Made by a program: the position numbers and the translations under genes. A stretch of 64,000 bases of DNA from Gemmatimonadota bacterium (GTDB taxonomy: Bacteria; Gemmatimonadota; Gemmatimonadetes; Gemmatimonadales; GWC2-71-9), in the NCBI GenBank assembly GCA_016874005.1, contig VGVQ01000022.1, positions 1-64,000 of the forward strand, given 5' to 3'. The notes below the pieces were generated by a model. That model saw only the letters and a list, made by a program, of their open reading frames with translations, was not told the origin of the DNA and searched no databases. This document shows, piece after piece, positions 1 to 64,000 of this stretch (positions within the stretch are counted from its first letter, which is position 1; each line of letters opens with the position of its first letter).

Positions 1-571
1 CGGTCATCGGGCCGATCCAGCGGGAGACCGTGAGCGCGGTGGTGTGAAGGGAGCGGAGGTAGACGTCGCGTTCGGTGATCGGACGAACCCATGCCTTGCC
101 CCGGCAGCGGCGATCGGGCAGGTTGGCCACCCCGGTCCGGGCGAGGTAGTGGTTGTACCCCGCGGCGTAGCCCCGGACCAGGGCCCGCACCTCGGGCGTC
201 GGGCCGTGGGGAGGAGGTTGCGAGAGCGCCCGGCCCACCAGGTCCTGATCGATGATCCACTTCCAGTAGAAATCGCTCTGGAGGTTGGTCACCGGCTGCC
301 GGGCGTCCCGGGGTCCTTCAATCCCGTGGTACCTGGACCGCTCGGCGGCGACCGTGACCCAGCGGTCGGCGATGGTGCAGAGATCCTGCGACGCGTGGGC
401 GTACCCGAATCCGAAGCCGGCGCTGGCGAGATCGGCCGCCAGGACGTGAGGCACCCCATAGTCGGTGGTGCTGATCGTGGCGCGGTAGCCTCGGGACTGG
501 GCGATCACTGGCGGGCTTCCGGCCGAAACGACGATCGCGAGCCCTCCCACGATCAGCGGTCGAGTGCGCAT
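1..571 (-). CDS. Penicillin-acylase-family (peptidase S45) amidase, N-terminal part, truncated by window edge
   Basis: I translated this from the minus strand: an ATG at 571 opens 190 codons with no stop before base 1. It begins with a signal peptide (MRTRPLIVGGLAIVV, cleavage near VIAQ). The next stretch, with TDYGVPHVLAADLASAGFGF, then GYAHASQDLCTIADRWVTVA and AAERSRYHG, matches the amino-terminal alpha chain of S45 acylases of the PvdQ/aculeacin-acylase type. These are periplasmic Ntn-hydrolases that self-cleave and remove acyl chains from amides or lactones. The catalytic N-terminal Ser of the beta chain lies outside the window, so activity cannot be judged. It is divergent from the hydrolase at 716. 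Confidence 0.85.
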   Translation of the reverse strand, partial: MRTRPLIVGGLAIVVSAGSPPVIAQSRGYRATISTTDYGVPHVLAADLASAGFGFGYAHASQDLCTIADRWVTVAAERSRYHGIEGPRDARQPVTNLQSDFYWKWIIDQDLVGRALSQPPPHGPTPEVRALVRGYAAGYNHYLARTGVANLPDRRCRGKAWVRPITERDVYLRSLHTTALTVSRWIGPMT

Positions 572-681
572 GGACTCTCCGGTTGTGGTGACCTGGTCGC
601 CAAAGTTGTCCCTCGAAGGGCGGTGGCGCCACTGCCGGGGCCCTGGTCGCGGATGCCACTCGGTTGGAGATCGGGTTCGAG

Positions 682-687
682 TATCTT
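682..687 (+). promoter_or_regulatory. Candidate -10 box (TATCTT) for the 716 hydrolase
   Basis: TATCTT lies 28 bases upstream of the ATG at 716, in the 144-base gap between two divergent genes. The same hexamer occurs before several other starts in this window (19374, 37118, 44688, 58670). No convincing -35 box is visible at 17 bases, so this rests on recurrence and position alone. Confidence 0.35.
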
Positions 688-715
688 ACCCGACGTCTCT
701 CACTCCGATTTCCCA

Positions 716-1618
716 ATGCGCCAGATCGTCGCCGTCATCCTCGGCTGGTTCCTCGCGGCTGGCGGGGCCGCCGCGCAGACGCCAACCCCCAAGACATTCC
801 AGGCGGCCGCCGGGACGTTCGCGTACTACGAGGTTGGGCCTCGCCGCGGTGTCCCGCTCGTGCTCCTCTCCGGTGGGCCCGGGTTCGACAGCGAGTATTT
901 CTGGTTCGGCCCGGTGTTTCGGCAGCTGGCTCGGACCCGATGGGTGGTGAGCTACGATCAACGCGGGACCGGCCGTTCCGTTCCGGTCGGGCCGGCGGAC
1001 ACGGTCACCGTCGCCGACATGGTCGCCGACCTCGAGGCGCTCCGAGTCGCGTTGGGGGTCGAGCGGCTCGACCTGCTCGGGCATTCCTGGGGCGGCTACC
1101 TCGCGATGGCCTACGGAGCCACCCATGGCGACCGGGTGGCCCACATGGTCCTGGTCGGGTCGGCCGCGCCGAAGTTTTCGGAGACCATCTTTCTGTTCGG
1201 CCAGGTCTTTCCCGAGCGGGACATGAGCACCCCAATGAACGAGGGCAGGGCCACTGGCGACCAGTCGCTCCTCGCCAAGGCCATCGACGTCTACACCAGC
1301 ATGATCTTCTATTCGCCGGAGCACGCCGCGCCATGGCGGGCCCAAGCTCGGAAGCTCGCCTTCAACCACCACCAGAACGGCCACCTCGGCCGGGACATGG
1401 GCATCCAGGACTTCACCCCTCGGCTCGCCGGTTTCCGCTTTCCGACCCTGGTCACTACCGGTCGCTACGACATGAATGTGGCGCCGCTGGTGGCCTGGCG
1501 GATCCACCGCGCCATTGCCGAGTCACGGCTGGTGGTGTTCGAGCGGAGCAGCCACATTCCGTTCTACGAGGAGCCGACCGCGTTTCGGCGCGAGCTCGAG
1601 GCGTTCCTCGGCCGCTGA
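716..1618 (+). CDS. Secreted alpha/beta hydrolase, proline iminopeptidase-like (S33)
   Basis: A 300-residue alpha/beta-hydrolase with an N-terminal signal peptide ending near GGAAAQ (residue 21). The HGGPG-like oxyanion segment is SGGPG (52-56). The nucleophile elbow is GHSWGG with Ser124, and the likely partners are Asp252 (GRYD) and His280 (SSHIPF), giving a complete triad. The GGPG segment and the DQRGTGRS motif are typical of proline iminopeptidases and related aminopeptidases, but the exact substrate cannot be read. The open frame runs back to base 44. I chose the ATG at 716 because it starts the signal peptide and because the upstream part overlaps the S45 gene on the other strand. Confidence 0.88.
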   Translation: MRQIVAVILGWFLAAGGAAAQTPTPKTFQAAAGTFAYYEVGPRRGVPLVLLSGGPGFDSEYFWFGPVFRQLARTRWVVSYDQRGTGRSVPVGPADTVTVADMVADLEALRVALGVERLDLLGHSWGGYLAMAYGATHGDRVAHMVLVGSAAPKFSETIFLFGQVFPERDMSTPMNEGRATGDQSLLAKAIDVYTSMIFYSPEHAAPWRAQARKLAFNHHQNGHLGRDMGIQDFTPRLAGFRFPTLVTTGRYDMNVAPLVAWRIHRAIAESRLVVFERSSHIPFYEEPTAFRRELEAFLGR

Positions 1619-1768
1619 ATGGGCCAACCGGTATCCGCGCCGGGTCACGTTGTGGTGGCGAAACCCCGCGGCGGGTTTCGGGAAGCGGCCCCGTTCGCTG
1701 CCCCCATGGCGCGGCCGCGGACCGCTCCGTAATCTTCGACCAACATCCGTGGAAACGAGTCACTGCCC

Positions 1769-3466
1769 ATGCACCGCCACCTCGTGCCATTCCTTCTCGC
1801 GCCCGGCCTCCTCGCGATCGTCTACGGGTCCGCCTTATCGGCCCAGGCAACGCCGAGTCGGACCTACCCGCAGCTGGTCACCTTGTTCGAACAGTGGCGT
1901 ACCTTCGAAGAGCCACCACGCCTGGGCGGCGTTCCCGATTACTCGCCCGCCACCAACGCCCGCCGTCTGACCGGGCTCCGCCGCTTTCAGGCCCGGCTGA
2001 AGGCCATCGACACGACCGGCTGGTCGATCGCCGAGCAGGTCGACCATCACCTGGTTCGCGCCGAGATGAACGGGATGCAGTACCACCTCACGGTCCTCCA
2101 ACCGTTCGCTCGCGACCCCGCCTACTACGTCTTCGTCAAGACCGACGAAAGCGACACCCCCGCCGAGGAGGGACCGGTCATCCACGGCGCCATCCGCCTC
2201 TGGCGCTATCCGGTCTGGCCTCGAACGGTGCTCGACACCGCCGTCGCTTTGAACCCGGCCGAGGCAGCCGAGTTGGCCACCCGGCTGGGCGCCGTCCCGC
2301 CGCTTCTCCGGCAAGCCCGGCGGAATCTCGCCGGAGCCACCGCCCGGGACCTCTGGGTTGGCGGGATTCGGGCGTTCGAGGAGCAGAGCGAGGCGCTCGA
2401 ACAGCTCCAACATCGTGTTAGTGAGCACCCCGGCCTGGTTGCCGCGGCCGGCGCCGCCAAGGTCGCCACCGACGCCTTCGCCCAGTGGCTCCGCGACGAA
2501 ACCCCGAAACGCCGGGGCCCCTCCGGGATCGGCAAGGCCCAATACACCTGGTTTCTCCGCAACGTCCTCCTGGCACCGCTGACCTGGGAAGAGGAGGTCA
2601 CCATCACCCGCCGCGAGCTGGCCCGGGCCCACGCGGCCCTCCGGCTCGAGGAAACCCGCAATGGGGGTCTCCCGGAGCTGGCCGTGGCGGAGACGCCGGA
2701 GCAATACCTCGCTCTCCAGAACCGGGCGATCCCGAAGTACCTCCAGTTCCTCCGTGACAAGCAGATCGTCACCATGGAACCATGGATGGAGAGGGCCCTC
2801 CGGGAGCGGATGGCCGGCTTTTCCCCGGCCGCCACCAGGAATTTCTTCATGCAGGCCACCCAGCGAGATCCGATTCCGCTCTGGACCCACCTCTATCACT
2901 GGTGGGACAACATGCGGATCAGGGTGACGCCGCATCCAAGTCCGATTCGGAAAGCGCCGCTCCTCTACAACGTGTGGATGAGCCGGGCCGAAGGCATGGC
3001 CACCGTGATGGAAGAGTGGATGATGCACGCCGGGCTCTACGACGACAGCCCCCGCTCCCGCGAGATCGTCTGGATCATGTTGCTCAACCGGGCGGCCCGC
3101 GGCCTCGGCAACCTCTACGCCCACTCGAACGAACTCACCATGGAGCAGGCGGGCGACATTCACGTGACCTGGACCCCCCGCGGCTGGATGCGCCGAGACC
3201 CGCTGCTCGGCTTCGAGCAGCACCTCTACCTCCGCCAGCCGGGCTACGGCGCCACCTACGTCACCGGCGGCCGGCTGCTCGAGGAGGCGATGGCCGAACG
3301 GGCCCGCCAGCTGGGCGACGCCTTCACCATGAAACGGTTCTTCGACGAGGTCAACGCCGCCGGGATGATTCCGGTCTCGATGGTCTATTGGCAGCTCACC
3401 GGGGACGATCGAATGGTCAGGGAGCTGTCTCGGCCGACCCCGTTGCCGTTCCGATCGCGACCATAA
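1769..3466 (+). CDS. Secreted DUF885-family protein without the usual HExxxH-type motif
   Basis: A 565-residue protein with a signal peptide (cleavage near SALSAQ). It is alpha-helical throughout, and its C-terminal half is DUF885-like: SRAEGMATVMEEWMMHAG resembles the family EGWALYAE segment, and LRQPGYGATYVTGG resembles the QPGQALAY segment. Many DUF885 proteins carry an HEGxPGHH-type putative metal motif before the EGWA segment. Here that position reads PSPIRKAPLLYNVWMSRA, with no such histidines. It may therefore be non-catalytic or use other residues. The start is the first ATG that gives an intact signal peptide. It stands alone between the hydrolase and the 3570 operon. Confidence 0.75.
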   Translation: MHRHLVPFLLAPGLLAIVYGSALSAQATPSRTYPQLVTLFEQWRTFEEPPRLGGVPDYSPATNARRLTGLRRFQARLKAIDTTGWSIAEQVDHHLVRAEMNGMQYHLTVLQPFARDPAYYVFVKTDESDTPAEEGPVIHGAIRLWRYPVWPRTVLDTAVALNPAEAAELATRLGAVPPLLRQARRNLAGATARDLWVGGIRAFEEQSEALEQLQHRVSEHPGLVAAAGAAKVATDAFAQWLRDETPKRRGPSGIGKAQYTWFLRNVLLAPLTWEEEVTITRRELARAHAALRLEETRNGGLPELAVAETPEQYLALQNRAIPKYLQFLRDKQIVTMEPWMERALRERMAGFSPAATRNFFMQATQRDPIPLWTHLYHWWDNMRIRVTPHPSPIRKAPLLYNVWMSRAEGMATVMEEWMMHAGLYDDSPRSREIVWIMLLNRAARGLGNLYAHSNELTMEQAGDIHVTWTPRGWMRRDPLLGFEQHLYLRQPGYGATYVTGGRLLEEAMAERARQLGDAFTMKRFFDEVNAAGMIPVSMVYWQLTGDDRMVRELSRPTPLPFRSRP

Positions 3467-3569
3467 GACGAGCAACGGCTTTCACGGAACTTTCATGAAG
3501 GCCCCGGTACCTTCGTGGCGTGCCCGCCGCATCGGCGAGTGGACAGGGCGCACCACCACGGAGGGCTCA

Positions 3570-4583
3570 ATGCTCGCGACCAAATACCTCGGCCTCGATC
3601 TCCCTCATCCGCTCATGGTCGGGGCGTCGCCTATGGTCGACGATCTCGACCGGGTCCGCCGACTCGAGGACGCCGGCGCCGCCGCGGTTGTGATGCACTC
3701 GCTCCACGAGGAGCAGCTGACCCTCGAGGAGTTGGCCACCCACGACGCCCTCGATGCCGACCACGACCCCTTCGTCGAAGCCGCCTCCTACCTCCCGAAG
3801 CCCGAGGCATTCCCGCTCGGTCCCGGCGAGTACCTCGACCAGATCTTCCGACTCAAGTCCGCGGTCGATATCCCGGTGATCGGGTCGCTGAACGGCACTT
3901 CGATGGGCGGCTGGCTCTCCTACGCCCAGCTGATGGAGCAAGCCGGCGCCGACGCCCTCGAGCTCAACCTCTACGCGGTGTCGACGTCGCTGGACGAATC
4001 GGCAGAGCGAGTCGAAGACCGGCAGGCCGAGGTGGTCCGCGCCGTGCTCGATCAGGTCGACATTCCGGTGGCGGTCAAATTGTCGCCGTGGTACACCTCG
4101 CCGCCCCGGTTCGCCAAGCGGCTCGACGATCTCGGCGTCGCCGGCCTCGTGGTCTTCAATCGGTGCCTCCAGCCCGACATCGATCCGGAGGCGCTCGAGG
4201 TCGATCACCGGCTCCAGTTGAGTCACTCCGATGAGTTGTTGCCCAGGCTCCGGTGGTTGGCGCTGCTCCGCGGCCGAGTCCGTTGCTCGCTTGCGGTCAC
4301 CGGGGGCGTCCATCAGGCCATCGACGCGGTCAAAGCTCTGATGGTGGGCGCCGATGCCGTGCAGCTGGTGTCGGTGTTGCTCCGCCACGGCCCCGAGCAG
4401 CTCGCCGCGATCCGCCGCGACCTCGAGCGGTGGCTGCTGGACCACGATTACGACGATCTCGCCACCCTGCGCGGCAGCATGAGCCTCGAGCGCTGCCGGG
4501 CGCCCGCGGCGTACGAGCGGGCCCAGTACCTCAAGGTCCTCCAGTCATGGCGCCACCACGCCACCGGGCGAATAGATGGCTGA
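3570..4583 (+). CDS. Dihydroorotate dehydrogenase-like flavoprotein
   Basis: A 337-residue TIM-barrel protein of the PyrD/PreA type, cytoplasmic and probably FMN-binding. The start [20 protein letters not shown], the NGTSMGGW strand, [10 protein letters not shown], the VKLSPW lysine segment and the C-terminal [20 protein letters not shown] phosphate-binding segment follow the family order. In other bacteria this dihydroorotate dehydrogenase-like subgroup often lies by pyruvate:ferredoxin oxidoreductase rather than in pyr operons, so orotate synthesis is not implied. I start it at ATG 3570 because GGAGG lies six bases upstream; the open frame extends to 3495. It overlaps the next gene by eight bases. 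Confidence 0.82.
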
Positions 4584-5622
4584 CCCCGTGACGGTGAGGG
4601 CTCGGGGACTCGAGACCTTGATCGGAAACACCCCGATGCTGGCCATCCGGTGCCGGGTCCGGGGCCGCGACCGCCAGGTGTTCGCCAAGTCCGAAAATCT
4701 CAACATGACCGGGAGCATCAAGGACCGGATGGCGCTCCACATCCTGTCCGAGGCCTATCGCCACGGCCGGCTCGAGCCGGGCGGGATGGTCATCGAGGCC
4801 ACCAGCGGGAACACCGGGATCTCTTTCGCGGCCATCGGCCGAGCGTTAGGCCACCCCGTCACCATCTTCATTCCCGACTGGATGAGCAGGGAACGGATCG
4901 ATCTGGTCCGCTCGTTCGGCGCCGAGGTCCGGCTGGTCAGCAGAGCGGACGGCGGCTTCCAGGGGTCGATCCGGCTCGCCGACGAGCTGGGACGACGGAC
5001 GCCCGGTGCCTTCCTCCCCCATCAGTTCTCCAACGTCGACAATTGCGCGGCCCACGAATGGACCACCGGTCCCGAGATCGCGGCCCAGCTCCATCACCTG
5101 AACCGGGTGACCGACGGGTTCGTCGCGGGGGTCGGGACCGGCGGGACCGTGATGGGCGTCGGCCGGTTCCTGCGGCGCGTCGATCCCGCGGTCCGGGTCT
5201 TCCCGCTGGAGCCCGCCAACTCGCCGACCCTGGCCACCGGAATCAAGCTCGGGAGCCACCGGATCCAGGGGATTTCCGACGAGTTCATCCCGCCGATCGT
5301 CGACCTTGGCTTCCTCGATCCGGTGCTCGATGTCGACGACGGCGACGCCATCCTCATGGCGCAATCGCTCGCCAAGAACCTCGGCCTCGCCGTCGGAATC
5401 TCCTCCGGTGCTAACTTTCTCGGCGCCGTCCTGGCCAGCGAACGACTCGGTCCCAAGGCCACGATCGTGACGGTGTTTCCCGACAGCAACAAGAAGTCCT
5501 TGAGCACCGACCTCATGCATGACGAACCGGTCAAGGATGGCTTCTTGAGTCCCGATATCGAATTGCTCGGTTTCGACGTCGTCGGGCGTTCCTGCCATCT
5601 CTGCTCCGCCCCCGCCTGGTAA
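4576..5622 (+). CDS. PLP-dependent cysteine synthase-family enzyme
   Basis: A 348-residue fold-type II PLP enzyme. The Schiff-base lysine is Lys49 in [11 protein letters not shown], the substrate-binding loop is [10 protein letters not shown], and the PLP-phosphate loop is [15 protein letters not shown]. This is the CysK/CysM/cystathionine-beta-synthase catalytic core, so the likely reaction is O-acetylserine (or phosphoserine) plus sulfide to cysteine. The tail is longer than classical CysK and ends [12 protein letters not shown], a CxxC-like pair near the terminus. It overlaps the flavoprotein gene by eight bases, and the acyl-CoA synthetase follows after two bases, so the three are one transcription unit. 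The exact acceptor specificity is unknown. Confidence 0.85.
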
Positions 5623-5624
5623 CG

Positions 5625-7736
5625 GTGCTCGACGCCGTCCTCAGGCCCAAGTCGATTGCCGTCGTCGGGGCCTCCCGGACCCCGGGGACCATCGCTCACG
5701 AGCTGGTCCGCAGTCTGGTGCGGGCCAACTTCGAGGGTCCGGTCTACCCGATCAATCCACACGCCTCGTCCATTTCCTCGATCAAGGCGTATCCCTCCCT
5801 TGCCGCGATCGGTGAGCCGGTGGATCAGGCGATCGTCGTGGTGCCGAAGGAGCTGGTCGAGTCGGTGGTCCACCAGGCCGCCGAGCACGGCGTCAAGGGC
5901 CTGGTAATCATCTCCGCGGGCTTCGCCGAGATCGGTGGGGAAGGGCGGGAACGGGAACGGCGGCTCACCGCCTTCGTCCGGGAACGCGGGATCGCGATGG
6001 TCGGCCCCAACTGCATGGGCGTGCTCAACGCCGATCCAGCGGTGTCGATGAACGGCACCTTCTATCCGGTGCTCCCGCCGTTTGGACCGGCCGCGTTTGT
6101 CTCGCAGTCGGGCGCGATGGGTCTTTCGGTTCTCGACTATGCCAAGGAGTACGGGATCGGGATCAGCCAGTTCGTCTCGGTCGGCAACAAGCCGGACGTC
6201 TCGGGCAACGACCTGCTGGAAGCCTGGGAGCACGATCCCCAGGTCGGCGTCATCCTCATGTACGTCGAGAGCTTCGGGAATCCCCGTCGGTTTCTCGAGA
6301 TTGCCTCGCGGATCACCCCGAACAAGCCGATCGTGGTCGTCAAGTCGGGGCGGTCGCGGGCCGGCGCTCGGGCGGCCTCCTCGCACACCGGGGCCATGGC
6401 GGCGAGCGATGTGGCGGTCGACGCCATGCTCGCCCAGGCTGGCGTGCATCGGGCCGAGTCCGTCCAGGAGTTGTTCGACTACGCGATGGCATTCTCGAGC
6501 CAGCCGTTGCCTCGGAGCAGGCGAACCGCGGTGCTCACCAACGCCGGCGGGCCCGGGATCCTCGCCGCCGACGCCCTCGAGCGCCATGCGGTCGAGATCC
6601 CCGAACTCGGCGCCGAGACCGTGGCGCGGCTCACCCCGCTGTTTCCCGAGTACGCCGCGATCCGCAATCCGCTCGACATGATAGCGTCGGCCACGCCGGC
6701 GGGATATCGTGCCGCCTTGGCCGCGTTGCTCGACGATCAGGCGGTGGACTCGGCGGTCGCCATCTTCGTTCCGCCCCTCGGGGTGAGCCAGGCCGACGTG
6801 TCCGAGGCGATCGCCGAGGCGGCCAAGACCCGGCCCGACAAACCGGTCCTCGCCGTCTTGATGGGCCACGAAGGCCTCCCGCAGGGCAAGGCTGGCCTCC
6901 ACGAAGTCGGGATCCCCGCCTACATCTTTCCGGAGTCCGCGGCTCGGGCCCTCGGCGCGATGTGCCGCCAGCGGGAGTGGGCCGCCAGACCGGCCGCGCC
7001 GCTCGAGACGCTCCCGGTCGATCGGGCCGCGGCGCAGGCCATCATTGACGCGGCCGTCCGGGCCGGCCGGACCAAGCTCGGCGAGGCCGACGCCCTCGCC
7101 CTGATTGCCGCGTACGGCATCCCGACGCCCCAGGCCCATCTCGCGGTCACCGCGGCCGAGGCGGCTCAGCTCGCCGAGCAAGTCGGCGGGCCAGTGGCCC
7201 TCAAGGTGGTCTCGCGGGATATCGTTCATAAGAGCGATATCGGCGGGGTCCTGTTAGGCGTGGCGCCGGCGGACGCCGCCGCTGGCTTTTCCAAATTGCT
7301 CCGGACGGTGGCGGATGCCGCGCCGGCCGCGAAGCTCGATGGGATCCTGGTCGAGGCGATGGTGCCGGCGGGCCGGGAGGCGATCGTGGGCGGGCACCGG
7401 GATCCGAGTTTCGGACCCACGGTGATGTTCGGGCTCGGCGGGGTGTTGGTCGAAGTCTTCCGCGACGTCGTGTTTCGCCTCGCGCCGATAGCCCGGCCCG
7501 TCGCGGCCGAGATGATCCGGGGGATTCGCGCCGCCTCGCTGTTCGCCGGCGTCCGCGGTGCGCCACCGATCGACTACCGGGCTGTCGAGGACGTTCTGCT
7601 TCGGGTCTCGCAGCTCTTGGTCGACTGTCCCGCGGTCGTGGAGCTGGACCTCAACCCGGTGGTCGTCACCGAACGGGGTGCGGTGGTTGCCGATGCGAGG
7701 GTCATGGTCCAATCGATGACTGCCCCGACGCATTGA
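5625..7736 (+). CDS. Acetate/acyl-CoA ligase (ADP-forming), fused alpha-beta subunits
   Basis: A 703-residue NDP-forming acyl-CoA synthetase in one chain. An N-terminal CoA-binding Rossmann domain (LRPKSIAVVGASRTPG) is followed by two succinyl-CoA-ligase-like domains; SSHTGAMAASD carries the family's phospho-histidine. A C-terminal ATP-grasp domain (about 480-700) contains VALKVVSRDIVHKSDIGGV. It interconverts acyl-CoA plus ADP and phosphate with acid, CoA and ATP. A GTG start follows the preceding stop by two bases, so it is translated with the cysteine-synthase-family gene. Combination with a PreA-like flavoprotein suggests amino-acid or keto-acid catabolism, but this is inference. Confidence 0.9.
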   Translation: MLDAVLRPKSIAVVGASRTPGTIAHELVRSLVRANFEGPVYPINPHASSISSIKAYPSLAAIGEPVDQAIVVVPKELVESVVHQAAEHGVKGLVIISAGFAEIGGEGRERERRLTAFVRERGIAMVGPNCMGVLNADPAVSMNGTFYPVLPPFGPAAFVSQSGAMGLSVLDYAKEYGIGISQFVSVGNKPDVSGNDLLEAWEHDPQVGVILMYVESFGNPRRFLEIASRITPNKPIVVVKSGRSRAGARAASSHTGAMAASDVAVDAMLAQAGVHRAESVQELFDYAMAFSSQPLPRSRRTAVLTNAGGPGILAADALERHAVEIPELGAETVARLTPLFPEYAAIRNPLDMIASATPAGYRAALAALLDDQAVDSAVAIFVPPLGVSQADVSEAIAEAAKTRPDKPVLAVLMGHEGLPQGKAGLHEVGIPAYIFPESAARALGAMCRQREWAARPAAPLETLPVDRAAAQAIIDAAVRAGRTKLGEADALALIAAYGIPTPQAHLAVTAAEAAQLAEQVGGPVALKVVSRDIVHKSDIGGVLLGVAPADAAAGFSKLLRTVADAAPAAKLDGILVEAMVPAGREAIVGGHRDPSFGPTVMFGLGGVLVEVFRDVVFRLAPIARPVAAEMIRGIRAASLFAGVRGAPPIDYRAVEDVLLRVSQLLVDCPAVVELDLNPVVVTERGAVVADARVMVQSMTAPTH

Positions 7737-7767
7737 TCCCTGGCCAAGGCCCGCCCGGAGGTGCTCG

Positions 7768-8256
7768 ATGGCGATCTGGCGGAAGGTGCGCGCGGTCCTG
7801 GCCATGGGCGCCGTCTGGGCCCTCGGATGGGTCCCCATTGGCGTGGTGACCAATCTGGTCCTCTCCCTGGCCAACGGCTGGTGGCCGCCGGTGCGGCTAT
7901 TGGTGGAGGTGGTCCGGCAGGGTGCCATCTCCGGCGCCTTGAGCGGGATGCTCTTCGGCACGTTGTTGGCTCTGACCGAGCATCGCCGCACCGTGGCCCA
8001 GTTGTCGGCTCGGCGGGTCGGAGCGTTGGGCGTGTTGTCCGGCATCGTCCCGACCGGCCTCATCGTCTTGGTCATCATGCGCCGATTTCCGAACGATGCG
8101 TTGGTCGCGCAGCTGGCCCAGGTCATGGCGATCTGCGGGTTGATCGGGGCGGCGTCGGCCGGGACGGTACTGTACCTGGCCCGCCGCGCGCCTCGGCTAC
8201 CGGACGAACCGGATCGGCGCGAGTTGGCGGACCGCGACCCCCGGGGTTCTGTCTGA
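7768..8256 (+). CDS. Small integral membrane protein, unknown function
   Basis: A 162-residue protein with four predicted membrane segments (about residues 8-33, 48-70, 85-105 and 118-140) and a charged tail rich in Asp and Arg. I do not recognise the family. GGAGG lies about ten bases before the ATG. It follows the acyl-CoA synthetase by 31 bases on the same strand and could be the last gene of that operon. No catalytic or ligand-binding motif is visible. Codon use with strong G/C third positions supports it being a true gene. Confidence 0.65.
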   Translation: MAIWRKVRAVLAMGAVWALGWVPIGVVTNLVLSLANGWWPPVRLLVEVVRQGAISGALSGMLFGTLLALTEHRRTVAQLSARRVGALGVLSGIVPTGLIVLVIMRRFPNDALVAQLAQVMAICGLIGAASAGTVLYLARRAPRLPDEPDRRELADRDPRGSV

Positions 8257-8364
8257 ATCAGCTGCGAGGCAACTGACCGCGGGTCCGAACCGTCGGTTGA
8301 TTCCAGCGTTCCTCGCCGGGCTCCCTTCCCAGCATCATCGCCACACGTTACCCTCCAACGCCCC

Positions 8365-10686
8365 ATGCTGTCGCTTCTCCTCCAACTCGCGGTCACCCAG
8401 GCGGCGCCCCCGCGAATCGCCGAATCCATCATCATCGACGGCGTCCTCGACGAGCCGGCGTGGCAACGTGCCGCCAGACTCGAGAACTTCACCCAGTTCA
8501 GCCCGGCCGATGGGCGGCCCGCCCTCCGACAAACCGTGGTCCTCGTCTGGTACTCGCCCAACGCGATTCACTTCGGGATCCAGGCCGCCGCGGAGCCTGG
8601 CACCGTCCGCGCCCACCTCACCGATCGCGACCGGGGAATCATCCCCGACGACTACATCGAGCTCCAAATCGGCACCTTCAACGACGGCCGGTCCGCGTTC
8701 GTCTTCGCCGTCAACCCGCTCGGCGTCCAGGCCGATGGCGCGCTGGTCGAGGGCAACATCGCCCGACGGCTCTCCACCGAGACGGACCGAACCGGCGGCC
8801 GGGAGCAGCCCGACCTCTCGCCCGACTACCTCTTCGACTCCCGGGGACAAGTCAGTGACACCGGCTTCGTGGTCGAGGTCCGGATTCCGTTCCGGTCGCT
8901 TCGGTTCCAGACCGGCGCCACCCAGGATTGGACCCTCCAGATCATTCGGAAGAGCGCCCACGACGGCCGCGAGGACACCTGGGCGCCGGCGCGTCGCGAC
9001 GCCGCCTCGTTCCTCGCCCAACATGGCAAGCTCACCGGACTGACCGGGCTCGAGCGCGGCCTCGTCCTCGAGGTCAACCCGATCGTGACCTCGACCATCA
9101 CCGGGGAAGCCAGGGGGGGCGGCTGGGACTATCGCGGCGGCCGGCCCGACTTCGGCGGCAACGTTCGCTGGGGGATGGCCACCAATTTCACCCTCAACGG
9201 CACCGTCAACCCCGACTTCTCACAGGTCGAGTCCGACGCCGGTCAGATCACCCCCGACCCCCGTCGAGCCCTCTTCTTCACCGAGAAGCGGCCCTTCTTT
9301 CTCGATGGCTTGGAGTATTTCACCAACCCCAGTCAGGTGATCTACACCCGCCGGATCGCGGCGCCGGTGGCGGCGGCCAAGTTCACCGGCAAGGTGGCCG
9401 GTACCAGCGTCGGCATTCTCTCGGCCGTCGACGGGCAGGAAGCCTCCCGCTCGAGAACCAATAACCCAGTCTTTAATCTGATTCGCCTCCTCCGCGACGT
9501 CGGCGACGGCTCCCGCCTCGGTTTCGCCTACGCCGACCGGATCGAAGGCGATCGGGCCAACCGGGTGGCCGAACTCGACGGCCGGGTCGTCTTCGGCGGC
9601 AACAACAGCCTGTCCTTCCACGCCGCCGCGAGCCACACCCGCGACGCCGGTGCCGGCACCACCGCGCCGCTGTGGTACCTCGCCTTCAACCGGGCCGGCC
9701 GCCGTTTCGGGCTCAACCTCTCGTTCACCGGGATCTCGGATGAGTTCCAGGCGGAGAGCGGTTTTCTCCAGCAGGCGGATTTCGCCAACCTCACGATCGG
9801 TCCATCGATCACCGCCTACGGCGGGCAGGGCGCCTTCCTGGAGCGTTTCAATGGCGCGGTCTCGGCCTCCTACTCCTGGAACTACTCCACCTTCATCCGG
9901 GGCGAGTCGCCTCGCGACCGGCAGTACTGGTTCAACACCTCGTGGGCGTTTCGAGGCGGCTATCAGCTGAGCGGCACCCTGTTCGTCGAGGAATTCGGCT
10001 TCGACCCGAACTTCTATCGCGACTACCGCCTCGAGGTGACCACTGGGACCGGGGTCGAAGCCGCGGCGTTCGGCACCAAGCCGAGTCTCCCGGTCAGCGC
10101 CGTGATGCTCCGCCTCAAGACGCCCGAAGTCGCCGGCTTCGGGTTCGACGGCTTCGCGGCCTACGGTCGCGACCCCAATTACCTCGAGTGGTCGGATTCG
10201 CGGATCGTCTTCGCCCGGTTCGGGTTGACCTACCGGCCCACCGACAAGCTCCGCTTCGAGGTCGGCGTCCCGGTGCTGGCCCACTACCGCCGGTCCGACG
10301 GCCGCCGGGTCGACAGCAACGTGATCCCGCGGCTCAAGATGGAGTACCAGCTGTCTCGGGCGGTGTTCCTGCGTTTCGTCGGGGAATACCGGTCCGCCTA
10401 TCAGGACGATCTGCGCGACGACGGCCGGTCGAATGCTCCGATCCTCATTCGCGATCCCTCCGGCGACATTCGCGATCCCTCCGGCGACCGGTTCAAGCGG
10501 GCCACCGGTTTCGAGATCAACGCGCTCCGGGTCGATTGGCTGTTCTCCTATCAGCCCACCCCAGGCACGGTGTTCTTCGCCGGTTACGGGGCCACTCTCG
10601 ACGACGACGGCCCCTTCCGGTTCGGTCGGCTTGACCGTCGCCGCGACGGCTTCTTCACCAAGCTGAGTTACCTCTTCCGGGCCTGA
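8365..10686 (+). CDS. DUF5916 outer-membrane beta-barrel protein with N-terminal CBM9-like domain
   Basis: A 773-residue secreted protein. After a short signal peptide comes a CBM9-like sugar-binding domain (about 20-200) opening with the family hallmark IDGVLDEPAWQRAA. From about residue 215 the DUF5916 region begins, with FTEKRPFFLDGLEYF and then a long series of alternating amphipathic strands ending in aromatic FFTKLSYLFRA, a typical outer-membrane barrel end. Such proteins are common in Gemmatimonadota and Bacteroidota, usually without known substrate. Near the end it carries an exact in-frame duplication of seven residues (IRDPSGD). It is convergent with the M23 gene, separated by 14 bases. 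Confidence 0.85.
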   Translation: MLSLLLQLAVTQAAPPRIAESIIIDGVLDEPAWQRAARLENFTQFSPADGRPALRQTVVLVWYSPNAIHFGIQAAAEPGTVRAHLTDRDRGIIPDDYIELQIGTFNDGRSAFVFAVNPLGVQADGALVEGNIARRLSTETDRTGGREQPDLSPDYLFDSRGQVSDTGFVVEVRIPFRSLRFQTGATQDWTLQIIRKSAHDGREDTWAPARRDAASFLAQHGKLTGLTGLERGLVLEVNPIVTSTITGEARGGGWDYRGGRPDFGGNVRWGMATNFTLNGTVNPDFSQVESDAGQITPDPRRALFFTEKRPFFLDGLEYFTNPSQVIYTRRIAAPVAAAKFTGKVAGTSVGILSAVDGQEASRSRTNNPVFNLIRLLRDVGDGSRLGFAYADRIEGDRANRVAELDGRVVFGGNNSLSFHAAASHTRDAGAGTTAPLWYLAFNRAGRRFGLNLSFTGISDEFQAESGFLQQADFANLTIGPSITAYGGQGAFLERFNGAVSASYSWNYSTFIRGESPRDRQYWFNTSWAFRGGYQLSGTLFVEEFGFDPNFYRDYRLEVTTGTGVEAAAFGTKPSLPVSAVMLRLKTPEVAGFGFDGFAAYGRDPNYLEWSDSRIVFARFGLTYRPTDKLRFEVGVPVLAHYRRSDGRRVDSNVIPRLKMEYQLSRAVFLRFVGEYRSAYQDDLRDDGRSNAPILIRDPSGDIRDPSGDRFKRATGFEINALRVDWLFSYQPTPGTVFFAGYGATLDDDGPFRFGRLDRRRDGFFTKLSYLFRA
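10447..10488 (+). repeat. Exact 21-bp tandem duplication inside the DUF5916 gene
   Basis: Bases 10447-10467 are repeated without change at 10468-10488, adding seven residues (IRDPSGD twice) in what is probably an extracellular loop between barrel strands. The identity of the two copies suggests a recent slippage event. It keeps the frame. Confidence 0.95.
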
Positions 10687-10700
10687 GGCCGGCTACCATC

Positions 10701-11939
10701 TCACGGCGCCGAAAACGCGATCGGCTCCCGGGCCCCGGCGATCGCGACGTCGACCGGCGCCAGCGACCGGGCCCAAACGAAGCCGTGGCTCCCGTCGCTC
10801 ATCACCACCCGGTACCAGCCGCCGGTGGCCGCCAGGACCCGGACCGAATCGGTCGCCGCGAGAGTGCGGACCGTGTCGGTGCCGGCCCGGGGAGCCCGCC
10901 GGACCGTTGCGTCGGCGACCCGGCGTCGGGCGTGGCTGCCTAACATCGAGGTATCGGCGAGCAACCGCGGGAGCCTCCCGGGCGGCCGATGGAGGAACCA
11001 GTACGGATCGACCGGGCCCTGCCCCCGGCGATAGATCCCGAAATGCAGGTGGGGCGGGGTGGTGCGGGCGTTGCCGGTGTTGCCGACCAGCCCGATGGTA
11101 TCGCCAACCTCGACCTCCGAGCCGGCGGTCACCAGTTGGGCCGACAGGTGGGCGTAGTAGTGGCGGTTGCCGCGGTCGTCGGCGAGCCAAACCACCAGGC
11201 CCCCCCAATCGTTCTCGGCCACCTCGAGGATTCGGCCCCGGCGGGCCGCGATGACCGGGGTACCTCGGCGGGCGAAGATATCGATCCCCTGGTGCGACCG
11301 GCGGCCGCCGTCACGCGGCGCGCCCCATTTGCTCAGGATATCGGCCTCGCCCCGGCCGGTGACCGGGAACGCCAGCGTCGGTGCCACCGTGAGCCGCACG
11401 GCCAGCCGGCCCCCGCGGAGCAGCTCCGGCTGGACCCGGACGACGTACCAGCCGTCGAGTCGCGGCTCCCATTCGATGACCCGCTGGCCAGCCCCCGCCT
11501 CGGTGACGACTTCAACCAAGCCGTTCGCGAGGCTGTCCGCTCGCCAGACATCGATGAATACTTGGGCGACCGTGTCCGCCGTCATCATCACGTCCAGCCT
11601 GGCCAGCTGCCCCCGCTTGAGTTCGACCTTGAGGCCGACCGCCAACGGCTCGCCCCGGGGCAGGGCCACCAACTCTTCGTGGGGAGACGTCACCACGGGG
11701 GCGTGTTCCAACGCCGCTTGGCCCGCGGCGATCCAGTCTTTCACCAGGGCCGTCTCCGAAAGCCCGGCGTTGGCGAGACCCGAGAGGTATTTCTCCCGAG
11801 GCGGCCGCCGGTCCACTAGCTCGTTTGCGAAACGTCCCATCTCGGAGCAGGCCGCGGCGATTGCCACGGCCGCCGCCCACCCCGCGGACCGACGCGCGGC
11901 CACCCAGCCCGCGGCTCGAGAATCACCTAGACCCGCCAT
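10701..11939 (-). CDS. M23 family metallopeptidase lipoprotein with C-terminal SH3-like domain
   Basis: A 412-residue protein. The N-terminus contains a lipobox-like AIAAAC, so it is probably a lipoprotein. After a beta-rich middle region, the LytM/M23 domain begins near residue 210: HQGIDIF supplies the HxxxD zinc ligands and HLHFGIYRRGQGPVDP the HxH. The peptidase motifs are complete, so it can be an active peptidoglycan endopeptidase. The C-terminus (about 335-405) looks like a bacterial SH3 domain (VLAATGGWYRVVMSDGSHGF). This is a cell-wall remodelling enzyme of the envelope. The next gene on the same strand starts 32 bases from its start codon. Confidence 0.88.
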   Translation of the reverse strand: MAGLGDSRAAGWVAARRSAGWAAAVAIAAACSEMGRFANELVDRRPPREKYLSGLANAGLSETALVKDWIAAGQAALEHAPVVTSPHEELVALPRGEPLAVGLKVELKRGQLARLDVMMTADTVAQVFIDVWRADSLANGLVEVVTEAGAGQRVIEWEPRLDGWYVVRVQPELLRGGRLAVRLTVAPTLAFPVTGRGEADILSKWGAPRDGGRRSHQGIDIFARRGTPVIAARRGRILEVAENDWGGLVVWLADDRGNRHYYAHLSAQLVTAGSEVEVGDTIGLVGNTGNARTTPPHLHFGIYRRGQGPVDPYWFLHRPPGRLPRLLADTSMLGSHARRRVADATVRRAPRAGTDTVRTLAATDSVRVLAATGGWYRVVMSDGSHGFVWARSLAPVDVAIAGAREPIAFSAP

Positions 11940-11971
11940 CTCTTCAAATTACCGACCCTCGGCCGCCCAGC

Positions 11972-12646
11972 CTACTTGCGAGGCGGTGGGACCGGCGCCA
12001 GGCGGCGGAGGACGTCGAAACTCGTTACGTGCAGGTTGACTCCCGAGCCGATCCGGAACCCGGCCAGCCCCGTGAGGTTGACGCTGTCTCGCGGAATCCG
12101 AGCCACCTGAGCCCCGTTCACCTGAAACACCACTTCGGGGCCCGCGATGACTTTGAGGACGTTCCGCGCGGTCCCGCCAGCGCGGCCCGGGACGATCGAC
12201 CCGAACGCCTGCCAAGGCCGGATCGATTCGGTGGCCCCGGCCCGCCGCTGGATGACCCCCGCCGAACCATCGCGGCGCACCACGAAGCCGACCCAATCGC
12301 CCGTCGCCTCCTCGAGGCGGCTTCCCCCGACGAAGAACCCGTATTCCGAGGCGCTTTCCCCCGGGAACAGAAAGAACTCGCCCTCCAACTCGAATCGGCC
12401 ATCGAGACTCACCGTCGGATGGTACAGCGAGCCACCCGGACCCATCGTGATGTGGAAACCGGGCGGCATTTGAACGAACCAGAGCCGCTCGGCGCTTTCC
12501 TTCGCGGCCGCTTCGGTCTCCACCATCGTGGCCGGCCGGTCGGTAACCCACTTCCACCCCGCCGGCGTGGTGGGTTGGGCGAAGAGCGAGGGGGCCCAAC
12601 CGATGGCTGAGAGGGCCACGATCTTGAGCAACGGTCGAGACATCAT
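11972..12646 (-). CDS. Secreted protein with concanavalin-like/DUF1080-like fold, unknown function
   Basis: A 224-residue protein with a signal peptide (cleavage near SLFAQP) and a beta-sandwich-like body. The pattern FELEGEFFLFPG, then EYGFFVGGSRLEEATGDW, then NVLKVIAGPEVVFQVNGAQV resembles the DUF1080/glycosidase-16-like secreted domain, where strands end in a ligand-facing surface. I see no catalytic residues I can name. Two consecutive ATGs (12646, 12643) could start it; I take the first. It may be co-transcribed with the M23 gene that follows on the minus strand. Confidence 0.65.
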   Translation of the reverse strand: MMSRPLLKIVALSAIGWAPSLFAQPTTPAGWKWVTDRPATMVETEAAAKESAERLWFVQMPPGFHITMGPGGSLYHPTVSLDGRFELEGEFFLFPGESASEYGFFVGGSRLEEATGDWVGFVVRRDGSAGVIQRRAGATESIRPWQAFGSIVPGRAGGTARNVLKVIAGPEVVFQVNGAQVARIPRDSVNLTGLAGFRIGSGVNLHVTSFDVLRRLAPVPPPRK

Positions 12647-12844
12647 CGGTCGAAACTCACTTTCGTTCCACGGGTCGACTGCTGAAACCGCCGGTCGCTC
12701 CAATGTAGCCCTGTACGCCGAGTCGGCTGGTATCTTTGAGGTCCGGCCCGATTCCGCCGTGGCGTCGCCGGCTTGCCCACGAATCGTCGCTCCCGCCCGG
12801 TCCGTAGGGCCGAGGAGGCCGACCCGCTCCCGGAGTGTCCAGCA

Positions 12845-13705
12845 ATGGTGCCTGTCGTACTCCTTAGCCTGGCGGCCGCTCAGCCCGCCCTGGACCCTCG
12901 CTCGACCGCGCAAGCACTGTTCGCCGCCGACAGTGCGCTCGGCGCCGCTCCGAGAACCGAAGCGCCGAGCAGCGGCCTCCTGGGTGCGTTGGCCCCGGGC
13001 GTCGTCATGCCTGGGCCCGATGGCCGCCACCTGCGCGGGGCCGCCGAGGTGGCGGCCGCGTTGCGCCAGGCAACCGAAGGCGCCACCGCGGTGCACTGGA
13101 CCCCGGTTCGGGTGGCCCTCGCGGCCTCCGGCGACCACGGTTTGAGCTACGGTTACCAAACCGTTTACCGCGGTGACCGGGCCGACCGCTTCAAATACAT
13201 CGCCTACTGGACCCGCCTCGCCACCCGTTGGCGGATCGCGGTCTACCGCCGGACGCCGAGCGCCGCTGGAGATGTCTCCCTGGCGCGGCTCCCGGATTTG
13301 CTGCCGACAGCGCCGATGTCGCAGGTCGATGGGATCGCTGCCCGTGCCAGTCTCGCACAGGTGGAGCGCGACTTTTCCGCCGAGGCCCAGCGAATCGGCC
13401 TCGGGCCGGCGTTCGCGAAGTTCGGTCGAACCGATGCGGTCAACATGGGCGGGCCGGGCACCGCGGGGTTCGTGATCGGTGCCCAGGCGATCGCCCAGGC
13501 CGTCGGTGGCGATGGCGGCGCGACCAGTCCGGTCTCGTGGGGACCCGACACCGTACTGGTGGCCGCGAGCGGTGATCTCGGCGTCACGATTGGGGTCATT
13601 CGGACCAACCAGCCTCCTCCCGACGGCAGCCCCGGCCGTTTCGCCTTTTTCACCGTCTGGTATCGGCCCGACCCCGGATCGCCGTGGCGTTACCTCGCCG
13701 AGTGA
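12845..13705 (+). CDS. Secreted tandem NTF2/DUF4440-like protein
   Basis: A 286-residue protein with a short hydrophobic leader (VVLLSLAAAQP) and two NTF2-like halves. Each half has an N-terminal helix (ALFAADSALG; VERDFSAEAQRIGLGPAF), a central region and a C-terminal strand pair with a conserved ending: FKYIAYWTRLATRWRIAVYR in the first and FFTVWYRPDPGSPWRYLAE in the second. DUF4440/SnoaL-like folds bind small hydrophobic ligands, and most secreted examples have no known role. I start it at ATG 12845 with GGAG ten bases upstream; the longer open frame from 12773 has no leader. It precedes the LytTR regulator by 118 bases. Confidence 0.72.
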   Translation: MVPVVLLSLAAAQPALDPRSTAQALFAADSALGAAPRTEAPSSGLLGALAPGVVMPGPDGRHLRGAAEVAAALRQATEGATAVHWTPVRVALAASGDHGLSYGYQTVYRGDRADRFKYIAYWTRLATRWRIAVYRRTPSAAGDVSLARLPDLLPTAPMSQVDGIAARASLAQVERDFSAEAQRIGLGPAFAKFGRTDAVNMGGPGTAGFVIGAQAIAQAVGGDGGATSPVSWGPDTVLVAASGDLGVTIGVIRTNQPPPDGSPGRFAFFTVWYRPDPGSPWRYLAE

Positions 13706-13823
13706 GCCTGCTGGAGCCGGCCATCGGGCCCGTTGGTCGACTCGCCATTGCCGTTCGTCGAAACGGCTCGGCCGCTCGCGGCCCTCGGGCCGATATTGCT
13801 GCCAGTCAAATGCCCTGGATCGT

Positions 13824-14564
13824 ATGCCGATTTCCGTCTTGATTGCGGACGACGAACCGCTCGCCCGGAAGAAGCTCCGCGACCTCTGCGCCGGTCACCC
13901 CAACATGGCGATCGTCGGGGAGTCGATCGACGGGCCGTCGACGGTGGAGGCAATCGACCGCCTCGGGCCCGACGCCGTGTTCCTGGACCTGAAGATGCCG
14001 GAGTACGACGGAATCGAGGTACTTCGTCGCGCCGGGCGGGAGCCGGCGGTGGTCTTCACGACCGCGTTCGATCAATACGCCGTCACCGCGTTCGAGCTGC
14101 GGGCCATCGATTATCTGCTCAAGCCCTTCGACGCCGAGCGGTTCGCCCGGGCCGTGGAGCGACTGGCCGAATCGCTGGCTCGCCGCGACGGCCCAGGTGC
14201 CCTGGAGCGGCTGGGCTCCGCCCCGGCTAGCGACGTCCCGCTCGACCGCCTCTTCATTCGCCACGGCGGCCGGATAGTCGTGGTCCCGGTCGACCAGATC
14301 GAGTCCCTCGAGGCCCGCCGCGACTATGTGGCGATCCACGTTCCCCCCAGCAGGTACCTCGTTCACCTGACCCTGAACCACTTGGAGCGCGTTCTCCCGG
14401 CGCGGCGCTTCGCCAGGATCCACCGGTCCCACATCGTCAATCTCGACCGGCTGAGCGAGTTGGTACCGTGCGGCAACGGCCAGTTGGAGGCGGTGCTCAA
14501 GAGTGGCTTTCGCGTCATCGTCAGTCGGAGCCGGTCCAAGGGCATTTGGGAACTCGCGGTGTGA
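13824..14564 (+). CDS. LytTR-family response regulator
   Basis: A 246-residue AlgR/LytR-type regulator. The receiver domain (1-120) has the acidic pocket Asp9-Asp10, phosphoacceptor Asp55 in FLDLKMPEYDG, the TTAF threonine and the KPF lysine. The LytTR DNA-binding domain occupies about 140-246, with FARIHRSHIVNLDRL as its signature. Such regulators bind direct repeats upstream of target genes. The gene ends in a GTGA overlap with the histidine kinase, so the two proteins form one translationally coupled two-component system. The open frame extends upstream; ATG 13824 gives a clean receiver start. Confidence 0.92.
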   Translation: MPISVLIADDEPLARKKLRDLCAGHPNMAIVGESIDGPSTVEAIDRLGPDAVFLDLKMPEYDGIEVLRRAGREPAVVFTTAFDQYAVTAFELRAIDYLLKPFDAERFARAVERLAESLARRDGPGALERLGSAPASDVPLDRLFIRHGGRIVVVPVDQIESLEARRDYVAIHVPPSRYLVHLTLNHLERVLPARRFARIHRSHIVNLDRLSELVPCGNGQLEAVLKSGFRVIVSRSRSKGIWELAV

Positions 14565-15646
14565 CCCACCGGCCGGGGCGTCTGTTCGGGTGGATCGTAG
14601 CCGGTTGGATCGTCCAGACCGTCGTGGCCGCCCAGGCCCAGGTCTGGTACCTGGCTAGTGCCGGCGAGCCGGTGCCGTGGCGCGATCTGGCCTACCTGAG
14701 CGTCAAGAACCTCCTGATCTGGATTCCTCTGTCGCTCGGTGCGGTCAAGCTCGCCAAGGCGATCGACTACCGGCGGGTTGGCGTGATCAAGGCGGGGGCG
14801 GCTCAGATCGCCGGGGCCGCGATCGCGTGCGTGGTGGACGCGGTGGTCGACGTGCTCGCCGGTCGCTCGGTCGGCCTCCAGGTTTGGAGCGGCACCATCC
14901 CCGCGGCGGTGTTCCGGCAAGCCAACGCCAATCTGTTCTCCTACGGCGTGGTCCTGGCCATCTACTACGCCGTCGAGCACGCGGCCGCGAGCCGTGATCG
15001 GCTCACCCGGGCCGCCCGACTCGAAGCGCAGCTCACCCGGGCCCGCCTCGATCTCCTTCGGATGCAGCTGCAACCCCATTTTCTCTTCAACACCCTCCAC
15101 GGCATTTCCGCGGTGGTGTTCGATCGGCCCAAGGACGCCGAACGGATGCTCACCCGTCTTGGCGATCTGCTCCGGGTCTCCGCGGCCGATCTCGGCCGGG
15201 TCTGCGTCTCGTTGGACGAGGAGCTGGCGGTCCTCGAGGCCTACCTCGACATCGAGCGGACCCGGTTCCAGGATCGCCTGACCGTCGCCGTCGAGGTGGC
15301 GCCGGAAGCCCGGTCGGCCGCGGTGCCGAACCTCCTCCTCCAGCCGCTGGTCGAAAACGCCATCAAGCACGGCATCGCGGTCCATCGGGGCCGAGGCGAG
15401 ATTCGACTGACGGCCGAGCGCCACGCGGATCAACTCGAGATCGTCATTGCCAACCGCGGCGCCGAGTCGCTGGCCGACCCGGCCACGTTCAGGGAAGGCG
15501 TCGGTCTCGCCAACACCAGGCAGCGGCTCACCGAGCTCTATCGCGAACGATTCCGGCTCGTCCTTCGGCCCGCGGGAGCGGGTGGCCTCGAGGTTCGGGT
15601 GACGATTCCGTTCCAGACGATCGACGAGTTCGAGCGGGCCGAGTGA
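14561..15646 (+). CDS. LytS/YpdA-type sensor histidine kinase
   Basis: A 361-residue membrane kinase with four predicted transmembrane segments (about residues 8-30, 45-66, 75-100 and 126-147), then the His_kinase domain with the phospho-histidine in QLQPHFLFNTLH and an ATPase domain (VENAIKHG N-box; EGVGLANTRQRL G-box). It has no separate periplasmic sensor domain, so it probably senses through its membrane part. The GTG at 14561 overlaps the regulator's stop by four bases. The open frame starts at 14468, but the upstream part would overlap LytTR coding sequence. Confidence 0.88.
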   Translation: MTHRPGRLFGWIVAGWIVQTVVAAQAQVWYLASAGEPVPWRDLAYLSVKNLLIWIPLSLGAVKLAKAIDYRRVGVIKAGAAQIAGAAIACVVDAVVDVLAGRSVGLQVWSGTIPAAVFRQANANLFSYGVVLAIYYAVEHAAASRDRLTRAARLEAQLTRARLDLLRMQLQPHFLFNTLHGISAVVFDRPKDAERMLTRLGDLLRVSAADLGRVCVSLDEELAVLEAYLDIERTRFQDRLTVAVEVAPEARSAAVPNLLLQPLVENAIKHGIAVHRGRGEIRLTAERHADQLEIVIANRGAESLADPATFREGVGLANTRQRLTELYRERFRLVLRPAGAGGLEVRVTIPFQTIDEFERAE

Positions 15647-15653
15647 CCCGGCC

Positions 15654-16829
15654 TCAGCGAACGATCACCACCCCGACCCGGCCACCGAATTCGTTGCTCT
15701 CGGCTCGAACCCCATCGGGCACCAGCCACTCGCCGCCGTCGATGCGGACGTTGAATCGGTAGACGCCCGGCTCGATCGTCATCTCGAGTCGCCAGGTGGT
15801 CGGCCCGGTTCGCGCCAGCTGGACGACCTCCCAGTCGGTGAAGTCGGCCATGATTTCGACCCGTTGCACCGGGCGATCGAGTCGCGCCGTGAGCCGGCGG
15901 GTCGGGCCCGACCCTTCGGCCAGGAATCTGATCCCAGTGCTCGGTATCGGGGCCGACGGATTGGCGGTGGGGTTCGGCCGCCGGAGCTCTCGGCCCAAGG
16001 CCCGGATCGAAAGACCGGTGCTCAGGTACCGGGCTCCGACGCTCCGGCGGACCGGGTCCGCGCCGAAGGTCCCCCCGCTCACCGCGAAGGCCAGGCGGCT
16101 GCCTAACGGGACGGTCAGGCTCGCTTCGCCGTAGGCCCCGCGGGGGTTCTCCCACAACCTCCCGACCCCAGGCCGGGTCCACCGATTTCCCGCCCGACCC
16201 TCGAGTTCGACCCCGGCATCGCTGCGCCATCTGAGCGAACCGGCCAGGTCGATCAGCCGCCCGCGATCGACCCACCCGACCGTGGCCGTGGAGGTGAAGG
16301 AGAGCCGGTCGGCTCTGAGCCAGCCCGCGACGGCCACCTCCACCGGGGTGCTGCTGCCGTCCCCGGTCGCCCCAGTCGTGACCGCGGTCCACAACCCTTC
16401 CCGGCCCCGAGTGAAGTGGAGCCGCCCGGTCGCGAGCGCATGCCCCGCCACCCCGGACTCCGAGTATTTGGAGAGCCCGAAGGTGCCGGCACCTTCGACT
16501 CGCCACCTCCCTCGCCCCGCGAACGCGGAGGCCCCGACCGAAGCCTCCCCCACCTGGCGGCCCGACTCGAACCGGGCCCAGCTGCCGCGGCCGACGACGG
16601 CCAGGCCCCCTCGCTCGAGCCTCAACGAGGGTGTTACGACCGCGGCACCGGTCGCCAAGAAGCCATCGTACTCGATGTAGGAGAGCCCGAGGCCGATTCG
16701 GCCGGATGTTTGGGCGGAGATCGGGTGACCGACCCCGGCGATGAGCCACAGCCCGCCGACGACCCAGCCCCACCGCGACTGCGCGGGGCACGGAGGTTCA
16801 GTGCGATCGGCCGGGGCAGGTCTCGGCAT
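15654..16829 (-). CDS. Envelope beta-barrel-like protein ending in a CBM48 (AMPK glycogen-binding) domain
   Basis: A 391-residue secreted protein. A leader with a long polar N-terminus (hydrophobic stretch GWVVGGLWLIAGVG, cleavage near PISAQ) is followed by some 270 residues of alternating strands resembling a barrel or YaiO-like outer-membrane protein. The last 90 residues are an early-set CBM48 domain: VQRVEIMADFTDWEVVQLAR, then WRLEMTIEPGVYRFNVRIDG, ending in GRVGVVIVR. CBM48/AMPK domains bind alpha-glucans in known proteins. A second copy of this domain sits in the anti-sigma-like protein at 18119. A 133-base gap separates it from the lipoprotein gene, so it may have its own promoter. Confidence 0.75.
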   Translation of the reverse strand: MPRPAPADRTEPPCPAQSRWGWVVGGLWLIAGVGHPISAQTSGRIGLGLSYIEYDGFLATGAAVVTPSLRLERGGLAVVGRGSWARFESGRQVGEASVGASAFAGRGRWRVEGAGTFGLSKYSESGVAGHALATGRLHFTRGREGLWTAVTTGATGDGSSTPVEVAVAGWLRADRLSFTSTATVGWVDRGRLIDLAGSLRWRSDAGVELEGRAGNRWTRPGVGRLWENPRGAYGEASLTVPLGSRLAFAVSGGTFGADPVRRSVGARYLSTGLSIRALGRELRRPNPTANPSAPIPSTGIRFLAEGSGPTRRLTARLDRPVQRVEIMADFTDWEVVQLARTGPTTWRLEMTIEPGVYRFNVRIDGGEWLVPDGVRAESNEFGGRVGVVIVR

Positions 16830-16962
16830 GCAGGATGATAATCCCGGCCCAGGGATGGACAGGACTGGGTCTGGGACGAGCGGCGGGGATGGGTGACCGG
16901 GATGGGACTGGGCTGGGGTAGGGCTTGGGCTGACCGGGTGCGGGAGCCCCCGGCGGGTCCGG

Positions 16963-17433
16963 TTACCGGATCGCGAACGGCTCGGAAAAGACCTCGATCG
17001 CTTCCGGGGCGCGAGTCGTCACCGCGAGGCGGTACCTCCCGCCGTCCCCGGGACGGACGTCCTCGATTTCGAGCGCCGAGTTGGCGGGGAGCAGGAAGGT
17101 GTCCGGGCCGGCGCAACTCCGGAGATCCTCGATTCGGCGCCATCCGGAGGCACTCTCCAACTCGAGCTCGAACGGAGCGCAGCGATTCCGCAGGGTCCAG
17201 GCTCGACCGCTTCGGTTGACGAGTCGGGCCCGGACCCTCACGACCAGAGGTTCGACGATCACGGCGGAGAGAGCCTCGACCTCGATCGCGCCCCTGCCTC
17301 GGACCTCATTCTGGCGGTCGGTCTGCTCGACGGCAGTCCCCAAGCCGCAGGCTGCCGCCAGCGATACCCAGACCGCGGCAACGGCGGTTGAGCCACCCGT
17401 CAGCGTCGGCCTGGGTCGCGGTCGGTCGCTCAT
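16963..17433 (-). CDS. Putative lipoprotein of the ECF/CBM48 operon, unknown family
   Basis: A 156-residue protein with a lipobox-like SLAAAC at about residues 24-29. The body is a small beta-sandwich with two cysteines (NRCAPFELEL and LRSCAGP) likely to form a disulfide. The pattern VRVRARLVNRSGRAWTL followed by a closing PGDGGRYRLAVTT resembles secreted intracellular-proteinase-inhibitor-like or BsuPI-like Ig folds, but I would not assign one. Its ATG overlaps the stop of the upstream 230-residue protein (ATGA), so it is translated with the sigma-factor operon. Confidence 0.68.
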   Translation of the reverse strand: MSDRPRPRPTLTGGSTAVAAVWVSLAAACGLGTAVEQTDRQNEVRGRGAIEVEALSAVIVEPLVVRVRARLVNRSGRAWTLRNRCAPFELELESASGWRRIEDLRSCAGPDTFLLPANSALEIEDVRPGDGGRYRLAVTTRAPEAIEVFSEPFAIR

Positions 17434-18122
17434 GGCTTGCGTTTGACTCGCGTCCCGCCGCCGACCGAGCCAGGGGTATCGCCGGCCGTGAGCCCCTGCT
17501 CGGCCAGGCCGCGCAACCGGACGTCGATCGCGGCCATCGGCGAGACCCCGACCGCGATGTCCCGCTGAATGGTGCGTCGAAAGGCCAGGTAGTCCGCGTC
17601 CGCCACGTCGGCCGCCAGCGCCATGACGGCACCGATCGCGGTATCGGCTGGGACACCCGACGCCACCAGATCGGCGAAGACCCCCGCCGCCACCACCAGC
17701 GATCGGTCGGCCCGCAAGGTCTTCAATCGGGTCAGCTCGTCGCCGCTGGCTCCGGCGCGGATCGCGTTGGCCCCCGCGGTCACTTCGGGCCCGGTGGCTC
17801 CCGGGCCTAACGCCCGATGGGCGACCACCAACTCGTCCCGCAGCCGACCCACCGCGGCGATGATTGCCTGGGCCGAGGCACCTTTGGCGAGACCCTCGAG
17901 CGCCCGGTCCACCAGTGCCTCGGTCGGCAGTCCCCGCTGGTTCGCGGCGGTCACCAGCGTATTGAGCTCCGAGCGAGCCGGCTCCGGCAGTTTGCCCAGC
18001 CGCGGCTCCTGTCCGTGGGCCTGGCTCGGTGCGGCGGCCATCAGCAGCAGGGCCGCGATCAACAGCAGCACGCCCAGGCCGAGCGTCCCGACGATGCCCA
18101 CCCGCGATGCCGTCGCCTTCAT
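17430..18122 (-). CDS. Secreted helical protein of the ECF/CBM48 operon, unknown family
   Basis: A 230-residue protein with an N-terminal signal or anchor (GTLGLGVLLLIAALLLMAAA, then SQAHGQ). The rest is almost wholly helical and Ala-rich, with repeating pieces of the form GLPTEALVDRALEGLAKGAS and GVPADTAIGAVMALAADVAD that suggest short helical repeats. I do not recognise the family. Its ATG overlaps the stop of the anti-sigma/CBM48 gene, and its stop overlaps the next start, so it belongs to a four-gene coupled unit led by the ECF sigma factor. A periplasmic structural or sensing role would be a guess. Confidence 0.7.
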   Translation of the reverse strand: MKATASRVGIVGTLGLGVLLLIAALLLMAAAPSQAHGQEPRLGKLPEPARSELNTLVTAANQRGLPTEALVDRALEGLAKGASAQAIIAAVGRLRDELVVAHRALGPGATGPEVTAGANAIRAGASGDELTRLKTLRADRSLVVAAGVFADLVASGVPADTAIGAVMALAADVADADYLAFRRTIQRDIAVGVSPMAAIDVRLRGLAEQGLTAGDTPGSVGGGTRVKRKP

Positions 18123-18679
18123 GCGCCCCCAATCGTCACGACGGAGTTCGGCCGTCCAAACTCGTCCTCGACCACGCTGGTCTGGGGATCCGGTCGCCAC
18201 ACCGTGCCGTTGACCACGAACGCGTAGCGGTAGCGCCCCGGGCTGAGCGGCACGGTCACCCACCAGAGCCCGTCCCCGTTGGCCCGCGCCAGGGGTGTCG
18301 CGGTCGCGCTCCAGTCATTGAAGTCGCCCACCACGGACACCGAGTCCGCTCCCGGTGCGACCAGCAGAAACTGAGTGACCTGAGCGGCCGGTGTCGATGT
18401 CGCGAGCGCCGCCGTCTCCACCACTGTCGGCACGGGGCCCTCCCGACCGGCCCGCGAGAGGCCCACCGCCAGCACGCCTAACGCCGCGGCGGCGGCCAGC
18501 GACAGCGGGGTGACCTCGATCGTCCAGCGCCGCCGCCACCACCGAGGCCTCGGCGCCCGCTCCGGCGTTTCGTCGGCCGCGATCGACGCCATGACCCGGA
18601 CGGTGAAATCGGGCGACAGCTCCGGTGGTGCCTTGAGCCCCTCGATGGCTCGCTCGAGTACCTCGTCGTGGTCAGTCAC
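18119..18679 (-). CDS. Anti-sigma-like membrane protein with periplasmic CBM48 domain
   Basis: A 186-residue protein in three parts. Residues 1-50 form a cytoplasmic helical region ending in a basic stretch (RPRWWRRRW); one membrane segment follows at about 57-75 (SLAAAAALGVLAVGL). The C-terminal half is a CBM48/early-set domain with VSVVGDFNDW, then GLWWVTVPLSPGRYRYAFVV. The position, overlapping the ECF sigma gene by eight bases, is that of an anti-sigma factor, although there is no zinc HxxxCxxC motif. If so, alpha-glucan or another ligand bound outside the membrane could control sigma release. That link is inference; the domain call is solid. Confidence 0.78.
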   Translation of the reverse strand: MTDHDEVLERAIEGLKAPPELSPDFTVRVMASIAADETPERAPRPRWWRRRWTIEVTPLSLAAAAALGVLAVGLSRAGREGPVPTVVETAALATSTPAAQVTQFLLVAPGADSVSVVGDFNDWSATATPLARANGDGLWWVTVPLSPGRYRYAFVVNGTVWRPDPQTSVVEDEFGRPNSVVTIGGA

Positions 18680-19214
18680 GCACTTCCTCCGCCAACAGTT
18701 TCCGAAGCTCCTCGCGGGCTCGGAACACCCGCATTCTGAGCGCCGATGACCGGGCCCCGGTGATGGCCTCCATCGACTCGTAGCTCAAGTCCTCGACGTG
18801 CTTCAACAGGAACGCCTCTCGCTGCTCCGACGGCAGCTGTCCCAACGCCCAGCTGATCGCATCCCGAATCGCGTCGCGGTCCGCCGAATGCCCCACCGCG
18901 GCCGCGTTCACCGCCAACTCGTTCGCCACCACCACTTCTTGGCTCCGGGTCCGCCTCGCCGCGTAGGTCCGGCATCGATTCACCAGAATGCCGTACAGCC
19001 ACGGTCCGAAACCGTCCGGCCGGCAGTTCCCGAGCGACCGATAAGCCCGAACGAAGGTGTCCTGAAGCGCGTCTTCCGCGTCGGTCTGGTTCCCGAGCAT
19101 CCGAACGGCGTACCGCCCCAGCCGGTCCCGGTACCGCTCCACCAGACCGGCGAAGCTGTCCCGATCACCGCCAAGAACCCTCGAAATCAGGCTCTGGTCA
19201 CTTTCGTCCGTCAC
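18672..19214 (-). CDS. ECF-type RNA polymerase sigma factor
   Basis: A 180-residue sigma-70 family protein with region 2 (FAGLVERYRDRLGRYAVRML, then DAEDALQDTFVRAYRSL) and region 4 (LGQLPSEQREAFLLKHVEDL, then SYESMEAITGARSSALRMRV) separated by a short linker, the normal ECF layout. It starts with GTG at 19214. It is the first gene of a minus-strand operon with the CBM48 anti-sigma-like protein. The 159-base gap to the divergent DUF4956 gene contains a near-palindrome GTGTCACAC at about 19242-19250, a possible regulator site. ECF factors of this kind usually autoregulate. Confidence 0.93.
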   Translation of the reverse strand: MTDESDQSLISRVLGGDRDSFAGLVERYRDRLGRYAVRMLGNQTDAEDALQDTFVRAYRSLGNCRPDGFGPWLYGILVNRCRTYAARRTRSQEVVVANELAVNAAAVGHSADRDAIRDAISWALGQLPSEQREAFLLKHVEDLSYESMEAITGARSSALRMRVFRAREELRKLLAEEVRD

Positions 19215-19357
19215 GACACCGATACCCGGGTTGAGTGAGCGGTGTCACACTTGGACCGGCGATGCCGCCCCGGCCCGACACCCGTTTCGGAAGATACTGC
19301 CGGGGCGGCTCCACCCGCGATTCGGCCGGTGAGGTCGTCCCGGACCGAAAAACGATC

Positions 19358-19363
19358 TATCTT
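19358..19363 (+). promoter_or_regulatory. Candidate -10 box (TATCTT) for the DUF4956 gene
   Basis: TATCTT ends ten bases before the ATG at 19374, which would place transcription start within a few bases of the start codon. No clear -35 hexamer is visible. The same hexamer at similar close range precedes ccmE. Confidence 0.4.
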
Positions 19364-19373
19364 GTTGGATCCC

Positions 19374-20420
19374 ATGTCAAAATCCTCCGGCTGGCTCGAC
19401 ACCCTGGAGCACACCTGGCGCCCGGTCGCCCGGTTGGCTCTGTACTATGCCGTCCTGGCCGGGGCATTCGTGGCCCTGACCTCCGTCAGTCCCTGGCTGG
19501 CCGACCATCTCTCCGGCGTCCCCAGGCCGGCCGCCACCGGACTGGACTTCCGGGCCGAGCCGAGCAACGACTCCCCCGCCGAGGCGGCCGTGATGGCGGT
19601 GATCACCATGGGGTCCGCCCTCCTGCTGGCCCTGCCGGTGGTCTGGGTCTACACCTTCGCGCGCCAGAAGCGTGGCTTCCAGCAGTCGCTGGCTCAGACC
19701 CTGGTGATCCTTCCGATCGTCGTGGCCATCGTCGTGGTTCTGGTTAAGCACAGTGTGGCTCTCGCCTTCTCGCTCGGGGGGATCGTCGGCGCGGTGGCCT
19801 TCCGCCATCGTTTGGAGGACACCAAAGACGCGGTCTACGTCTTCGTCACCATCGCGCTCGGTCTTGCGGTCGGCGTCCAGGCCTATTCGGTCGCGCTCGC
19901 CGCCTCGGCTTTCTACAACCTGGTTGCGCTTGGCCTCTGGGCCACCGACTTTGCCCGGGCGCCCGCGCCCCTGGCACCGGAAATCGCCCAGCGACGGGTT
20001 CAGTTGGCCAAGGGATTGAGCGAAGACCGCCGCACCGGCGACTACGTTGCCCAGCTCGACCAGCACCTCCTCCAATCGATGACCCCGGACCAGCTCAAGG
20101 CCCTGGCGGACAGAGCCCTTCAGCGCAACGAGACGATGACCCAGGACTTCCACCCTGATCCGCCGAGTTTGGGGCGTGACGGGGCGGTGATCGTGGTGGC
20201 TGCCGCCGAGGGGCTGGTGCCCGATCTCCGGCGGTCGGTCGAGTCCGTCTTGGAGCAGGAAGCCAAGCAATGGCGCTTCGAGGGCGAAGCGCCCCAGCCG
20301 TCCGGCGCGGTCGGGCTTCGGTATTGGGTGCGGTCCCGGAAACGCCTCTCGCTTCCCGCGCTGGCGGCGGCAGTTCGGCGGGCCGCCGACGCCGCGGCCC
20401 TGGATGTTCGGGTCGAGTGA
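19374..20420 (+). CDS. DUF4956 membrane protein
   Basis: A 348-residue protein with four to five membrane segments in residues 15-185 and a soluble C-terminal domain. The DUF4956 core is clear: FQQSLAQTLVILPIVVAIVV, then HSVALAFSLGGIVGAVAFRH and LEDTKDAVYVFVTIALGLAV. In other organisms DUF4956 proteins are found with polyphosphate-polymerase (VTC-like) domains, but none is present here. The stop overlaps the GTG of a Ser/Thr kinase, so the two are made together, and the kinase may act on the cytosolic tail (about 200-348). I prefer ATG 19374 over the earlier in-frame ATG at 19242 because the membrane part begins soon after it. Confidence 0.82.
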   Translation: MSKSSGWLDTLEHTWRPVARLALYYAVLAGAFVALTSVSPWLADHLSGVPRPAATGLDFRAEPSNDSPAEAAVMAVITMGSALLLALPVVWVYTFARQKRGFQQSLAQTLVILPIVVAIVVVLVKHSVALAFSLGGIVGAVAFRHRLEDTKDAVYVFVTIALGLAVGVQAYSVALAASAFYNLVALGLWATDFARAPAPLAPEIAQRRVQLAKGLSEDRRTGDYVAQLDQHLLQSMTPDQLKALADRALQRNETMTQDFHPDPPSLGRDGAVIVVAAAEGLVPDLRRSVESVLEQEAKQWRFEGEAPQPSGAVGLRYWVRSRKRLSLPALAAAVRRAADAAALDVRVE

Positions 20421-21313
20421 CCCCAAGCGACTCCGCCGCCATCCGCGAGCGGCTCGCCGCGGCTTTGGCTCCGAAATACCGGGTCGAGACCGAAGCGGGC
20501 CGCGGTGCCATGGCCCGGATCTATCGGGCGACGGCGCTCGACACCGGTCGGGCGGTGGCCGTCAAGCTGCTCCCGCCGGAGGCCGCCACCGGCGCCAACG
20601 CCGAGCGGTTCCTTCGAGAGATCGACCTCACCCGCAATCTCGACCACCCGAACATTCTTCCCTTGCTCGACTCGGGCGCCGGCGACGGACTCCTCTGGTA
20701 CCTGATGCCGTTCGTCGAGGGCGAGACCATCCGGGATGCCCTGAAAGCGCGAGGGGTCATGGCCGTGGCCGACGCGGTCGCCATCGCCCGGGAGGTCGCT
20801 GACGGGCTCGACTACGCTCACGCCAGGGGCGTCGTCCACCGTGACCTCAAGCCGGACAACGTGATGTTGACCGAAGGGAGGGCCGTGATCCTCGACTTCG
20901 GGCTGGCCCGAGCCCTCGATCTCGACAGCAAGCTGACCGGAACCGGCATGCCGTTAGGCACCCCGGCTTACATGAGCCCGGAACAGATCACCGGAGCGGC
21001 CGGTGTCGACGCCCGGTCAGACGTCTATGGCTTCGGGTGCGTGGTCTACGAGATGGTGACCGGCCGACCACCGTTTTCGGGGAACTCGGTGGTGCAGCTG
21101 CTCCAGGGCCATCTCAGTCGGATCCCGGAGCCCCCGAGCCGGGTCCGGACCGAAGTTCCCCCCGCGGTCGACGGGGCCCTGGCGCGAGCCCTCGCCAAAG
21201 AGCCCAAGGAGCGATTCGCGTCGGCCGGGGCGTTCGCCGCCGCCTTGGCCCAGGGGCCGGCCGAGCCGACCGGATCGGCTCCCGGGTTGCTCCGGCGCCT
21301 GTTCGGGCGTTAG
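20417..21313 (+). CDS. Ser/Thr protein kinase (PknB/Hanks type), soluble
   Basis: A 298-residue protein that is all kinase domain: glycine-rich loop EAGRGAMARIY, Lys50 in AVAVKLL, catalytic HRDLKPDNVML, DFG in ILDFGLARAL, and the APE-equivalent PAYMSPEQ. All catalytic residues are present. Most Gemmatimonadota kinases carry a membrane anchor and a sensor domain after the kinase; this one ends soon after the kinase fold (LLRRLFGR). A GTG start overlaps the DUF4956 stop. It ends at TAG inside a GTTAGGC heptamer. The coupling suggests a regulatory pair with the membrane protein. Confidence 0.92.
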   Translation: MTPSDSAAIRERLAAALAPKYRVETEAGRGAMARIYRATALDTGRAVAVKLLPPEAATGANAERFLREIDLTRNLDHPNILPLLDSGAGDGLLWYLMPFVEGETIRDALKARGVMAVADAVAIAREVADGLDYAHARGVVHRDLKPDNVMLTEGRAVILDFGLARALDLDSKLTGTGMPLGTPAYMSPEQITGAAGVDARSDVYGFGCVVYEMVTGRPPFSGNSVVQLLQGHLSRIPEPPSRVRTEVPPAVDGALARALAKEPKERFASAGAFAAALAQGPAEPTGSAPGLLRRLFGR

Positions 21314-21343
21314 GCAGTATCGGCGGTTCCGCCCACCTGCCGG

Positions 21344-22540
21344 CTACCTAGCCGGCTCCTGTTTCCAGAAGGCGATGCCCCCGGCCTGCTGCCCCACGTC
21401 GACCGAGCCCACTCGAGTCAAGGTGGTCAGGTCGTAGACGTCCACCTTGCCCGGCTCGGCCCCGACCCCTTCGCTGCTCACGAAGGCGATCCGCGAGTCC
21501 CCGCTGATGGCCACCCCGTGGGTCACGGTGGTGCTGCTCTTGAACTCGGCCACCTTGGCCCCCCTGGCCAAATCATAGACCTGGACGCCGCCGCCCTGCT
21601 TGAGCGTGGCGATCAGCAGTTTGCCATCCGGCGTCGGGGCCAGGTTGTAGACGCCCCGCCCGGTCGGCATTCGCCGGGTGATCGACCAACTCGACCGGTT
21701 CACCTCCACGATCTCGTCGGACTTGTTGCAGGCCACGTACACCGAGGTGCCGTCGACCGAGGGCGCCGCCCAGGTCGGCGAGCAACTGTTGGGCGCCATG
21801 TCGTGCCGCATGCCTCGATAGCCGACATCCGCCGGATCGACCTCCGGCGCCGGCTTGGCCCCCGGCGCGGGTTCCTCGTGGTGCGCCATCGCGCCCCGGT
21901 CGTTCTTGTCGAGGGGCCCCTCCTTCCCTTTGGCGAGCGAGAACCGGCGCGAGACGGTGAAACTCCTGGTGTCGATCTCCACCAGTTGATCGTCCATCAT
22001 GCAGCCCGAATAGTGGAACTGCCCGCTCGGGTCGATCCGGCTCCCGTGGGGCATCGTGCAGGTGATGATCCGTTTCACTTCGGTGGCGGTGGGGGTGTAG
22101 ACCACCGACTGCGACGACGGGACCATGTCGCCGTGCAAGTTGAAGTTCGCCGCGATGGCGTAACTCCCGTCTGGCGAGATGTCGATCGAGGCGGGGAAGT
22201 TGCCGAGCAGCGTCCCGGAACTCACCAGCGTGTCCGGGCCGAGGTGATAGCGCCAGTACTTGCCGTCCGGGAAGCCATGCCCGGTGGTCATGTGGAGGTA
22301 CTTGCCGTCCCGCGAGATCGCCAGCCCGTGGGGGCCCTCCATTTCGGCAGCGAGCTCGCCGACGAGGATGGTTTTCTCGACCGTGGCACCCTCGGGCCCG
22401 AACCGGATTCGGTGGATCTTGTCCGCCGACTCGGCGCCCACGTATGCCCAGTAGGTGGAGGTGATCTTGGCCGGTTGCTGAGCGAGGACCGGCGTCGGGC
22501 CGGCGACCACGAGGAGCGTGAGGAAGGTTGACTTGCGCAT
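21344..22540 (-). CDS. Secreted YVTN-type beta-propeller protein
   Basis: A 398-residue protein with a signal peptide (cleavage near PVLAQQ) and about seven repeated blades of the kind GPHGLAISRDGKYLHMTTGH, NLAPTPDGKLLIATLKQGGG and VTHGVAISGDSRIAFVSSEG. YVTN/lactonase-like propellers in the periplasm often serve as scaffolds or bind partner proteins. Two Cys-containing blades (IITCTMPHG; MAPNSCSPTW) and an HxxxC-rich middle may bind a metal. It is divergent from the LVIVD-repeat gene at 22600 with 59 bases between the two starts, so they may share regulation. The precise function is unknown. Confidence 0.8.
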   Translation of the reverse strand: MRKSTFLTLLVVAGPTPVLAQQPAKITSTYWAYVGAESADKIHRIRFGPEGATVEKTILVGELAAEMEGPHGLAISRDGKYLHMTTGHGFPDGKYWRYHLGPDTLVSSGTLLGNFPASIDISPDGSYAIAANFNLHGDMVPSSQSVVYTPTATEVKRIITCTMPHGSRIDPSGQFHYSGCMMDDQLVEIDTRSFTVSRRFSLAKGKEGPLDKNDRGAMAHHEEPAPGAKPAPEVDPADVGYRGMRHDMAPNSCSPTWAAPSVDGTSVYVACNKSDEIVEVNRSSWSITRRMPTGRGVYNLAPTPDGKLLIATLKQGGGVQVYDLARGAKVAEFKSSTTVTHGVAISGDSRIAFVSSEGVGAEPGKVDVYDLTTLTRVGSVDVGQQAGGIAFWKQEPAR

Positions 22541-22599
22541 GGGGCCGTTTGTCCGCATCGTCAAGGCTGTCCTGAAACAGTTCTTCCAGGGGTGCTCCA

Positions 22600-24636
22600 A
22601 TGAAAGTAATCCGTTCCCTAGGGCGCGCTATCGGCGCGACGGTCATCGTCGCGGCCAGCGCCGGCGCTCCCTCGCTCGCGGCCCAAGCCACCAAGCTGGT
22701 CGCTGAACCGGCCCAAATCACTCTCCGCACCGGCGACTCGGTCCGAATCACCGTCAAGGCCGTCGACGCCCAGGGTCGAGAGGTGCCAGGAACCGTCGTT
22801 CGGGTCTTTGGGGCCCGCCGCGCGGTCGCCTACAGCGATGGCTTCGTCCGGGCCTTCCAGGCCGGGAAGCACAATCTGGTCGCCTTTGCCGAGCGCGACG
22901 GCGCCTGTGGCGGAAACGACTGCGCCCCCCTCCAGATGGAGATTCCGGTCACGGTGACGTGGCCGGCCCTCGCCAAGCTCGCGGTGGTCACCGCGCCCCG
23001 GCGGCTCTACACTGGAGTCACCATCGAGCATTCGGTCAAGGGTAGCCATGCCGATGGCTCGGCTCGTCCCAATCTGGTGGCCAATTGGCGCTCTTCGAAC
23101 TCGGCGGTCGCCACCGTCGATCGATTCGGCAACGTCCGGACCGTCGCGCCGGGTTCGGTGACCATCACCGCCGACGCCGAAGGACAGTCCGCTTCGGTGA
23201 CCCACACGGTGGCCGCCAACCCGGTCGCCTCGATCGCCATCGGCCTCCGCGATACCACCGTCCGCACCGGCGATGTCATCCAACTCACCGCCACCGGCCG
23301 CCGAGCCAACGGCCAAGTGGTGGGCGATGTCACCTTCACCTGGAGCTATAGCTACGTCGCGGCCGACACGGTGCTGCCCTCGGGCATCCCCGGCGGCGCC
23401 GGCATCGTCCAGTATGGGATGTTCACCGGCAATTACCCCGGTCGCTACACCCTGATGGCGCGCTCGGGCAATGCCTTCGCCGAACGAACCATCGAGGTCA
23501 AGGCCCGGGACGCCCGCCGGCCGATCGTGATCACCGGCCGCGGCAACATCAATCACACCCATACCTCCGACCTCTGGCCCTGGACCGGCAAAGACGGCCG
23601 CGACTACGTCTTGGTCGGCACCTGGGGCGGCGATGGGTACGGCTACGTGTACGACATCACCGATCTCAACAATCCGGTTAAGACCGATTCGGTGAAGATC
23701 GACGCCCGGACCATCAACGACGTCACCGTCTCGCCGGATGGTCGCTACGGGGTCCTCTCCAGAGAGGGAGCATCGAACCGGGTCAACGGCGTCGTGATCC
23801 TCGACCTCGCGATCCCGGCCCACCCCAAGATTGCCGCGACGTTCAACCAGGAACTCACTGGCGGCGTCCACAACATGTTCGCCACCAACGACTACCTCTT
23901 TGCCGTCTCCGGCGGCGCCAAGTACGTCATCATCGACGTTCGGGACATCTACAAGCCCAAATACGTCAGCGAATATCGGCACCCGAACGCTCGGCTCCAC
24001 GACCTCTGGGTCCACGACGGGATCGCCTATTCGGCTCAGGGTGGGGTCGGGACGATCGTCGTCGACGTCGGCAACGGCAAGTACGGCGGCTCGATCGAAA
24101 AGCCCAAGCTGATCACGACCTACGAACTCAACAGCGGGCACGAGATCTTCCCGTACTTCCAGAAGTCCACCGGGAAAGTCTATCTCTTCATTGGCGATGA
24201 AGAGATGAACCGCTCCAACCGGGTCTGGGCCGGCACCAGCTATCGGAACGAAATGACCACGCCAGGCGGGGTGCCCCAGACCTCCGGCGGGATGGTTCAT
24301 ATCGTGGACTTCACCGATCCCATGGATCCCAAGCCGGTCGGCCGCTACGAGCTCGAGGACTTCGGGTCGCACGACATCGTCGTCGAGGACGACATTCTCT
24401 ATCAGGCGTTCTACGAGGGCGGCGTCCGGCTGGTCGACGTCTCGGGCCAGTTGATGGGCAACCTCCAGCACCAGGGGCGCGAGATCGCGGTGTTCAAGCC
24501 CTACGATCCCAAAGGCTACACCCCGAACGCCGCGTTCGTGATGAACGCCATGCCGTGGAAGGGCCACGTGCTGTTCACCGACTTCAACACCGGGCTGTGG
24601 ACGGCCAAGTTGGCGCCGAAGAACCTGGCGCCCTGA
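22600..24636 (+). CDS. Secreted Big_2/LVIVD-repeat protein
   Basis: A 678-residue protein. After the signal peptide (cleavage near SLAAQ) there are two to three bacterial Ig-like (Big_2) domains over about residues 30-300, with typical strings NWRSSNSAVATVDRFGNVRT and VAPGSVTITADAEGQ. Residues 310-670 carry LVIVD-type propeller repeats: GYVYDITDLNNPVKTDSVKI, YVIIDVRDIYKPKYVSEYRH, GGMVHIVDFTDPMDPKPVGR and VRLVDVSGQ. Such proteins sit on the cell surface or in the periplasm and most have no known substrate. The opposed neighbour is also a propeller protein, so the pair may cooperate. Confidence 0.8.
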   Translation: MKVIRSLGRAIGATVIVAASAGAPSLAAQATKLVAEPAQITLRTGDSVRITVKAVDAQGREVPGTVVRVFGARRAVAYSDGFVRAFQAGKHNLVAFAERDGACGGNDCAPLQMEIPVTVTWPALAKLAVVTAPRRLYTGVTIEHSVKGSHADGSARPNLVANWRSSNSAVATVDRFGNVRTVAPGSVTITADAEGQSASVTHTVAANPVASIAIGLRDTTVRTGDVIQLTATGRRANGQVVGDVTFTWSYSYVAADTVLPSGIPGGAGIVQYGMFTGNYPGRYTLMARSGNAFAERTIEVKARDARRPIVITGRGNINHTHTSDLWPWTGKDGRDYVLVGTWGGDGYGYVYDITDLNNPVKTDSVKIDARTINDVTVSPDGRYGVLSREGASNRVNGVVILDLAIPAHPKIAATFNQELTGGVHNMFATNDYLFAVSGGAKYVIIDVRDIYKPKYVSEYRHPNARLHDLWVHDGIAYSAQGGVGTIVVDVGNGKYGGSIEKPKLITTYELNSGHEIFPYFQKSTGKVYLFIGDEEMNRSNRVWAGTSYRNEMTTPGGVPQTSGGMVHIVDFTDPMDPKPVGRYELEDFGSHDIVVEDDILYQAFYEGGVRLVDVSGQLMGNLQHQGREIAVFKPYDPKGYTPNAAFVMNAMPWKGHVLFTDFNTGLWTAKLAPKNLAP

Positions 24637-24806
24637 TCCGAGCCGGTTGGGGCGGTTCTTGCCTTCTGGAGGTGGAGCCGCGATCGGGTGGTGACCGTCG
24701 CCCTGCCGGGGGGAGGGCTCGGGCGGGGCGTTAGGTGTTGGCGGCACCATCCGGCTGGCAGGTCCCGGACGAGGCTTTCATGGTGCTGCCCCTCGATCGC
24801 GAGGTG
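24637..24806. other. Intergenic region between convergent genes
   Basis: This 170-base gap lies between the ends of two converging genes. It holds a weak hairpin (GCCCT...AGGGC near 24700-24720) and one non-coding GTTAGGT. No open frame with coding character is visible. Confidence 0.5.
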
Positions 24807-26966
24807 TCAGAAGGCCGTTCGAAACGATACTACCACGCTACGCCGAGGCTCCGGCCTGAAGAACGAGGTGTTGCTCGCCTCGGCGTACAACACGTTGGTC
24901 AGATTGGTTACCGCGACGCCGATGGTGGGAGACACCCCGCCCAGTCGTCCGACCGCCGCCTCAGCCCGCACCGCATGCACCGTGAACGCGGGCAGGCGGT
25001 CGCCGACGGGATTGTCGACCAGGACGATGTCCTTTCGCTCGCCCTGGTGCCGGATCTCGTAGCCGGCCGTGAACCGGCCCCGCGGCTCCCGCCAGAGCAA
25101 CTCGCCACCGACTTTGCTGGAGTAGCTATCCCCTACCGGACTGCCCTCGTCCGCGTTCTCCGAGTCGAGTCTGGTGAAATGACCGATCCCGTGGAACCCT
25201 CGCCCCAAATCCACCTCGGCCAGTGCCTCGATCCCGCGATCGCGGAGTTTCTGGACGTTCTGGTTCTGGAACGCGGGGAAATTATTGACCCGGGTACCCA
25301 GCGCCACGGCCCGGATTCCGTTCGAGATAGTGTTGGAAAAGAGAAACAGCTCCGCATAGAACCGCGCCGAGCGGAACTTGAAGCCGATGTCGGCGTTGAG
25401 GCTGGTCTCAGGTGTCAGGTCGGGGTTGTCGACCTGGTAGCCGTTGCCTTCCGCCGTCACCCCGTCGAAGTACCGCTCCACCAGATTGGGGGCCCGGAAC
25501 GCCCGGCCGAGCGAACCGACCAGATTGAGTCGATCGGTGACCGCGAACCGGCCGCTCACCCCGCCGACCACGGTCTCGTGCGCCGCGTCGATGCCGCCGC
25601 AGCTTCGGGGGAGCCCCGCGGTTTGCCGGGTGGTCGACTGGACCGTCTGTGCCCTGATCCCGAGGCCGAGGGTGAATCGGTCATGGAGCGCGAGGTCGCT
25701 CTGCCCGAAGAGCCCGGCGTTCCAGACCAGCGCGTTCGGTAGCGTCGGGGCGGTCGTGGTCCGGACCCGAGGGGGCCCGAACCCGGTGTTGGTCGTGGTG
25801 ACGCTGCTGTCGCTGTTGCGTGACTGGTCGAGGTACCAGTCGATCCCGTAGGTCACGGTGTGCCGCTGCCCGATGACCTTGGCCGCCTCGACCCGGGCCC
25901 CGGTGCTGGTGATGTCGGTGAGGTTCCGGCTTCGGATCGAGATCCCGGCCGTGGGCGGCAGCGGCGCCCCGAAGGGGATATCGATCGCCTGATCGAAGGT
26001 CCGGGCGTTCCACCCTCGGAATACCGTCGCGCTCACCCGGTCAGCCAGCACCGATGACACCCGGGCCGCCTGGTAGCCGGCCACCACCCTGGTGACCGCT
26101 TGGTCCGGATAGAGCAGCCGGATCACCGCGCCCGATTGGTCGCCTAACGCCGAGCCGTCGACGTAGCCGAAGCCGGCGTTCCGGGCCTCGTACCGGCTGG
26201 CCCGCACGGTGAACTGCTGAGTCTCGTCGAGATCGTACTGGAACCCCGCCGAGTAGCGTTCATCGGTGACACCAGTGTCGTTTACCTTGGTGCGCCCGGC
26301 AAGTTGGAGTCGGCCGAACGTCCCGGCCGGGGCGGCGTAGGCGTCCGCGTCACGGTAGCCCGCGCTGGCCACGAACCCGAGCCGGCCGCTCCGCCCGCTG
26401 CCGCCGATCCGGACGGTGTTCTGGCCGTCGGCCGAGCTGTAGCGGTAGCTGACGGCACCCCGGAACCCGTCGGCGCCGAACACCGGCGGTCGCTGGGTCA
26501 CCTGATTGACCACCCCGCCGATCGCGTCGGTCCCATACAACACCGAACTCGGACCCCGGACGATCTCGACCCGGCTGACGGCGTCCACGTCGGTGATCGC
26601 CGGGATCTCGCCGAAGTCCTGCTGCCGCCGGGGATTGTTGAGCTTGAGCCCGTCTTCGGCGAGGAGGATCCGCTGGCCCCGCTGACCCCGGATCGACAAT
26701 CGGGTCTGATTCGGTCCCACCCCGGTCACGTCGACCCCCGGGAGGTTCCGGAACAGGTCCGCGATTCCGTTAGGGGCCTCCCGCCGGATCACGCTCGAGT
26801 CGACGACCAGCACCGGGCTCGCCGTCCGCGCCACCTGTTGGGGCTGACGCGAGGCGGTGACGACGATCGGGACCAGCTTCGAAACCCGGGTGGTGTCGGT
26901 TCGCTCTTGGGCTGCCAGGCTGGCGCCCGTCAGCGCCATGGGCAAGAGAATGAGGGTGCAGAGCAT
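24807..26966 (-). CDS. TonB-dependent outer-membrane receptor
   Basis: A 719-residue receptor with a signal peptide (near GASLAAQ), a TonB-box-like start (IVVTASRQPQQ), a plug domain (about 40-165) with LPGVDVTGVG, RGQRGQRILLAEDGL and VEIVRGPSSVLYGTDAIGG, and a 22-strand type barrel that ends in aromatic VVSFRTAF. The plug resembles those of BtuB/CirA-like receptors for corrinoids, siderophores or heme, but the ligand cannot be determined. It lies 91 bases downstream of a NarL-type regulator gene on the same strand and may be controlled by it. No riboswitch-like element was recognised upstream. Confidence 0.92.
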   Translation of the reverse strand: MLCTLILLPMALTGASLAAQERTDTTRVSKLVPIVVTASRQPQQVARTASPVLVVDSSVIRREAPNGIADLFRNLPGVDVTGVGPNQTRLSIRGQRGQRILLAEDGLKLNNPRRQQDFGEIPAITDVDAVSRVEIVRGPSSVLYGTDAIGGVVNQVTQRPPVFGADGFRGAVSYRYSSADGQNTVRIGGSGRSGRLGFVASAGYRDADAYAAPAGTFGRLQLAGRTKVNDTGVTDERYSAGFQYDLDETQQFTVRASRYEARNAGFGYVDGSALGDQSGAVIRLLYPDQAVTRVVAGYQAARVSSVLADRVSATVFRGWNARTFDQAIDIPFGAPLPPTAGISIRSRNLTDITSTGARVEAAKVIGQRHTVTYGIDWYLDQSRNSDSSVTTTNTGFGPPRVRTTTAPTLPNALVWNAGLFGQSDLALHDRFTLGLGIRAQTVQSTTRQTAGLPRSCGGIDAAHETVVGGVSGRFAVTDRLNLVGSLGRAFRAPNLVERYFDGVTAEGNGYQVDNPDLTPETSLNADIGFKFRSARFYAELFLFSNTISNGIRAVALGTRVNNFPAFQNQNVQKLRDRGIEALAEVDLGRGFHGIGHFTRLDSENADEGSPVGDSYSSKVGGELLWREPRGRFTAGYEIRHQGERKDIVLVDNPVGDRLPAFTVHAVRAEAAVGRLGGVSPTIGVAVTNLTNVLYAEASNTSFFRPEPRRSVVVSFRTAF

Positions 26967-27057
26967 CCGAAAAGCTCGGTCGAGGTTCGAGCCTCAAAGT
27001 GCCGTCCCGCAACGAGATCCGGCACCGAACCGCTACGGGGCGGGAGTAACCGTAGTT

Positions 27058-27702
27058 CTACGGGATCAGTCTCGCCTCGATCGCCAACCGGGTCAGCCCC
27101 GCCGTGCTGGGAACCCCCACCTTCCGAATCATCGACTCGCGGTACGACTCCACCGTTCGAACCCTCAGGCCGAGCTCGGCGGCCAGCTCCTTGTTGGTCT
27201 TCCCGCTCGCGACCCCGATCAGCACCTCGCGCTCCCGCCTGGTCAACAACGCGAGCCGGCTCGCCGCGGCTTGCGCCAGAATTGGGCTGGCGTCCTCTCG
27301 TTTGACCCCCGCGACCACCGCGTACCGGGTCTCGCCTCCGAAGACCGCTCGGACCGCGTCGCGCAGTTCGGAGGGGCGGGAGTCCTTCCTGAGGTATCCG
27401 TGGGCCCCCGCCTTCACCGATTCCAGAACGTACTCGGCATGGTCGTGCACGCTCAGCATCAACACCTTGGCGCCCGGCCATTTGGTCTTGCAGGGGCCGA
27501 TCAGGTCGATGCCGTTGCCGCCAGGCAGGTTGATATCGAGAATCACCACGTCCGGGATCGCACCCGTCAGACCTAACGCCGTGGGACCGTCCCCCGCTTC
27601 GCCGACCACGTCGAAGCCCGGTCCCGAGAGGGCCTGACGGATCCCCTCTCGGACCAACGGGTGGTCATCGACCAGAACGACTCGGATCGCCGCCCCGCTC
27701 AT
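27058..27702 (-). CDS. NarL/FixJ-family response regulator
   Basis: A 214-residue two-domain regulator. The receiver has the acidic pair in VLVDDHP, phosphoacceptor Asp56 in VILDINLPGGNGIDL and a KAGAHGYLRKDSRP lysine loop. The LuxR-type helix-turn-helix follows at about 145-210: LTRREREVLIGVASGKTNKE, then LAAELGLRVRTVESYRESMI. Its start overlaps the end of the histidine kinase gene by four bases. The pair forms a NarX/NarL-like two-component system and probably controls nearby genes such as the TonB receptor. Confidence 0.93.
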   Translation of the reverse strand: MSGAAIRVVLVDDHPLVREGIRQALSGPGFDVVGEAGDGPTALGLTGAIPDVVILDINLPGGNGIDLIGPCKTKWPGAKVLMLSVHDHAEYVLESVKAGAHGYLRKDSRPSELRDAVRAVFGGETRYAVVAGVKREDASPILAQAAASRLALLTRREREVLIGVASGKTNKELAAELGLRVRTVESYRESMIRKVGVPSTAGLTRLAIEARLIP

Positions 27703-29438
27703 CGGCCAGCCACCGGCATTTCCATCGCCAGGGCCAGCCCGCCCCAGCCGCTCGTTTCCAATGCCACCCGTCCCCCTTCTGCCTCGATCCGCTCCCTCAG
27801 TCCAAACAGCCCCGATCGGCCCGGCCCGGAGGCGAGCCGCTCTCGGTCGGCGGGAGCGATGCCCTGGCCGTCGTCGAGCAGGCGCACCTCGAGCCGCTCC
27901 CCGGTTCGGCGGGCCTCCAGTCTGACCCGGGTGGCGTTGGCGTGGCGAGCCACGTTGGCGAGCCCCTCCTGCACCGCCCGGAAGACCGCGAGTTCAGCGG
28001 CCGGGGTCAATGCCTTGGTGGCTTCCGCCTCGACCTCGACCTCGACCGCGAGGCCGCTCCACTGCCGGAAATCGGCGGCCAACGTCCGGATCGCGGGCGC
28101 CAGTCCCAGATCGTTGAGCAGGGCGGGGCGGAGGTCCTCGATGACGTTGCGGATGCTCTGATTGCCGCGATCGACCAGGCCGATCAGCCGCTCGACCTTC
28201 GCCGCCATTTCCCCAGACGCTTCGTCCTGGACCGCGCCAAGGCCCAGCTTGAGCGCCGAAAATACTTGGGCCGTTTCGTCGTGGAGCTCTCGCCCAACGC
28301 GGCGGCGCTGCTCTTCGTGCTGCTGGATCATCCGGACCGAGAGCCGCTCGAGATCGTCCTGACGCAACGCCAGCGCCCGGTCCAGCGCCGCGCTCCGGAG
28401 CGCCGAGCCGATCTGCCCGCCCACCGCGGCGAGCACGCTCGGATCGAGGGCGGTGAAGGCCGCCGCCACGTCCCCAGCGATCGCCAAGACCATGGGTCCG
28501 TCGCCGTCGTCGCCGAGCGGAAGCGCCGCGAGAAAGGGGACCCCGCCGGCACCCGACCGGTGCCCGATCAGCTCGGCGGTCCCGCCCGCCGCCGCTTTCT
28601 GGACGGTCTCGAGGACCGGGGCCGGCACTCCCCGTTCCGACCAGGGTTGGCAGATGCCCGAACCCTGGGCCAGGGCCGCGCCGCTCGGAGTCACCCGAAA
28701 CAGGCCAGCCCCCCGGACGCCGCGAAGACCGAGCGGCCGCTCGAGCAGCGACGCCAGACCATCGCTCCGACCTCGGGCCACCTCGCCCGAGAGCGCCACC
28801 AAGGTGCCCAGTCCGGCACGGAATTCCTCGATGACGAGCAGCAGGACACCGGCCCCGGTGAGCAGCACGAAGATCGCGTCGAGGAAGTAGCCCCAGGGAT
28901 TCCACGCTCCCCGAGCTCGGAGAATCGGGTAGTCGAGGTGGTGGAGGGCCCAGAGCGCGAACGTCACCGCGAGGAAGGTCGAGGCCGACGACCCGGTCCG
29001 CCGGCGGTAACGCCAGAACACCCACGCGGTCCAGAACGTGGTCGCCCCGAGGAAGACCACCGTCGTCCCCGCGGCCAGGGCAAAGCTGTCCAACCAGAAG
29101 ATGGCGGCATAGGACCACGCCAGGGGAAAGGCGACCGCGGCCCAGAACCACGGCCGCCAACGCAGCTCCCGCTCGAAGACCATCGCGGCGTACAACAGGG
29201 CCAACGCGGTCCAGCCGATGATCACCTGGTGCGAATAGAGAAAGGCCCACCGCTCGGTCGCCAGGAACGACACGATCGCCACCAGCCCCGCCCCATAGAG
29301 GCCGAACGCCACCGACCACCAGAAGAAATGGGGCTTCCGATAGCGGCGGTTCAAAAAGGCGAACAGCAGGCTCAGCCCGAAGGTGGTTGCCGCTTGGAAA
29401 AGCGCCGCGGCCGCCTCGGTCTCGGTGAAGACGGTCAT
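27699..29438 (-). CDS. NarX-type sensor histidine kinase with N-terminal multi-pass membrane domain
   Basis: A 579-residue kinase. The first 230 residues contain about seven membrane segments with no visible periplasmic domain. A GAF-like region occupies about 240-370. The HisKA_3 dimerisation domain has the phospho-histidine in RRRVGRELHDETAQ, and the ATPase domain has VQEGLANVARHA, LLDDGQGIAP and GLFGLRERIEAEGG. All kinase motifs are intact. I start at ATG 29438, which has GGAG seven bases upstream and overlaps (ATGA) the original stop codon of the interrupted DUF4304 gene; the open frame extends nine codons further. Confidence 0.87.
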   Translation of the reverse strand: MTVFTETEAAAALFQAATTFGLSLLFAFLNRRYRKPHFFWWSVAFGLYGAGLVAIVSFLATERWAFLYSHQVIIGWTALALLYAAMVFERELRWRPWFWAAVAFPLAWSYAAIFWLDSFALAAGTTVVFLGATTFWTAWVFWRYRRRTGSSASTFLAVTFALWALHHLDYPILRARGAWNPWGYFLDAIFVLLTGAGVLLLVIEEFRAGLGTLVALSGEVARGRSDGLASLLERPLGLRGVRGAGLFRVTPSGAALAQGSGICQPWSERGVPAPVLETVQKAAAGGTAELIGHRSGAGGVPFLAALPLGDDGDGPMVLAIAGDVAAAFTALDPSVLAAVGGQIGSALRSAALDRALALRQDDLERLSVRMIQQHEEQRRRVGRELHDETAQVFSALKLGLGAVQDEASGEMAAKVERLIGLVDRGNQSIRNVIEDLRPALLNDLGLAPAIRTLAADFRQWSGLAVEVEVEAEATKALTPAAELAVFRAVQEGLANVARHANATRVRLEARRTGERLEVRLLDDGQGIAPADRERLASGPGRSGLFGLRERIEAEGGRVALETSGWGGLALAMEMPVAGR

Positions 29439-30055
29439 CGGGCCACTCCATGCGTCGCAGCCCAACGAGCCACCGGCTCGGCGTGCCCGACCAGAGACAC
29501 CCGTGGCTCGGCCAGATAGCGATCGAGGGCGGCGCTGGCTCCCGACAAGTCGCCCGATCGGATCAGCGCCGCGATCGTGAACGGGGAAGGCGAGCCTTCC
29601 AGCCGGCCGAACTCAGACTACGTGGGTTGCCGCCCGAACCAAGCCAGACCCGCCGCGCCCAGCGCGCCGGCCACCGCCTCGCCGATCGGCTCCGTGGGCC
29701 CGTCGGCGGCGACCTCCCACCACCGGTCTTCCGCCGGCGAGAGCAGAAAGCCGAGGCGCTCCCGAATCTGGCACGCCTCGATGGCGGGCCGGTCGAGGTA
29801 GGGTCGATAGAAACGGAACGCCTCGATCGCGGCCACCATCGTCAGCAGCTCGGGGTAAGCCACACCCAACTCGACCGTGAACCGCCCCGTCTCCCCTTCG
29901 TTCCATTTGCCCAGCACCACCTCCACGAGGTCGATCCGATCGGCGCGGCGTTTGGTCCAGACGCGGCCATGGCGCCTGAACTCCGCCCCGATCAGGGGCA
30001 CGCTCAGATGCTTGATGTTGATCCGCTCGATCAGGTGATTGACCGGCGCTCCCAC
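29435..30055 (-). pseudogene. DUF4304-family gene interrupted by an in-frame TAG codon
   Basis: From a GTG at 30055 the frame reads VGAPVNHLIERINIKHLSVP, then RRHGRVWTKRRADRID, GRFTVELGVAYPEL, CQIRERLGFLL and DRWWEVAAD, which is the DUF4304 pattern. It stops at an amber TAG at 29620-29618 (after GRQPT). The same frame continues without another stop for 60 codons: FTIAALIRSGDLSGASAALD, then RYLAEPRVSLVGHAEPVARW. It closes at a TGA that overlaps the kinase ATG as ATGA. The tail fits the C-terminal helical part of DUF4304 proteins and has normal GC-rich third positions. So the full gene was about 206 codons, and the amber is a recent mutation, a sequencing error or a read-through site. If translated only to TAG, the product is 145 residues. 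Confidence 0.75.
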
Positions 30056-30059
30056 CTCG

Positions 30060-30404
30060 CTAGACCCCCAACGAGGTGTGGAAGTACGATTTCCGCCGCC
30101 ACAATAGGCCATCCTTGAAGCCGTAGTAGTCGGCGTAGTCGGCGGTGAACGGGGTCCCGTCCGGCTTGGCCCCGACGAAATGTCCGAAATGGGCTCCTTC
30201 GCGGTCGTTGGCGATCAGGTGATCGAGATGATGGCGGCCGTGGATTTGCCGGACTTCGCGGTAGAAGTGGATCACGGCGTCGCGGCCCATCAGCGGCTCG
30301 AACCCGGGACGGTCGTAGCGCACCTCGGGGTGAAGCTGATTCGCGAGCGCGTCCCAATCCCTCCCGTCGATCGCCTGAAACATCGTCCGGATGAAATCGT
30401 CCAT
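30060..30404 (-). CDS. SnoaL/ketosteroid-isomerase-like protein
   Basis: A 114-residue NTF2-fold protein: MDDFIRTMFQAIDGRDWDAL, then LHPEVRYDRPGFEPLMGRDA, IHFYREVRQIHGRHHLDHLI and a C-terminal strand pair ending FKDGLLWRRKSYF. This is the full length for single-domain SnoaL-like proteins, which act as isomerases, cyclases or small-ligand binders. It has no signal peptide. It lies between the M19-like gene (19 bases upstream) and the DUF4304 remnant, so it is probably co-transcribed with both. The substrate is unknown. Confidence 0.82.
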   Translation of the reverse strand: MDDFIRTMFQAIDGRDWDALANQLHPEVRYDRPGFEPLMGRDAVIHFYREVRQIHGRHHLDHLIANDREGAHFGHFVGAKPDGTPFTADYADYYGFKDGLLWRRKSYFHTSLGV

Positions 30405-30423
30405 GGTCGATCGTCCTCCCGGG

Positions 30424-31461
30424 CTAGCCGATGACGGCGCGGTAGAGCCGCCGGACGTTGACCCCCATGACCAACTCCACCTCGCGGGCGGTGAGTCCCC
30501 GCTTACTCAGTCCGTCCCACACCACTTCCATCCGCCGCGGTCCGTTCAACTCGTCGATGAAGTAGGGCAGGTCGCTGTCGACGACTTGCGCCCCCTCTTC
30601 GCGTTTCAGCTCGGCGAGGTACTCCGGGGTGAGTTCGATCACTCGGTGATCCCGGTCGCTGCCGATCGCCACGCTCTCGATGCCAGCCACCCGGATCGCG
30701 TGAAGGACGTGGTCGAAGTACGCCGAGAGGTTGTCCTTCTTCTTGGTGGTGAGGAAGGGGCGCATCTGGCAGATCCCCACCACTCCCCCGCGGCCGGCCA
30801 GGCGGCGGAGGTTCTCGTCGGTGGTGTTGCGGCGGTGTTGGTGGACCGCCGTGCAGGCCGTGTGCGACACGATGACCGGCGCGCTCGAGGCCTCGATGGC
30901 GCCGGCCATGGTTTCCATGTTGGCGTGGGAGAGGTCGATCAAGATCCGGGTGTGGTTCAGGCGGTCGATCATCTCCCGGCCGAACTCGGTCAGCCCACCG
31001 GTCTCCCAGCAGCCGACCCCGACCTCGTTCCGGGTGTTGTAGGTGAGCTGACAACTTCGCAGACCCAGCCGGTGAAAGAGATCGACCCGATCCACGGAGC
31101 GGCCGAATTGGCTGGTGTTCTGGTAGAGATAGAAGACCGCCAGCCGGCGGCTGGTCCGGGCCCGGTCGATGTCGGCGGCGGTGGTCGCCTTGAGCAGCAG
31201 GGTCGGGTGCTGGGCGATGAAACGGTCGTGCTCCGCGATGGCGTCGAGCGCGAGTGCCACGGCTTCGGCGCCTTCCGGCTTGGGGTCGCAGAGGGTCACC
31301 GTGATCGCGTCCATTCCGCTGGCCAGCATCTCCCCGATCAAGCTGCTGGGGTAGTCGGTCCGTAACTCCCCCATCGCGTCGACGATCAGTCGATCGCTCG
31401 GCTGCCTCCCCCGGACCAGGGGCGCGGCGGCGAGGGAGGCGAGCAGGGTCCTGCGGTCCAT
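30424..31461 (-). CDS. Exported M19 membrane-dipeptidase-like protein with altered metal ligands
   Basis: A 345-residue protein with a Tat-like leader (MDRRTLLASLAAAPLVRG). The TIM-barrel pattern of renal-dipeptidase (M19) enzymes is clear: LIDLSHANMETM, APVIVSHTACTAV, HRRNTTDENLR and AIGSDRDH. The two histidines of the second metal site are kept. The first-site HxD, DGHND in the family, is DAMGE here, and the bridging Glu region (IEGG-like) reads YLYQNTS. So the binuclear zinc centre cannot form as in known enzymes. It may be a binding protein, a mononuclear enzyme or an enzyme of different specificity. I chose ATG 31461 because it starts the leader. Confidence 0.78.
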   Translation of the reverse strand: MDRRTLLASLAAAPLVRGRQPSDRLIVDAMGELRTDYPSSLIGEMLASGMDAITVTLCDPKPEGAEAVALALDAIAEHDRFIAQHPTLLLKATTAADIDRARTSRRLAVFYLYQNTSQFGRSVDRVDLFHRLGLRSCQLTYNTRNEVGVGCWETGGLTEFGREMIDRLNHTRILIDLSHANMETMAGAIEASSAPVIVSHTACTAVHQHRRNTTDENLRRLAGRGGVVGICQMRPFLTTKKKDNLSAYFDHVLHAIRVAGIESVAIGSDRDHRVIELTPEYLAELKREEGAQVVDSDLPYFIDELNGPRRMEVVWDGLSKRGLTAREVELVMGVNVRRLYRAVIG

Positions 31462-31530
31462 GAGCGGCTCCGAGTGGTCGAGGCTGTGGATCGGGTGGCC
31501 CAGCCCGGCCGATGTGCCCCCGTCCACCCG

Positions 31531-31539
31531 TGGTATGAT
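31531..31539 (+). promoter_or_regulatory. Candidate extended -10 promoter for the 31616 gene
   Basis: TGGTATGAT contains a TG-N extended -10 with TATGAT, 76 bases before the ATG at 31616. No good -35 is needed for an extended -10 promoter and none is seen. It lies in the 154-base gap between divergent genes. Confidence 0.4.
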
Positions 31540-31615
31540 AATGCGCGGTGGGCCGTTTGCCGGTCAGTCGCGGGCGCGGTAGGTTCCAGCGACCTTCTCA
31601 TCGGGATCCACCGAA

Positions 31616-32704
31616 ATGTCTCACAGCCGGCGCGAGTTCCTCGATCGAACCTTGGCGATGAGTGGCGCCCTCGCCCTCTCCACCACTTGGCGCCCCCTCG
31701 CGCGGCCGACGGTCAAGCCAATGCGGATTCTCTTCCTCGGCGGCACCGGGTTCATCGGACCCCACATGGTGCGCCAGGCCATGTACCGCGGCCATTCGGT
31801 GACCCTGTTCAACCGCGGGAAGACCGCTCCCAGTCTCTTCCCGGGGGCCGAAACCCTGATCGGCGACCGCGACGGCAAGATCGACGCGCTCAAAGGCAAG
31901 GAGTGGGACGTCGTGGTCGACAACAGCGGGTACGTTCCCCGCCACGTCCGCGACACCGCCGCGCTGCTCAAGGGCAAGGTGGGCCGCTACATCTTCATCT
32001 CGACCGGGTCGGTGTATCAGTTCGACCAGCCGTTCCTCGATGAGGACGCCAAGCTGCTCGAGGTCAAGGACCCCAAGAGCGAGGACGTCGACAAGTACTA
32101 CGGGGAACTCAAGGTGCTCTGCGAGCAGGCCGTGACCGAGCTGTACGGTCTCAAGGGAACCAACCTCCGACTCCACATCGTGGCTGGCCCCGGCGACCCG
32201 ACCGATCGCTACACCTACTGGCCGATGCGGATCGCGGCCGGCGGTGAGGTGGTCGCCCCGGGCGACCCCACCCACCCGGTGCAGTACATCGACGCTCGGG
32301 ACTTGGCCGAGTTCGTGGTCCGCTGCGCCGAGAACGATATCGGCGGCACCTTCAACACCGCGGGACCGTCCTACGATTCCGTCAGCATGGCCGAGTTCCT
32401 CTACGGGGTGCGAGCCGCCTTCTCGAACCGGGTGTCGTTCACCTGGGTCGACGAGAAGTTCCTCACCGACCAGAAGGCCCGCTATCAGCTGGCCGTCTCC
32501 CAGAACGGTCCGGCCCGCGGGATCATGCAGGTCCGGTCCCAACGGGCGATCGCCGCGGGACTCAACTTCCGACCCCTGGCCGTAACCGCGCGCGATACCT
32601 ATGACTGGTTCAAGTCCGAGTCGGCGGAGCGGCAGGCCAAGCTCGCTCTGAATCTCGATCGCGACGCCAAGTTGCTTGCCGACTGGAAGGCCCGCGCCAA
32701 ATAG
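31616..32704 (+). CDS. Tat-exported NAD-dependent epimerase/dehydratase family protein
   Basis: A 362-residue SDR protein behind a Tat-like leader (SRREFLDRTLAMSGALALS). The Rossmann start is MRILFLGGTGFIGPHMVRQA (glycine motif GGTGFIG). The YxxxK of the active site is YYGELK, with a Ser-rich strand FISTGSVYQ before it. It resembles the reductase/epimerase group whose members modify sugar nucleotides or isoflavones, but an exported NAD-enzyme is uncommon. A carried-in cofactor, as in Tat-exported Gfo/Idh proteins, would fit. The substrate is unknown. The neighbouring 34797 gene also codes for a Tat-leader reductase. Confidence 0.85.
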   Translation: MSHSRREFLDRTLAMSGALALSTTWRPLARPTVKPMRILFLGGTGFIGPHMVRQAMYRGHSVTLFNRGKTAPSLFPGAETLIGDRDGKIDALKGKEWDVVVDNSGYVPRHVRDTAALLKGKVGRYIFISTGSVYQFDQPFLDEDAKLLEVKDPKSEDVDKYYGELKVLCEQAVTELYGLKGTNLRLHIVAGPGDPTDRYTYWPMRIAAGGEVVAPGDPTHPVQYIDARDLAEFVVRCAENDIGGTFNTAGPSYDSVSMAEFLYGVRAAFSNRVSFTWVDEKFLTDQKARYQLAVSQNGPARGIMQVRSQRAIAAGLNFRPLAVTARDTYDWFKSESAERQAKLALNLDRDAKLLADWKARAK

Positions 32705-32814
32705 CCGAGCCCCACGACCTCATCGGCCTCGGCAATGGCCGCCTGGACGGCGGTGATCGTCGCCCAGGCGGCTTGGTCGAACGAACGCGGCGTCGGGTGC
32801 CACTACCGGAAGCA

Positions 32815-32850
32815 GCTCGACCGGCCGACCTGGCGGCCGCCCGGTCGAGC
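32815..32850. terminator. Inverted repeat between convergent genes, possible terminator
   Basis: GCTCGACCGG at 32815-32824 and CCGGTCGAGC at 32841-32850 form a perfect 10-bp stem with a 16-base loop, between two convergent genes (ends at 32704 and 32866). No T-run follows on either side, so it would be a hairpin-type or bidirectional terminator at most. I see no gene in 32705-32865. Confidence 0.45.
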
Positions 32851-32865
32851 GAGCCAAAGCGGTCC

Positions 32866-33591
32866 TCAGCCTAACGAATCCTCGAGGCGGTCCAGCCGCT
32901 CGCCCCACTCCGCCTTGACCCGGTCGGCGGTCGCTCGGTCCGGCAACGGTTCCACCTGCACCTGGACCTGTGCCTTGGCCGCTCCCTTGGCCGTGAACCA
33001 GAACGAGACCGGAACCCCGTCGGCGTCCCGAGCCCGAATCGAACGATCCTTGATCGCCGTCCGGATGGTCAGCGCCGCGTCGCGGAGCCAGCCGCTCCGG
33101 AGTCGGTCGTGACGGCAGGCTCGATACAGCGTGGCCACCGGTACCGGAAAGGTCCGGCTCCGGCTCGCCGAAAACCCGCCGTCCCGGCGTTGGCCCACGG
33201 CTCGAAGGCCTTTGATCCGCTCGTAACCCACCGTGACGGTCTGGGCCCACCATCCGCCGACCCGGTATTTCTCGGCGACGTAGCGGGCGATGTCCCGATG
33301 CGCCCATTCCTGGGCACCGGCTTTGTCGAGGACATAGACCCATTTGGTCCACCCGCATCCGGTCTTGGCCGCCACGGCGTCCTCCCGAATTCCGGCCAGG
33401 GCCGCGTAGTCTGGCGCCGCGTTGGCTGATGGCGATGTGGCTGGGGCGGGGGTTGCCGCGGGCGGGGCCGGCGAGCGGGTGGACGACCCGGGTCGGACGG
33501 TCAGCATCCGTGACCGAGCGGCGGTGTACGATTCACCGGTCTTCTGCATGCGCCGGCGAACCAGGCGCTTGAAATCGCGGTCGGAGGTCAT
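32866..33591 (-). CDS. DUF4287 plus SRPBCC-like protein
   Basis: A 241-residue protein. The N-terminal 27 residues, FKRLVRRRMQKTGESYTAAR, are a recurrent helical motif seen at the start of several small-protein families. A Pro/Ala linker follows. DUF4287 is recognisable at about 80-140 with GAQEWAHRDIARYVAEKY and GGWWAQTVTVGYERIKG. The remaining part, ASRSRTFPVPVATLYRAC and then RDADGVPVSFWFTAKG, looks like an SRPBCC/AHSA1-type ligand-binding fold. It is cytoplasmic, of unknown function. ATG 33591 has GGAG about nine bases upstream. It ends LEDSLG with a TTA-GGC pair just before the stop. Confidence 0.78.
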   Translation of the reverse strand: MTSDRDFKRLVRRRMQKTGESYTAARSRMLTVRPGSSTRSPAPPAATPAPATSPSANAAPDYAALAGIREDAVAAKTGCGWTKWVYVLDKAGAQEWAHRDIARYVAEKYRVGGWWAQTVTVGYERIKGLRAVGQRRDGGFSASRSRTFPVPVATLYRACRHDRLRSGWLRDAALTIRTAIKDRSIRARDADGVPVSFWFTAKGAAKAQVQVQVEPLPDRATADRVKAEWGERLDRLEDSLG

Positions 33592-33773
33592 GCGAGGTAG
33601 CTCCTTTGGTCGAGCCACGGCGAACCACCCCCCAGCAGCGGCGCCATGGCGACGCAAAGGCTCGTCCATCAATCCGAGGGTCTACCCCCCTTTGCCTCTC
33701 GAGGGCCCGCGCTGGGGGTGGGCCGAAGAGGTTGGGCGTGGATCGCCGCCGCCTGCCAATATTCTCCGAGTGA

Positions 33774-33795
33774 GCGCCCTTCGCAAGGAGGGCGC
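33774..33795. terminator. GCAA-tetraloop hairpin in the 33592-33840 intergenic region
   Basis: Read on the plus strand, GCGCCCTTC and GGAGGGCGC pair over nine positions (one T-G pair) around a GCAA tetraloop, followed by CCTTT. It lies 46 bases beyond the end of the aldo/keto reductase gene (minus strand), so it may end that transcript. The rest of the 249-base gap shows no gene. Confidence 0.45.
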
Positions 33796-33840
33796 CCTTT
33801 CGGCCTGTCGGGGCGGGCTTCCGGGGTCGAGGCGACCCGC

Positions 33841-34797
33841 CTAGCTGGTCGCCACCTGCCCGAAGTACTCCGCCATCCGCCGGCGGGTGGCCTCGTCAGG
33901 CACCTTCCCAACCGCGGCCCCCATGTTGTCACGCATGTTCGTCGGCCGACTGGTGGCGGGAATCGCCACCGTCACCGCCGGGTGGCCGATCAGGAACTTG
34001 AGGAAGAACTGCGCCCAGCTCGCCACCCCGATCTCGCCGGCCCAGTCCGGCAGTGGCTTGCCAGCGACTCGCGGGAACAATGCCGCCCTCCCGAACGGCA
34101 CCGCGACGATCACGCCGACCTTACGCTCGATCGCGAGCGGGAGAATCGCGTCCTCGACGTTTCGGTTCGCGATCGAGTAGTCGATCTCGATGAAATCGAG
34201 CGGCTCGTTGCGCATCAGCGCCTCGAGCTCGGCGTATTGACGATCCGAGGTGGTAGTAACCCCGAGGTAGCGGAGCCGCTTTTGCTGCTTGTATTCCCTG
34301 AGGAGCCCGAGCTGGGTCGGCAGGTCGCCGAGGTTGTGGACCTGAATCAGGTCCATGGTCGGGCGACCGAGCCGCCGAAACGAGGTCTCGATTTGCTCTC
34401 GGGCGGCCGCGGGGTCCGCCGAGCCGCCGCCCCGAGGCGCCACGTTGACCTTGGTGGCCCAGAACACTTTGTCGCGGATCCCGAGCTCGCCGACCAATCT
34501 GCCGGCGACCTCCTCCGACGCCCCGTAGCTCGGCGCGGTGTCGAACACCGTCCCGCCGAGATCGGACATGGTCTTGAGAACCTCGCGCAGGGACGAAACG
34601 TCCTCGCTGCGGGCCACCTGCGAGAAGGTGGCGGAGCTGCCGAGCCCGACCACGGGAATTCGTTCCCCGGTCGACGGGATTGGCCTGGTGATCAGATTGG
34701 ACGTCTGACCGTGGAGCGATCGGGCCCCCGCCCCCCAGGCCACCGCCACGCCGGTCCCCGCCGCGAGTCGAACCCAATCCCGCCGATTCATCGCCAT
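33841..34797 (-). CDS. Tat-exported aldo/keto reductase
   Basis: A 318-residue protein with a twin-arginine leader (MNRRDWVRLAAGTGVAVAWG). The AKR barrel follows: IPVVGLGSSATF, GGTVFDTAPSYGASEEVAGR with the catalytic Asp and Tyr, the lysine in FWATKV, the histidine in LIQVHNLGD, and the NADP-binding end AVTVAIPATSRPTNMRDN. All four catalytic residues are present. It belongs to the periplasmic AKR group with Tat signals, whose substrates are mostly unknown. Either of two ATGs (34797, 34791) could start it. The frame remains open up to 35088, but that part is not related to AKR proteins. Confidence 0.88.
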   Translation of the reverse strand: MAMNRRDWVRLAAGTGVAVAWGAGARSLHGQTSNLITRPIPSTGERIPVVGLGSSATFSQVARSEDVSSLREVLKTMSDLGGTVFDTAPSYGASEEVAGRLVGELGIRDKVFWATKVNVAPRGGGSADPAAAREQIETSFRRLGRPTMDLIQVHNLGDLPTQLGLLREYKQQKRLRYLGVTTTSDRQYAELEALMRNEPLDFIEIDYSIANRNVEDAILPLAIERKVGVIVAVPFGRAALFPRVAGKPLPDWAGEIGVASWAQFFLKFLIGHPAVTVAIPATSRPTNMRDNMGAAVGKVPDEATRRRMAEYFGQVATS

Positions 34798-35171
34798 TGT
34801 AGTGCTCCCGTCGTTGGATTTCCCGGCGAGCTTCGGCCAATCGCGCCGCCCCGGGTACGCGTTATACGGCCTTGGCCCGCTCGATGTTGGGTATCCAGGC
34901 CAGGCACCGGCCATTTGGTCGAGCTTGGCGAGGGACCGGGCGACCCGCAAGGGCCGCCATACATCGGGTTGCCGTTCAAGCGCGAACAGCCGCTCGATCA
35001 GCCTCGCCGCGAGATGGTGGTAGGGTTGAGGCACCTGGTGTCTGGTGGTTTTTTGACGACGAACTCGGCCGACGGGGTTGCCCCCCAAGGTTGAGCGTGA
35101 CGGCGGTCATCGAGATCCCGACACCCCTTCGCCCCGGTGTCGTTGGGCCGACGCTCCCGCTCCCCCCGGCC
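34798..35171. other. 374-base intergenic region, no recognised gene
   Basis: The region between the gyrB end and the aldo/keto reductase start. The minus-strand frame of the reductase stays open across 34798-35088, but its translation (for example ERLFALERQPDVWRPLRVAR) matches no family I know and has no start with a good ribosome site. A plus-strand T-run lies at about 35049-35054 without a strong stem before it. It probably contains the reductase promoter. Confidence 0.45.
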
Positions 35172-37193
<2,022 letters not shown>

Positions 37194-37251
37194 TCACCCG
37201 ACTCGCAACCTGCACCGCAACAACTACTTTGCCTGCCAGACTTCAGGTAGG

Positions 37252-37257
37252 AAGATA
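37252..37257 (-). promoter_or_regulatory. Candidate -10 box (TATCTT) for gyrB
   Basis: Read on the minus strand, GGTTATCTTCC lies 134 bases before the gyrB ATG, in the 202-base gap after dciA. It would give gyrB its own promoter with a leader of about 125 bases. No clear -35 box is seen. Confidence 0.35.
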
Positions 37258-37320
37258 ACCAGGGACGGTGGCTCTTTTGCAGTCTGTTCGGGGGTGAATC
37301 TCGCGGCCGCGGGGGCCCCG

Positions 37321-37650
37321 CTAGCCTGCCGCTGGCCGGGATGGAGGGACTGGCCCGACGGAACAGCGAATCGCCACGATCTTCCCGGCCCGATCCGCGT
37401 TGAGCCGGGCCAAGAGCTTGGGCGCCATCAGGTTGAGCTCCAGGGCCCAGGCCGAGGACCGGACCCGGACCCAGAGCACTGAGTCGGCCCCAACCGCCAG
37501 CGCCTGGGCATTGGCAGCCACCCGGGGGCCAACCACCTCGGCCCAACGCTCCACCGCGGTGGCGAGGTCGAGTCGCTTGGCCAGCCCCCGCTTGCTCAGG
37601 AAATCCCCGACCAGGTGGCCAAGAGGCTGCGGGTGGCGCCGCTTGGTCAT
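37321..37650 (-). CDS. dciA: DciA-like DUF721 protein (helicase loader)
   Basis: A 109-residue protein of the DUF721 family. The N-terminus is basic (MTKRRHPQPLGHLVGDFLSK), followed by VERWAEVVGPRVAANAQALA and the typical LWVRVRSSAWALELNLMAPK. In bacteria without DnaC or DnaI, DciA recruits the replicative helicase DnaB, and the gene is often beside recF or gyrB, as here. The ATG overlaps the recF stop (ATGA). The length is at the short end for the family, and the C-terminus ends in a Pro/Ala-rich tail. The symbol is inferred from family and context. Confidence 0.82.
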   Translation of the reverse strand: MTKRRHPQPLGHLVGDFLSKRGLAKRLDLATAVERWAEVVGPRVAANAQALAVGADSVLWVRVRSSAWALELNLMAPKLLARLNADRAGKIVAIRCSVGPVPPSRPAAG

Positions 37651-38777
37651 CGCGAGATTGCTCCCAGTCCGGCCGGGGACACCGCGCCGTGTTCGACTCG
37701 GTACACCGGCAGATCGAGAAGCGGCGGCAACTCGTCCGCCCTTGGCGCAGTCACGAACACCTGGGGTCGAACCGGTTGCCCTGAATCCGGGCCGAGCCCC
37801 AACCGGTGCGCCAGGCGGTCCTGGCGGTCTCGATCCAGCTCCGCGAAGACGTCGTCGAGGAGCAGTGCGGGTGCCTGGCCGGCAGCCTGGGCCAGGGTGT
37901 CGCGCTCGCAGAGCTTGAGCGCGATCGCGGCGGTCCGCTGCTGGCCGGTCGAACCGATCACTCGAAGGGGGGCCCGGTCCAGGGTCAGCGAGAGGTCGTC
38001 GCGGTGGGGGCCCAGTCCGGTCACCCGGTGCTGCTGATCGCGGACCCGCGCCGCGCCCAAGGCATCGGGCCAGGCCGCCGGGTCCCCGAGCGATCCGTCG
38101 CCCGTGAGCTCGAAGAATACCGGCATGGGTTCGCCTAACGCCGAGCAGGTTTCCGCCCAGGGGCCGCGGGAGCGACTGACCCAATCCTGCCGCCGCGCGA
38201 CCAACATCGCCCCGTATTTGGCCAGGAGCGGGTCGAACGCCCAAGCGGCGGCCGGTTGCCCCTGCCGGAGGGCCGCGTTTCGCTGGTCGAGCGCGGCCCG
38301 GTACCGCCGGAGGGCGCGGAGATATTCGCCGTCGGCCAGGCAGAGCATCCGGTCCAGGAACTGGCGCCGGATCGCCGCGCCACCGGAGACCAACTCCACG
38401 TCGGAGGGAAGGAACGCCACCGCGATCCAGGCACCGAGGGCGTCGGTCAACCGCTCCAATGGCGCGCCATCGACCGCCACCCGCTTCTGCCGTCCCACCC
38501 CCCCGCTCCCGTGGCCGAATCCCGCCTCGATCGTCGTGGCCCCGGTCGCCGACGCCACCACGAGACGGACGAAGAACCCCGCTTCGCCCCGTCGAACGAG
38601 ATCGCCGTCGCGAGCCCCTCGAACGCTCCGCAGCAGTACCGGGTAGTACATCGCTTCGAGGAGGCTGGTCTTGCCGTGCCCGTTATCCCCAAAGAAGACC
38701 GCGCCCTCGGCCGGGAGGTCGAGGGCGAGTCGGCGGAGGTTCCGGAAATCGTGCGCGTCGAGGTGGACTGCCCGCAA
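37647..38777 (-). CDS. recF: DNA replication and repair protein RecF
   Basis: A 376-residue SMC-like ABC ATPase that loads RecA at gaps with RecO and RecR. Walker A is GDNGHGKTSLLEAM, the signature is STGQQRTAAIALKL and Walker B with D-loop is PALLLDDVFAELD. No ATG exists near the conserved start LRAVHLDAHDFRNLRRL. The best start is a TTG at 38777, two bases beyond the stop of the enoyl-CoA hydratase gene, with AGATAGG just upstream. The open frame continues backwards through the hydratase gene in another reading, so the TTG is supported by homology. It ends in an overlap with dciA. Confidence 0.92.
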   Translation of the reverse strand: MRAVHLDAHDFRNLRRLALDLPAEGAVFFGDNGHGKTSLLEAMYYPVLLRSVRGARDGDLVRRGEAGFFVRLVVASATGATTIEAGFGHGSGGVGRQKRVAVDGAPLERLTDALGAWIAVAFLPSDVELVSGGAAIRRQFLDRMLCLADGEYLRALRRYRAALDQRNAALRQGQPAAAWAFDPLLAKYGAMLVARRQDWVSRSRGPWAETCSALGEPMPVFFELTGDGSLGDPAAWPDALGAARVRDQQHRVTGLGPHRDDLSLTLDRAPLRVIGSTGQQRTAAIALKLCERDTLAQAAGQAPALLLDDVFAELDRDRQDRLAHRLGLGPDSGQPVRPQVFVTAPRADELPPLLDLPVYRVEHGAVSPAGLGAISR

Positions 38778-38779
38778 AC

Positions 38780-39562
38780 CTATCTGCCCGTGAATTTCGC
38801 CGGCCGCTTCTCGAGGAACGCCGCCGTTCCCTCTTTGGCGTCGGCGGTTTCGAATAACGTCCCGAACGCGGCGCTCTCGAGCGCCAGCGCGTCGTCCATG
38901 TGCATCCCTTCCTGCGCCTGGGCCAGTTCCAGGCACGCCGCCACCGCCAGTGGTGGGTTGGCCACCATGGCTCGGGCGAGCTTCTCGGCTTCGGCCAGGA
39001 GTTGGTCGGCCGGAAAGACCCGGTTGACCAGTCCGATTCGGTATGCCTCGGCCGCGTCGATCATGGCGCCGGTGGTCAGCATCTCGATGGCCCGGCCCTT
39101 GCCGACCAGGCGCGGGAGGCGGATCGTTCCTCCGTAGCCGGGCGGAATCCCGAGCTTCGCCTCGGGCTGGCCGAACTTCGCGTTCTCGGAGGCGAGCCTC
39201 AGGTGGCAAGCCATCGCCAGCTCGCAACCGCCGCCCAGGGCGAATCCGTTGACCGCGGCCAGATAGGGCTTCGGGCTCTTCTCGATGCTCCGGAAGATCC
39301 CTGAGCCCTTGGCCGAGAATCGCCGAGCCCCGACGCTCCCGAGCCCGCGGAACTCGCTGATGTCGGCGCCGGCGACGAACGCCTTGGGACCAGCCCCAGT
39401 GACGATCGCGGCCCGAATCTCGGGACTGTGGCGGACCTGGTCGACGGCGTGGCCCAAGTCGGTGATTACCTGCCCCGATAACGCGTTGAGTTTGTCGGGC
39501 CGGTTGACGATGATGAAGGCGATAGCGTCGCGGACGTCGAACAGCAGGGTGGCGTAGGACAT
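38780..39562 (-). CDS. Enoyl-CoA hydratase/isomerase family protein
   Basis: A 260-residue crotonase-fold enzyme. The oxyanion-hole segments are KAFVAGADISEF and NGFALGGGCELAMACHLR, with the general acid/base Glu positions in FGQPEAKLGIPPGYGGTIRL. Both catalytic glutamates of classical hydratases appear present (ENAKFGQPEAKLG and CELA), so hydration of trans-2-enoyl-CoA is likely, although the family is diverse. The ATG at 39562 is the first; a TTG two codons upstream is also in frame. It lies directly before recF with a two-base gap, an unusual partner for a replication operon. Confidence 0.9.
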   Translation of the reverse strand: MSYATLLFDVRDAIAFIIVNRPDKLNALSGQVITDLGHAVDQVRHSPEIRAAIVTGAGPKAFVAGADISEFRGLGSVGARRFSAKGSGIFRSIEKSPKPYLAAVNGFALGGGCELAMACHLRLASENAKFGQPEAKLGIPPGYGGTIRLPRLVGKGRAIEMLTTGAMIDAAEAYRIGLVNRVFPADQLLAEAEKLARAMVANPPLAVAACLELAQAQEGMHMDDALALESAAFGTLFETADAKEGTAAFLEKRPAKFTGR

Positions 39563-39609
39563 GCCCAAGAATGTAGTCGAACCACCGCGGGACTGCCGGA
39601 GGTAATGCG

Positions 39610-40722
39610 ATGGGAGTGTTGAGCATCGTCGGCCTGATCGTGGCCGCCCTGATTCTCCTGCTGGTCGCCCAGAGCGTGCACCTCTCCTCGGTGCTCAAGT
39701 GGGAAGATCACGCCTCCCGGGGCCTCGGCTACTACGGCCTGTCGCTCGCCGATCGTCGCCGCTTCAAGGCGAAGCTCCGGCGCCAAGCCCTGCTCCTGAC
39801 CCCGATCCTTCGGCTCTCGGGCTGGACCTCGACGATGGACTTCCGAAAGGCGAGCCACCGGACCCGAGGGGTCGCCGGCCCCCTCGGCACCACCTCGCCG
39901 GCCAGCTTCGAGTCCGCCGCCGCCTATCAGCCCCGCGCCCAGGACGTCTTCGTCGTGACCCAGATGAAGTGCGGGACCACCTGGATGCAACACCTGGTCT
40001 ACCAGATCGCCATGCGGGGGAATGGCGATCTGGTCGAGACCGGAACGGCGCTCTACGCCATCGCCCCGTGGCTCGAGGGGATTCGAAGCGTCCCGGTCGA
40101 CCAAGCGCCGACCGTCGGAACACAGCGGCCGACCCGGATCATCAAAACCCACCTCCCCGCTGGCCTGTGCCCGTTTGGCGATCAGGCCCGCTATGTCTAC
40201 GTCGCTCGGCACCCGGTGTCCTGCTTCGCGAGCTGCCTCGACTTCATCGAGACCAACGTCGGCGCCCTGGCCCCGCCGGTCGCGGCATCCGAGGCCTGGT
40301 ACACCTCGCCCGAACTGATGTGGTGGGGGACCTGGCCCGATCACGTTCGTGGCTGGTGGGACCTGGCTCGGCAGCGGCCCAACGTGCTGTTCGTCTACTT
40401 CGAGGACATGAAGAAGGACCTCGGGGCGGTGGCGCGGCAGGTTGCCGACTTTCTCGGGGTCCGTTCCCTCAGCGAGCCGGAGCTGGCCCGAGTGATCGAG
40501 AAGTGCAGCTTCAAGTACATGCAAGAGCACCAGGACATGTTCGAGATGCACCCGCCCCATGTCCTCCAGACCAACGCGGCGCTGTTCGTCAAAGGCTCGG
40601 CCGATCGGCACCAGGATGTCCCGGTGGACGTGCGCCGCCGGATTGGGGCGTGGTGCGTCGACGCCATGCGGGACTCGGACTTTCCCCTCGCGGAGCGGTA
40701 CCCGGACCTCACCCGAACCTGA
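39610..40722 (+). CDS. Membrane-anchored sulfotransferase-domain protein
   Basis: A 370-residue protein. Residues 4-22 (LSIVGLIVAALILLLVAQS) form an N-terminal membrane anchor. The PAPS-binding parts of SULT-type sulfotransferases are present: the 5'-phosphosulfate loop VTQMKCGTTWMQHLVYQ, the 3'-phosphate strand YVYVARHPVSCFASCLDF, and the late KGSADRH region in place of RKGxxGDWK. A His equivalent to the catalytic base appears in IIKTHLPAG. It would transfer sulfuryl groups from PAPS to a hydroxyl or amine acceptor. Bacterial proteins with this cytosolic-SULT layout plus an anchor are uncommon. It starts 47 bases from the divergent hydratase start. Confidence 0.82.
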   Translation: MGVLSIVGLIVAALILLLVAQSVHLSSVLKWEDHASRGLGYYGLSLADRRRFKAKLRRQALLLTPILRLSGWTSTMDFRKASHRTRGVAGPLGTTSPASFESAAAYQPRAQDVFVVTQMKCGTTWMQHLVYQIAMRGNGDLVETGTALYAIAPWLEGIRSVPVDQAPTVGTQRPTRIIKTHLPAGLCPFGDQARYVYVARHPVSCFASCLDFIETNVGALAPPVAASEAWYTSPELMWWGTWPDHVRGWWDLARQRPNVLFVYFEDMKKDLGAVARQVADFLGVRSLSEPELARVIEKCSFKYMQEHQDMFEMHPPHVLQTNAALFVKGSADRHQDVPVDVRRRIGAWCVDAMRDSDFPLAERYPDLTRT

Positions 40723-40784
40723 ACCGACCGTACCCCGAGGTCCCTCCCGGGCGCCGAAACCGTCCGCGGTTCTACAGGCTCGGG

Positions 40785-41186
40785 CTACCGATCGAGCCGA
40801 TAGTCGAACCGGTAGTAGTGCTGCCGGTCCTTGATCTCGATGGTCATCCGGCCCGCGATCCCGACCAGCTCCCCGGTCCCGGAGTCGGGGACCACCGTGA
40901 TCGATTGGGCCGGCACCCCCCGGTCCATGGTGCTCGAGTGCTGGAGTACGAAGCTCCCCGCGCGCCCCTCCAGGCTCCCGGTGACCTCCTCGATCGCGAC
41001 GTATCCTGCCGATCCGGCGGTCGGCGTCCGCGCCGAGAGCATCTCGCCGCGACTGGTCCCGACCAGATCGCCCTCGAAGGTCTTGTCGATCGACATCCGG
41101 CCGAGGAGCGGGTTGTCCCCGTGGTAGGGCGGCATCGGGCCCAGCGAGACGGCGAAGCTGCCCGAGGCGGTGCGTTCGATGGCCAT
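40785..41186 (-). CDS. DUF3224 domain protein
   Basis: A 133-residue beta-rich protein without leader. The pattern MSIDKTFEGDLVGTSRGEML, then GYVAIEEVTGSLEGRAGSFV, LQHSSTMDRGVPAQSITVVP and GTGELVGIAGRMTIEI is the whole DUF3224 (AOC-barrel-like) family and has full length. Its function is unknown; family members are small cytosolic proteins, some near antibiotic-related genes. The frame is open far upstream, but ATG 41186 begins the conserved part. Its start lies 48 bases from the divergent DUF2239 promoter's -35 box. Confidence 0.82.
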   Translation of the reverse strand: MAIERTASGSFAVSLGPMPPYHGDNPLLGRMSIDKTFEGDLVGTSRGEMLSARTPTAGSAGYVAIEEVTGSLEGRAGSFVLQHSSTMDRGVPAQSITVVPDSGTGELVGIAGRMTIEIKDRQHYYRFDYRLDR

Positions 41187-41233
41187 TCCGAAAGGTACCC
41201 GATTCCCTCCGGTCGCGATCCATCCGGGTAAAA

Positions 41234-41262
41234 TTGACTCGTCGATTACATCCGGGTATAAT
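41234..41262 (+). promoter_or_regulatory. Canonical promoter for DUF2239-MATE operon, apparently leaderless
   Basis: TTGACT (41234-41239), a 17-base spacer and TATAAT (41257-41262) make the best housekeeping-type promoter in the window. Only five bases separate the -10 box from the ATG at 41268. Transcription would start at or next to the A of the ATG, so the mRNA should be leaderless. No Shine-Dalgarno sequence is possible. Confidence 0.8.
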
Positions 41263-41267
41263 ACTTC

Positions 41268-41813
41268 ATGGCGCCGTCCCTGATCGCCTTCGCCGGCTCC
41301 CGGCTCCTCGCCCACGGACCCGCCCCGACCGTGGCCCTGGCCGCCAAACGGGCCGACCGGGCTCGCCGGGGACCGCTGCTCGTGTTCGACGCGGTCACCA
41401 GCCTGCCGGTCGAGCTCGATCTTCGGGGATCCGACGCCGACGTCCTGGCCCGACTCGAACCCGCCCCCCCGAAACGGCTCCCCGGGCGGCCCCGACTCGG
41501 CGTGGTGGCTCGGGAGGTGACCCTGCTGCCGCGGCACTGGGACTGGCTCGGCGACCAACCCGGCGGCGCGTCTGTCACCCTCCGCAAGCTCGTCGAGCAG
41601 GCCCGGGCCCAAAGCATGGAATCCGACCGAGTGCGGCTCGCCCGCGAGGCGGCCCACCGATTCATGATGGCCATGGCCGGCGACCGACCCGGGCTCGAGG
41701 AGGCGCTCCGAGCACTCTACGCCGGAGACGTCGACCGGGTGAAGGCTCTCTCGGCCCGATGGCCGGTCGGGATCCACCGGCACCTGCTGACGTTGCTCGG
41801 TCGGATGGGGTGA
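41268..41813 (+). CDS. DUF2239 family protein
   Basis: A 181-residue cytosolic protein with all family blocks: LIAFAGSRLLAHG, LLVFDAVTSLPVELDLRGSD, RPRLGVVAREVTLLPRHWDW and QPGGASVTLRKLVEQAR. The function of DUF2239 is unknown. The gene has an almost consensus promoter whose -10 is five bases before the ATG, so its mRNA is predicted to be leaderless. Its stop overlaps the start of the MATE transporter by one base (TGATG), so the two are co-translated. Confidence 0.85.
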   Translation: MAPSLIAFAGSRLLAHGPAPTVALAAKRADRARRGPLLVFDAVTSLPVELDLRGSDADVLARLEPAPPKRLPGRPRLGVVAREVTLLPRHWDWLGDQPGGASVTLRKLVEQARAQSMESDRVRLAREAAHRFMMAMAGDRPGLEEALRALYAGDVDRVKALSARWPVGIHRHLLTLLGRMG

Positions 41814-43150
41814 TGAGGGACCTCGTCAAGGGCTCGGTCGCCGGGCATCTCTGGCATCTCGCCGTCCCGCTCGCGGCCGGGATGGTATTCCAGACGCTCT
41901 ATCATCTCATCGACCTCTATTTCGTCGCCCAGCTCGGCGATGCGGCCATTGCCGGGGTGGCCGCGGCGGGCAATATCCAGTTCATCGTCACCGGGCTGAC
42001 CCAGGTTCTCGCGGTCGGGACCATGGCGCTGATCGCCCAGGCGGTCGGCCGTCGCGATCTCGCCGATGCCAACCTGGTCTTCAACCAGGGCCTCGGCATG
42101 GCGGCGGTCGCGGCCGCCGTCACCGTACTGGGAGGTCTTTCGCTCGGAGGCTGGTACCTCGAGCGCCTCGGGGCGAACCCCGACACCGTGGTCGCGGGGA
42201 AGCGCTATCTGGTGGCCTATCTCCCGGCCTTGGGCGGCCAGTTCGCCATGGTCACCATCGCCGCGGCGTTGCGGGGCACTGGCATCGTCCGGCCCGCGAT
42301 GACCGTCCAGATCGCCACCGTCGTCCTCAACGCCGCGCTGGCGCCGATCCTGATCGCGGGGTGGGGAACCGGACGGCCGTTAGGCACCCTCGGAGCCGGA
42401 CTCGCCACCTCGATCGCCGTGCTGGCCGGCGTTGCGATCTTGTGGGCGGTCTTCGCGAGGCTCGAGCATGCCGTCCGGATCGACCGGGCCCACTGGCGGC
42501 CTCGATGGGAGGTCTGGCGCCGGGTGCTCCAGATCGGTCTTCCGACCGGCGCGGAGTTCGGCTTGTTGTTCGTGACCGTGGCGATCTCGATGTACTTGAT
42601 CCGCGATTTCGGCGCCGCCGCCCAGGCCGGCTACGGGCTCGGCTCTCGGATCCTCCAAGCGATCTTTCTCCCCGCCATGGCGGTGGCCTTTGCCGCGGCC
42701 CCTTTGGCCGGGCAAAATGTCGGCGCCGGCCGCTTCGATCGCGTTGCCGAGACGTTTCGGGTCGCCGCCCTCGGTGGCTCGGCGATCATGGTATGCCTCA
42801 CCGCCTTGGCCCAGTGGCAGCCGGCCTGGTTCTTTCACTGGTTCACCAAGGAGGCGGCCGTCGTCGCGGTCGGAACGGAGTTCCTCCGCTACGTCTCCTA
42901 CAACTTCGTCGCCCAGGGGCTGACGTTCACCTGCAGTGGGATGTTCCAGGCCTTCGGCAACACCATCCCGGCGCTCCAAAGCAGCGTGGGCCGAGTGGCG
43001 CTCTACGCGGGTGCGGCCGGCGCCCTCAGTCGGTGGCCCGGCTTCCAGCTCCGTCACCTCTGGTTGGTGTCGGTGGCGACCGTCGCCGCGCAAGCCGGCC
43101 TCAGTCTCCTCCTCCTGCGCCGGGAGTACCGCCGGCAGGTGTCAGGCTAG
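41813..43150 (+). CDS. MATE family efflux transporter
   Basis: A 445-residue inner-membrane antiporter with 12 predicted segments in two homologous halves. The N-terminal half has AVPLAAGMVFQTLYHLIDLY and AGVAAAGNIQF; the C-terminal half repeats this as IGLPTGAEFGLLFVTVAISM and LGSRILQAIFLPAMAVAFAA. MATE proteins expel cationic drugs or metabolites using Na+ or H+. The substrate is unknown. The ATG overlaps the DUF2239 stop. It is a member of the NorM/DinF-type family by length and layout. Confidence 0.9.
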   Translation: MRDLVKGSVAGHLWHLAVPLAAGMVFQTLYHLIDLYFVAQLGDAAIAGVAAAGNIQFIVTGLTQVLAVGTMALIAQAVGRRDLADANLVFNQGLGMAAVAAAVTVLGGLSLGGWYLERLGANPDTVVAGKRYLVAYLPALGGQFAMVTIAAALRGTGIVRPAMTVQIATVVLNAALAPILIAGWGTGRPLGTLGAGLATSIAVLAGVAILWAVFARLEHAVRIDRAHWRPRWEVWRRVLQIGLPTGAEFGLLFVTVAISMYLIRDFGAAAQAGYGLGSRILQAIFLPAMAVAFAAAPLAGQNVGAGRFDRVAETFRVAALGGSAIMVCLTALAQWQPAWFFHWFTKEAAVVAVGTEFLRYVSYNFVAQGLTFTCSGMFQAFGNTIPALQSSVGRVALYAGAAGALSRWPGFQLRHLWLVSVATVAAQAGLSLLLLRREYRRQVSG

Positions 43151-43174
43151 CCGGTTCGGCGCTATTCTTTCGGG

Positions 43175-44656
43175 ATGCCGTCGATCCTCGCCCTCGATCA
43201 GGGGACCACCAGTTCCCGCGCCGTCTTGATCCATGAGGACGGGACCGTGCTCGGGCAGGTCCAGTACGAGTTCGCCCAGCACTTCCCGTCGCCCGGTCAT
43301 GTCGAACACGACCCCCGCGATCTCTACCACACCACCATCGAGGCGGCCCGGGAGTTGCTCGCCAAGACCGGCGAGAAACCGGCGGCGATCGGGATCACCA
43401 ATCAACGCGAGACGACCGTGGTATGGGACCGGCGGAGCCTCGAACCGATCGGGCCGGCCATCGTCTGGCAGGACCGACGCACCACCGAGCGGTGCGCCGC
43501 GCTCAAGGCGGCCGGAGTCGAACCGCTGGTTCGGTCCCGGACGGGCCTGGTGCTCGACCCGTATTTCTCGGCCACCAAGCTCGAGTGGATGCTCCGCGAC
43601 CCGGCGATCCGGCGGCGGGCCGAGGCCGGCGAGCTCGCGTTCGGGACCGTGGACAGTTGGCTGGTGGCTCGGCTGACCGGCGGCCGCCTCCACGTCACCG
43701 ACCCGACCAACGCCTCGCGCACCATGCTGTACTCGTTAGGCCGGTCCTGGGACGCCGAGTTGCTCCAGCTCTTCGGCATCCCCGCCGCAGTGCTACCGGA
43801 GATCCGGCCTTCGAGCGGCGTCGTGGGCGAGACCGAGCCCGGGCTGTTCGGTCGGCCGATTCCGATCGGGGGCATCGCCGGCGATCAGCAAGCGGCCTTG
43901 GTCGGGCAGGGCTGCGTTCGTCCCGGGATGGCCAAGAACACCTACGGGACCGGCGCCTTCCTGCTGTTGTATGCCGGTGCCGAGCCGCCGGCGCCGCCGC
44001 CGGGCCTGCTCGCGACGGCCGCCGTCGATGCCACCGGCGGCACCGGTTTTGCCCTCGAGGGGAGCGTGTTCATCGCCGGGGCGGTGATGCAGTGGCTTCG
44101 CGACGGCCTCGGGCTCCTCGCCACCGCCGCCGAATCGGAGGCCCTGGCTCGGTCGGTTCCCGACAACGCCGGCGTGTATTTCGTCCCCGCGTTCGTCGGC
44201 CTCGGTTCACCGCACTGGGAGCCGGACGCCCGAGGCACCCTCACCGGGCTCACCCGAGGTACCACCAGGGCCCATCTCGCCAGAGCCGGCCTCGAGTCGA
44301 TGGCGTTCTCGAGCCGAGAGTTGATCGCCTCGATGGTGGCCGGGACGCCGCTGTCGCTTCCGGTGTTGCGGGTCGATGGCGGCGCCACCGCCAACGATTG
44401 GCTGATGCAGTTCCAGGCCGATGTTCTGGGGGTCCCTGTCGAGCGGCCGGAATACGTGGAGACGACGGTGCTGGGCGCCGCCGCCCTGGCCGGCCTCGCG
44501 GTGGGGGTCTGGTCGTCGATCGACGAGTTCGTTGGGACCCGCCGCTACCGGAGGTTCACCCCCCAGGCGGGCGCGGATCAACGTGCCAAGTGGGTTCGGG
44601 GATGGGATCGAGCCGTGGGGGCCGCGCTCCATTGGGCCCGGGGTAGTACGGGCTGA
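43175..44656 (+). CDS. glpK: Glycerol kinase
   Basis: A 493-residue FGGY kinase that phosphorylates glycerol to sn-glycerol 3-phosphate. The phosphate-1 loop is LALDQGTTSSRAVLIHEDG, the glycerol-binding strand has ITNQRETTVVWDRRS and IVWQDRRT, the family signature regions GMAKNTYGTGAFLLL and RVDGGATANDWLMQFQADVL are complete, and the length is normal. The start is ATG 43175, 24 bases after the MATE stop. No glpF or glpD is in the window. The hydrophobic end (YRRFTP) is typical. Confidence 0.95.
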   Translation: MPSILALDQGTTSSRAVLIHEDGTVLGQVQYEFAQHFPSPGHVEHDPRDLYHTTIEAARELLAKTGEKPAAIGITNQRETTVVWDRRSLEPIGPAIVWQDRRTTERCAALKAAGVEPLVRSRTGLVLDPYFSATKLEWMLRDPAIRRRAEAGELAFGTVDSWLVARLTGGRLHVTDPTNASRTMLYSLGRSWDAELLQLFGIPAAVLPEIRPSSGVVGETEPGLFGRPIPIGGIAGDQQAALVGQGCVRPGMAKNTYGTGAFLLLYAGAEPPAPPPGLLATAAVDATGGTGFALEGSVFIAGAVMQWLRDGLGLLATAAESEALARSVPDNAGVYFVPAFVGLGSPHWEPDARGTLTGLTRGTTRAHLARAGLESMAFSSRELIASMVAGTPLSLPVLRVDGGATANDWLMQFQADVLGVPVERPEYVETTVLGAAALAGLAVGVWSSIDEFVGTRRYRRFTPQAGADQRAKWVRGWDRAVGAALHWARGSTG

Positions 44657-44681
44657 CGGTGGGGGGCCGCTTAGCTATCTT
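44653..44681 (+). promoter_or_regulatory. Candidate promoter for the ccm operon, near-leaderless
   Basis: CTGACG (44653-44658), 17 bases, then TATCTT (44676-44681), six bases before the ATG of ccmE. The -35 overlaps the end of glpK. A start site at about seven bases after the -10 falls on the ATG, so this transcript should also be leaderless or nearly so. Confidence 0.55.
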
Positions 44682-44687
44682 AGAGGC

Positions 44688-45113
44688 ATGAAAGCCGGTC
44701 ACAAGTTCGCCATCGGCGCCCTCGTCATCGTCGCGGCCATTGCCGCCCTGATGTACACCGGCGTCAAACAGACTGGGGTGTATTTCCTCACCCCGACCGA
44801 GTTGCTCGCCCGAACCTCGGCCGACCCGTCGTTTCATGACGTCGGCCTCAAGGTCGGCGCGAAGGTGGTCCCCGGAACCATCAAACGCGACCGGGCGAGC
44901 CAGCGGATCGAGTTCGCCGTCAGTGATGGCCAGAATCAGTTTCCGGTCCGGTACGAGGGCATCGTTCCCGATACCTTCACCGACGAGAACGACATCGAAG
45001 TGATCATGTCCGGCAAGCTCGGGACGGATGGTGTGTTCCACGCCACCGAAGTGCTGGCCAAGTGCGGGTCGCGCTACGAGTCGGAGCTGGACAAGCTCAA
45101 ACAATCGGCCTGA
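44688..45113 (+). CDS. ccmE: Cytochrome c maturation protein CcmE, CxxxY type
   Basis: A 141-residue heme chaperone with one N-terminal membrane anchor (FAIGALVIVAAIAALMYTGV) and a periplasmic OB-fold domain: TGVYFLTPTELLAR, VVPGTIKRD, FPVRYEGIVPDTFTDENDIE and GVFHATEVLAKCGSRYESE. Classical CcmE binds heme through His in LAKHDENY. Here the site reads LAKCGSRY, that is Cys126 and Tyr130 in a CxxxY motif. This variant is known from archaea and sulfate-reducing bacteria (called System I*). The gene leads ccmF and ccmH. CcmA, B, C and D are not in the window. Confidence 0.92.
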   Translation: MKAGHKFAIGALVIVAAIAALMYTGVKQTGVYFLTPTELLARTSADPSFHDVGLKVGAKVVPGTIKRDRASQRIEFAVSDGQNQFPVRYEGIVPDTFTDENDIEVIMSGKLGTDGVFHATEVLAKCGSRYESELDKLKQSA

Positions 45114-45128
45114 TACCTCGGGTCGGCC

Positions 45129-47156
45129 GTGAACCTGCTGGGAGAGTTCGCCCTTTGGACTGCCCTGCTGGTCGCGGGGTGGTCCGCTATCCTGGCTTTC
45201 GCGACGCGCGGACCCGCCCGCGATCGCGCCGCCGCCTCGGTTCGCCAAGCTCCTCACGCCATCGCGCTCTGCCTTTGGGTCGCCGCCGTCAGCTTCTGGA
45301 AGGCGCTCTTCAGTCACGATTTCTCGGTCGAGTACGTCTACTCGTACAGTTCTCGCAACCTCCCCGACTATTTCCTGTTCGCGGCTTTCTGGGCCGGTCA
45401 GAAAGGCTCCCTGCTGTTCTGGGCCCTCGTCCTCGCGACGTTCGCCTCGATCGCCCAACTCGTCACCAGCCGCCGTTACCACGACCTCTTGCCCGCGGTG
45501 GCCGGCGTCACCAGCGTGGTAACCGGTTTCTTCGTCCTGGTGATGCTGGTCGGTGGGGCCAATCCGTTCGAGCGGCTCCCGTTCGTTCCGCCCGACGGCC
45601 GAGGGCTCAACCCGCAGCTCCAAAACCCCGGGATGGTCATTCACCCGCCGATGCTCTACCTCGGGTACATCGGGATGACCATTCCATTCGCCTTCGCGGT
45701 CGCGGCGCTGATGGCTCGCCGGCTCGACAGCGGTTGGATCCACGCCATCCGCCGGTGGTCGCTGGTCTCATGGCTCTTCCTCTCGGTGGGAATCACCATC
45801 GGGATGTGGTGGGCCTACGTCGAGCTGGGCTGGGGTGGCTATTGGGCCTGGGATCCAGTGGAAAACGCCAGCCTGTTGCCTTGGCTGACCCTGACCGCCT
45901 TTCTCCACTCGGTCATGGTCCAGGAAAAGCGGGGGATGCTCAAGCGCTGGAACCTGAGTCTCGTCATCGGGTCCTTCCTGCTGGCCATCTTCGGCACCTT
46001 CCTCACCCGTTCCGGGGTGATCGCGAGCGTGCACAGCTTCACCCAGTCCAACGTCGGCTACTTCTTCCTGGGCTTCCTGCTGGTGGCCGGGGTGCTTTGC
46101 TACACGCTGCTGTACACCCGCTGGCCCTCGCTCGAGCCGGAGGCGACTCTCGATTCGCTGGCGAGTCGCGAGGCCGCCTTCCTGTTCAACAACCTTGTCT
46201 TGCTCGGCATCGCGTTCTCGGTGCTGTGGGGTACCCTGTTCCCAATTCTCTCCGAGGCGGTGCGCGGCACCAAGATCTCCGTTGGTCCGCCGTTCTTCAA
46301 TCGGGTGAACGTCCCGCTCGGACTGCTGTTGCTGCTGCTGACCGGGATCGGCCCGTTGATCGCCTGGCGCCGGGCCTCGGCGGCGAACCTGAGCCGTCAG
46401 TTCACCGGTCCAGTCGTGGCGGGCCTCGTCGTCGCGCTTGGCTTGCTCCTGGCCGGCCTCCGCGATGGCTATGCCCTCGCCGCCCTGGCGATCGCCGGGT
46501 TCGTGACCGGGACCGTCGCGCAGGAGTTCATCCGTGGCGTCCGGGCTCGGGGCAGGCTCTACCAGGAACCGGCATTGGTGGCCCTGGGGCGGTTGATCGC
46601 CCGGAACCGCCGGCGCTACGGCGGGTATCTCGTCCACCTGGCCATCGTGGTGTATTTCGTTGCCTTCGCCGGCGGCGCGTTCAAGGTGGCCAAAGAGGCG
46701 ACGCTTCGGGTCGGTGAAGCGATCGAGATCGACAGCCCCTTCGGCCACCGCTACCGTCTCACCCATCTCGGCGTCTCGCAGTATCAGTCGCTCAATCGCC
46801 GGGTGTCAGCCGCGACGCTCGAGGTGCGCCAAGACGGGGTGCGGGTGGGGACCATCAAATCGGAGAAACGGCAGCACGTCGACAGCTTCGGCCAGCCGAC
46901 CTTCCAGCCGTCGACCGAGGTGGGGATCCGATCGAACCTGCGGGAGGACCTCTACGTGGTGTTCGCCGGGACGGTGGATGGAACCGAGCGGGGTTCCTTT
47001 GCCGTTACCGTGCATCCGTTGGTTTGGTGGGTGTGGGCTGGTGGGGTACTGTTGGTCGTTGGCGGCCTGGTCACGATGTGGCCCGGCGGGCCGGAGATGG
47101 CGCCACGGGCGCGGCCGGCCCCGACCCGGGTCGAACCGGAAGGAGTGGCGGTATGA
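45129..47156 (+). CDS. ccmF: Heme lyase subunit CcmF
   Basis: A 675-residue inner-membrane protein with about 14-15 segments. The WWD heme-handling motif is GWGGYWAWDPVENASLLPWL, preceded by LGYIGMTIPFAFAV with a His-bearing VIHPPMLYLG loop. A large periplasmic region near the C-terminus (residues 510-640) precedes a last segment. CcmF transfers heme from CcmE to apocytochrome c. The start is GTG at 45129, 15 bases after ccmE. The stop overlaps the ccmH start (ATGA). Length is typical of the family. Confidence 0.95.
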   Translation: MNLLGEFALWTALLVAGWSAILAFATRGPARDRAAASVRQAPHAIALCLWVAAVSFWKALFSHDFSVEYVYSYSSRNLPDYFLFAAFWAGQKGSLLFWALVLATFASIAQLVTSRRYHDLLPAVAGVTSVVTGFFVLVMLVGGANPFERLPFVPPDGRGLNPQLQNPGMVIHPPMLYLGYIGMTIPFAFAVAALMARRLDSGWIHAIRRWSLVSWLFLSVGITIGMWWAYVELGWGGYWAWDPVENASLLPWLTLTAFLHSVMVQEKRGMLKRWNLSLVIGSFLLAIFGTFLTRSGVIASVHSFTQSNVGYFFLGFLLVAGVLCYTLLYTRWPSLEPEATLDSLASREAAFLFNNLVLLGIAFSVLWGTLFPILSEAVRGTKISVGPPFFNRVNVPLGLLLLLLTGIGPLIAWRRASAANLSRQFTGPVVAGLVVALGLLLAGLRDGYALAALAIAGFVTGTVAQEFIRGVRARGRLYQEPALVALGRLIARNRRRYGGYLVHLAIVVYFVAFAGGAFKVAKEATLRVGEAIEIDSPFGHRYRLTHLGVSQYQSLNRRVSAATLEVRQDGVRVGTIKSEKRQHVDSFGQPTFQPSTEVGIRSNLREDLYVVFAGTVDGTERGSFAVTVHPLVWWVWAGGVLLVVGGLVTMWPGGPEMAPRARPAPTRVEPEGVAV

Positions 47157-47719
47157 TGATCGGACGTCGGGCATGGTTGGCGGCCATGGGTGTCGGCCAG
47201 CCGGAGGACACCTCTACCACGGGCGCGGCCGATCCACTTCAGCGTCCGGACTGGGTCGACGGACGCCGTCGAGTCGTCAGCGAGTATCAGAACGACCCCT
47301 TGGTCGTGGGGGTGGAGCGGCGGCTGCGGTGCACCTGCCCATGTGGCCTGGACATCTTCACCTGCCGGACCACTGACTTCACCTGCACTTACTCGCCCGC
47401 GCTGCACGACGAAGTCGTCGCGCTCGTCAGGGAAGGGAAGACCGCGGACGAGATCATCGCCGCCTTCGTGGCCAAACACGGCGAGAGCATTCTGCTCGCG
47501 CCGAAGGCGACCGGGTTCGGCGTCCTCGGATACGCCTTGCCCGGCGCGGCGATCCTCACGGTGGGCGGGCTGCTGGCGTGGGTCTTGGTCCGCCGGGCGA
47601 AACTCCGGGCCCAAGCACCGGTCCAAGTCGAGAATCCGGCCACCCCGCGAGCCGCTCCAGTCCTGAGCGACCGGGAACGCGACCAGGTGGAACGAGCGCT
47701 CCGAGATCTCGAGGCGTGA
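47153..47719 (+). CDS. ccmH: CcmH-like cytochrome c maturation protein with a five-cysteine motif
   Basis: A 188-residue protein. CcmH normally carries LRCxxC for reducing the apocytochrome CxxCH. Here the motif is RLRCTCPCGLDIFTC followed by RTTDFTC, five cysteines at 60, 62, 64, 71 and 78 (CxCxC-x6-C-x6-C). The remaining CcmH helix pattern is kept: SPALHDEVVALVREGKTADE, then IIAAFVAKHGESILLAP and one membrane segment (AILTVGGLLAWVLV). Reduction chemistry may differ, or the site may bind a metal. ATG 47153 overlaps the ccmF stop, and its own stop overlaps the next GTG. Confidence 0.85.
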   Translation: MMIGRRAWLAAMGVGQPEDTSTTGAADPLQRPDWVDGRRRVVSEYQNDPLVVGVERRLRCTCPCGLDIFTCRTTDFTCTYSPALHDEVVALVREGKTADEIIAAFVAKHGESILLAPKATGFGVLGYALPGAAILTVGGLLAWVLVRRAKLRAQAPVQVENPATPRAAPVLSDRERDQVERALRDLEA

Positions 47720-48096
47720 TCGCCGAGTTGATCGCGGTCGTTGCCCTGGTCGTCTCGGTCGGAGCGCTTCTGTGGCGCACCGGGAGCACCAGACCAGGGG
47801 AGGTGGAGCCGCTCCCGCTCGACGAGACGAGCCAAGGTCAAGCGCTCATCGCCATCAAGGACCTCGAGTTCGATCACGCCACCGGCAAGGTGGCGGAGGC
47901 GGATTACCAGAGCCTCCGGGACCGGTTCGTTCGGGAGGCGGCCGGTGTGCTTGCAACCGAGCCCGACCCGGTCGAAGCCTTCCTCGCCAGCCGCAAAGCG
48001 CTGGCGGCGGGCCGCACCGTCGCTTGCGCTCGGTGCGGACCCCGCCCTGAACCCGACGCCCGCTACTGCTCCAGCTGCGGCGCCCTCATCGGCTGA
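47716..48096 (+). CDS. CcmI-like membrane protein with C-terminal zinc ribbon
   Basis: A 126-residue protein starting with GTG in a GTGA overlap with ccmH. One N-terminal membrane segment (IAELIAVVALVVSVGALLW) is followed by the CcmI-type helix IAIKDLEFDHATGKVAEADY, then QSLRDRF. It ends in a zinc-ribbon, CARCGPRPEPDARYCSSCG, with two CxxC knuckles. Known CcmI proteins have TPR repeats in the C-terminus that hold apocytochrome. Here a zinc ribbon takes that place. The job in cytochrome c assembly is inferred from the operon. Confidence 0.78.
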   Translation: MIAELIAVVALVVSVGALLWRTGSTRPGEVEPLPLDETSQGQALIAIKDLEFDHATGKVAEADYQSLRDRFVREAAGVLATEPDPVEAFLASRKALAAGRTVACARCGPRPEPDARYCSSCGALIG

Positions 48097-48123
48097 GCCG
48101 CTGGCGGCGTCCGAGCCCCGCCG

Positions 48124-49356
48124 TCACTTCATCACCAGCTTGAACGCCCCATTCACCTGGGAGTTCTCTCCCCGGAGGGCCCAGGTCGCGCCGGAGAAGA
48201 AGCCGCTTGCGACCAGCGGGTCCTCGACCGCGTTGCCCACGGGATCGTCGTTGGTCACGAAGAACGACCGGGCGCTCTTGATGAACCGGATGATCGTCGA
48301 TGCCCGGACCACCAGCTTCTGGGAGAAGGAGAGGGTGGAGTCCTTGGCGGCCGTGAAGGAGCCGTACACCAATTTGGCCGCGTCGAACAACGCGGTCGCC
48401 CGGGTCGAGTCGATCTTGATCTCGCAGGCGGTGTCGTCGTCCTCGATCGCGAAGATCCGGAAGCCTTCGTTGCCGTGAGTCGCCCGATAGGCCGCGAGCT
48501 GGTTGGCGCTGAACAGCATCACGCTTCCAGTCCAGGTCTTGCCGTTCTGGTCCCAGTAGTATGGGCCGCTCGTGGTCTGGCCGATGCATTGATACGACGT
48601 CATCCTCTGTGAACCGGGCGCGTCGGGGCCCATGATGTGGATCTCGAACTCCGGATCGCCCTTGAACCAGCCTTCGAAGGTGTCGCGGAAACTCGTCTGG
48701 GTGAGGTAGAGGCCCTGGGCCGTCGCGGTGCCCCCGCTGCCGCCGCCTCCTCCGTCATCGCAGCTCACCAAGCACCCGATGGTGGCTGGGCCGCCCCAGG
48801 CTCGTTCGGCTCGCCCCACCATCAGAACGGGCGTGGTGGGCGATGTCGTCGCCGACAGCACGGTACGACGGCCAAGCAGGTCGAAGGCCACTGGCCGATC
48901 TCGATCGGTTTCCGCGGTCCCGATCAGGATCCGCTCATCCCCGGTCCACCGACGACGATGCTCGGGGACTGGGAGGTAGAACTCGATCGCGCCGCCACCG
49001 TCGAGGTCGCGGGTCACCTCGTGCTCCGACTCCCGGACGAGCCGCGCCAGCTCCCGTCCCTGCTGCCCGCCGCCCCGGGTGAGGTAGTCCTGTAGGTACA
49101 CCTTGCCCTCCCGCTCCGGCGATCTGGCGACGGCCTGGTACACGTCGCCCCTGAAGGTCGGGTCCCGCATTGCCGCGGCAAACCGGCGGGCAAATCGCTC
49201 GTGCCGGTCACGCTCGGGGTTGCGCGAGGGTGGTGGGATTGGTGCAGGAGCGTCTTCCTGCCCCGGCGGTGAGGGCTCGAACGGGGCGTTCGGTTCGGAA
49301 TTGGTGCAGGCGGCGGCCAGCGCGAGCAGACCGAGGGTCCAAGAGCGGTACGACAT
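48124..49356 (-). CDS. Putative secreted lipoprotein, unknown family
   Basis: A 410-residue protein with a lipoprotein signal (LGLLALAAAC) and then a Pro-rich linker. Residues 45-120 form charged helices, then a beta-rich part includes GAIEFYLPVPEHRRRWTGDE and DRPVAFDLLGRR. A glycine-rich spacer (DDGGGGGSGG) follows near residue 200, after a pair of cysteines (GCLVSC). The C-terminal half is a beta domain with EFEIHIMGPD and TACEIKIDSTRA. The layout recalls the DUF3103 group, but I would not name it. It is a single gene, convergent with the ccm operon by 27 bases. Confidence 0.62.
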   Translation of the reverse strand: MSYRSWTLGLLALAAACTNSEPNAPFEPSPPGQEDAPAPIPPPSRNPERDRHERFARRFAAAMRDPTFRGDVYQAVARSPEREGKVYLQDYLTRGGGQQGRELARLVRESEHEVTRDLDGGGAIEFYLPVPEHRRRWTGDERILIGTAETDRDRPVAFDLLGRRTVLSATTSPTTPVLMVGRAERAWGGPATIGCLVSCDDGGGGGSGGTATAQGLYLTQTSFRDTFEGWFKGDPEFEIHIMGPDAPGSQRMTSYQCIGQTTSGPYYWDQNGKTWTGSVMLFSANQLAAYRATHGNEGFRIFAIEDDDTACEIKIDSTRATALFDAAKLVYGSFTAAKDSTLSFSQKLVVRASTIIRFIKSARSFFVTNDDPVGNAVEDPLVASGFFSGATWALRGENSQVNGAFKLVMK

Positions 49357-49477
49357 GATTCCCCCTTGAGGTAGGTGGGCCGGCGAGCGATGGTGTCGCC
49401 GGCGCGCCGCTACAGTGGGGAATCAGTGAACGGACCTGACAACCGAAACGCCGCAAGCCGGCGCCGGAAAACGCGAA

Positions 49478-51196
49478 CTACACCTCGAGGGCGTTCAACC
49501 TTCGGAGGCTCAATCGGATCGGAATCAGGGTGGCCGCGGCGGCAAGTCCGAAGACCTGGGCCATCGCCCACCACAACTCGCTGGTGAACGCGCTGGTCCG
49601 CTCGCCGAGCTGATAGGCCCGGAGGTGAGCGGAGACTGGGCCCGCCTCGATGGCGATGATGCCGGCCAAGAGGAGGATCGCGCTCATCATGAAGACGATC
49701 CCGCCGAAGCTGGTCGGGATCTGGGCCGCGTTCTCGGTGTCGAAGTGGGGGAACAACACGCCCAGCCCGAGGGCCAATGCCCCCGCCGCCATGGTGAAAC
49801 AGGCGATCGTCACCACGCTCAGGAACATCGTGAACGGCGATGCCCGGAGGATTTCGTTGGTCACCACGGTGATCGTGAGCGCCACGATCAGAAGCGGCGC
49901 GGTCCCGACCCAGTACTTGCTCCAGAGCATCGCCCGCAGGTCGAGTGGGCTCGATTTGAGGAGCCACAGCTGCCGGCCTTCGAGCGAGACCGAGGGGAAG
50001 ATGAACCGGGCGGCGATCGCGGCCAGGACGAAGCCGGCCAACCCCTGGTTGAGGAACACCACCAGCGAAACCAGCAGGTAGGGCACTTTCTCACCGGTGT
50101 ACAGCGGCAGCGCCCGAATATTGAAGACGTAGACGATCAGCAGGACCGCGAGGAGGATCAGCTGGCTCCATTGGGTGGTATCGCGGAAGAAGATCCGGAG
50201 GTCTTTCAGGATGAACTCCCGCCGGGTGACCGGAAGCCATCGGAGGAGGCGAGCGGCGACCTTCTGCCAGCCGAGCCCGGCGACGTACTTGTCGGCGCCC
50301 TCCTGGGCTTTCGAGAACCCGGCCGGGTAGAGCCGGCTGTGGATCGCGGCCCCAAACACGATCAGCGCCCCGGCGGTGGACCACAACAACGCCAGCGGGA
50401 GCGGGTCGCCGATCCGGGAAAGCCAGTTCATGATCGCGCTGGCCGCCCACTCCGTCGGCATCAGCGGGTGGGTCGGCGCTTTGAGCTCGGCGACGAAGTC
50501 GACCAGGTTCCGGAATCCCTCGGGCCGCGAGAGCCGTTCGGGTCGCAGGAAGCGGAGCAAGAGCACCACGCCCCCCACCGCCCCGATCGCGATCAAGGTG
50601 AGCAGATCCCGAGTGCGCCGGGCCGGGAAGACGTTGACCAGGACCAAGGTGATCGCCGAGCCGATCACCGTCGGGAGCAGAAAGAACGGGAACAACGCGA
50701 CCAGCGCCGCGAACGGGAACAGCCAGCCGCCGTGATACACGACCCCGAACGCCGTCAGGATGGGCACCAGCATCAGCGCGACCATCCAGGAGGAGTGGAT
50801 CATCGTCTCGAACAACTTGGCGAGGTAGAGGCGCCCCCAGTCGACCGGCGCGGACACCAGCATGTCGAGGTCCTTCGCGAGAAAGAAGGTCGACAGCGCG
50901 GTCACCAGGTTCGAGAGCAAGAGAATCGACCCGAACGCGAGCAACAGCATGCTCAGGATCCGGCCCGCGAGCAACGCCCCGATCTCCGGGGTGGTACCGA
51001 GGTAGTTGAGGACCCGATACGAGACCGCGAAGGCGCCGAGCCAGAACCCCGCTCCGACCACCAGGAGGAGCAAGGCCCGCCCGCCGGCTCCCGAGCGCTC
51101 CGTCCGGAGGCGCGCCAGGATGCTGCGGTACTTGGGGAAGAGGATCTGCGCCGCTCCCGCCGGGCGTCGGGTCGGGGTCGTCACCGGAGTCGTCAT
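49478..51196 (-). CDS. ABC transporter permease of the five-gene operon
   Basis: A 572-residue membrane protein with about 12 predicted segments and a cytosolic loop at the centre (GWQKVAARLLRWLPVTRREF, then ILKDLRIFFRDTTQWSQ). It resembles the large exporter permeases that accompany single ATPases (ABC-2-like, two half-permeases fused). The start, ATG 51196, overlaps the ATPase stop by one base (TGATG). It is the last gene of the unit ATP-grasp, TPR, transglutaminase-like, ATPase, permease. The substrate is unknown. The open frame reaches 51361, but that would be inside the ATPase gene. Confidence 0.83.
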   Translation of the reverse strand: MTTPVTTPTRRPAGAAQILFPKYRSILARLRTERSGAGGRALLLLVVGAGFWLGAFAVSYRVLNYLGTTPEIGALLAGRILSMLLLAFGSILLLSNLVTALSTFFLAKDLDMLVSAPVDWGRLYLAKLFETMIHSSWMVALMLVPILTAFGVVYHGGWLFPFAALVALFPFFLLPTVIGSAITLVLVNVFPARRTRDLLTLIAIGAVGGVVLLLRFLRPERLSRPEGFRNLVDFVAELKAPTHPLMPTEWAASAIMNWLSRIGDPLPLALLWSTAGALIVFGAAIHSRLYPAGFSKAQEGADKYVAGLGWQKVAARLLRWLPVTRREFILKDLRIFFRDTTQWSQLILLAVLLIVYVFNIRALPLYTGEKVPYLLVSLVVFLNQGLAGFVLAAIAARFIFPSVSLEGRQLWLLKSSPLDLRAMLWSKYWVGTAPLLIVALTITVVTNEILRASPFTMFLSVVTIACFTMAAGALALGLGVLFPHFDTENAAQIPTSFGGIVFMMSAILLLAGIIAIEAGPVSAHLRAYQLGERTSAFTSELWWAMAQVFGLAAAATLIPIRLSLRRLNALEV

Positions 51197-51954
51197 CAAT
51201 CGCCTAACGCAGCCGACAATTCTCGGTCGGCGACCCCGCCGGTGAGTTTGAGGAAGACCTCTTCGAGGCTCGCGTTGCCGGATGCCGTCTGGGTCCGGAT
51301 CTCGCTCATCGTGCCGGCCGCCGCGATCCTCCCGCCGAACACGATCCCGATCCGATCGCACATCGCCTCGGCGATCTCCAGGGTGTGGGTGCTCATCAGC
51401 ACCGTGCCGCCCCGATCCACGAAGTGCCGGAAGATGTTCTTGAGCAGCCGGGCGCTCTTGGGATCGAGTCCGACCATCGGCTCATCGACCACGATTACCT
51501 CGGGACGATGTACCAACGCGCTCGAAATGATCAGCTTCTGCCGCATCCCATGGCTGTACGACTCGGTCAGCTCGTGCTTCCAAGGCGACAGCTCGAACAA
51601 CTCGAGCAGCTCGTCGAGCCGCCGCTCGATTTCCGGCCCGCTCTGACCGTACAACCCCGCCACGAACCGGAGGAACTCCGCCCCGGTCAACTTGTCGTAC
51701 ACGAAGGGCCGATCCGGAATGAACCCCAGCCGCCGCTTGGCCTCCATCGGCTCCGCCACCACGTCGAATCCCGCCACCGACACGGTGCCCGAGGTGGGAC
51801 GGAGAATCCCGGCGATCATTCGCATGGTGGTCGTCTTGCCGGCCCCGTTCGGCCCCAGCAAGCCGTACAACGTCCCCCGCGGGATTTCGAGCGAGATGTC
51901 GTTGACCGCCGTGAACTTGCCGTATCGTTTGATCAGATTCGTCAACAGGATCAT
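51196..51954 (-). CDS. ABC transporter ATP-binding protein
   Basis: A 252-residue ATPase with Walker A GLLGPNGAGKTTTMRM, signature YSHGMRQKLIIS, Walker B VIVVDEPMVGLDP and H-loop STHTLEIAEA. The MILLTNLIKRYGKFTAVNDI start and the length match the ABC-2/CcmA-type exporters. The signature sequence SHGMRQK in place of LSGGQ is normal for this group. Its ATG overlaps the stop of the transglutaminase-like gene by four bases, and its stop overlaps the permease start. It ends AALGD with a TTA-GGC codon pair. Confidence 0.95.
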   Translation of the reverse strand: MILLTNLIKRYGKFTAVNDISLEIPRGTLYGLLGPNGAGKTTTMRMIAGILRPTSGTVSVAGFDVVAEPMEAKRRLGFIPDRPFVYDKLTGAEFLRFVAGLYGQSGPEIERRLDELLELFELSPWKHELTESYSHGMRQKLIISSALVHRPEVIVVDEPMVGLDPKSARLLKNIFRHFVDRGGTVLMSTHTLEIAEAMCDRIGIVFGGRIAAAGTMSEIRTQTASGNASLEEVFLKLTGGVADRELSAALGD

Positions 51955-53489
51955 CGCTGTGCGCTCGCTCGGGCGGGGGCGGGCTCGAACCTCGCTGCCC
52001 CGATCAAGGGGACCATGTCGATGGGCCGCCCCGCGCCGCCCACCGTGACCCGAATCAACTGGGCCGATGCCGGGAACTGCCCGAAGGTCGGGTCCGCCCC
52101 GATCCACTCACCGTCGACTTCGACCTCCGTCCAACTATGGCTGTATCCCTTGCCTGCCTGGAGCAGAATCCCGCCGACCACCCGGGCATCGAGCCCCAGC
52201 GAGCGGGCCATGGCCGCGAGCGTCGCCGCCGCGCCTTCCGCCCCCGCTCGGCGTTCGGCCAGCACCTGCGAGGGAACCGCCGGCGCCCCAGGCGAAGGAT
52301 CGATTCGAAGTCGCCGGCCGAGCCACTTGGTGAGCGACTTGATCCGCTCCCGCCCGACTTCGTCGCCCGCGATCTCGATGGCCATCCGAGCCACCAGGGA
52401 ATCCGGTTGGCCCGGGTAGCCCGCCGGGCCGAGATACTCGGACCGATTCGAGTCCCGGACCGCCGCGGCGACTCGAGTCTGGACCCGGCCGTTCTCGGCG
52501 GCGTCCTGGCCATCGCCCGCAAGCCACGAGACCCGCGGCAGCAAGAACCGCTCGATCGGCTCTCGCACCACGCGGTAGTCGCCGGCCCCGCCCACCGCCG
52601 GGACCACGCCGGCCTCGAGCACGGACTCGATCCCAGTCACGGACCGGTGATTCGCGGGCCCTTCCCGCGCCACTGCCTGGCGATAGTTGACGCTGACCAG
52701 CTCGAACGCCGACCGCTCCAGCCGGATCCCCAAGGCGGCCTCGGACATCACCAGGCCCCCGTGCTCGTCGACCCAACTGACCACCGGGGCGCCGATCGCT
52801 TCGTGCTCGATCCGAAAGGCCCGAACGGTGTCGTATCTGACGGCCATCCACCTCTTCGTCAGCCGCTGTTCGATGGCACTGTCAGCCACCACGAACATCG
52901 AGTCCGTGGTAGCGGTGAACGCCACCTTGTTGACCGTCCCGGTCGCCAGCTCGAGGACGTTCGCTTCGACGATCCGGCCCACCTCCAACCGCTTGCCGAA
53001 TGCCAGCCGATAGGGGAGCACTTGGGGGAGCACGACGTCGCCCGGCAACCGGACCCGCCACCGTTGGCTCGGCTGGTCCCGCCCCTCCCGTTTCGCCATC
53101 GCCAGGACCGAGTCGCCCTCGACTTGGCCGGTGAACTGTTCGAAAAGGCCGCCGCCCATGACCGTCCGGTCGAAGCCAATCAAGCGGAGGCTCCGACTCA
53201 AGGACACGTCGGTCCGCCGGGTGACTCGGCGGACCGAGTCGCCGGTGGGGACATCGAGCGCCAGGACCTCGCTCAACCGGAACCCGGTGAGGACGGTATC
53301 GACCGTGATGCTCGCGTAGCCGATCTGGTAGCGCCCCGCCTTCACGGCATAGAAGTGCGCCTCCGGATTGAGCCGAATGGTCGCCTCGTCGGTGGAGAAC
53401 TCTCGCCGGGCCAGCCAGCCGAGCGAGGCCGCCCACCCAACCAAAACGAGCCGCGCGGCGGTTCGCCGATCGAAGGAACCCACTTTCAC
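51951..53489 (-). CDS. Membrane-anchored transglutaminase-like protein without the catalytic Cys
   Basis: A 512-residue protein with an N-terminal membrane segment (residues 10-27, AARLVLVGWAASLGWLA) and a beta-rich middle. The C-terminal transglutaminase-like domain (about 385-480) has SHSWTEVEVDGEWIGADPTF, carrying the His and Asp of the triad. At the cysteine position, where the family has GDCxEH, the sequence is RRAGAEGAAATLAAMARSLG, with no Cys. So classical amide transfer is unlikely. It may bind or present substrate. The GTG start overlaps the TPR stop, and its stop overlaps the ATPase ATG. This suggests one complex or pathway for all five products. Confidence 0.8.
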   Translation of the reverse strand: MKVGSFDRRTAARLVLVGWAASLGWLARREFSTDEATIRLNPEAHFYAVKAGRYQIGYASITVDTVLTGFRLSEVLALDVPTGDSVRRVTRRTDVSLSRSLRLIGFDRTVMGGGLFEQFTGQVEGDSVLAMAKREGRDQPSQRWRVRLPGDVVLPQVLPYRLAFGKRLEVGRIVEANVLELATGTVNKVAFTATTDSMFVVADSAIEQRLTKRWMAVRYDTVRAFRIEHEAIGAPVVSWVDEHGGLVMSEAALGIRLERSAFELVSVNYRQAVAREGPANHRSVTGIESVLEAGVVPAVGGAGDYRVVREPIERFLLPRVSWLAGDGQDAAENGRVQTRVAAAVRDSNRSEYLGPAGYPGQPDSLVARMAIEIAGDEVGRERIKSLTKWLGRRLRIDPSPGAPAVPSQVLAERRAGAEGAAATLAAMARSLGLDARVVGGILLQAGKGYSHSWTEVEVDGEWIGADPTFGQFPASAQLIRVTVGGAGRPIDMVPLIGAARFEPAPARASAQR

Positions 53490-54283
53490 GCCGACTGTGC
53501 CTCGCGCGCTTTTCGGTGCATGGCGACCGCCTCATCGGTCCGGCCCTGTCGATCGAACAACCGCCCCAGCAACTGGTACGGCCGAGGATCGGCGGGCATC
53601 GTTTCCGCAACCTCGGACAGGATTACCTCGGCGTCCGCCTCATCCCCGCTGGCCGCCAGGGCTTCGCCGTAGGCGAGGCGCACCTCCACGTCTTGAGGTG
53701 CCATGCCCATCGCCTCCCGAAGCTGCCGGATCGCCCCCTGGGTCAGCCCTCGCCGGAGGAGGACCGTTCCCAGGTAACGATAGGCAGGGTAATGACTTGG
53801 GTCCTGCGCCACGGCCCGGCGAAAGTCCGCCTCGGCCTCCTGTGACCGACCGGCCCGTGCATAGAGTGCGCCACGGGCAACCCAGATCGAGGCCCCCGAG
53901 GGATCGATCGCGAGGCCCGCCGACAGCTCCTCGATGGCTTCCGCGAGGTCGCCCCCGCCGGCCAGCAGGTCCGCCAGTTGATGCCGGGTCGCCATCCGGT
54001 TCGGATCGAGTTCGAGCATCGTCCGGAGCGTCTGGATCGCCTCCAGCCGGCGCCCGTCCACGGCCAATCGGTGGGCTTGCCCGCTCAACAGGTCTCCGGC
54101 CGAATGGCTCGAGACGTCGTCGTTCGCGACGGTCGGATCGGGGATCACCTCGGAGAACGGGGTCGGCGATCCGGTTCGCGGACCCCATTCCGGCGCGGTG
54201 GCACCTTCGAGGCGAACACCCTCGTCGATCCCGTCGGGGCGGTGGTTGTCGCCCTGGCGCGAGTGCCAGACTCGGCCCGTCAT
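53486..54283 (-). CDS. TPR-repeat protein of the five-gene operon
   Basis: A 265-residue protein. After about 65 unstructured, charged residues come five to six tetratricopeptide repeats: LEAIQTLRTMLELDPNRMAT, LAEAIEELSAGLAIDPSGAS, SQEAEADFRRAVAQDPSHYP and then GAIRQLREAMGMAPQDVEV. The last repeats are well formed up to RTDEAVAMHRKAREAQ. TPR proteins hold other proteins together. I start at ATG 54283, which overlaps the ATP-grasp stop (ATGA); an in-frame opening extends to 54565 inside that gene. It has no signal peptide, so it is cytosolic. Confidence 0.8.
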   Translation of the reverse strand: MTGRVWHSRQGDNHRPDGIDEGVRLEGATAPEWGPRTGSPTPFSEVIPDPTVANDDVSSHSAGDLLSGQAHRLAVDGRRLEAIQTLRTMLELDPNRMATRHQLADLLAGGGDLAEAIEELSAGLAIDPSGASIWVARGALYARAGRSQEAEADFRRAVAQDPSHYPAYRYLGTVLLRRGLTQGAIRQLREAMGMAPQDVEVRLAYGEALAASGDEADAEVILSEVAETMPADPRPYQLLGRLFDRQGRTDEAVAMHRKAREAQSA

Positions 54284-55500
54284 TCCGCGGCCGTCATCCG
54301 GGGAGGGACGCTGGCAAAGAAATCCTGGTAGAACCGTTCGGTGTAGCTTGCCAGGAGTGTCTCCACTCGGGGCAATGATGGAGAGCGGACAACCAGGCCG
54401 GCGTGGTGCTTCTTGTCGAGACGCCAGACGACCTCGGGGTCGTCGTACCCCGAAAGGTCGGGCCGCTCCTGTCGGGCCAGCGAGACGAGCAGTCCGGCGT
54501 ATTCGCGCCGCAGGGGGACCACCCGGTACGGATCGATCTCCTCGCGGCATTCGAGCCGTGCCCACTCCGCCCAGAGATTGAGCCCGGTGGCCGCCTCGAT
54601 CAGGTCGACGATGTGCGCCCCGCCGACCCGGGCGGAGGTCTCGAGGAAGTAGTACGAGCCATCGGCCCGACTCTTGATGAACTCGGAGTGTGAGACCCCG
54701 GATCGGAGACCCAACGCTTTGAGCAGGGTCCGGTTGAACGAGAGCAATGCCCGCTCCTCCGGGCTGCGTCGCTTCACCGTCCGAGTGGTGAACACCCGAC
54801 CATCGTGCGAGGTCTCGAGCGGCGGGGTCCCGTACTGACTGGCCACCGCGAAGCGAACCTGGTTGTCGGAGACCAGTGAGTCGACGTGGAAGACCTCGCC
54901 GGGCACGAACTGCTCGAGTACGAAGAACGACTGCTCGTCGCCGAGCCGCTCGAGCACCGACCAGACCTCATCCGGCGTGGCGACTTTTCGGATCCCGATC
55001 GCGGCGGCCATCATCCGGGGCTTCAGGACGTACGGGCCAGGTGTTTCGGCCAGGAATGCCGCGATCTCGCCGTGGTTGACCACCGGCACGAAGGCCGGGA
55101 TCTTCAACCCCTCCTCCTTCGCCCGGGTTCGCATCGCCAGCTTGTCGCGAAAATACCGGGCCGTCGTGTCGCCCATGCCGGGCACCCGAAGGTGCTCCCG
55201 GAGCGCCGCCGCTTTCTCTACGTCGAAGTCGTCCAACGCCACGATCCGGTCGATCCGGACGGTCCGGGCGAGGTAGCTGACACCCTTGATGACGTCCGGC
55301 ATGTGCCATCGCTTCTCCACATCGGCGATGTAATACACGTCGTCCAACGACTCACGGGGCCAGTCGTCGTGCTCGAGGCTCTTCGAGGTGAGCAAGAGCA
55401 CCCGCCAGCCTTGGCGCTTGGCCGAAACGAGAAACGCATCGCCCTTTCGGTAGCTCGCGATGCAGAGAATCGTCGGTTGGCGCGGTGCCGGTTTGGTCAT
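54280..55500 (-). CDS. ATP-grasp carboxylate ligase-like protein, first gene of the five-gene operon
   Basis: A 406-residue ATP-grasp protein. The N-terminal Rossmann-like part ([20 protein letters not shown]) is followed by ATP-grasp elements: [57 protein letters not shown] and [20 protein letters not shown]. This resembles carbamoyl-phosphate/biotin-carboxylase-like and amino-acid ligases that join a carboxylate to an amine via acyl phosphate. The Asn usual in the LExNxR segment is Ser (LETSAR), so metal binding may vary. The start ATG 55500 faces uvrA with a 105-base gap. It is a possible peptide ligase, with the role inferred from the operon. Confidence 0.82.
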
Positions 55501-55605
55501 GGCGGCTGTCCCTGGGTTCGGGTGGCCGTCGAAGTTAGCGACCGGGCCGGCCCGGAGGGACCTGCGGATTGAAGCCAACCACGTTTCGGGATATGTTCAG
55601 GGGCT

Positions 55606-58500
55606 ATGGCCCAAGAATATCTCCGGGTTCGGGGTGCCAGGGAGCACAACCTCAAGAACATCTCGGTCGCCATTCCGAGGAACCAACTCACCGTAATCAC
55701 CGGCTTGTCAGGGTCGGGCAAATCCTCGCTCGCCTTTGATACGATCTATGCCGAGGGCCAGCGTCGGTACGTCGAATCCCTCTCGGCATACGCTCGCCAG
55801 TTCCTCGGGTTGATGGAGAAGCCTGACGTCGACGCCATCGAGGGCCTGTCGCCGGCGATTTCGATCGAGCAGAAGTCCACCGGCAACAACCCCCGATCCA
55901 CCGTGGGGACCGTCACCGAGATCTACGACTACATGCGGCTGCTCTGGGCCCGCGCCGGGGTGCCTCATTGTCCCAACGACGGCTCACCGGTCAGCCGGCA
56001 GAGCTCGAGCCAGATCGCCGATGCCGTGCTGGCCTGGCCCGAGGGCACCCGGGTCGAGGTCCTCGGTCCAGTGGTTCGGGGTCGCAAGGGCGAGTTCCGC
56101 GACTTGTTCGACGACCTGGCCAAACGGGGTTTCGTCCGGGTCCGAGTCGACGGCGAGATCGTCGACCTCGCCGCCGTGCCGAAACTCAACCGGCGCCAGA
56201 ATCACGACATCGCGGTGGTCGTCGACCGTCTCGTCGTTCGGGCCGCCGATCGGGCCCGCCTCGCCGATTCGATCGAGACAGCCCTCAAGACTGCCGACGG
56301 CACGGTCGAAGTGGTCCGACACGACGGTCCCCGGCCGGTGTCGGTCCTGTTCTCCGAACGGTTCGCCTGCCCCAAGTGCGGTCACTCGATGCCGGAACTC
56401 GAGCCCCGCCAGTTTTCCTTCAATTCGCCCTACGGGACCTGCGGCGAGTGCCACGGCCTCGGCACTCGCCGGGAGGCCGTCGAGGAGCTCATCCTCGGCG
56501 ACCCCACCATCTCCATTCTCGAGGGTGTCGTCCTGCCTTGGGGCGAGCCGAGCGGGTACCTCCGGCGGGTCGTTCTCCCCACCCTCGCCAAGACCTACAA
56601 ATTCGACCCTGCCGCGCCCTGGAAGTCGCTCTCCGCGACCGCCAAGGAAGTCCTCCTGCGAGGGGCTCCCGGCAAGACGTTCAAGTTCCAATTCGACTCG
56701 GCCAAGTTCAAGGGCGAATACGAGTCCCACTGGGAGGGTATTCTCAAGAACGTCGAGCGCCGGTTCTTCGAGACCACCTCGGACGCCACCAGGCAACAGC
56801 TGGCCGACTACATGGTCGAGGCGCCCTGCCGCGCCTGCGGCGGTCGCCGGCTCAAGCCCGAGAGCCTCGCGGTTACCGTCGCCGGGAAGAGCATCGGCGA
56901 AATCGTCGACCATTCGGTCGATCAAGCGGCGGAGTTCTTCGAGCGGATCCCGGTGGGGCGGGGCAAGGCCGGTGCCGTCGACCCCGAGGTGGCGGGGCCC
57001 GTCCTGAAAGAAATCCGAGAGCGGCTCCGGTTCTTGAGCGACGTGGGGCTCGAGTACCTTACGCTGGGACGGGCCGCCGGCTCGCTCTCCGGCGGCGAGG
57101 CCCAGCGCATTCGCCTGGCCACCCAAATCGGCTCCCGTCTCGTCGGGGTGCTCTACATTCTCGACGAGCCCAGCATCGGCCTCCATCAGCGCGACAACGA
57201 TCGCCTGCTCGCGACGCTGAGGGAACTCCGCGACCTTGGCAACACCGTGCTCGTCGTCGAACACGACGAGGATACCATCCGGGCGGCCGACTACGTCATC
57301 GACCTCGGGCCCAAGGCGGGGCGCTTCGGAGGCGAGGTCGTCGTCCGAGGCACGGTCGCCGACGTCATCGACCACCCGGAATCCCTCACCGGCCGCTACT
57401 TGAAGGGCGAACTCAGGATTCCCCTCCCGGACCGTCGCCGGCCGATCGACCGGAAGCGAACGCTCCGAATCGTCGGGGCCAAGGCCAACAACCTCAAGAA
57501 CCTCGCCCTCGACATTCCGTTAGGCGTCTTCGTGGCGGTGACCGGCGTTTCCGGGTCGGGGAAATCGACCCTCGTCACCGAGATTCTCTACCATGCCCTG
57601 GCGCGCCACTTCTATCGCGCCAAAGTCGTTCCCGGGGCGCACAAGACCATCGAGGGACTCGGCCACCTCGATAAGGTCATCGACATCGACCAGAGCCCGA
57701 TCGGGCGGACCCCCCGTTCCAATCCCGCCACCTACACCGGTCTGTTCACGCCGATTCGCGAACTCTTCGCCCAGCTTCCCGAAGCCAAGATGCGCGGCTA
57801 CGGCCCGGGGCGGTTCTCGTTCAACGTCAAGGGCGGTCGCTGCGAATCGTGCGAAGGCGACGGCCTCGTCAAGATCGAGATGCACTTCCTCCCGGATGTC
57901 TATGTCCCTTGCGAAGTCTGCAAGGGGAAGCGGTACAACCGGGAGACCCTCGAAGTCCGCTACAAGGGCCGGTCGATCGCCGACGTGCTCGAGCTCAACG
58001 TCGCCGACGCGATGGAGTTTTTCGCCGCCCAAGGGCGGATCAAAGAGAAGCTCGAGCTCCTCAACGACGTCGGCTTGGGATACCTCCACCTCGGGCAAGC
58101 GGCCACCACTCTCTCGGGCGGCGAGGCTCAACGGGTCAAACTCGCGACCGAGCTGTCCAAACGCGATACCGGCCGGACCCTCTACATCCTCGACGAGCCC
58201 ACCACGGGCCTCCACTTCGAAGACGTTCGGCTCCTCCTGGAAGTCCTTCACCGGCTGGTCGACAAGGGCAACAGCGTCCTGGTGATCGAGCACAACTTGG
58301 ACGTGATCAAGACCGCCGACTGGATTCTCGACCTCGGGCCGGACGGCGGCCTCAAGGGCGGGGCGCTGGTGGCGGCGGGAACGCCGGAGCACGTTGCCGG
58401 GGTCGAAAACAGCCATACTGGTCGCTTCTTGAAGCGGGTCCTCTCGGGCGTCAAACGCCCGGCTCGAGCCAGCCAGGCCCGGGCGGAAGCCGCGAGGTGA
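55606..58500 (+). CDS. uvrA: Excinuclease ABC subunit A
   Basis: A 964-residue damage-recognition ATPase of nucleotide excision repair, with two ABC modules. Walker A sites are [13 protein letters not shown] (near residue 35) and [11 protein letters not shown] (near residue 645); signatures are [16 protein letters not shown] and [16 protein letters not shown]. The zinc modules have [10 protein letters not shown] with CGECHGLG, and CESCEGDG with [10 protein letters not shown]. The insertion domain and the UvrB-binding segment are present. Length and order are normal. It starts at ATG 55606; LexA-type boxes were not recognised in the short divergent gap upstream. A strong hairpin follows the stop. 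Confidence 0.97.
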
Positions 58501-58531
58501 CGTTGCAGCGGCTGAAACATCCTGCAACGTC
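58499..58531 (+). terminator. Hairpin directly after uvrA
   Basis: GACGTTGCAG (58499-58508) and CTGCAACGTC (58522-58531) form a perfect 10-bp stem with a 13-base loop, beginning in the uvrA stop codon. There is no T-run. Position and symmetry suggest transcript end or 3' protection. Confidence 0.6.
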
Positions 58532-58605
58532 GGGACGTATGCCCCACGTCGGCGAGCCTGAGCCGCCACGGTCAGGGGTCGACTTCGCAAGTTGCTGGAG
58601 CACGA

Positions 58606-58611
58606 TATCTT
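58606..58611 (+). promoter_or_regulatory. Candidate -10 box (TATCTT) for the tandem small-protein operon
   Basis: CGATATCTTAGAG lies 59 bases before the proposed TTG start at 58670 and 75 bases after the uvrA hairpin. It is the only promoter-like element between uvrA and the small-protein series. No convincing -35 box is visible. Confidence 0.45.
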
Positions 58612-58669
58612 AGAGAGTAGCCTGGGGCCGCGATGCCGGCCCCAGCTCTCGCACCGGAGGGTGCCGCCT

Positions 58670-58966
58670 TTGGGTCCTGACGTCATTGTCCCCGTCTTTG
58701 GAATGATCACTGGCATTCTGGTGATGGGCGCGTTGTCGTGGGGGCTCGTTAACATCTTTCGGGGTCCGGTGGGTCAGGCGCTCGCCAAACGGATTCATGG
58801 CGGCCATGGCGATCCCAATCCAGAACTGGCTACCGAGCTGTTCGACCTCAAGACCCAAGTCGAAGGGCTGCAGCAGCGCTTGGCCGAGACCGAGGAGCGG
58901 CTCGACTTCAGCGAACGTCTCCTCGCCAACCGACCCGAACCCTCTCCACCGGAAACGCCTCGATGA
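58670..58966 (+). CDS. Small membrane/coiled-coil protein, paralogue 1 of 7
   Basis: A 98-residue protein. A TTG at 58670 has GGAGG nine bases before it, and the protein then begins LGPDVIVPVFGMITGILVMG, aligning with the start of paralogue 4 (MDPGDVAPMIVVSML). One membrane segment (about 8-30), then FRGPVGQALAKRIHGG, then a coiled coil with QRLAETEERLDFSERLLAN. This 15-residue motif closes every member of the series. The ATG at 58703 is a possible alternative start. It resembles the C-terminal helix of PspB proteins (LxxRIxxLExIL). Its stop overlaps the next start. Confidence 0.72.
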   Translation: MGPDVIVPVFGMITGILVMGALSWGLVNIFRGPVGQALAKRIHGGHGDPNPELATELFDLKTQVEGLQQRLAETEERLDFSERLLANRPEPSPPETPR

Positions 58967-59253
58967 GCGACGACGTCGTTCAGTTCTTCGGGGTGATGAT
59001 GACCCTGCTGGTCACCGGCGTGCTGGGCTATGCCGGCTTCACCGTGGTTGGCGCGCTCCAACGACGGCTCGGCAGCCGCTCGGACCCGGTTCTCGCCCCT
59101 GATGAAGTCGAGGCCGTTCGGGCCAATATCGAAGAGACGGATCAGCTTCGGCACCGAGTCGCCGAACTCGAGGAGCGGTTGGATTTCGCGGAACGACTCC
59201 TCGCCAAGTCCGAACCGGCCCGGCTCTCCCCGGGCAACGACTGCCCCCCGTAG
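58963..59253 (+). CDS. Small membrane/coiled-coil protein, paralogue 2 of 7
   Basis: A 96-residue protein starting with an ATG that overlaps the previous stop (ATGA). One membrane segment (FFGVMMTLLVTGVLGYAGFT, about 8-30), a basic stretch (ALQRRLG), a charged helix and the shared motif HRVAELEERLDFAERLLAK, then a short tail. It matches paralogues 5 and 6 best in the motif. I know no named family; PspB-like by layout. It is probably inserted in the inner membrane with the coil in the cytosol (positive-inside rule). Confidence 0.78.
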   Translation: MSDDVVQFFGVMMTLLVTGVLGYAGFTVVGALQRRLGSRSDPVLAPDEVEAVRANIEETDQLRHRVAELEERLDFAERLLAKSEPARLSPGNDCPP

Positions 59254-59261
59254 GCTGCCTC

Positions 59262-59624
59262 ATGGTCCAACCCCAGCCGCCGATCCCGCCGCCGCCGGAT
59301 GTCTTCCCGGCTCCCCCGCCGGTGATCTTCCAGGACGGCCCTCCGGAAATCGTTCTCATCGCGGTAGTGTCGTTGGTCGGCATCATCGCCGCCGGGGTCC
59401 TCCTGCTGCCGCTGGTCCGAGCCCTCGCCCGCCGGCTGGAGGGCAAAACGGTCGACAACGCCTACCAAGCCGAGCTCGAACAGCTCCGGGCTCGGGTCGC
59501 CGAACTGGAGCCCCTTCAGCATCGTATCGCCGAACTCGAGGAAAGGGTCGACTTCTCGGAGCGGCTGCTCACCCAAGGCCGAGATGCCGCCCGCGCCCCT
59601 GGAGGCACCGATGGATCCCGGTGA
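59262..59624 (+). CDS. Small membrane/coiled-coil protein, paralogue 3 of 7, with Pro-rich N-terminus
   Basis: A 120-residue protein. It begins with a 26-residue Pro-rich stretch (PPIPPPPDVFPAPPPVIFQD) not found in the other copies, then one membrane segment (IVLIAVVSLVGIIAAGVLLL), ALARRLEG, and a longer coiled coil (LEQLRARVAELEPLQ) ending with the shared motif HRIAELEERVDFSERLLTQ. It is separated from paralogue 2 by eight bases, and its end overlaps the start of paralogue 4 by 14 bases. The proline stretch could bind SH3- or EVH1-like surfaces, but this is speculation. Confidence 0.76.
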   Translation: MVQPQPPIPPPPDVFPAPPPVIFQDGPPEIVLIAVVSLVGIIAAGVLLLPLVRALARRLEGKTVDNAYQAELEQLRARVAELEPLQHRIAELEERVDFSERLLTQGRDAARAPGGTDGSR

Positions 59625-59889
59625 CGTCGCCCCGATGATCGTCGTCTCGATGCTGGCGTTGGTGACCGGGGCCGTGATGATCTTCCGGGGGCCGCTGGGG
59701 AGAGCGATCGCTCGCCGGATCGAGGGCGGCGCGGGGCTGCCGAGTCCCGAGGTCGAGGCCCGGTTGAGCGACCTCGAGCACCGCCTTTCCGATGGTGAGC
59801 AGGAGCGGGCCGAGCTGCTCGAACGCCTGGAATTCGCCGAGCGGGTGCTTCTCCAGGCCAAGGATCCCCAGCGGGAACTTCCGAGGTGA
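59611..59889 (+). CDS. Small membrane/coiled-coil protein, paralogue 4 of 7
   Basis: A 92-residue protein: MDPGDVAPMIVVSMLALVTG with one membrane segment (about 9-28), IFRGPLGRAIARRIEGG, and a coiled coil ending in RAELLERLEFAERVLLQAK, the most divergent form of the shared motif. I take ATG 59611 because it aligns with paralogue 1; an in-frame ATG at 59584 would lie deeper inside the upstream gene. The stop overlaps the GTG of paralogue 5 (GTGA). Confidence 0.75.
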   Translation: MDPGDVAPMIVVSMLALVTGAVMIFRGPLGRAIARRIEGGAGLPSPEVEARLSDLEHRLSDGEQERAELLERLEFAERVLLQAKDPQRELPR

Positions 59890-60272
59890 GCGTGGTCAAG
59901 AAGCACCTCGGGATCGATCTCGTCGACCTCGCGATCCATGTCTTCGTGACCGGGCTCGCCATGGCGTTCGTCAACGAAATCGTCCTCGGCCCGGACGCCG
60001 ACGCCATCGCCTTGACCATTACCGCCGCGTCGGCGCTCCTGTTCGCCTGGCGCCGGCAACGGGGCCTCAAGCGCGCCGCCTCGTCACCGACTGGCCTGAC
60101 GACCGGGCAGATGGAAGCGGCGAGAATCGAAGAACTCGAGCAGCGACTCGCCGATCTCGAAGCCGGTCAGCTTCGGGTGGCGGAGCTGGAGGAGCGGCTC
60201 GACTTTGCCGAACGCCTCTTGGCCCAGGGTACCGGCGAACGGCTCCTCCCCGGCCAGGAGCGGGCTCGGTGA
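59886..60272 (+). CDS. Small membrane/coiled-coil protein, paralogue 5 of 7, two membrane segments
   Basis: A 128-residue protein with a GTG start overlapping the previous stop. It opens VSVVKKHLGIDLVDLAIHVF, has two membrane segments (about 14-33 and 40-56), a basic stretch (WRRQRGLKRAA), a TTGQMEAARIEELEQRLADL helix and the shared motif VAELEERLDFAERLLAQ. Its first 15 residues are copied in the remnant that follows (VSVVRRHLGIDGIDLA), so an eighth copy once stood there. Confidence 0.78.
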   Translation: MSVVKKHLGIDLVDLAIHVFVTGLAMAFVNEIVLGPDADAIALTITAASALLFAWRRQRGLKRAASSPTGLTTGQMEAARIEELEQRLADLEAGQLRVAELEERLDFAERLLAQGTGERLLPGQERAR

Positions 60273-60364
60273 GCGTCGTCCGACGGCATCTTGGTATCGA
60301 TGGCATCGACCTGGCCAGGCCGAGTCGAAACGCCGTGATCGAAACGCGAGGCCGCCATGGGTGA
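60269..60364 (+). pseudogene. 31-codon remnant of an eighth paralogue
   Basis: A GTG in a GTGA overlap with the stop of paralogue 5 starts the reading VSVVRRHLGIDGIDLARPSR, then NAVIETRGRHG and a stop. The first 15 residues match the start of paralogue 5 (VSVVKKHLGIDLVDLA) with four differences, but the membrane part and coil are missing. Its stop overlaps the start of paralogue 6. The best reading is a duplicated copy that lost its middle and end by deletion; translation of a short peptide remains possible. Confidence 0.65.
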
Positions 60365-60629
60365 AGTCGGGTTCTTCGCAATGTTCCTGATGGTTGGGGC
60401 CGTGGGCGTGTCGGTGCTACTGGGTCCCATCGGCAGTGCGGTCGCCCGGCGGCTGGCCGGCGGCAAGCAGGATCCCAAGACCGGCCTCTCGACCGGCGAA
60501 ATGGCCGCCGAGCGGGTTGCCCAGCTGGAGCAGCGGGTTCACGAGCTCGAGGAGCGGCTCGACTTCGCCGAGCGGATGCTCGCCCAGAGCAGGGAGTCGG
60601 CGGTCATCGAGCCGAGGACCCCGTCATGA
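60357..60629 (+). CDS. Small membrane/coiled-coil protein, paralogue 6 of 7
   Basis: A 90-residue protein: MGEVGFFAMFLMVGAVGVSV with one membrane segment (about 5-24), LLGPIGSAVARRLAGGKQ, then LSTGEMAAERVAQLEQRV and the shared motif HELEERLDFAERMLAQ. It overlaps the remnant's end by eight bases and the next start by four (ATGA). The part STGEMAAERVAQLEQR is close to the matching part of paralogue 5. Confidence 0.78.
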   Translation: MGEVGFFAMFLMVGAVGVSVLLGPIGSAVARRLAGGKQDPKTGLSTGEMAAERVAQLEQRVHELEERLDFAERMLAQSRESAVIEPRTPS

Positions 60630-60961
60630 ACCGGCGCGACGGCTCGTTCTCCGCCGCGGCGATTGCGGTCTCCGTCCTCGGGGCGCTTGCCGCCCACGTG
60701 GTGCTTGGCGTGGCCGTTGGGGAGGGGTACGCCATTCCGACCACCATCGTCGGGGCGATCGCGGCTGCCGTGGTGCTCCGTGGACCGGTCGGTCACGCCC
60801 TTGCTCGCCGAATCCAGGGTCCCGCCCCGTCCGAGCTTCCGCCCGATCAACTGCTCGGTGAGCTCGACGAGCTGCGAACCCGCTTGGCGGAACTCGAAGA
60901 ACGGGCCGATTTCTCCGAACGCCTGCTCGCCCAGCAGCGCGAGCGGTCCTCGACTGAGTAG
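60626..60961 (+). CDS. Small membrane/coiled-coil protein, paralogue 7 of 7, two membrane segments
   Basis: A 111-residue protein with an ATG that overlaps the previous stop. Two membrane segments (about 9-30 and 37-52), VLRGPVGHALARRIQGP as in copies 1 and 4, and a coil with ELDELRTRLAELEERADFSERLLAQ in two parts. It ends the series. A 56-base gap with a TATATT element follows, before the YbjN-like gene. Confidence 0.77.
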   Translation: MNRRDGSFSAAAIAVSVLGALAAHVVLGVAVGEGYAIPTTIVGAIAAAVVLRGPVGHALARRIQGPAPSELPPDQLLGELDELRTRLAELEERADFSERLLAQQRERSSTE

Positions 60962-60984
60962 TCGTATCGGATGCTCACGACCCC

Positions 60985-60992
60985 TATATATT
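60985..60992 (+). promoter_or_regulatory. Possible internal promoter before the YbjN-like and pspA genes
   Basis: TATATATT in the 56-base gap after paralogue 7 is the most AT-rich stretch nearby. It lies 25 bases before the ATG at 61018, which has GGAGG five bases upstream. No good -35 is visible. It could give the last two genes separate expression. Confidence 0.35.
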
Positions 60993-61017
60993 CCCCGATC
61001 CTTGCCCGGAGGATGCG

Positions 61018-61413
61018 ATGGTAACCAAGGATGACCTGCAGTCCTTCCTCGATCGGCTCGAGGGCGGGGCCGCCGACGTTCGGGAGGTCGAGCCGGGCCT
61101 CTGGGTGGTCAAGGTGGCCGGTGGCGCGGAGATTGTAGTAACCTATGCCCCGCCGGTGGTCATTCTCCGGTTTCGGGTCATGGAATTGCCTGGATCGGTG
61201 GAAAAGCAGGGCGAGCTGTTCCGGCAGTTGCTCGAGTACAACGCCAGGGAGCTGGTCCACGGGTCATATGGCCTGGAAGGCAACCACGTGGTCCTGACCG
61301 ATACCCTGGAGCTGGAAAACCTGGATTACTCCGAGTTCGAGGCAAGCTTCGACTCGCTGTCGTTGGCGCTGTCCTCGCACCTGGGCGCCCTGGCGCCGTT
61401 CCGAGAAAGGTAA
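61018..61413 (+). CDS. YbjN/CesT-like protein next to pspA
   Basis: A 131-residue alpha/beta protein with the layout of YbjN and type III chaperone-like (CesT) proteins: helix TKDDLQSFLDRLEGGAADVR, strands WVVKVAGGAEIVVTYAPPVV and ILRFRVMELPG, helix EKQGELFRQLLEYNARELVH, strands GSYGLEGNHVVLTDTLELEN and a last helix. It has no leader. Such proteins bind other proteins rather than catalyse. It is four bases from pspA, so the two must act together. A strong GGAGG precedes the start. Confidence 0.75.
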   Translation: MVTKDDLQSFLDRLEGGAADVREVEPGLWVVKVAGGAEIVVTYAPPVVILRFRVMELPGSVEKQGELFRQLLEYNARELVHGSYGLEGNHVVLTDTLELENLDYSEFEASFDSLSLALSSHLGALAPFRER

Positions 61414-61417
61414 AGCG

Positions 61418-62173
61418 ATGGGAATCTTCGAACGCTTCTCGACGATGCTCAAGTCGAATATCAATGATCTCATCTCTCGGGCGGAAAACCCGGAGAAGAT
61501 GCTCAATCAGTTGATTCTCGACATGAAGTCCCAGCTGGCGAAGGCCAAGCAAGAAGCCGCCGCCGCCATCGCCGATGAGAAGAAGCTCCAGGCCGACGCC
61601 GAAGGGTTGAAGAAGCAGGCCGAGGACTGGGAACGCCGCGCCATGCTCGCGGTCCAGGAGGGCCGAGACGACCTCGCGAAACAGGCCCTGGTCCGGTACA
61701 ACGAGGCCCTTCAGGGTGCCCAGCAGCTCCACGAGACCTGGCTCAAGCACAAGGCCGATACCGAGAACCTCAAGGTCTCGCTCCGCCAACTCAACGACAA
61801 GATCGAAGAGGCGAAGCGAAAGAAGAACATCCTCGTCGCCCGTGCCAAACGCGCCGAGGCGCAGCAGCGCATCCAGGAGACCATGTCCGGGATGAGCGAC
61901 AAGAGCGCCTTCGAGTCCTTCGATCGGATGGCCGAGAAGATCGAGGCGGTCGAACGCAAGGCCCTCGCTGCGGCCGAGTTGCAACAAGAATTCCAGTCGG
62001 ATGACCTCGCAGCCCAGTTCAAGCAGCTCGAGTACAAGGGCTCGGCCGATCAGCAGCTGATCGAGCTCAAGGCCAAGATGGGTTTGCTCGGCAAGGGTGC
62101 CGGCGACACCAAACAGCTCGGAAAAGGGGCGGCCGAGTCCGAGGCCGAGGTCCTCGACGACGAGCCCAAGTAG
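61418..62173 (+). CDS. pspA: PspA/IM30 family protein
   Basis: A 251-residue, fully helical ESCRT-III-related protein that binds stressed inner membranes. The start MGIFERFSTMLKSNINDLIS is the usual amphipathic helix; NPEKMLNQLILDMKSQLAKA, DEKKLQADAEGLKKQAEDWE and ARAKRAEAQQRIQETM follow the family. The Pro in ENPEKML is conserved. The C-terminus has an acidic tail (ESEAEVLDDEPK). It follows the YbjN-like gene by four bases. PspF, PspC or LiaFSR partners are not in the window. The seven coiled-coil membrane proteins upstream may take their part. Confidence 0.92.
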   Translation: MGIFERFSTMLKSNINDLISRAENPEKMLNQLILDMKSQLAKAKQEAAAAIADEKKLQADAEGLKKQAEDWERRAMLAVQEGRDDLAKQALVRYNEALQGAQQLHETWLKHKADTENLKVSLRQLNDKIEEAKRKKNILVARAKRAEAQQRIQETMSGMSDKSAFESFDRMAEKIEAVERKALAAAELQQEFQSDDLAAQFKQLEYKGSADQQLIELKAKMGLLGKGAGDTKQLGKGAAESEAEVLDDEPK

Positions 62174-62198
62174 CCGCGACCCCGCGACTCGGCCCGGC

Positions 62199-62233
62199 TT
62201 GACCGGACGGTAATTTCGGATACAATTTTGTAT
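62199..62233 (+). promoter_or_regulatory. Promoter of the DUF1611 gene with overlapping inverted repeat
   Basis: TTGACC (62199-62204), 16 bases, TACAAT (62221-62226). The -10 is covered by a perfect inverted repeat ATACAA-TT-TTGTAT (62220-62233), which could be an operator for a repressor. The ATG at 62258 is 32 bases downstream of the -10. Confidence 0.6.
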
Positions 62234-62257
62234 ACCGACTTCCGCCCATCGACCCTC

Positions 62258-63331
62258 ATGGCCGACCCTCGCTTCCTCATCATCGCCGACGGCAACTTCC
62301 ACCCCCTCGAATCCAAGACGGCCAATTCCGTCATTCGATATCATCCCTCGAGGGTGGTCGGCGTTCTCGATCGGCAGAAGGCCGGTCAGACCGCTCAGGA
62401 CGTCCTCGGATTCGGCGGCGCCATCCCGATTGTCGGCTCCATCGAAGCGGGGCTGGCGCTTCGCCCGAACGCCATCATGATCGGGATTGCACCGGCCGGC
62501 GGAAGGCTGCCCGACGAGTGGAACGGTTGGCTGGCCAAGGGGCTCGAGGCCGGCTGCGACCTGATCAGCGGGCTCCACACCTTCCTGTCCGATGATCCGT
62601 CCCTCGCGGCCCTAGCCGTCAAGCACGGTCGGACCATCACCGACGCCAGGAAGCCGCCCAACGACCTCCCGATCGCGGCGGGGTTGGCGCGGCTGGTCGA
62701 TCCCTTCGTGGTACTGACGGTCGGAACCGACTGCAATTCCGGCAAGATGACCTCCCAGCTCCAGCTGACCGCCGCCCTCAAGGCCAAAGGACTGCGGACC
62801 AACTTCGTCGCCACCGGTCAGACTGGGATCTTCATCGAGGGCTGGGGCACCGCGGTCGACGCCGTGGTGGCCGATTTCATTGCCGGGGCCGCCGAGGAGC
62901 TGGTCTTGAGGGGTGCCCGCGATGCCGACATCGTGTTGGTCGAAGGGCAGGGAAGCATCAATCACCCGGGCTACAGCGGGGTAACCCTTGGGCTGCTTCA
63001 TGGCGCCTGTCCAGACGCCTTGCTGCTCTGCCACCAGGCGACTCGCGAATTCATCGGCGAGTATCGGGTCGAGCCCTGGCTCAGGATTCCGCCGCTCTCG
63101 AAGTACGTCCAGCTCTATGAGCTGATCGGTTCGGCGGTGCACCCCACTCGCGTCATCGGCATCGCGCTCAACACCTACGATTTGGACGAGACCCAGGCCA
63201 AGGCCGCCTGCCTGGCCGCCGCCGCGGAAACCGGCTTGCCGTGCACCGACCCGGTCCGCTTCGCGCCCGACCCGCTGGTCAACGCGGTCGTTCGGGCTCG
63301 CGACGGCTATCTCGAACGGCGCCGGGGTTGA
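62258..63331 (+). CDS. DUF1611 protein (DgcN-like)
   Basis: A 357-residue protein with two parts. Residues 1-130 form a Rossmann-like N-terminal domain (FLIIADGNFHPLESKTANSV), and 130-357 form a P-loop-like domain with VLTVGTDCNSGKMTSQLQLT, VATGQTGIFIEGWG and VEGQGSINHPGYSGVTLGLL. This is the DUF1611 family. Members called DgcN act with the epimerase-like DgcA in D-glutamate use, with N-acyl transfer proposed for DgcN. No dgcA is seen within the window. I start at ATG 62258; an in-frame TTG at 62228 lies within the operator-like repeat and is unlikely. Confidence 0.85.
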   Translation: MADPRFLIIADGNFHPLESKTANSVIRYHPSRVVGVLDRQKAGQTAQDVLGFGGAIPIVGSIEAGLALRPNAIMIGIAPAGGRLPDEWNGWLAKGLEAGCDLISGLHTFLSDDPSLAALAVKHGRTITDARKPPNDLPIAAGLARLVDPFVVLTVGTDCNSGKMTSQLQLTAALKAKGLRTNFVATGQTGIFIEGWGTAVDAVVADFIAGAAEELVLRGARDADIVLVEGQGSINHPGYSGVTLGLLHGACPDALLLCHQATREFIGEYRVEPWLRIPPLSKYVQLYELIGSAVHPTRVIGIALNTYDLDETQAKAACLAAAAETGLPCTDPVRFAPDPLVNAVVRARDGYLERRRG

Positions 63332-63416
63332 TCCACCTCAGTCGATGAATCGCCGATAGACGTCGGCGGGTCGCAGGTTCCCTTGGTCTCGCGTCGTGCC
63401 GGGGCGGCTTGCTCGC

Positions 63417-64000
63417 TCACGGCGTCGGGGGCTCGGGGAAGGGCGGCGGCTCGGAGGCTCCGTCCTGAGTGAAGGTGACGTCGATATGGACCACGATGTC
63501 GGGATGCATCTTGAGAACGCCGAGCATCTTGCTCAAGCCGCCGATCTGATAATCCTTGAGATTGAGGGGCGTCATGCCCCGGAACCGCACCGCCTCAGCC
63601 GAGATCGAGACGAACCCGGGGATGGTCGCGGCCCGGGTCACGCCGTGAATGGTGAACTGGCCCGAGAGCTCGACCGCTAGCGAATCGGGACCTTGGCCAG
63701 CCACGCCATTGACTCCCTGCAGTTCGAACCGGATCAATGGGTAACGGGCCGACTCCATCGATTTGTTCAGGTCCCGGTCCCGCCGGCCATTGCCGGTTAC
63801 CAGCGTAGTCACCGGAGCCTCCACGAAGCCCCGGACGTCGCCGATCGCGCCGGCGGTCAACGCCCCGCGGATGGTCGAGGTTCGCCCCACGAAGTCGCCC
63901 GCGGTGGCTCGGCCATCGAAGCTCAAGGTCCCCTCGCGCACGATCCCGGCCGCGACGTTGGTCTGGGCCGCTGCGTTCGACGCCAACACGGCGCCGGCGG
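63417..64000 (-). CDS. YceI-family secreted protein, 5' end outside the window
   Basis: About 194 codons run off the right edge; the visible start is AGAVLASNAAAQTN, the end of a signal peptide, so only the initiation codon and part of the leader are missing. The lipocalin-like YceI pattern follows: GTLSFDGRATAGDFVGRTST, VEAPVTTLVTGNGRRDRDLN, KSMESARYPLIRFELQGV, GQFTIHGVTRAATIPGF and IGGLSKMLGVLKMHPDIVVH. YceI proteins bind polyisoprenoid-like lipids in the periplasm. It ends with a Pro-rich tail (EPPPFPEPPTP). Confidence 0.88.
   Translation of the reverse strand, partial: AGAVLASNAAAQTNVAAGIVREGTLSFDGRATAGDFVGRTSTIRGALTAGAIGDVRGFVEAPVTTLVTGNGRRDRDLNKSMESARYPLIRFELQGVNGVAGQGPDSLAVELSGQFTIHGVTRAATIPGFVSISAEAVRFRGMTPLNLKDYQIGGLSKMLGVLKMHPDIVVHIDVTFTQDGASEPPPFPEPPTP

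What the first reader, a model, noticed from the sequence alone, without database searches (positions are those of the whole stretch)
58606..62173. Seven tandem paralogous membrane/coiled-coil proteins in front of a YbjN-like protein and PspA: a candidate expanded Psp envelope-stress system
Between uvrA and pspA there are seven small genes (90-128 residues), each with one or two membrane segments, usually a GPxGxAxARR-type basic stretch, and an end motif of the form AELEERLDFAERLLAQ. All but one neighbouring pair overlap, so they should be made in fixed ratio. A chaperone-like YbjN/CesT protein and PspA follow on the same strand. The motif and layout recall PspB (one membrane helix plus a short coil that binds PspA/PspC), but PspB is normally one gene. 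Seven diverged copies suggest a hetero-oligomeric membrane platform for PspA, or a set of interchangeable sensors. I know of no described Psp operon with such an array; this has not been searched.
Basis: partly seen in the sequence, partly recalled or inferred. Interest (0 to 1): 0.85.

Follow-up and report, generated by a model that had tools for sequence, protein, structure and literature searches.

The report
Expanded membrane-adaptor array beside PspA
Uncultured Gemmatimonadota carry a row of one to eleven related small membrane proteins, different in the membrane but sharing one end motif, just before the membrane-repair protein PspA and its chaperone-like partner; this looks like an undescribed, expandable sensor or anchor set for a bacterial stress system.

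Summary
The array is real. Seven paralogous membrane/coil genes (58670-60961) stand before a CesT/Tir-fold (YbjN-like) gene and PspA; an apparent relic of an eighth (c5-type) copy lies at 60269-60364. Four of six neighbours overlap, not "all but one". The copies form an uncatalogued family with an almost invariant cytosolic end (E-R-x-D-F-x-E-R-x-L). In the window's GTDB family and a sister family, 44 of 45 genomes with an intact, assessable pspA carry copies just upstream (1-8 where counted; 11 in one other record). The third family of the order has none there. Three other families of the class carry one related gene in this slot, so the array is a lineage-specific expansion of an older Psp-locus gene. 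Paralogues share the end motif almost as well as orthologues do (64 v 72%) but not the membrane part (30 v 48%). Copy number is 7/7/4/1 within the window's genus and no copy is universal, which fits interchangeable anchors or sensors on a common partner better than a fixed seven-part platform. PspB and PspC are absent from the genome. PspB-like architecture is clear; homology is suggestive, membership not met. Partner and function are inferred. No earlier description was found in the papers searched.

The parts
58670..58966 (+). c1, copy 1 (98 aa, TTG start): TM, GPVGQALAKR, coil, end motif ETEERLDFSERLL
   Evidence: orthologues in L040, L041, L048
58963..59253 (+). c2, copy 2 (96 aa); overlaps c1 by 4 bases
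59262..59624 (+). c3, copy 3 (120 aa), proline-rich N-terminus, TM, coil
   Evidence: orthologues in about eight other genomes of the family
59611..59889 (+). c4, copy 4 (92 aa); overlaps c3 by 14 bases
   Evidence: orthologue in L040
59886..60272 (+). c5, copy 5 (128 aa, GTG start), extended N-part with a second hydrophobic stretch, no GPxG
   Evidence: orthologues in L040 and L041
60269..60364 (+). apparent relic of an eighth (c5-type) copy, truncated, filling the c5-c6 gap
   Evidence: 12/17 residues and 35/51 bases to the c5 start, best match of this stretch in the window
60357..60629 (+). c6, copy 6 (90 aa)
   Evidence: AlphaFold2 model: helices 2-22, 24-33, 46-84, mean pLDDT 88
60626..60961 (+). 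c7, copy 7 (111 aa), extended hydrophobic N-part; overlaps c6 by 4 bases
   Evidence: orthologues in seven genomes of the family, the only copy in the G004 array
61018..61413 (+). CesT/Tir-fold (YbjN-like) chaperone-type protein, 131 aa
   Evidence: PF22550 3.7e-26; model pLDDT 91, Foldseek hits 2plg, SicP, BacA 8q8o, YbjN 6vu7
61418..62173 (+). PspA (ESCRT-III family), 251 aa
   Evidence: PF04012 7.9e-47, TIGR02977 1e-41

Best explanation
The seven genes are a lineage-specific expansion of one older Psp-locus gene for a small membrane protein with a cytosolic coil. Each copy is a membrane anchor or sensor with its N-terminus outside. Its membrane part differs from copy to copy; its cytosolic end helix (E-R-x-D-F-x-E-R-x-L) is nearly invariant and docks on one shared partner, most likely PspA itself or the CesT-like protein that accompanies PspA. 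The set would let the PspA/CesT module be held at, or released from, the membrane in answer to several membrane conditions. It works like PspB, but in a genome without canonical PspB or PspC. Shown: the family, its end motif, its expansion, its link to CesT-PspA and purifying selection. Predicted from sequence: topology and helices. Inferred: the docking partner, sensing and release. Copies arise and decay by duplication and loss, so the set is modular and not a fixed complex.
For: Array directly upstream of (CesT-)PspA in 44 of 45 assessable genomes of two families. One related gene in the same slot in three more families of the class: f4, f8, f10. Five genomes of family f6 have neither PspA nor any family member. 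End motif near-invariant in 98 copies from 25 loci (F 98/98, second R 98/98, second E 97/98, first R 97/98), beyond what a coil needs. Motif identity 64% between paralogues and 72% between orthologues, against 30% and 48% in the N-part, shuffled baseline 22%. Copy number 1-8 in the genomes read, 11 in L141; 7/7/4/1 within the genus. Decaying eighth copy and a coil-only c6 orthologue in G003 fit duplication and loss. pN/pS 0.35-0.58. Positive-inside charge puts the coil in the cytoplasm in 77 of 98. No PspC and no PspB in the genome.
Against: No interaction was tested. The motif also occurs in dispersed copies away from pspA, beside kinases, a PadR regulator or ABC exporters, so the shared partner could be something else. 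G190 has pspA without an adjacent array (13 dispersed members), and G066 has dispersed weak members but no PspA match. Family f2 keeps PspA without the array and f5/f7 keep CesT-PspA without a detectable member in the slot. Sensing is not shown by any sequence feature.
Confidence: 0.55

Rival explanations
1. Fixed hetero-oligomeric membrane platform: seven subunits made in set ratio form one scaffold on which PspA assembles.
For: Short or overlapping gene junctions (33 of 74 neighbouring pairs overlap, 62 of 74 within 25 bases) suggest coupled translation; the coils could hetero-dimerise.
Against: Copy number 1-11 across genomes and 7/7/4/1 within the genus; G002 lacks c7 while the G004 array keeps only c7, so no subunit is indispensable.
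Confidence: 0.12
2. The copies are true PspB: a diverged, multiplied pspB that still works in the PspB manner.
For: PspB (TIGR02976) is the NCBIfam family most often matched by the 36 members scanned (14 of 36, best 8.7e-7). A dispersed relative (L175, G022) passes Pfam's PspB threshold (27.2 v 25.6 bits) and also matches the family profile at 42.7 bits. E. coli PspB scores 17.9 bits against the profile, above 1000 shuffles of itself (best 17.0).
Against: No array copy meets a PspB cut-off; hhalign 21%; E. coli YhcB scores 15.1 bits too; the single-copy genes of f4, f8 and f10 tested show no PspB match; no PspC partner in the genome.
Confidence: 0.15
3. A generic adaptor family of Gemmatimonadota whose partner is not PspA; the pspA-side array is only one of many placements.
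For: Many dispersed members: 4 beyond the array in this genome (11 matches in all), 13 in G190; neighbours include a histidine kinase and NtrC-type regulator, a Ser/Thr kinase, a PP2C phosphatase, and PadR with an ABC exporter.
Against: The only large tandem arrays seen are at pspA, the locus order is kept in nearly all genomes of two families, and single-copy relatives sit in the same slot in three other families.
Confidence: 0.15
4. A neutral, unstable tandem repeat of a dispensable gene.
For: Copy-number change and a decayed copy.
Against: Purifying selection (pN/pS 0.35-0.58), near-invariant motif, orthologous classes kept across genera.
Confidence: 0.03

Closest known systems
PspB (PF06667 / TIGR02976) of the proteobacterial psp operon
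   Same: Small protein, one N-terminal membrane helix with positive-inside charge, cytosolic coil whose end shares the pattern R-[IV]-x-x-L-E-x-x-L-D; encoded beside pspA. Duplicated PspB in one operon is on record (PMC11237479).
   Different: Below PspB cut-offs; longer end motif D-F-x-E-R-x-L absent from PspB; up to 11 copies; upstream instead of downstream of pspA; no PspC in the genome.
CesT/Tir chaperone-PspA dyad (yjfI-yjfJ, bac operon of Pseudomonas)
   Same: CesT-fold gene directly before pspA, as described by PMC11237479; the model matches BacA (8q8o) and YbjN (6vu7).
   Different: No band-7/flotillin or AAA partner seen directly around it; the membrane-coil array has not been described for this dyad in the papers searched.
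PspC / PspM / Lia membrane partners of other Psp systems
   Same: Membrane proteins that sense stress and talk to PspA.
   Different: No domain match; only one sub-threshold PspM hit (0.016, c7); PspC absent from the genome.

Membership tests
PspB | Score above the curated PspB cut-off (Pfam 25.6, TIGR02976 51.7 bits) | tested here: not met
   No window copy or scanned array copy reaches it; only a dispersed relative, L175, passes Pfam's
PspB | One N-terminal TM helix, cytosolic coil, under about 130 aa | tested here: met
   Hydropathy, charge bias, AlphaFold2 model of c6; c5 and c7 have a longer hydrophobic N-part, perhaps two helices
PspB | Encoded with pspA | tested here: met
   Adjacent in 44 of 45 assessable genomes
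PspB | Acts with PspC | tested here: not met
   PF04024 has no match in the window's genome
PspB | Self-association, PspC/ArcB binding, control of psp induction | not testable with these tools
   needs experiments
CesT/Tir-PspA dyad | CesT/Tir-fold protein encoded directly before pspA | tested here: met
   PF22550 3.7e-26; Foldseek to SicP, BacA and YbjN with E under 1e-3; 4-base gap to pspA
PspA/IM30 | PF04012 above the gathering score | tested here: met
   160 bits against 33.9
Known anti-phage defence families (PADLOC) | Profile match of the array copies | tested here: not met
   No match for c1-c7

The most novel reading that the evidence does not exclude
A phylum-specific, plug-in repertoire for a bacterial ESCRT-III protein: one common cytosolic docking motif recruits PspA (with its CesT chaperone) to many different membrane segments. 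The tandem array supplies a set of membrane-state sensors, and dispersed members carrying the same motif bring the same effector to kinases, exporters and two-component systems.
Probability: 0.2. Interest if true: 0.85.

Novelty: new variant of a known kind. Interest (0 to 1): 0.62.

Why it matters
Many bacteria with PspA lack PspB and PspC, so how PspA is told where and when to act there is open. Here a so far unnamed protein family sits in that position, has a clear candidate docking motif, and has been multiplied up to elevenfold in one lineage. That makes the question testable with short peptides and PspA, and would show a modular way of tuning a bacterial ESCRT-III system.

Tried and rejected
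Pfam, NCBIfam, PHROGs and PADLOC scans for a described family: none above a curated cut-off for c1-c7. Solved-structure sequence search: only coil and channel-coil matches. Foldseek of the c6 model: nothing. Profile-profile against E. coli PspB: 21%, with FtsB and YhcB at 1-3% as controls. Sigma54 and sigma70 promoter scans: nothing before c1. PspB in viral contigs: none. E. coli as a genome handle for an unbiased ranking: not possible; replaced by a small set of annotated E. coli proteins plus shuffles. The broad alignment A2 could not be used for the collection scan; A1 was used instead. Phage or defence origin was considered and dropped (chromosomal frame uvrA ... dgcN conserved, no profile match).
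Full report
WHAT IS THERE. Between uvrA (ends 58500) and pspA (61418-62173) the window holds seven genes in one direction: c1 58670-58966 (TTG start with GGAGG ahead of it), c2 58963-59253, c3 59262-59624, c4 59611-59889, c5 59886-60272, c6 60357-60629, c7 60626-60961; then a 131-residue CesT/YbjN-like gene (61018-61413) and PspA. All 21 pairs of copies match each other in BLASTP, from about 5e-6 to 2e-20. The 84-base gap before c6 holds an apparent relic of an eighth, c5-type copy: from GTG 60269 it reads MSVVRRHLGIDGIDLAR against MSVVKKHLGIDLVDLAI, and the best match of this stretch elsewhere in the window is the c5 start (35 of 51 bases, next best 30).

WHICH ORGANISM. That scan used one end-motif pattern, so it shows that the array type was found only there, not that the wider family is confined to the phylum.

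DISTRIBUTION. PspA was found in most relatives. Reading the DNA around it, 19 genomes of the window's GTDB family (f1, window included) and 6 of f3 have at least one copy directly upstream of CesT-PspA or, in a subgroup (G011, G015, G016, G020, G023, G024), of PspA alone, because no CesT gene was found there. Comparing coordinates adds 19 of 20 more f1 genomes; the exception is G190, whose 13 members all lie elsewhere. That makes 44 of 45 (G233, with a partial pspA, not counted). In the nine f2 loci read, the slot is empty of members: uvrA, then in several cases a serine dehydratase gene, then CesT-PspA or PspA. In f4, f8 and f10 of the same class one related membrane-coil gene, ending in a form of E-E-Q-x-F-x-x-R-L-L, stands right before CesT-PspA, in f4 G097 behind uvrA; in f5 and f7 none was detected. 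Five f6 genomes have neither PspA nor a family member. The simplest reading is an old single gene at the Psp locus, expanded in f1/f3 and lost elsewhere.

COPY NUMBER AND TURNOVER. Arrays have 1 to 8 members in the genomes read (interrupted sequence in L071 makes its count approximate, and a few arrays are cut by contig ends) and 11 in L141. Within the window's genus the counts are 7 (window), 7 (G003), 4 (G002) and 1 (G004), in the same frame uvrA ... CesT-pspA-dgcN. G002 lacks c7, the G004 array keeps only c7, and G003's c6 orthologue is a 56-residue coil without its membrane helix (by the start that was chosen). A tree of 99 copies shows orthologous classes kept across genera (c1, c3, c4, c5, c7 and a class beginning MEGILAIIFIFGGG), with many forks unresolved because only 100 columns are usable. 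pN/pS between window and genus relatives is 0.35-0.58 for the copies, 0.30 for the CesT-like gene and 0.17 for PspA: constrained, but faster than PspA.

ANATOMY OF THE FAMILY. Over 98 copies from 25 loci the end motif reads R/Q-x-R-V/L-A-E-L-E-E-R-L-D-F-A/T-E-R-L-L, with F 98/98, second R 98/98, first R 97/98 and second E 97/98. Paralogues of one genome share 64% of this motif, orthologues 72%; the part before it is 30% alike between paralogues and 48% between orthologues, with 22% for shuffled sequence (orthologue groups were taken from the tree). So one end is held in common and the membrane part diversifies. The charge following the membrane segment is more positive than that before it in 77 of 98, which puts the coil in the cytoplasm. 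The AlphaFold2 model of c6 (mean pLDDT 88) is a membrane helix 2-22, a short helix 24-33 and a long helix 46-84 that carries the motif at its end.

IS IT PspB? Layout, yes; membership, no. No array copy reaches a PspB cut-off. Yet PspB (TIGR02976) is the NCBIfam model that most members touch (14 of 36, best 8.7e-7), and a dispersed relative in G022 (L175) passes Pfam's PspB threshold (27.2 v 25.6 bits) while also matching the family profile. Against that, hhalign with E. coli PspB gives 21%, E. coli YhcB scores nearly as well as PspB on the family profile (15.1 v 17.9 bits), and the single-copy genes of f4, f8 and f10 that were tested show no PspB match. Distant homology is plausible, convergence is not excluded. 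Canonical PspB was absent from 61 class genomes and nearly absent from 298 phylum genomes; PspC is absent from the window's genome. In E. coli PspB was not found to contact PspA directly, only with PspC (PMC3068692), so here a direct or CesT-mediated contact would be needed.

THE CesT-LIKE GENE. PF22550 at 3.7e-26; the model (mean pLDDT 91) matches 2plg, SicP, CesT, E. coli YbjN (6vu7) and BacA (8q8o), the Psp-linked protein of the Pseudomonas bac operon. The CesT/Tir-PspA dyad is already described (PMC11237479, PMC10948618), so this part is known.

MECHANISM. Shown: one family, one shared end motif, diversified membrane parts, expansion and loss at the CesT-PspA locus, selection. Inferred: the motif docks on PspA or on the CesT-like protein; different membrane parts answer to different membrane conditions. 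Variable copy number speaks against a fixed seven-part platform. Dispersed members with the same or a similar motif beside a histidine kinase and NtrC-type regulator, a Ser/Thr kinase, PP2C, and PadR with an ABC exporter leave open that the shared partner is a more general one.

NOVELTY. The two phyletic surveys of Psp systems that I searched do not mention Gemmatimonadota or a tandem array of this kind; PMC11237479 notes duplicated PspB. Only open-licence papers could be searched, and their supplements could not. I rate it a new variant of a known kind: a Psp locus with an undescribed, expandable membrane-adaptor family.

LIMITS. Many of the genomes are fragmented MAGs. Start codons are chosen by rule, not measured. 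HMM E-values computed in scripts are for small sets of frames. The orthologue comparison is not independent of the tree. No interaction, expression or phenotype data exist here.

Noticed in passing
L118, L119, L120 (GTDB family f2): Long-linker members of the family (two to three in tandem in L118 and L120) lie beside two-component genes; in L118 they stand between a sensor histidine kinase and a sigma54-type response regulator, and in L119 a GAF histidine kinase is next door.
   Followed up: partly
L073 (G000:C1:411065): In the window's own genome a dispersed member stands between a PadR regulator and an ABC transporter ATPase and permease-like gene.
   Followed up: partly
L072, L123, L129: A separate subfamily (ending E-E-x-x-F-L-x-K/R-L-L) recurs across the class next to a bshC-like gene (naming from the sequence only).
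   Followed up: no
L039, L043, L044, L047, L070, just upstream of the array: A conserved protein of about 75 residues (YE.IV..LGYAGGHE..VRITT..), without a Pfam match where tested, precedes the array in several genomes; not seen at this place in the window.
   Followed up: no
window 62228-63331: A DUF1611 (DgcN-like) gene follows pspA and is kept there in many relatives.
   Followed up: partly
L116 and L163: Members of the family beside a Ser/Thr protein kinase (L116) and near a PP2C phosphatase (L163).
   Followed up: partly
G190 (GTDB family f1): pspA without an adjacent array but 13 family members scattered over the genome: the array may have been dispersed here.
   Followed up: partly
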